15,676 nt of DNA, taken from NCBI GenBank assembly GCA_030591305.1, contig JAUVBI010000047.1, positions 1-15,676 on the forward strand, written 5' to 3'. This stretch comes from Pseudomonadota bacterium. Lineage in GTDB: Bacteria; Pseudomonadota; Gammaproteobacteria; Pseudomonadales; Halieaceae. Below the pieces are notes generated by a model. It was given only the letters and a program-made list of their open reading frames with translations. It had not been told where the DNA came from and searched no databases. Position numbers and translations under genes: made by a program. Shown piece by piece: positions 1 to 15,676 of this stretch. Position 1 is the first letter of the stretch; each line of letters begins with the position of its first letter.

Positions 1-59
1 AAACGCCCCACATCGATAGCGCCGAAACTGACGAAACCGGGTTTTGGCGGTTTTGGTGT

Positions 60-110
60 TAAATTGCACTTAAAACTGACCCAGGGAGGGTCAATTTTGG
101 ATGCAATTTA
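60..110. repeat. Nested inverted repeat resembling IS21-type terminal sequences
   Basis: The outer arms TAAATTGCA (60-68) and TGCAATTTA (102-110) enclose inner arms TGACCC and GGGTCA separated by AGGGA, with AAAA/TTTT between the two arm pairs. The half-unit with GGGTCAATTTT followed by TGCAA is, from memory, typical of the repeated terminal motifs of IS21-family elements, so this may be two such ends facing each other with the element lost. No istA or istB coding sequence is visible. It could also be an unrelated hairpin or a terminator for a gene outside the window. The first 59 bases and the stretch 111-183 hold nothing else I can support. Confidence 0.4.
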
Positions 111-183
111 ACTCACTTGCCTTACCTAGCGTATCAGGCGGCTAGTTGCCTCTCAATTCCAGCAGGGTGCTTTACAGCAGAGC

Positions 184-1227
184 TTATTGCTGTGGAGCAA
201 GCAGGTAATAAGTCCCGCGTCCGACACCTTTGGCTTCAATTAGGCTCAACTGAATAAGTTTTTCAAAATCCAGTTTTCGCGACGCTAAACTGCGATCAGA
301 GATGGCACCATATTCTCGTTGCGTGATACTGCCTCGCTCGCGAATATAATCTAGTATTTGTTGATGATGCGGCTCTAATCTTGGTTTTGCTCGTAATTGT
401 TCTGGCAATATTTTAATCACACGACGTAATTCATCCAATATGCCTTCTGCAAAATATTCCAACCAAACAGAAAAATCGATATCATCTTTTAAATCGTAAT
501 AATCACCTTCAAGACCCACCGTTTTAAAGTAACGGGTAATATTCCGATTGTAATAGTCCTCGAAACTAAATATTTCAAACAGATCAAGTCCAGTTTTGCC
601 CAGAACAGCCGTCGTTAACAGTCGTGTTGTGCGGCCATTACCATCAATAAAAGGATGAATGATGACGTTCTGGCGATGAAAGATACCGGCAAGAATAACA
701 GGATCAATGTTCCCAATATTGTCATTCACAAAATCCATAAGACTTGTTGTAAGTTTTTCCACCTCTTTTGCATCTGGTGGAATAAAAACAATTTCATCGA
801 GTTTTCGTGGGTTGCGAATGATCACGGGGTCTTGGCGTAACACACCACAATGAGCGGGATTATCCATCAATCCTGCTACCACCTGCCCTTGAACCTGCTC
901 TAAGGTTTTAACATTCAATTCAAAGCGGTTTTGACGGACAGATTTAAATAATTTTTGCAAAGCTTTATTGTAATTGAGCACCTCTCGCTCAGTATCCCGA
1001 ACGCTTTCTTTGCGAGTTTTCAGCAAGCGCTTTACGTCGGTAAGTGGTAGTGGGTTACCCTCTATACTGGTCGAGGCATAAGATGATAACTCTCTGGCAC
1101 TTAGTTCTAATTTTGCCAAGGTAGTACCCGTAAGGTGCAGTGCTCCAATCTCACCGATAGACTCTCCAATTTTTCGGATAGTCAGGAGAAGTTTATTGCT
1201 TATCGTATATTTTGGATTCCAAGACAT
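184..1227 (-). CDS. Fic-domain protein (probable AMPylase) with C-terminal winged helix
   Basis: This 347-aa protein belongs to the Fic/DOC family, whose members usually transfer AMP from ATP onto a hydroxyl side chain of a target protein. The Fic core motif HPFIDGNGRTTR lies at residues 191-202, with the catalytic His at 191 and an intact phosphate-binding loop. An autoinhibitory (S/T)xxxE(G/N) motif, S52-G57 in the context TSIEGNP, lies N-terminal to it. That places the inhibitory glutamate on the same chain, as in class II Fic proteins such as SoFic. The last ~60 residues look like a winged-helix DNA-binding domain. Length and layout match full-length family members, and the gene seems intact. 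It stands alone: no separate antitoxin gene is visible. Five 11-bp direct repeats run into the start codon, so self-regulation is plausible. The target protein is unknown. Confidence 0.9.
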   Translation of the reverse strand: MSWNPKYTISNKLLLTIRKIGESIGEIGALHLTGTTLAKLELSARELSSYASTSIEGNPLPLTDVKRLLKTRKESVRDTEREVLNYNKALQKLFKSVRQNRFELNVKTLEQVQGQVVAGLMDNPAHCGVLRQDPVIIRNPRKLDEIVFIPPDAKEVEKLTTSLMDFVNDNIGNIDPVILAGIFHRQNVIIHPFIDGNGRTTRLLTTAVLGKTGLDLFEIFSFEDYYNRNITRYFKTVGLEGDYYDLKDDIDFSVWLEYFAEGILDELRRVIKILPEQLRAKPRLEPHHQQILDYIRERGSITQREYGAISDRSLASRKLDFEKLIQLSLIEAKGVGRGTYYLLAPQQ

Positions 1228-1279
1228 AGCCTTAAATTAGCCTATAACTAGCCGTAAATCAACCGTAAGTTAGCCGCAA
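1225..1279 (-). promoter_or_regulatory. Five tandem 11-bp repeats abutting the fic start codon
   Basis: Read on the minus strand, five consecutive 11-base units occupy 1269-1279, 1258-1268, 1247-1257, 1236-1246 and 1225-1235. They fit the consensus TTACGGCTAAT, and most units match it at eight or more of eleven positions. The last unit contains the ATG of the Fic gene. A period of 11 bp puts every copy on nearly the same face of the helix, as expected for cooperative binding of a protein array. The unit is not preserved further upstream (1280-1290). The Fic protein itself carries a winged helix and is the obvious candidate binder, but that is inference. Confidence 0.7.
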
Positions 1280-1340
1280 TCTTTCCAATCCGGGCCCAGT
1301 ATTCGATCTGTCGGGGTGGCGACCAACGAAGCGGTACAGG

Positions 1341-1990
1341 TTAGTTTTTACTGCCAATTAGCGCCGTCAGGGTTTTATCCAAAAGGTGCATGCTTTCATC
1401 GACTAAGGCATCCGTGATGGTTAGCGGCGGCAGAATACGAATAACATTACCTCGTATACCACGGGGAGTAAAATCAGCCCTTGCTGTGCGGCCTCGGCCA
1501 CAATTGCCGCAGTTAGTTCCGGGTTTGGCCGCTGGGCGCCCCCATCATGAACCAGTTCCATGGCGATCATCGCTCCCAGATTCCGAACGTCTCCAATGTG
1601 CTGAGGATACCGTGCTTGCATAGTTTGGAGTTGTAAAACAATGCGCTCACCAATCTCTGTAGCGCGGGCACACAAACCTTCCTTTTCGATAATATCCAGC
1701 ACCGCCAGGGCAGCTACGCAACCGACAGGAGAAACCCCCTGCAAGACCCTTCGCCAAGGTGATGAGGCCGGGCTCTACACCCACATGCTCACAGGCGAAC
1801 ATTTTCCCGGCACGAGCAAAACCAGATCAATATAGCGACGGCCCTCTACGTCCCACAATTCAGCATTCTCCGCACGCTCAATAAAGACGCTGGTTAGGGT
1901 GCCCTGCCCTCGTGCGAAGGCCTGGTCTTTTCTGGCTTGCAGAGACTGGTTGTCGTGCTTATTAAAACGCCGCTCTTTACTTGTATTCAT
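1341..1990 (-). pseudogene. gabT: Decayed GabT-like class III aminotransferase
   Basis: Fragments in different frames match the order of a PLP-dependent 4-aminobutyrate aminotransferase-type enzyme. The N-terminus (1990 to about 1823) ends with [11 protein letters not shown] second fragment in another frame (about 1823-1733) reads [18 protein letters not shown] and then [12 protein letters not shown], which holds the PLP-binding lysine. A third (about 1732-1470) starts [13 protein letters not shown] and includes the RNLGAMIAMELV block. A fourth, again frame-shifted, reads RGIRGNVIRILPPLT and ends at the stop codon at 1341-1343. The join after YIDL drops roughly 200 residues that family members have there, and the join GGF/SPVGC drops about 30. 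All joins change frame, so no functional enzyme can be made. Retention of clear motifs suggests fairly recent decay. Confidence 0.85.
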
Positions 1991-2111
1991 TAACTGATGC
2001 TTCTCTCGTAAGTACGGCCGAAGTTAGTGTCAATATGAACTTGCACATCAATGTCATAAAGCCCTTCTATCAATAATCGCTGACGGTAAATATGGGGGCT
2101 AGATCTTTCAT
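1990..2111 (-). pseudogene. Short frameshifted remnant upstream of the gabT pseudogene
   Basis: On the minus strand an ATG at 2109-2111 opens with MKDLAP. It is thrown out of frame at a run of five cytosines (2094-2098 in plus coordinates) and hits a stop a few codons later. The neighbouring frame continues as HIYRQRLLIEGLYDIDVQV and ends with a TAA whose last A is the first base of the downstream gabT ATG. A single missing C in the run would join the two frames. The RQRLLIEG-type start resembles, from memory, short S-adenosylmethionine decarboxylase-like proteins, but it is only about 40 residues long and the identification is weak. The stop/start overlap suggests the two genes were once translationally coupled. 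Confidence 0.35.
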
Positions 2112-2382
2112 GCTGTTTCCTTATAGATTTGTGTTCGTAAAAAATTCAGGCGCCAGCATATCCTCTTTCAGAACCTAATGCATTTTTGAAAACACCAGAG
2201 AATTACTGGGTGATTTGTTGGGCGCTCTATCGTGGCATCCAACATCCAGCACGCCCGGTTTATTAATTTCCTGCGACAATATGTCACAAGACAGCCATCT
2301 TCACTATTGCTTAGAATGCGTCGCGTTTCCGTAAAGCGGATACGTTACTAATACATCCGAGTTAAACGCATTAAGGAGTACT
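2112..2382. other. Intergenic region upstream of the TonB-dependent receptor gene
   Basis: No coding sequence is supported here. The only clear signal is the ribosome binding site AAGGAG at 2373-2378, four bases before the receptor ATG. A weak sigma70-like -10 TAATAC lies near 2347-2352, but the hexamer 17 bp upstream (TTTCCG) is a poor -35, so no promoter is called. I looked for a Fur box of the GATAATGATAATCATTATC type and saw none. Confidence 0.4.
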
Positions 2383-5082
2383 ATGAAGTTCATCAAGAAT
2401 CCCCTGGGCCTGGCGATAGCTGTCTGTACTATTTTTCAACACACAGTAGCGACAGCAACCCCAGCTCCAACTATCGAAGAAATAATTGTGACAGGCTCTC
2501 GTATCCAGCGCGCGAACATTGACAGTGTTGGTCCAGTAACGGTACTCACTGAGGCTGACATTGCCGCAACTGGCATAACATCACTAGAAGTTCTATTACA
2601 AAAATTACCGTCGGCTGCAGGCTTTGCCGGCAACCAGACCAGCGCCTACTGGGTCTCAAATGGGTGGGGAACTCCGCAGATCAATTTACGTGGCCTGGGT
2701 ATCAACCGTACTTTGGTGCTGCTAAACGGCCGCCGTATTGTATTTGGCGGAACCGGAGCCAATAGCAGTGTTGATTTGTCGCTGATACCCATGTCGCTGA
2801 TTTCTCGTATTGAGGTCCTGAAAGATGGTGCATCGGCAATCTATGGCGCCGATGCCGTGGCCGGAGTTGTGAACCTGATTACAAAAGAGAGTATCGATGG
2901 CCTTGAGATTCAGGGCAAGTTCGGTATGACGGATGAAAATGACGGCAAGGAAAAACAGATTGATTTGAGCTGGGGAAAAACCAGTGAGAAGGGCAGCTTA
3001 ATGATCAATTTAAGCTATCAGGATAATGAAGCCATGCCTTTGGCTGACCGGGTACCCTGTCCATTATCATCCACCAGCAAAACAATTTGCAGCGGTAGCT
3101 CATCAACTATCGGCGGGCGCACAACCTTGCCAGCCGGGGCAACACTGCCTGACGGCACCGTGTTGTTAGAGCCGACACGGATAAATTTTAATCAGGACCC
3201 AAATGGCAGTGGCGATAACTATGAGATCTATGACGGTGTCAAACATGGCTTTAACTACAACCCCTATTTTAATGCAGTCCAGCCTATTGAGAGAATTAAC
3301 GCTGCGGCATTCGGCAGCTATCAGCTCTCAAAGCACTCGCGTTTATTTACCGAGTTAATGTACAGCGATCGACAGACCAAGCAGCCTGCATCACCTGCAA
3401 CCCTGAAAAACATTGCTTACTCTTCTGATCACCCAACAAACCCTACGGGCAGTGATTTTATTCTTGAACGTCGTCGCTTGCTGGAAAATGGTGCGCGAAA
3501 TTTTGTTCAGGACGTTAAAACATGGCGTATCGTGGCTGGCATTGATGGCAATTTCAATAACCGCTGGTCCTACAATGCCGCCTTGAACTGGGGACGCAAT
3601 ACCGCCAGCGACGAAATCACTAACAATATAAATATGGCAAAGGTCAACCAGACTCTGGATACAACAACATGCGGTGTCAATGGAATTCCCTGCGCTGATT
3701 ACCTTGGCTATGGTGACGTCAGCCAGGAAGCGCTAGATTATATCGTCTTTAATCAAAAGGGCACGGGTGGCAACCGTCAACTCAGCTTTACAGCGAATAT
3801 CAGCGGTGAATTAGCAGAGTTGCCAGCAGGTATGCTGGGGCTTGCAGCCGGCATTGAATGGCGAGAGGAAAAGGGCTGGCGCGACCCGGACCCATTGGTG
3901 GTAGCCGGTGATGCACTGGGCAACCAGTCCGACTCCATTTCAGGAAAAACCGAGGTGCGGGAAATTTACGGCGAGTTACATATTCCACTGCTCAGCGGCT
4001 TGCTGATGGTACAGTCGCTGGATATGGATCTGGCTGCGCGCTATTCCGACTACGACCTGTTTGATGCCGAAGACACCTATAAAGTGGGTATAAACTGGCA
4101 GATTGTTAACGGGCTTAAATTGCGAGGCACCCTGACTTCCGCATTTCGTGTACCAAATGTTCCGGAGCTGTTTGGTGGCGTATCACAGGGAAATTTAATC
4201 ACAATAGACCCCTGTTCCGAGTATGCCTCCCTTGATCCGTCCAGTGCACTGCATCAGAACTGTCAGGCTGCCGGTGTGCCGATTAGCTATACTCAGCTTG
4301 GCAATACAATTCTTACTGATCGAGGTGGCAACACAGCATTACAACCAGAGAGTGCTGAAACTTACACCATTGGACTCGTCATTCAGCCAATGGAAGGCCT
4401 GTCGTTTACAGTTGATTACTTTGATATTGACATTGACGATGCCGTGCGCGAAATATCCGGCTCGACCAAACTGGCCAGCTGTTACAACTCTGCGGGTTTG
4501 TCGCATGAGTTCTGTTCATCAACACACCACACCCGCAATCCAGTGAACAGTGACATCAACTACCTGTCTACGCAGAAATTTAATACCGGCCGCGAAGTGA
4601 TGCAGGGTGTTGATATCGGCATGCTTTATCAGTTTGATGTTCTGGGCTTGTCCAATGCGTGGGATTTTCAGGCCACTTATCTAAAAAAATATGAGTCGAC
4701 AGCCTTTGATGGAGAAGAACCACAAAGTATCGACGGGTATATTGGTGGTGGTAATGGTGGCTATCCGCACTGGCGAGCTAACACGTCTCTGACGGCTCAG
4801 GGGCAGCGCTGGTCCGGTACTTATTCGGTACAAATGATAGGCAAGGGCAGCGACTTTAACAAAACCTCCGGAATTGGTTCAGAGATGCCAACTGTGTTCT
4901 ATCACAATGCACAGTTTAGCTATCAATTAAGCGATGCCGCTAAACTCAGTATTGGTCTCGATAACATCTTTGATAAAGAACCACCGCGTGTTGCCAGCTG
5001 GACTGATGGCAATACCGACACCATGACCTATGACCTGGCGGGCCGTCGTGGCTATGTGAGGGTGAGCTACAAATTTAATTAA
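2383..5082 (+). CDS. TonB-dependent outer-membrane receptor
   Basis: This 899-aa protein is a ligand-gated outer-membrane transporter powered by TonB-ExbB-ExbD. Residues 1 to about 26 form a signal peptide with a hydrophobic core ending ATAT-P. The TonB box follows at about 31-38 (IEEIIVTG). The plug domain comes next with its usual blocks (NLRGLG, RTLVLLNGRR, RIEVLKDG, SAIYGADAVAGVVNLITK), then a long beta-barrel ending in YVRVSYKFN. Four cysteine pairs lie in predicted extracellular loops (PCPL...ICSG, TTCG...PCAD, DPCS...QNCQ, ASCY...FCSS), a common trait of this large-receptor group. The start has an AAGGAG site four bases upstream. No sigma/anti-sigma pair adjoins it. The downstream PepSY genes suggest a substrate that is reduced after import, such as a metal chelate, but receptors of this size also take up carbohydrates and hydrophobic organics. 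The ligand cannot be read from the sequence. Confidence 0.93.
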   Translation: MKFIKNPLGLAIAVCTIFQHTVATATPAPTIEEIIVTGSRIQRANIDSVGPVTVLTEADIAATGITSLEVLLQKLPSAAGFAGNQTSAYWVSNGWGTPQINLRGLGINRTLVLLNGRRIVFGGTGANSSVDLSLIPMSLISRIEVLKDGASAIYGADAVAGVVNLITKESIDGLEIQGKFGMTDENDGKEKQIDLSWGKTSEKGSLMINLSYQDNEAMPLADRVPCPLSSTSKTICSGSSSTIGGRTTLPAGATLPDGTVLLEPTRINFNQDPNGSGDNYEIYDGVKHGFNYNPYFNAVQPIERINAAAFGSYQLSKHSRLFTELMYSDRQTKQPASPATLKNIAYSSDHPTNPTGSDFILERRRLLENGARNFVQDVKTWRIVAGIDGNFNNRWSYNAALNWGRNTASDEITNNINMAKVNQTLDTTTCGVNGIPCADYLGYGDVSQEALDYIVFNQKGTGGNRQLSFTANISGELAELPAGMLGLAAGIEWREEKGWRDPDPLVVAGDALGNQSDSISGKTEVREIYGELHIPLLSGLLMVQSLDMDLAARYSDYDLFDAEDTYKVGINWQIVNGLKLRGTLTSAFRVPNVPELFGGVSQGNLITIDPCSEYASLDPSSALHQNCQAAGVPISYTQLGNTILTDRGGNTALQPESAETYTIGLVIQPMEGLSFTVDYFDIDIDDAVREISGSTKLASCYNSAGLSHEFCSSTHHTRNPVNSDINYLSTQKFNTGREVMQGVDIGMLYQFDVLGLSNAWDFQATYLKKYESTAFDGEEPQSIDGYIGGGNGGYPHWRANTSLTAQGQRWSGTYSVQMIGKGSDFNKTSGIGSEMPTVFYHNAQFSYQLSDAAKLSIGLDNIFDKEPPRVASWTDGNTDTMTYDLAGRRGYVRVSYKFN

Positions 5083-5116
5083 GTGCCCGCATTTGTATTT
5101 ACGGTGTAAAACAATA

Positions 5117-5145
5117 AGCAGGAGGGTTAGGCGAGCCTTCCTGCT
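5117..5145 (+). terminator. Hairpin between receptor and PepSY genes (weak terminator or attenuator)
   Basis: The left arm AGCAGGAGGGTT (5117-5128) and right arm AGCCTTCCTGCT (5134-5145) pair over 12 positions, including two G-U pairs, around a 5-base loop. The following bases (GCCTCTTACTTTGCTT) are T-rich but interrupted, so termination is probably incomplete. It would lower expression of the two downstream membrane proteins relative to the abundant receptor, or protect the 3' end of the receptor transcript. Confidence 0.55.
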
Positions 5146-5193
5146 GCCTCTTACTTTGCTTATAAGAATACCATCAAGTATCTGGGAGCTACA

Positions 5194-5880
5194 TTGAAAA
5201 CTACCGTTCTGGCTCGTCAGTGGCACTCAAGGCTAATGCTGGCCTGTGGTATACAGCTATTTATCTGGCTTGTCGGTGGGCTTTATATGGTGGCTATTAA
5301 CCTGAATTTTATTCATGGCGACCACCTTGTTAAAAATCTAGAAGTACCTCTGGCAGTACCCCCACAGCCTTTAGTAAAAACATCAGAAATTCTTTCACGC
5401 TTTGGCCCGGTCGAGTCAGTGACACTGATAACGATGCTGGAAAGGCCGGTATATATTGTAAAAAGTGGGCAGCGCTCCCATCTGCTGGACGCGATTACTA
5501 CCGAACAGTTATCTCCGATTAATGAAGCCATGGCAAAAAAACTGGCGCACTTTTACTACCGAGGTAATGCGACGATAGCTGGTATCGAATTGATTACCTC
5601 TAATCCACCAAGTGAAATTTATTCACGTCCACTGCCGCTGTGGCGCATTAATTTTGATGATGTAATAAATACCAGCTTTTACATAGACCCCAATACAGCG
5701 ACGTTAGTCACTCGACGCCACAGTTACTGGCGCCTGTTTGATGTGTTCTGGATGCTGCATATTATGGACTATGATTCACGCAGTGATGTAAATAACAATC
5801 TGTTGAAGTTTTTTGCAATGCTGAGCATATTGTCCATTATATTTGGTGGCATATTATTCTATCGAATCCGGAGGCATTGA
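5194..5880 (+). CDS. PepSY-type inner-membrane protein
   Basis: This 228-aa protein has a transmembrane segment at about 14-36, a periplasmic region with PepSY-like blocks (SEILSRFG followed by a VYIV strand; WRINFDD followed by FYIDPNTA) and a second transmembrane segment at about 203-223 ending in RIRRH. Histidines at 11 (RQWHSR) and 189 (FWMLHIMDY) lie next to the membrane segments and are also present in the neighbouring paralogue. Such positions serve as heme ligands in PepSY-TM reductases of the FoxB kind, so a heme-binding electron-transfer role is plausible. The start is TTG, supported by GGGAG at 5184-5188. It follows the TonB receptor gene and precedes its paralogue by four bases, so the three genes probably share a transcript. 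Electron donor and substrate are unknown. Confidence 0.75.
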   Translation: MKTTVLARQWHSRLMLACGIQLFIWLVGGLYMVAINLNFIHGDHLVKNLEVPLAVPPQPLVKTSEILSRFGPVESVTLITMLERPVYIVKSGQRSHLLDAITTEQLSPINEAMAKKLAHFYYRGNATIAGIELITSNPPSEIYSRPLPLWRINFDDVINTSFYIDPNTATLVTRRHSYWRLFDVFWMLHIMDYDSRSDVNNNLLKFFAMLSILSIIFGGILFYRIRRH

Positions 5881-5884
5881 GTTA

Positions 5885-6883
5885 ATGCTGGTATTACAGC
5901 GTGTGCATAAATGGTTGAGCTTGCTGATCGGTATTCAACTGCTACTTTGGCTGGTCAGTGGCTTGATGTTCAGCCTGCTCGATAGTGACGAAGTCAGAGG
6001 GCACAACAAGTATCGCGAAGCAACCATTGTATCGATTGATACTGGTGAAGCCCTGCTAAATCACAGTGAAATAATGGCTAAATATATTGATGCTGATGTC
6101 ACCGAAGTAATGTTGCATTATTTACTTGAACGGCCGGTGTATCGCCTGGTATTGGCAGACAGAGTGCTTTTGCTTGACGCAATAAGCGGGCTGCCCGTAG
6201 AAATTACCTCCACATTGGCCAAGCTTATTGTTATTCAATCTTATATGGGCGCCTCAGCCCTGGTTCAAGCACCGTATAAAGTAATGGCGCCTACGATGGA
6301 AGCGCGTCGCCACCACGGTGCCGTATGGCGCGTTGATATCGCAAACAAAAATAACACCACATGGTATGTCTCTGGCCAAGATGGGCAGATATTGGAACGC
6401 CGCAATGACAGCTGGCGTCTATTCGACTTCTTCTGGATGCTACACATCATGGATTATCAACAGCGAGAGAATTTTAATAACGCTCTTGTTATTTTTTCAG
6501 CAATGACTGGCATCTGGCTGGCATTATCGGGATTATTGCTATTGTTTAGCCGCATATCGTGGAAAATTTTTACCGCGCGCATCCACGCTCATCGCATGTA
6601 TACCATTCATCTATTAGATAGTAATGGCGTTAAGCAACGGAAGCTGCTGGTGTCGGGTGGGCACTCGCTGTTTTACACCTTGTCTACTCACGGGGTTCAA
6701 TTGCCTTCAACCTGTGCTGGCGGGGGTAGCTGCGGCCTTTGCCAATTACAAATGCCAGTGGATACTGCAATCTCTACCAGAGATCACTCACTGATTTCAC
6801 CCTTTCACCTGACTCAGGGCTATCGACTGGCATGTCAACACCGGGTTGATAAAGATATTCTTGTAACACTTACAAGCGCATAA
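5885..6883 (+). CDS. PepSY membrane protein fused to a 2Fe-2S ferredoxin domain
   Basis: The preferred start is the ATG at 5885, ten bases after GGAGG and four bases past the previous stop, giving 332 aa. An in-frame TTG at 5843 inside the upstream gene is less likely. Residues 1-220 repeat the architecture of the preceding protein: His8 beside a first membrane segment, two PepSY-like blocks, WRLFDFFWMLHIMDY with His187, and a membrane segment at about 200-222. A C-terminal domain (about 238-332) is a 2Fe-2S ferredoxin with ligands Cys277, Cys283, Cys286 and Cys317 (C-x5-C-x2-C-x30-C, motif CAGGGSCGLC), closest in style to the ferredoxin module of NqrF-type reductases. The topology puts the ferredoxin in the cytoplasm and PepSY in the periplasm. 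The inferred job is to carry electrons from a cytoplasmic reductase across the membrane, perhaps to a ligand brought in by the TonB receptor. Confidence 0.85.
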   Translation: MLVLQRVHKWLSLLIGIQLLLWLVSGLMFSLLDSDEVRGHNKYREATIVSIDTGEALLNHSEIMAKYIDADVTEVMLHYLLERPVYRLVLADRVLLLDAISGLPVEITSTLAKLIVIQSYMGASALVQAPYKVMAPTMEARRHHGAVWRVDIANKNNTTWYVSGQDGQILERRNDSWRLFDFFWMLHIMDYQQRENFNNALVIFSAMTGIWLALSGLLLLFSRISWKIFTARIHAHRMYTIHLLDSNGVKQRKLLVSGGHSLFYTLSTHGVQLPSTCAGGGSCGLCQLQMPVDTAISTRDHSLISPFHLTQGYRLACQHRVDKDILVTLTSA

Positions 6884-6956
6884 AAGAACAAGCCTGTTAA
6901 GCGCCAGTACAAGACTCTGCTCGATACTCTCACCCTTGGTATACATCAAGCAAAAT

Positions 6957-6990
6957 AAATGAAACAAAAATAGTGATATTTGTTTCATTT
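6957..6990 (+). promoter_or_regulatory. 34-bp palindrome, candidate TetR operator
   Basis: Two perfect 12-base inverted arms, AAATGAAACAAA (6957-6968) and TTTGTTTCATTT (6979-6990), are separated by 10 bases. The arms contain TGAAACA/TGTTTCA half-sites. The sequence lies in the 217-bp gap before the TetR gene, 110 bases ahead of its ATG. It is too AT-rich, and lacks the U-tract, to be an intrinsic terminator for the PepSY-ferredoxin gene. Its position and symmetry suit autoregulation of the operon by the TetR protein. No convincing -35/-10 pair was found, so the exact promoter is open. Confidence 0.65.
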
Positions 6991-7100
6991 CTGCCCATGC
7001 CCATGCCATGATGGTCTTGCTCTTCACTGGAAGAGGAGCGTGGCTGTTTATATGCAGCCAATTGCGGATTTCGCCAGGACCTAGAAAACAGGCTCAGTAA

Positions 7101-7676
7101 ATGTCCACTGCAACCAGCAATAGAATACTCGACTCTGCGGTTAGCTGCTTTCATCGAGATGGTATCGACAAAACCACGATGTCGAGCATCATTATCGAAT
7201 CGGGCCTTGCCAGAACGACAGTTTATCGCCACTTCCCCATCAAGGACGACATCATCTCCCGCCTGGTTCTACGGGACATCGACTACCTGATCAAATACGT
7301 AGATACAATTCGAGCACAGCACCAGGGTATTGAAGAGCAGTTAATTGAAACACTGGCTTTCGTCATCGGTGAAATTGGCACGCGACCTGTACTGGCCGAA
7401 CTGTTCTCCCAGGACCCCATTCGCCTGAACCGGTTGGGCCTGTCCAACAAGATCGTCATGTCCTACACCCACAATGCCATTAGGCCCACTTACGAGCTCA
7501 TTAAAGCTACCGGCGGCCTGCGCGACAGTGCCACCCTGGAAGATTTCTCAGAGTGGTGTAGCCGCGTAATCATGTCTTTTGTCATCACCCCGCACCACTA
7601 TCGAGACAATCCAGGGCGAATGCGAACGTATATTAAAAACTTTATCCTGCCATCCATGTTGAGAGGCGACCGATGA
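7101..7676 (+). CDS. TetR-family transcriptional regulator
   Basis: This 191-aa protein has a TetR-type N-terminal helix-turn-helix: RILDSAVSCFHRDGIDKTTM, then IIIESGLARTTVYRHFPIKDD at about residues 30-50. The C-terminal part is a helical ligand-binding and dimerisation domain with no recognisable subgroup signature. TetR proteins usually repress and are released by a small-molecule ligand. Its stop codon overlaps the start of the molybdoenzyme gene (ATGA at 7673-7676), so regulator and enzyme are co-transcribed and likely coupled in translation. The inferred role is sensing the enzyme's substrate or product and controlling the operon through the palindrome at 6957-6990. Confidence 0.9.
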   Translation: MSTATSNRILDSAVSCFHRDGIDKTTMSSIIIESGLARTTVYRHFPIKDDIISRLVLRDIDYLIKYVDTIRAQHQGIEEQLIETLAFVIGEIGTRPVLAELFSQDPIRLNRLGLSNKIVMSYTHNAIRPTYELIKATGGLRDSATLEDFSEWCSRVIMSFVITPHHYRDNPGRMRTYIKNFILPSMLRGDR

Positions 7677-10645
7677 TAAGCAATGAGAATCAAGGAACAC
7701 TCTCCAGACGCCGCTTTATGCAAGTAACAGGCACCCTCGCCATGGCGGCGGGAGGCGGGCTGCCGTTATTTCACTTTCGTCGGGCCCAGGCAGCAACCGG
7801 AAACAACCGCCATCCTGAAAAACTCAGTAACTGGGAGGACCTGTACCGCCAGCGCTGGAGCTGGGACTATATCGCCAAGGGCTCCCACGGCTGGGTAAAT
7901 TGTCGCTCGGCCTGTGAATGGGACCTGTATGTTAAGGACGGCATCGTAGTGCGTGAGGAGCAAACGGCCACCTATGAAGCATCCGAGCCCGGCGTACCAG
8001 ACTTCAATCCCCGTGGTTGCCAAAAGGGTGCCTGTTACACCGATGTGATGTACGGCCCGTCCCGTACAACTGTCCCATTGAAACGGGCAGGAGAACGCGG
8101 CGGTGGCAAATGGGAAAAGATCAGCTGGGATCAGGCGATCGATGAAATTGCCCACAAAATGATCGATATCGCCAAGGTGCACGGGGCAGACACACATTAC
8201 ACCGACCTGGGGCCAAACTTTGACTTTGGCGCCACTACCATGGGCCGATTTAAATTCCTGCATATGTCCGGTGGCACCTTCGCCGATAACTGGGGGGAAA
8301 TAGGCGACCTCAATATCGGCGCCACCATGACTGTGGGTGCCGCTCATATTGGCGGCTCCTCCGATGAGTGGTTCTTGTCAGACTATCTGGTCGTCTGGAT
8401 GATGAACCCCTCGGTGACACAGATCGCCGATGCCCACTTCCTTTATGAAGCGAAATACAACGGTTCTGAACTGGTAGTCATCGACCCCCAATACAGTGCT
8501 ACCGCCGTTCATGCCGATCAATGGATACCGTTGCGCTCAGCCACGGATGCTGCGCTGGCCATGGCTACTGCTCGCCATATCTGGGACAGCGGCAACATCG
8601 ACCTCCCCTATGTGCGAGAACAGACCGACTTACCCATTCTGGTCCGCCTGGACACAGGTCGCTTCCTGCGTGAGGCCGACCTGCTTGAGGGCGGTCGCCG
8701 CAAACTGCTTTATATGTGGGACCCTGCAGCCAACAAGCCCGTAGAGGCACCTGGCACGCAAGAGAGCGAACAAAATCTCATTCGACTGCCAGAGGGTTTT
8801 AAACCACCCATAGAAGGCAGCTTCGAGGTCACTTTAAAGGGCGGTGAAACAATCAGTGTGGCTCCGGTCGGCTCATTGCTGAAGGAAAACCTGGAACCCT
8901 GGACCTTCGAAAAAACGGCAGAAGTTACCGGCCTGTCTGTCGCACAAATCCGCCACTTTGCCGAGGGCTTTGCCAACGCAGAACGGCCCATGGTGCTGTC
9001 CAGCTGGGGCGCCAATCGCTACGTGCATTCCGACCTGATGAATCGGGCCAAGCTACTATGCCTGGCACTGAAGGGTGCTATCGGTAAAAAAGGTGCCGGC
9101 TACCAGGGCTGTGGCTGGGTAGACCTGGGTGGCTTTGGGTTAAATTTACAAGTAGAGCACGAGGGTATACGCGGGAAACTGGGCATGATGCTGGACCTGA
9201 TGAGCCCCAGCGACCTGTGGCATATGACCATGGACATCATGATGAAGCGCAAGACCCAGGAGCAGGTCACCCGCGATGTCGAGCGCAAGTACGAGGCCGA
9301 AATACTGTGCGCCACCAACGTAACGTCCATGGGCCTGCATCATCAAGACGTATTGTCCGATATGGACAGAGACCTGAAAGACGACTACCCCCGCCCCTTC
9401 AGTGAATACTTTGACGAGTCTGTAGAAAAAGGCTGGGATATGAGCCTGCCGCGCAGTGGCTCCCCGAAAATTTTCTTCAGCGGTGGCTCCAACCTGATTC
9501 GTCGCACGAACAACACCCAGAAGTTTATCGACAATGTCTGGAACAAAATGGAGTTGATAGTCGATATCAACCCCAAGTTCTCCTACACCGCATTGCAGTC
9601 AGATTATATTCTTCCCGCCGCTGGCTACTACGAGAAGTCGGGCATCAAATACAGCGTTTCCTATATTCCCTATGTTCATTACTGTGATGCTGCGGTACCC
9701 CCCCTGGGTGAAGCCAAAGACGAGTACGAATTCTATTGGCTGCTCAGCAAACGCATCGAGGAACTTGCCATAGAACAGGATCTCCCAGTATTTGACGGCT
9801 GCGGCAAACTGCCCACCGACTGGAAGACCCTGAACCAACGTTATTCCAGCCACGGGCAGTTCGGCCCCAAAGATGCAGAGAAGGTCTCGGATGCCATTTT
9901 AGCCGACAGTCATGCCACGGCTGGTGTCACTGTCGAGCAGCTGAAGAAAACCGGTATCGCCAAGTACACCTCTACCGGCGACAATGTTGGCCCCACCGCT
10001 CTGTATAACCCGGACTGGAAGGGGGAAGGTGTGCTCACTACCATGACCCAGTTCACTGAGCACAAGGACCACTGGCCAACTTACTCGGGACGAATCACTA
10101 CCTACATTGACCACCCCTGGTTTATTGAGGCCAGGGAAAGCATGGCCACCCATAAAGAGAGCCCAAAGGCAGGCGGCGACCACCCCTTCCAGATGGTCTC
10201 CTGTCATTCACGGTGGTCAATCCACTCCACCTGGCGAGATACACCCCTGTTATTGCGCATGCAACGGGGTGAGCCAGTGATGTACATTAACCCTGTCGAA
10301 GCGAAACAACTGAGTATCGCCGACCACGACTATGCCGAGCTGTATAACGACTACGGTACGGTCACCATGCGGATAAAATACTCCACCATGGTGCGCCCGG
10401 GAGTCGCTTACTACTTCCACGCCTGGGAACCCAATCAGTTCCCCAATCACGAAAGTTATAAATGGTTGATTCCCGGACTGGTAAATCCCCTGCATCTCAG
10501 CGGTGATTATTATCAGCTACAGCATGGTGTAAATAAATATCAGCCGGGAACTGCCGTTCAAGATACGCGCATCGGCATTCGGGCTATTGACCAGGCCTCT
10601 GTAGAAAACCCCAACCCAACAACTACAGCGAAGCTTGAATCATGA
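7673..10645 (+). CDS. Type II DMSO-reductase-family molybdoenzyme, catalytic alpha subunit
   Basis: This 990-aa periplasmic oxidoreductase should bind bis-MGD molybdenum and one Fe-S cluster. A twin-arginine signal (SRRRFM, residues 11-16) with a hydrophobic stretch and A-Q-A near residue 40 directs Tat export. The FS0 cluster region has His72, Cys77, Cys81 and Cys116, where a leading His rather than Cys marks the NarG/EbdA branch. Asp212 in WGEIGD aligns with the Asp molybdenum ligand of type II enzymes. MGD-binding blocks follow (LVVIDPQYSATA; ILPAAGYYEKSG; the C-terminal HSRWSIHSTW region). The length is nearer ethylbenzene dehydrogenase or steroid C25 dehydrogenase alpha subunits (about 970-980) than the ~910 of dimethylsulfide, selenate or chlorate enzymes. 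It heads an alpha-beta-gamma-chaperone operon. Water-dependent hydroxylation of a hydrocarbon or sterol side chain is a reasonable inference; the substrate is not determinable here. Confidence 0.9.
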   Translation: MISNENQGTLSRRRFMQVTGTLAMAAGGGLPLFHFRRAQAATGNNRHPEKLSNWEDLYRQRWSWDYIAKGSHGWVNCRSACEWDLYVKDGIVVREEQTATYEASEPGVPDFNPRGCQKGACYTDVMYGPSRTTVPLKRAGERGGGKWEKISWDQAIDEIAHKMIDIAKVHGADTHYTDLGPNFDFGATTMGRFKFLHMSGGTFADNWGEIGDLNIGATMTVGAAHIGGSSDEWFLSDYLVVWMMNPSVTQIADAHFLYEAKYNGSELVVIDPQYSATAVHADQWIPLRSATDAALAMATARHIWDSGNIDLPYVREQTDLPILVRLDTGRFLREADLLEGGRRKLLYMWDPAANKPVEAPGTQESEQNLIRLPEGFKPPIEGSFEVTLKGGETISVAPVGSLLKENLEPWTFEKTAEVTGLSVAQIRHFAEGFANAERPMVLSSWGANRYVHSDLMNRAKLLCLALKGAIGKKGAGYQGCGWVDLGGFGLNLQVEHEGIRGKLGMMLDLMSPSDLWHMTMDIMMKRKTQEQVTRDVERKYEAEILCATNVTSMGLHHQDVLSDMDRDLKDDYPRPFSEYFDESVEKGWDMSLPRSGSPKIFFSGGSNLIRRTNNTQKFIDNVWNKMELIVDINPKFSYTALQSDYILPAAGYYEKSGIKYSVSYIPYVHYCDAAVPPLGEAKDEYEFYWLLSKRIEELAIEQDLPVFDGCGKLPTDWKTLNQRYSSHGQFGPKDAEKVSDAILADSHATAGVTVEQLKKTGIAKYTSTGDNVGPTALYNPDWKGEGVLTTMTQFTEHKDHWPTYSGRITTYIDHPWFIEARESMATHKESPKAGGDHPFQMVSCHSRWSIHSTWRDTPLLLRMQRGEPVMYINPVEAKQLSIADHDYAELYNDYGTVTMRIKYSTMVRPGVAYYFHAWEPNQFPNHESYKWLIPGLVNPLHLSGDYYQLQHGVNKYQPGTAVQDTRIGIRAIDQASVENPNPTTTAKLES

Positions 10646-11673
10646 AATACCACATAGCTAAACCCACCCGCCAAGTCGCAATGGTGCTGGATTTAAACAA
10701 GTGTCTGGGGTGCCACACCTGCTCAGTAGCCTGCAAAAAGATGTGGAATACCGACAGCGGCACCGATTACAGTTACTGGAACAATGTAGAAACCCTGCCC
10801 GGCAAGGGCTTTCCCAGGCAATGGGACGAGATAGGCGGACGCACCGCCCAGGGTGAGGTCAAGCGCGGTAAAGTGCCCAACCTGGACAGCGAATATGGCC
10901 GTGCCTGGAATTTCAATCACAGCTCGGTGATCGCCACTGATGCGAGTAGCGGCAAGAAGGAATGGTTAAAACCAAAGGGCAAACCAAGCTGGGGGCCCAA
11001 CTGGGATGAAGATGAGGGCACAGGCGTCTACCCGAAAGACAACCATTACTTCTATATGCCCAGGCTGTGCAACCACTGCACCGAACCCGCCTGCCTGGAT
11101 GCCTGCCCCCGTAAATCCATCTACAAGCGCGAGGAAGACGGCATCGTACTGGTAAACCAGGACAAGTGTCATGGTTATCGCTTCTGTGTCGAAGCCTGCC
11201 CCTACAAGAAAGTCTATTACGATTACCAGCGCCAGGTAGCGGCCAAGTGCATCTTCTGTATGCCGCGTATTGAAGAGGGTGTGGCACCTGCCTGCGCACG
11301 CCAGTGTCCCGGGCGCCTGCGCTTTGTCGGGTTTCGCGATGACCGCGAGGGGCCAATCTGGAAACTGGTAGAAAAGTACAAAGTAGCAATACCGCTGCAC
11401 CCTGAATACGGCCTGGGGCCCAATGTCTTTTACGTGCCACCCATGAGCCCGGAAAAACTCGATAATCAGGGAAACCCCACCGGCGAGCCCCGCATTCCCC
11501 TGGCTTATCTTGAAAATCTGTTCGGCCCGGATGTAAACCGGGCTCTGGCAACGGTTGAAGCCGAGCGGGCAAAACGCAAACGGGGGGAAGCCAGTGAGTT
11601 GATGGACATCCTCATCGCCTACAACTGGAACGATAACTTCAAGCTTGATGCCAAAGCACGGGAGGTCATCTAA
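10642..11673 (+). CDS. Molybdoenzyme beta subunit, four-cluster Fe-S electron-transfer protein
   Basis: This 343-aa NarH/EbdB/DdhB-type subunit passes electrons between the alpha subunit and the heme subunit. Four cysteine groups are visible: C21-C24-C27-C31; C143-C146-C151-C155; C176-C182-C186; and C203-C206-C218-C222. In the third group the position taken by a cysteine in 4Fe-4S clusters is Tyr179 (CHGYRFC), as expected for a 3Fe-4S cluster; nitrate reductase has Trp there. There is no signal peptide, so the protein should be exported bound to the Tat-tagged alpha subunit. The start overlaps the alpha stop by four bases, and the stop overlaps the gamma start by one base (TAATG), which points to tight translational coupling and equal stoichiometry. 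Confidence 0.93.
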   Translation: MKYHIAKPTRQVAMVLDLNKCLGCHTCSVACKKMWNTDSGTDYSYWNNVETLPGKGFPRQWDEIGGRTAQGEVKRGKVPNLDSEYGRAWNFNHSSVIATDASSGKKEWLKPKGKPSWGPNWDEDEGTGVYPKDNHYFYMPRLCNHCTEPACLDACPRKSIYKREEDGIVLVNQDKCHGYRFCVEACPYKKVYYDYQRQVAAKCIFCMPRIEEGVAPACARQCPGRLRFVGFRDDREGPIWKLVEKYKVAIPLHPEYGLGPNVFYVPPMSPEKLDNQGNPTGEPRIPLAYLENLFGPDVNRALATVEAERAKRKRGEASELMDILIAYNWNDNFKLDAKAREVI

Positions 11674-12248
11674 TGGGTGAAACATTTAATTCTGGAACAA
11701 GAGCCTTCGACACTCTCCCACTGATTGCGGCACCTCCTGCCATGCAGCCCGGAGGCTACGTCCCCGAGGCCTATAAAGACCGCTTGCAGGCGGTAACTCC
11801 CACCGTGGATTTCTCCGCCATCCAACAGGGAAAGGGCTGGGTTATTGAGCTTCGCTGGGACTGCCCCAGCCCCGTTAAAAGTATCGCCAACGAGACCGAT
11901 TTGTTCACCGACGCAGCAGCAATATTGACGCCCGGCACCATGAAGGCCCCCTGGTTAACCATGGGTGCGCCCGACCATCCTGTAGAGGCCGCTCTGTGGC
12001 GAGCAGACAAAAGCCAACTCTACCGTATGCACGCACAGGGCCTGGGCACAATGGACCGAAGTACACCTCCAGATTCCTGGTCCGTTGATGCCAATTGGGA
12101 AAACGGTCGCTGGAATCTCCGCTACCTGATTGGCGATTGGCCGGTGCTCAACCAGTTTGGGCGAATTGGCGTGGCCATCTGGCGCGGTGAAAACCGGGAC
12201 AGGGGCGGTCTAAAGTCCGTCACCGAAGGCTGGGTTGCGGTGGGGTAG
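11673..12248 (+). CDS. Molybdoenzyme gamma subunit, ethylbenzene-dehydrogenase-type heme-b protein
   Basis: This 191-aa protein resembles the DdhC/EbdC/SerC group, which binds one heme b through a Met and a Lys and hands electrons to a periplasmic cytochrome. Candidate ligands are Met97 (WLTMGAP) and Lys181 in the typical C-terminal block GLKSVTEGW. The blocks WVIELRWDCP and WNLRYL fit the beta-sandwich core. Unlike many family members, there is no hydrophobic signal peptide: the N-terminus is MGETFNSGTRAFDTLPL. The subunit would therefore have to leave with the Tat-exported complex, or this start is not the true one, though no alternative upstream start fits because the beta gene lies there. 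It is somewhat shorter than EbdC. Confidence 0.8.
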   Translation: MGETFNSGTRAFDTLPLIAAPPAMQPGGYVPEAYKDRLQAVTPTVDFSAIQQGKGWVIELRWDCPSPVKSIANETDLFTDAAAILTPGTMKAPWLTMGAPDHPVEAALWRADKSQLYRMHAQGLGTMDRSTPPDSWSVDANWENGRWNLRYLIGDWPVLNQFGRIGVAIWRGENRDRGGLKSVTEGWVAVG

Positions 12249-12255
12249 TACATAC

Positions 12256-12753
12256 GTGGATACAGTAAATTCGGAACAAGCTCTGGTGATGATCGCATGG
12301 TCACGAATTTGGAGCCCGCTGGTCGATGAAGAGCTTCGCGACGCGGCCTGGCAGGCACTGGGGCTTCCCGACGATTACCAACGTCATAAGGCTGATTACT
12401 GGACAACATTTCATGTTGGCGCGCCCGAACCCGAGGCATCGTTAATCCTGCACGCCGCCTTACATCGGGAGGGCGCGGGAGTAAGGGAAGACTGGCTGCG
12501 TATAATAAGTTATCTTGGACTGTGCTGGGATGATGTTCACTTACCACCAGACCAACTCGGCGCCGCCTGTGAGGTCTATGCCTGTGCAATTGAGCGGCAG
12601 GAGCGGGTGCTTGTTGACGAGCTGCGAGATCGTTACCTCTCGCCTTGGAGCGATGTGGCATGCCAGAGCTTGATGCGAAGTAAATCCCCCTTGCTGCCGC
12701 TGGCAGAATGTTTCAGAGGAGACCTGGCCCTCATAGGCAGCCCTAAGACATAA
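12256..12753 (+). CDS. TorD/DdhD-family molybdoenzyme maturation chaperone
   Basis: This all-helical protein of about 165 aa matches the family of cytoplasmic chaperones that bind the apo catalytic subunit and its Tat signal until cofactor insertion is complete (NarJ/TorD/DdhD/EbdD). Visible hallmarks are the helical N-terminus (ALVMIAWSRIWSPLVDEELR), the ADYWTTFHVG region, a central acidic WDDVHLPPDQLGAACEVYAC segment and the closing helix with a DRYLSPWSD block. The preferred start is GTG at 12256, preceded by a G-rich stretch (GGTGGGG, 12239-12245). A TTG at 12235, which would overlap the gamma gene by 14 bases and add seven residues, is possible. Identification rests partly on position as the fourth gene after alpha, beta and gamma, because this family has low sequence conservation. 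Confidence 0.8.
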   Translation: MDTVNSEQALVMIAWSRIWSPLVDEELRDAAWQALGLPDDYQRHKADYWTTFHVGAPEPEASLILHAALHREGAGVREDWLRIISYLGLCWDDVHLPPDQLGAACEVYACAIERQERVLVDELRDRYLSPWSDVACQSLMRSKSPLLPLAECFRGDLALIGSPKT

Positions 12754-12790
12754 AAATTAGATTACTATCCCGATAATGGAAGGACCCAAT

Positions 12791-15076
12791 ATGCCTCGTG
12801 TCACACAACGCAAAGAGTTCACTGTCGCCATCTCTGGTGCACTTGCCCAGCGCAGGATGAATAAACGGCCCGGCTCTTCTGTATTGATACGCGAAGAAGT
12901 GGGCTTTCGCATGGGTATCGCTGCCACTCTTGCCGACACAGCCTGCCAGGCTGCCCAACTTGTCAGTAAAAGCTACACTCGCTGGCTAAAGCATGGCCTC
13001 GATGAAGAAAGTGGTCATTATCGGCAAAACCACTTCACCATCGCTGTTGGTGGCGGAAATACGGTGAAGGCCGAGTATCGCGCCCTGCTGGAGCACCATC
13101 ACAGCACCATAGACTGGATTAAACATGTCCGGTTCTTTTTTCTGGAAGAGTCCTCCGGTGAAAAAAACTGGGAGAGTTCCAGAGAGGCTCTAATTGAAGA
13201 GTTTCTCTCCCCCCTCGCCAACAAACTTCTCAAGCTTAACCGCCCCCGTACCCTGGCAAAACAATTGGGCATGACTGCAACCGCCAGTAGAGACGACATT
13301 ACCACACGCCTTATAGCAACCATGGTTAACACCATTAACCTGGTGGAAGTTAAAAAGGCCCTGCGCGGCAAAAATAAGACGCTGGCAAAAAAATTGGCCC
13401 AACGCGAAAGCGGCCGCTACCAGCGCGATATTAAAAAGAAACTGGGAAGTGCCATGGCATTTCACATGATTATCAGCGGCATCGGCAAGGATGGCTGTAT
13501 TGGCGCACTTTCGCCCTATACCCCAGAACTTAAGAGCAAGCGCCCCGGCACTGTGGTACTTCAGCAGGAAAATGGCAGCCTGCGCGTGGCCCTCAACCGC
13601 GGCGTTTTTATAGGAGCCGATTGCGTATCCTTAATTATTTCTGGAAATCACAAGCTGAAAGCCCTGGGCCGGTTCGAAATGGAAGAGGCTGCCGATTTTG
13701 AGCAGACGGTACTGGAAACACCCTTGCGCATGTTGCGTGAGACCAAAGAGATTGCACAAAAAGTGTATATCTTTGCCGACGAGCAGGCCCTGCATGTCGA
13801 TGAAACAACTTTCAAATACACAGACGACGGCAACACAATAGAAATCAAAGCCGAAAGCCGCCAGGGGGAAGAAGAAAGCGGCATACACATTCTGTTAATG
13901 CACGGTTTTATGGGGCTGTTCAGCTACACCAGCCTTCTGTTGCGCCTTCCCAGCGCCTGGACCGTCTCGGCACTGCACCGGGGAAGCCACGCCAAGAGCT
14001 TGGAGGACGATGAAATATTTCGGCACTATGCCCTGTCCCTGCGCAAGGCCATATTAAAAAACTGGCGGTGCGGGCGGCCCGTTCCCATTGTCGGGCACTC
14101 AATTGCGGGTGTGATCATTGACCATCTGCTGCTGTCCATAATTGGTGATTATGACGGGCCAATACCTCCCTATAGCAAATTAAAAAGTGAAGATAGGCAA
14201 CTGGTGGATGCCCTGCGTACTGGCGGCATTATTAACCTGGCCACCTGGGCGCCTGTGGATGTCGTCAACACGGAGAAAAATGTTAAGAGCCTGGTATCCC
14301 ATTTGCGCCATAAAACCCCCCTGAATTACTCCGGTTTGGACCCGGTTTACAAGGAAGATTTCGAGGGCCAACTACAGCCCCACGACTTGGCCGCCCCACT
14401 GGATGACGATGCCCTGGACGGCCTGGGTAAATTCCTGGCAATACCTGGAGCCCGGCATTTCGTCCACGGTTTGAATGCGGTGGCACGCACCGTACTGAGA
14501 AGCAAAAAAGTGCAGCAAAAAATGTTGAACAGGAATAACCCTTATATTTTGCGTATCGTGGGCAGCAGGCTACTTAAAAAAATATCGTTCTACGGCATGC
14601 TAAAAGAAGTCAATGCCGCCCTGCACGACCCCAGGGAGTACCAGACCAGACACATCAAAACACTGGATATCATTCTCAACTATGATATCCCCCTGTTGAG
14701 CATTATCCACAAAGACGACTTTCTGGTCTCTGCAAACCGCCATCGTGAAGAACAGCAATATCTGCTGGCAAGACGATTGACGAAAGAGGGCGTTACAAGG
14801 GAAGAAGATCTCCGTATACCCGCGCGCTACCTGCTTCTTGAGCGCGAACAGGGTGAGTTACCCGTTGATGTGTTGAACCCCCACTTACTGATAATGTCTA
14901 CCTCAAACGAGGGCAACAAAATAGTTCGCCAGATCACCTCGGCGATCACTGTATTCGTCAATGAGAATGTTGCCAGGACTATGGCAGACGGCCAACTGGA
15001 ACCCCTCGCCAGTGTCAAAAAGTGGCTGGGGAAAAACAAGGCTGTTAAACGTCAGCGCAAAGCAAGATATAACTAA
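12791..15076 (+). CDS. Fusion of degenerate 6-phosphogluconolactonase/NagB-like domain with an alpha/beta-hydrolase
   Basis: The ATG at 12791 sits just after GGAAGGA (12778-12784), giving 761 aa; an ATG at 12776 lies upstream of that site and is less likely. Residues ~30-330 follow the order of the 6PGL/glucosamine-6-phosphate isomerase fold: FTIAVGGGNTVKAEY (82-96), VRFFFLEES (113-121), then GIGKDGCIGALSP (230-242). The last corresponds to the family's G-x-G-x-D-G-H motif, with Cys236 in place of the catalytic His. The DER block is EES. A lysine-rich insertion lies at ~185-222. Residues ~366-740 are an alpha/beta-hydrolase: oxyanion HGFM (371-374), nucleophile elbow GHSIAG with Ser437, a cap region, and acid candidates Asp642/Asp643; the catalytic His is not certain (His698 is the best candidate). 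There is no signal peptide, so it is probably cytoplasmic. It follows the molybdoenzyme chaperone by 37 bases and probably ends the operon. Its function is unknown; hydrolysis of an ester, lactone or ring-cleavage product of the pathway is a guess. Confidence 0.75.
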   Translation: MPRVTQRKEFTVAISGALAQRRMNKRPGSSVLIREEVGFRMGIAATLADTACQAAQLVSKSYTRWLKHGLDEESGHYRQNHFTIAVGGGNTVKAEYRALLEHHHSTIDWIKHVRFFFLEESSGEKNWESSREALIEEFLSPLANKLLKLNRPRTLAKQLGMTATASRDDITTRLIATMVNTINLVEVKKALRGKNKTLAKKLAQRESGRYQRDIKKKLGSAMAFHMIISGIGKDGCIGALSPYTPELKSKRPGTVVLQQENGSLRVALNRGVFIGADCVSLIISGNHKLKALGRFEMEEAADFEQTVLETPLRMLRETKEIAQKVYIFADEQALHVDETTFKYTDDGNTIEIKAESRQGEEESGIHILLMHGFMGLFSYTSLLLRLPSAWTVSALHRGSHAKSLEDDEIFRHYALSLRKAILKNWRCGRPVPIVGHSIAGVIIDHLLLSIIGDYDGPIPPYSKLKSEDRQLVDALRTGGIINLATWAPVDVVNTEKNVKSLVSHLRHKTPLNYSGLDPVYKEDFEGQLQPHDLAAPLDDDALDGLGKFLAIPGARHFVHGLNAVARTVLRSKKVQQKMLNRNNPYILRIVGSRLLKKISFYGMLKEVNAALHDPREYQTRHIKTLDIILNYDIPLLSIIHKDDFLVSANRHREEQQYLLARRLTKEGVTREEDLRIPARYLLLEREQGELPVDVLNPHLLIMSTSNEGNKIVRQITSAITVFVNENVARTMADGQLEPLASVKKWLGKNKAVKRQRKARYN

Positions 15077-15117
15077 AACATATTAACAGTCATAATAAAA
15101 TATCATATGGTAATATC

Positions 15118-15145
15118 TTGCGCTCCATACGGTGTCTCCTATATT
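15118..15145 (+). promoter_or_regulatory. Sigma70-like promoter for the secreted acidic protein gene
   Basis: A -35-like TTGCGC (15118-15123) and a -10-like TATATT (15140-15145) are separated by 16 bases in the 100-bp gap after the fusion gene. A ribosome binding site GGAG (15165-15168) lies eight bases before the next ATG. This suggests the following gene has its own transcript. No intrinsic terminator was seen between the two genes. Confidence 0.45.
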
Positions 15146-15176
15146 GTATCTACAACGCATAAATGGAGAAATCAAA

Positions 15177-15676
15177 ATGACTAGCCCTATTCGAATGCCT
15201 ATTTTGGAAAACTGGTTTATTGCCCTGTTGCTGTCTCTGGCACTGGGGCTTTGCTCACTGACCTCCCAGCAGGCCTTTGCCGACGAGGCAGACAACGATA
15301 CGCAAATAGAAGAACATGCCGATGATCCAGAGGAGGATGACGACTCAGACGACGATGATGATGATGACAATCCCAAAGGCAACAAGGGGAAAAACAAGGG
15401 TAATCAGGGCAAGAACAAAAGCGGCGATGATGATTCCGACGAAATCGCTAAAGGGGGCAAGCCCCACTGCCAGAAAAGTGCCCAGTACTTGTTTCTCGCC
15501 TGCAAGCACCTGACCCAGGCGGCGCGCTGGGAAGGGCTGGCTGAATGTGAAAACACTCTGGACCGAGACGAGCGCAGTGACTGCATTACTCTGAACAGGG
15601 AGTTTTTTGCCAGTGACAAGCAAAGCTGCCGCACCCAGAGAAATTCCCGCAAGGGCGTTTGCGAAGAAGTAGGCCG
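15177..15676 (+). CDS. Secreted acidic, Cys-patterned protein, 3' end outside the window
   Basis: The ATG at 15177 opens a frame with 166 codons in view and no stop before the window ends. Residues ~13-36 form a signal peptide (hydrophobic FIALLLSLALGLCSLTS, then QQAFA/DE). Then comes an acidic stretch with a run of eight Asp interrupted once by Ser, a Gly/Asn/Lys-rich linker (GNKGKNKGNQGKNK), a second short acidic patch, and a helical-looking domain with six cysteines. Cysteine spacings are x10, x14, x11, x14, x10, which read the same in both directions and suggest disulfide-linked helical hairpins in the periplasm or outside the cell. I do not recognise the family. Metal or calcium binding by the acidic tract is possible but not shown. 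Codon use looks normal for the region. Confidence 0.75.
   Translation, partial: MTSPIRMPILENWFIALLLSLALGLCSLTSQQAFADEADNDTQIEEHADDPEEDDDSDDDDDDDNPKGNKGKNKGNQGKNKSGDDDSDEIAKGGKPHCQKSAQYLFLACKHLTQAARWEGLAECENTLDRDERSDCITLNREFFASDKQSCRTQRNSRKGVCEEVG

What the first reader, a model, noticed from the sequence alone, without database searches (positions are those of the whole stretch)
12791..15076. Two-domain protein joining an altered 6PGL/NagB-like domain to an alpha/beta-hydrolase
The N-terminal half keeps the block order of 6-phosphogluconolactonase/glucosamine-6-phosphate isomerase, but the catalytic His of G-x-G-x-D-G-H is Cys236, the DER block is EES, and a basic insertion of about 35 residues is present. 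The C-terminal half has a clean oxyanion HG and a GHS nucleophile elbow. I know of no characterised enzyme with this layout. It sits at the end of a molybdoenzyme operon, so it may act on that pathway's product, with the first domain serving as a binding module or a new catalytic site.
Basis: partly seen in the sequence, partly recalled or inferred. Interest (0 to 1): 0.75.

Follow-up and report, generated by a model that had tools for sequence, protein, structure and literature searches.

The report
Hydrolase fused to a dead sugar-phosphate enzyme
A conserved but undescribed protein of marine bacteria joins an intact-looking ester-cutting enzyme to a sugar-phosphate enzyme fold that has lost its catalytic residue but kept its binding pocket, which suggests a ligand-sensing enzyme in fat or hydrocarbon use.

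Summary
Window 12791-15076 (+) encodes one 761-aa protein whose halves are predicted with good confidence to fold as 6PGL/NagB (36-336) and alpha/beta-hydrolase (about 332-738). It is not a joining artefact: full-length fusions recur in 28 distinct loci and in 23 of 140 Halieaceae genomes.

The anion-loop motifs stay invariant. The hydrolase residues Ser437, Asp643 and His698 are intact in 127 of 127 covered rows. A canonical 6PGL exists separately in 20 of 25 fusion-bearing genomes.

Best reading: a serine ester hydrolase whose N-terminal domain is a catalytically dead, still binding, 6PGL fold that docks or senses an acidic ligand. Context leans to lipid and hydrocarbon use: Fe-alcohol dehydrogenase directly downstream in 14 of 28 loci, RND/DUF1302/DUF1329 clusters, and higher wax-ester-synthase copy number (median 11.5 against 4.5 in size-matched genomes, not corrected for ancestry). 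The molybdoenzyme link is seen in this clade only (2 of 28 loci). Substrate, ligand and coupling are untested.

The parts
12791..15076 (+). Gene for the 761-aa fusion protein (6PGL/NagB-like fold plus alpha/beta-hydrolase); stop codon included
12896..13798 (+). Residues 36-336: 6PGL/NagB-fold domain, catalytic His lost, anion-loop motifs kept
13049..13069 (+). Residues 87-93, GGGNTVK: phosphate-loop motif (role recalled from 6PGL/NagB); G88, G89, N90, T91 and K93 unchanged in 130 of 130 rows
13145..13153 (+). Residues 119-121, EES, in the place of DER; E119 kept in 128 of 130 rows
   Evidence: HMM alignment to 6PGL
13154..13282 (+). Residues 122-164: segment that holds the about 31-44 residue helical insertion relative to two solved 6PGLs
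   Evidence: HMM alignments, secondary structure, charge
13484..13498 (+). Residues 232-236, GKDGC: degenerate GxDGH; position 236 is His in 0 of 130 rows, position 234 is D 86, N 40, K 3, E 1
13652..13654 (+). Lys288, unchanged in 130 of 130 rows, in the GxxK motif of the 6PGL pocket
13787..14989 (+). Residues about 333-733: alpha/beta-hydrolase domain, with a large mostly helical cap at about 451-632 (limits by eye from the secondary structure)
13901..13909 (+). Residues 371-373, HGF: presumed oxyanion-side motif; H371 130 of 130
14099..14101 (+). Ser437, presumed nucleophile (127 of 127 covered rows)
14717..14719 (+). Asp643, presumed triad acid (127 of 127 covered rows)
14882..14884 (+). 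His698, presumed triad base (127 of 127 covered rows)
7673..12753 (+). Upstream type II DMSO-reductase-family operon: alpha 7673-10645, beta 10642-11673, gamma 11673-12248, chaperone-like 12235-12753 (weak model match, E 0.018); ends 37 nt before the fusion
   Evidence: chaperone-to-fusion order also in L001

Best explanation
It is a two-domain serine hydrolase, probably cytoplasmic (no signal-peptide test was run). The C-terminal alpha/beta-hydrolase (Ser437-Asp643-His698, with a large cap) most likely cuts an ester bond in a lipid- or hydrocarbon-derived substrate such as a wax ester, acylglycerol or other fatty ester. The released alcohol and acid would go to the alcohol dehydrogenase, acyl-CoA ligase and oxidation genes that sit beside it in several lineages. 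The N-terminal domain is a 6PGL/NagB fold that no longer performs the 6PGL or NagB reaction. It keeps the anion-binding pocket and serves as a docking or sensing module for a phosphorylated or acidic ligand that places the substrate or switches the hydrolase. Shown: both folds by prediction, conserved triad residues, loss of the DGH acid/base, pocket conservation, recurrence of the fusion. Inferred: ester hydrolysis, the lipid substrate, ligand binding, and coupling of the two domains.
For: Folds. Triad in 127 of 127 covered rows, His236 in 0 of 130. 33 pocket-motif positions that I chose are more conserved than the rest of the N-domain (mean majority identity 0.89 against 0.69, Mann-Whitney p 6e-7). 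Separate canonical 6PGL (G[ML]GxDGHTAS) in 20 of 25 fusion-bearing genomes, so this is not the pentose-phosphate enzyme there. Fe-ADH directly downstream on the same strand in 14 of 28 loci: 13 by sequence cluster (Pfam run on L005 only) plus L002, which the ORF picker missed and one search shows (G037:C105). An orthologue at 70% identity or more is in 13 of 23 fusion genomes against 2 of 117 others. YCF48-RND-DUF1302-DUF1329 genes directly downstream in L062, L064 and L065 and about 3 kb downstream in L011. A set with DUF1302, DUF1329 and an HAE3 RND pump in Castellaniella (AmeABCD) is proposed to export monoterpenes (PMC6394551, abstract and one passage). Acyl-CoA ligases beside L014, L061 and L063 and P450s beside L014; beta-lactamase-fold protein and WS/DGAT beside L011. 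WS/DGAT in 23 of 23 fusion genomes against 64 of 117 others; in genomes of 3.4 Mb or more, median matches 11.5 (22 genomes) against 4.5 (40), p 2.6e-6, AUC 0.86. By first-look candidates AUC is 0.83 for WS/DGAT, 0.69 for P450, 0.67 for sulfatase.
Against: No assay; triad geometry was not measured. No Pfam alpha/beta-hydrolase model is hit even at E<=1. The elbow is not strictly GxSxG (position 435 is G in 106 of 129 rows with a residue there). Association tests ignore shared ancestry, and DUF6524, which looks like a syntenic bystander, gives a small p as well (19 of 23 fusion genomes against 31 of 117 others, p 6e-7). WS/DGAT lies within the fetched flanks in only 3 of 28 loci, near chance by hand arithmetic. 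The directly adjacent RND sets belong to one clade. Fe-ADH is also found without the fusion, and 14 of 28 fusions lack it next door, the window among them as far as the sequence goes.
Confidence: 0.42

Rival explanations
1. Bifunctional enzyme: the first domain has a new catalytic chemistry at the old 6PGL site, using Glu119 (in the place of the DER/DEY Asp) and the added Arg270, and passes its product to the hydrolase.
For: E119 kept in 128 of 130 rows; K93, R114, R270, K288, E309, R313 and R316 in 130 of 130; the pocket motifs are more conserved than the rest of the domain.
Against: Positions 234 and 236 of the GxDGH loop drift among D/N/K/E and T/A/G/C/S/D, never His, so no acid/base is held there; Cys236 is present in 9 of 130 rows only.
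Confidence: 0.15
2. The hydrolase acts specifically on a product of the upstream molybdenum hydroxylase pathway, for example an ester or lactone derived from a hydroxylated hydrocarbon or steroid side chain.
For: 37-nt gap after the chaperone-like gene; the same chaperone-to-fusion order in L001, whose genome carries alpha subunits 95-96% identical; the alpha subunit's best solved matches are a type II enzyme (5e7o, 4ydd) and ethylbenzene dehydrogenase (2ivf).
Against: 26 of 28 loci have other upstream neighbours; 22 of 25 fusion genomes have no alpha subunit match at E<=1e-60; L004, the third member of the clade, has a sulfatase gene and secDF beside the fusion.
Confidence: 0.15
3. The first domain is only a folded scaffold or dimerisation unit for the hydrolase, with no ligand.
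For: The active-site acid/base is lost; some NagB/6PGL alignments run on to residues 588-594 in the cap, which hints at direct packing of cap and N-domain.
Against: G88, G89, N90, T91, K93 and K288 are unchanged in 130 of 130 rows and the pocket motifs exceed the rest of the domain in conservation, which a bare scaffold does not need.
Confidence: 0.15
4. It is a thioesterase or acyltransfer hydrolase in which the 6PGL-like domain (same superfamily as CoA transferases, recalled) holds the CoA phosphates.
For: Acyl-CoA ligase neighbours, enoyl-CoA hydratase-family neighbours in L018, conserved basic residues in the pocket motifs.
Against: No positive evidence of CoA binding: no CoA motif was tested and nothing among the listed structural matches singles it out (which cannot exclude it).
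Confidence: 0.13

Closest known systems
6-phosphogluconolactonase (PF01182 / TIGR01198; T. brucei 2j0e, 3e7f)
   Different: Catalytic His lost (0 of 130), DER is EES, insertion of about 31-44 residues, below the TIGR01198 cut-off (40.1 against 124.45 bits), fused to a hydrolase; canonical 6PGL coexists in 20 of 25 genomes
Glucosamine-6-phosphate deaminase NagB (1dea, 3hn6)
   Different: The Asp and His of the GxDGH-type loop are not kept
GDH/6PGL endoplasmic bifunctional protein (8em2)
   Same: A 6PGL domain fused to another enzyme (name)
   Different: Its partner is a dehydrogenase, not an alpha/beta-hydrolase
Serine alpha/beta-hydrolases with caps (aryl esterases, tricorn factor F1, gastric lipase; monoglyceride lipase by Foldseek)
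   Different: No Pfam alpha/beta-hydrolase model matched, long cap, relaxed elbow, N-terminal 6PGL-fold domain; rows are tied, so no subfamily is assigned

Membership tests
6-phosphogluconolactonase | PF01182 domain above gathering score | tested here: met
   56.8 bits against 27
6-phosphogluconolactonase | TIGR01198 equivalog cut-off | tested here: not met
   40.1 bits against 124.45
6-phosphogluconolactonase | Catalytic His of GxGxDGH (role recalled) | tested here: not met
   His in 0 of 130 rows and 0 of 28 loci
6-phosphogluconolactonase | 6PGL fold | tested here: met
6-phosphogluconolactonase | Hydrolysis of 6-phosphogluconolactone | not testable with these tools
   needs an assay
Glucosamine-6-phosphate deaminase (NagB) | Asp and His of the loop equivalent to GxDGH (roles recalled) | tested here: not met
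   position 234 D in 86 of 130, position 236 never His
Alpha/beta-hydrolase superfamily | Fold | tested here: met
Alpha/beta-hydrolase superfamily | Nucleophile, acid and His in order and conserved | tested here: met
   S437, D643, H698 in 127 of 127 covered rows of 130
Alpha/beta-hydrolase superfamily | Triad geometry | not testable with these tools
Alpha/beta-hydrolase superfamily | Match to a Pfam alpha/beta-hydrolase model | tested here: not met
   none at E<=1; a helpful but not a defining feature
Haloalkane dehalogenase / epoxide hydrolase | Asp nucleophile at the elbow (recalled) | tested here: not met
   Ser at 437 in 129 of 129 rows with a residue there
Wax-ester/neutral-lipid hydrolase | Association with neutral-lipid genes | tested here: inconclusive
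   copy-number association p 2.6e-6 without ancestry correction; close linkage in 3 of 28 loci only
Wax-ester/neutral-lipid hydrolase | Hydrolysis of long-chain esters | not testable with these tools
   needs an assay

The most novel reading that the evidence does not exclude
A new class of ligand-gated lipid hydrolase: a dead 6PGL-fold domain reads a central-carbon sugar phosphate (or another acidic metabolite) and, through contact with the hydrolase cap, turns storage-ester mobilisation on or off, so that neutral-lipid turnover is coupled directly to pentose-phosphate or hexosamine status.
Probability: 0.15. Interest if true: 0.75.

Novelty: new variant of a known kind. Interest (0 to 1): 0.5.

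Why it matters
Several sources name members of this family 6-phosphogluconolactonase or glucosamine-6-phosphate isomerase, but the defining catalytic His is absent from all 130 rows examined, so the name misleads and hides a conserved candidate serine hydrolase. If the first domain binds a sugar phosphate, the family would be a direct link between central carbon status and lipid or hydrocarbon turnover in marine Halieaceae, testable with one purified protein.

Tried and rejected
Joining or sequencing artefact: rejected. Fusions recur in 28 distinct loci. Two apparent split pairs (P0154 with P0125, P0155 with P0136; paired by equal contig length) were inspected: the upstream piece of each ends in a run that departs from the family sequence, as after a frameshift. 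They were left as they are.

Stand-alone relatives of each half: searches with the halves (A2 and A3) gave 28 and 20 proteins, eight of them in both lists, all reading as members or fragments of this same family; seven sequences were read. The search is word-based and scored only about 8000 candidates each time, so distant stand-alone relatives are not excluded. Sequence search of solved structures found weak 6PGL matches for the N-half, with some unrelated ones of similar E-value, and nothing credible for the C-half.

Cys236 as nucleophile: rejected. The fusion as the cell's own 6PGL: rejected for 20 of 25 genomes; in G001, G005, G120, G125 and G128 no canonical 6PGL was seen (G128 has a NagB-like one), which may reflect incomplete assemblies.

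DUF6524 as a functional partner: it lies in the next two genes in at least 17 of 28 loci (15 by cluster, plus L012 and L019), but 31 of 117 Halieaceae genomes without the fusion also have it, so it may be fixed synteny beside polysaccharide genes and pyrF.

WS/DGAT physical linkage: 3 of 28 loci (L011, L020, L064), about 1.5 expected by hand arithmetic from copy number, so not used as linkage evidence. RND set: DUF1329 has 2-15 matches per genome in the 11 genomes searched, so a single-clade adjacency is only suggestive. My ORF picker missed the Fe-ADH of L002 and the DUF6524 of L012 and L019; the tree labels therefore count L002 as lacking Fe-ADH.

Papers: '6-phosphogluconolactonase' with 'alpha beta hydrolase' and 'fusion protein' (0 papers), with 'hydrolase domain' and 'fused' (3, unrelated by listing), with 'wax ester' (7, unrelated by listing), with 'pseudoenzyme' (0), with 'Halioglobus' (1, listing only). 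PMC10351704 and PMC11061730: passages only; in neither does the term phosphogluconolactonase (or gluconolactonase) occur. No paper on the 6PGL or NagB mechanism was read (listing only); catalytic roles of their residues are recalled.

Chain families absent from the VIA-align rows (for example CoA transferases) are not excluded.

Full report
WHAT IS THERE. The reading frame 12776-15076 (+) is open; the ATG at 12791 follows GGAAGG by 7 nt and gives 761 residues, the length also listed for the same protein in the public set (P0001). Numbering below starts at that ATG. Pfam sees only PF01182; NCBIfam sees the 6-phosphogluconolactonase model below its cut-off.

A REAL FAMILY. The full-length protein has 266 relatives at E<=1e-3, and the 120 listed cover 91-99% of the query. 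A genome scan with two peptide patterns gave 20 loci. A search of 140 genomes of the family around HTCC2148 (taken as Halieaceae from record titles) gave 23 genomes with the fusion, two of them with two copies, after dropping one 34-residue match. In an even sample of 390 genomes of the order, 7 have it. After removing 13 duplicates, 28 distinct loci remain, the window included. The tree places the window with L001 and L004 with full support. Two apparent split genes end like frameshifts.

FIRST DOMAIN: POCKET KEPT, CATALYSIS LOST. In the 130 rows aligned (120 listed relatives, three more, seven loci), G88, G89, N90, T91, K93, R114, G235, G238, R270, K288, E309, R313 and R316 never change, and E119, in the place of the Asp of DER, is kept in 128. 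The His of GxGxDGH is absent from all 130 (T 88, A 12, G 11, C 9, S 8, D 2), and position 234 is D 86, N 40, K 3, E 1. In the 28 loci the same holds (236: T 12, G 7, A 4, S 2, Q 1, D 1, C 1). That loop therefore holds no acid/base, and the window's Cys is one of several tolerated residues. Thirty-three pocket-motif positions of my choice are more conserved than the rest of the domain (0.89 against 0.69). Twenty of 25 fusion-bearing genomes carry a separate canonical 6PGL with G[ML]GxDGHTAS.

SECOND DOMAIN: INTACT RESIDUES. Ser437, Asp643 and His698 are present in 127 of 127 rows that cover them; His371 in 130 of 130. The elbow is relaxed at position 435. With Ser as nucleophile the domain is expected to be an esterase, lipase, thioesterase or similar; that is inference from fold and residues. 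No Pfam hydrolase model matches at E<=1.

NEIGHBOURS. In 14 of 28 loci an Fe-dependent alcohol dehydrogenase follows directly on the same strand (13 by cluster, with Pfam run on L005; L002). An orthologue at 70% identity or more is in 15 of 140 genomes, 13 of them fusion-bearing, yet it also occurs where no fusion was found beside it (L098 to L103). In L062, L064 and L065 a YCF48-like protein, an MMPL/RND pump, DUF1302 and DUF1329 follow (domains scanned in L062, the others by sequence cluster). L011 has the same set about 3 kb downstream, with a beta-lactamase-fold protein and a WS/DGAT between. In Castellaniella defragrans AmeABCD, with DUF1302, DUF1329 and an HAE3 RND pump, is proposed to export monoterpenes (PMC6394551: abstract and one passage). 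L014 has P450s and an acyl-CoA ligase, L061 and L063 an acyl-CoA ligase, L018 two enoyl-CoA hydratase-family genes. Other neighbours point elsewhere, for example a sulfatase and secDF beside L004, glycosyltransferases upstream in L013, and a transporter upstream in L012.

LIPID ASSOCIATION. WS/DGAT (PF03007) is found in 23 of 23 fusion genomes and 64 of the other 117. Among the 62 genomes of at least 3.4 Mb, median matches are 11.5 with the fusion (22 genomes) and 4.5 without (40), p 2.6e-6, AUC 0.86, while genome size does not differ (p 0.46). By first-look candidates, which run past the scoring cap, AUC is 0.83 for WS/DGAT, 0.69 for P450 (p 0.013) and 0.67 for sulfatase (p 0.033). Shared ancestry is not corrected for; DUF6524, a likely syntenic bystander, also gives p 6e-7. 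WS/DGAT is close by in only 3 of 28 loci, near chance.

MOLYBDOENZYME OPERON. The fusion starts 37 nt after a chaperone-like gene that ends a type II DMSO-reductase-family operon. L001, 82% identical in the fusion, begins within the same chaperone gene, followed by the fusion, and its genome has alpha subunits 95-96% identical to the window's. L004, the third member of the clade, has other neighbours, as do the other 25 loci. Among 25 fusion genomes only G001, G005 and G037 have an alpha-like match at E<=1e-60. So the link is real but local.

VERDICT. Substrate, ligand and coupling remain inference. No description of the family was found in the searches named.

Noticed in passing
window 5194-6883: Two consecutive proteins with weak PepSY-TM similarity (below cut-off), the second with a C-terminal 2Fe-2S ferredoxin domain (PF00111), behind a TonB receptor.
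   Followed up: no
G005 (genome of L014; record title says Myxococcota): 16 matching places for type II DMSO-reductase alpha subunits (some are pieces of one gene), two of them 57-61% identical to the window's, in a genome that also carries the fusion.
   Followed up: partly
G001 contigs C192 and C234 (L104, L107): The nearest relative holds two copies of the window's molybdoenzyme alpha gene (95-96% aa identity), whereas its fusion is 82% identical: very different rates.
   Followed up: partly
window 15132-15674: Asp-rich ORF of no Pfam family after the fusion, apparently with a signal sequence (by eye); DNA similarity (73% over 231 nt) at the same place in L001.
   Followed up: partly
window 184-1744 (-): A Fic-like ORF (HPFIDGNGRTTR, motif recalled) and a short ORF that looks like the end of a class-III aminotransferase (recalled, not scanned).
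   Followed up: no
G037, G048, G049, G050: Very many WS/DGAT genes per genome: 17 scored matches, the apparent cap, with 24 to 36 first-look candidates.
   Followed up: no
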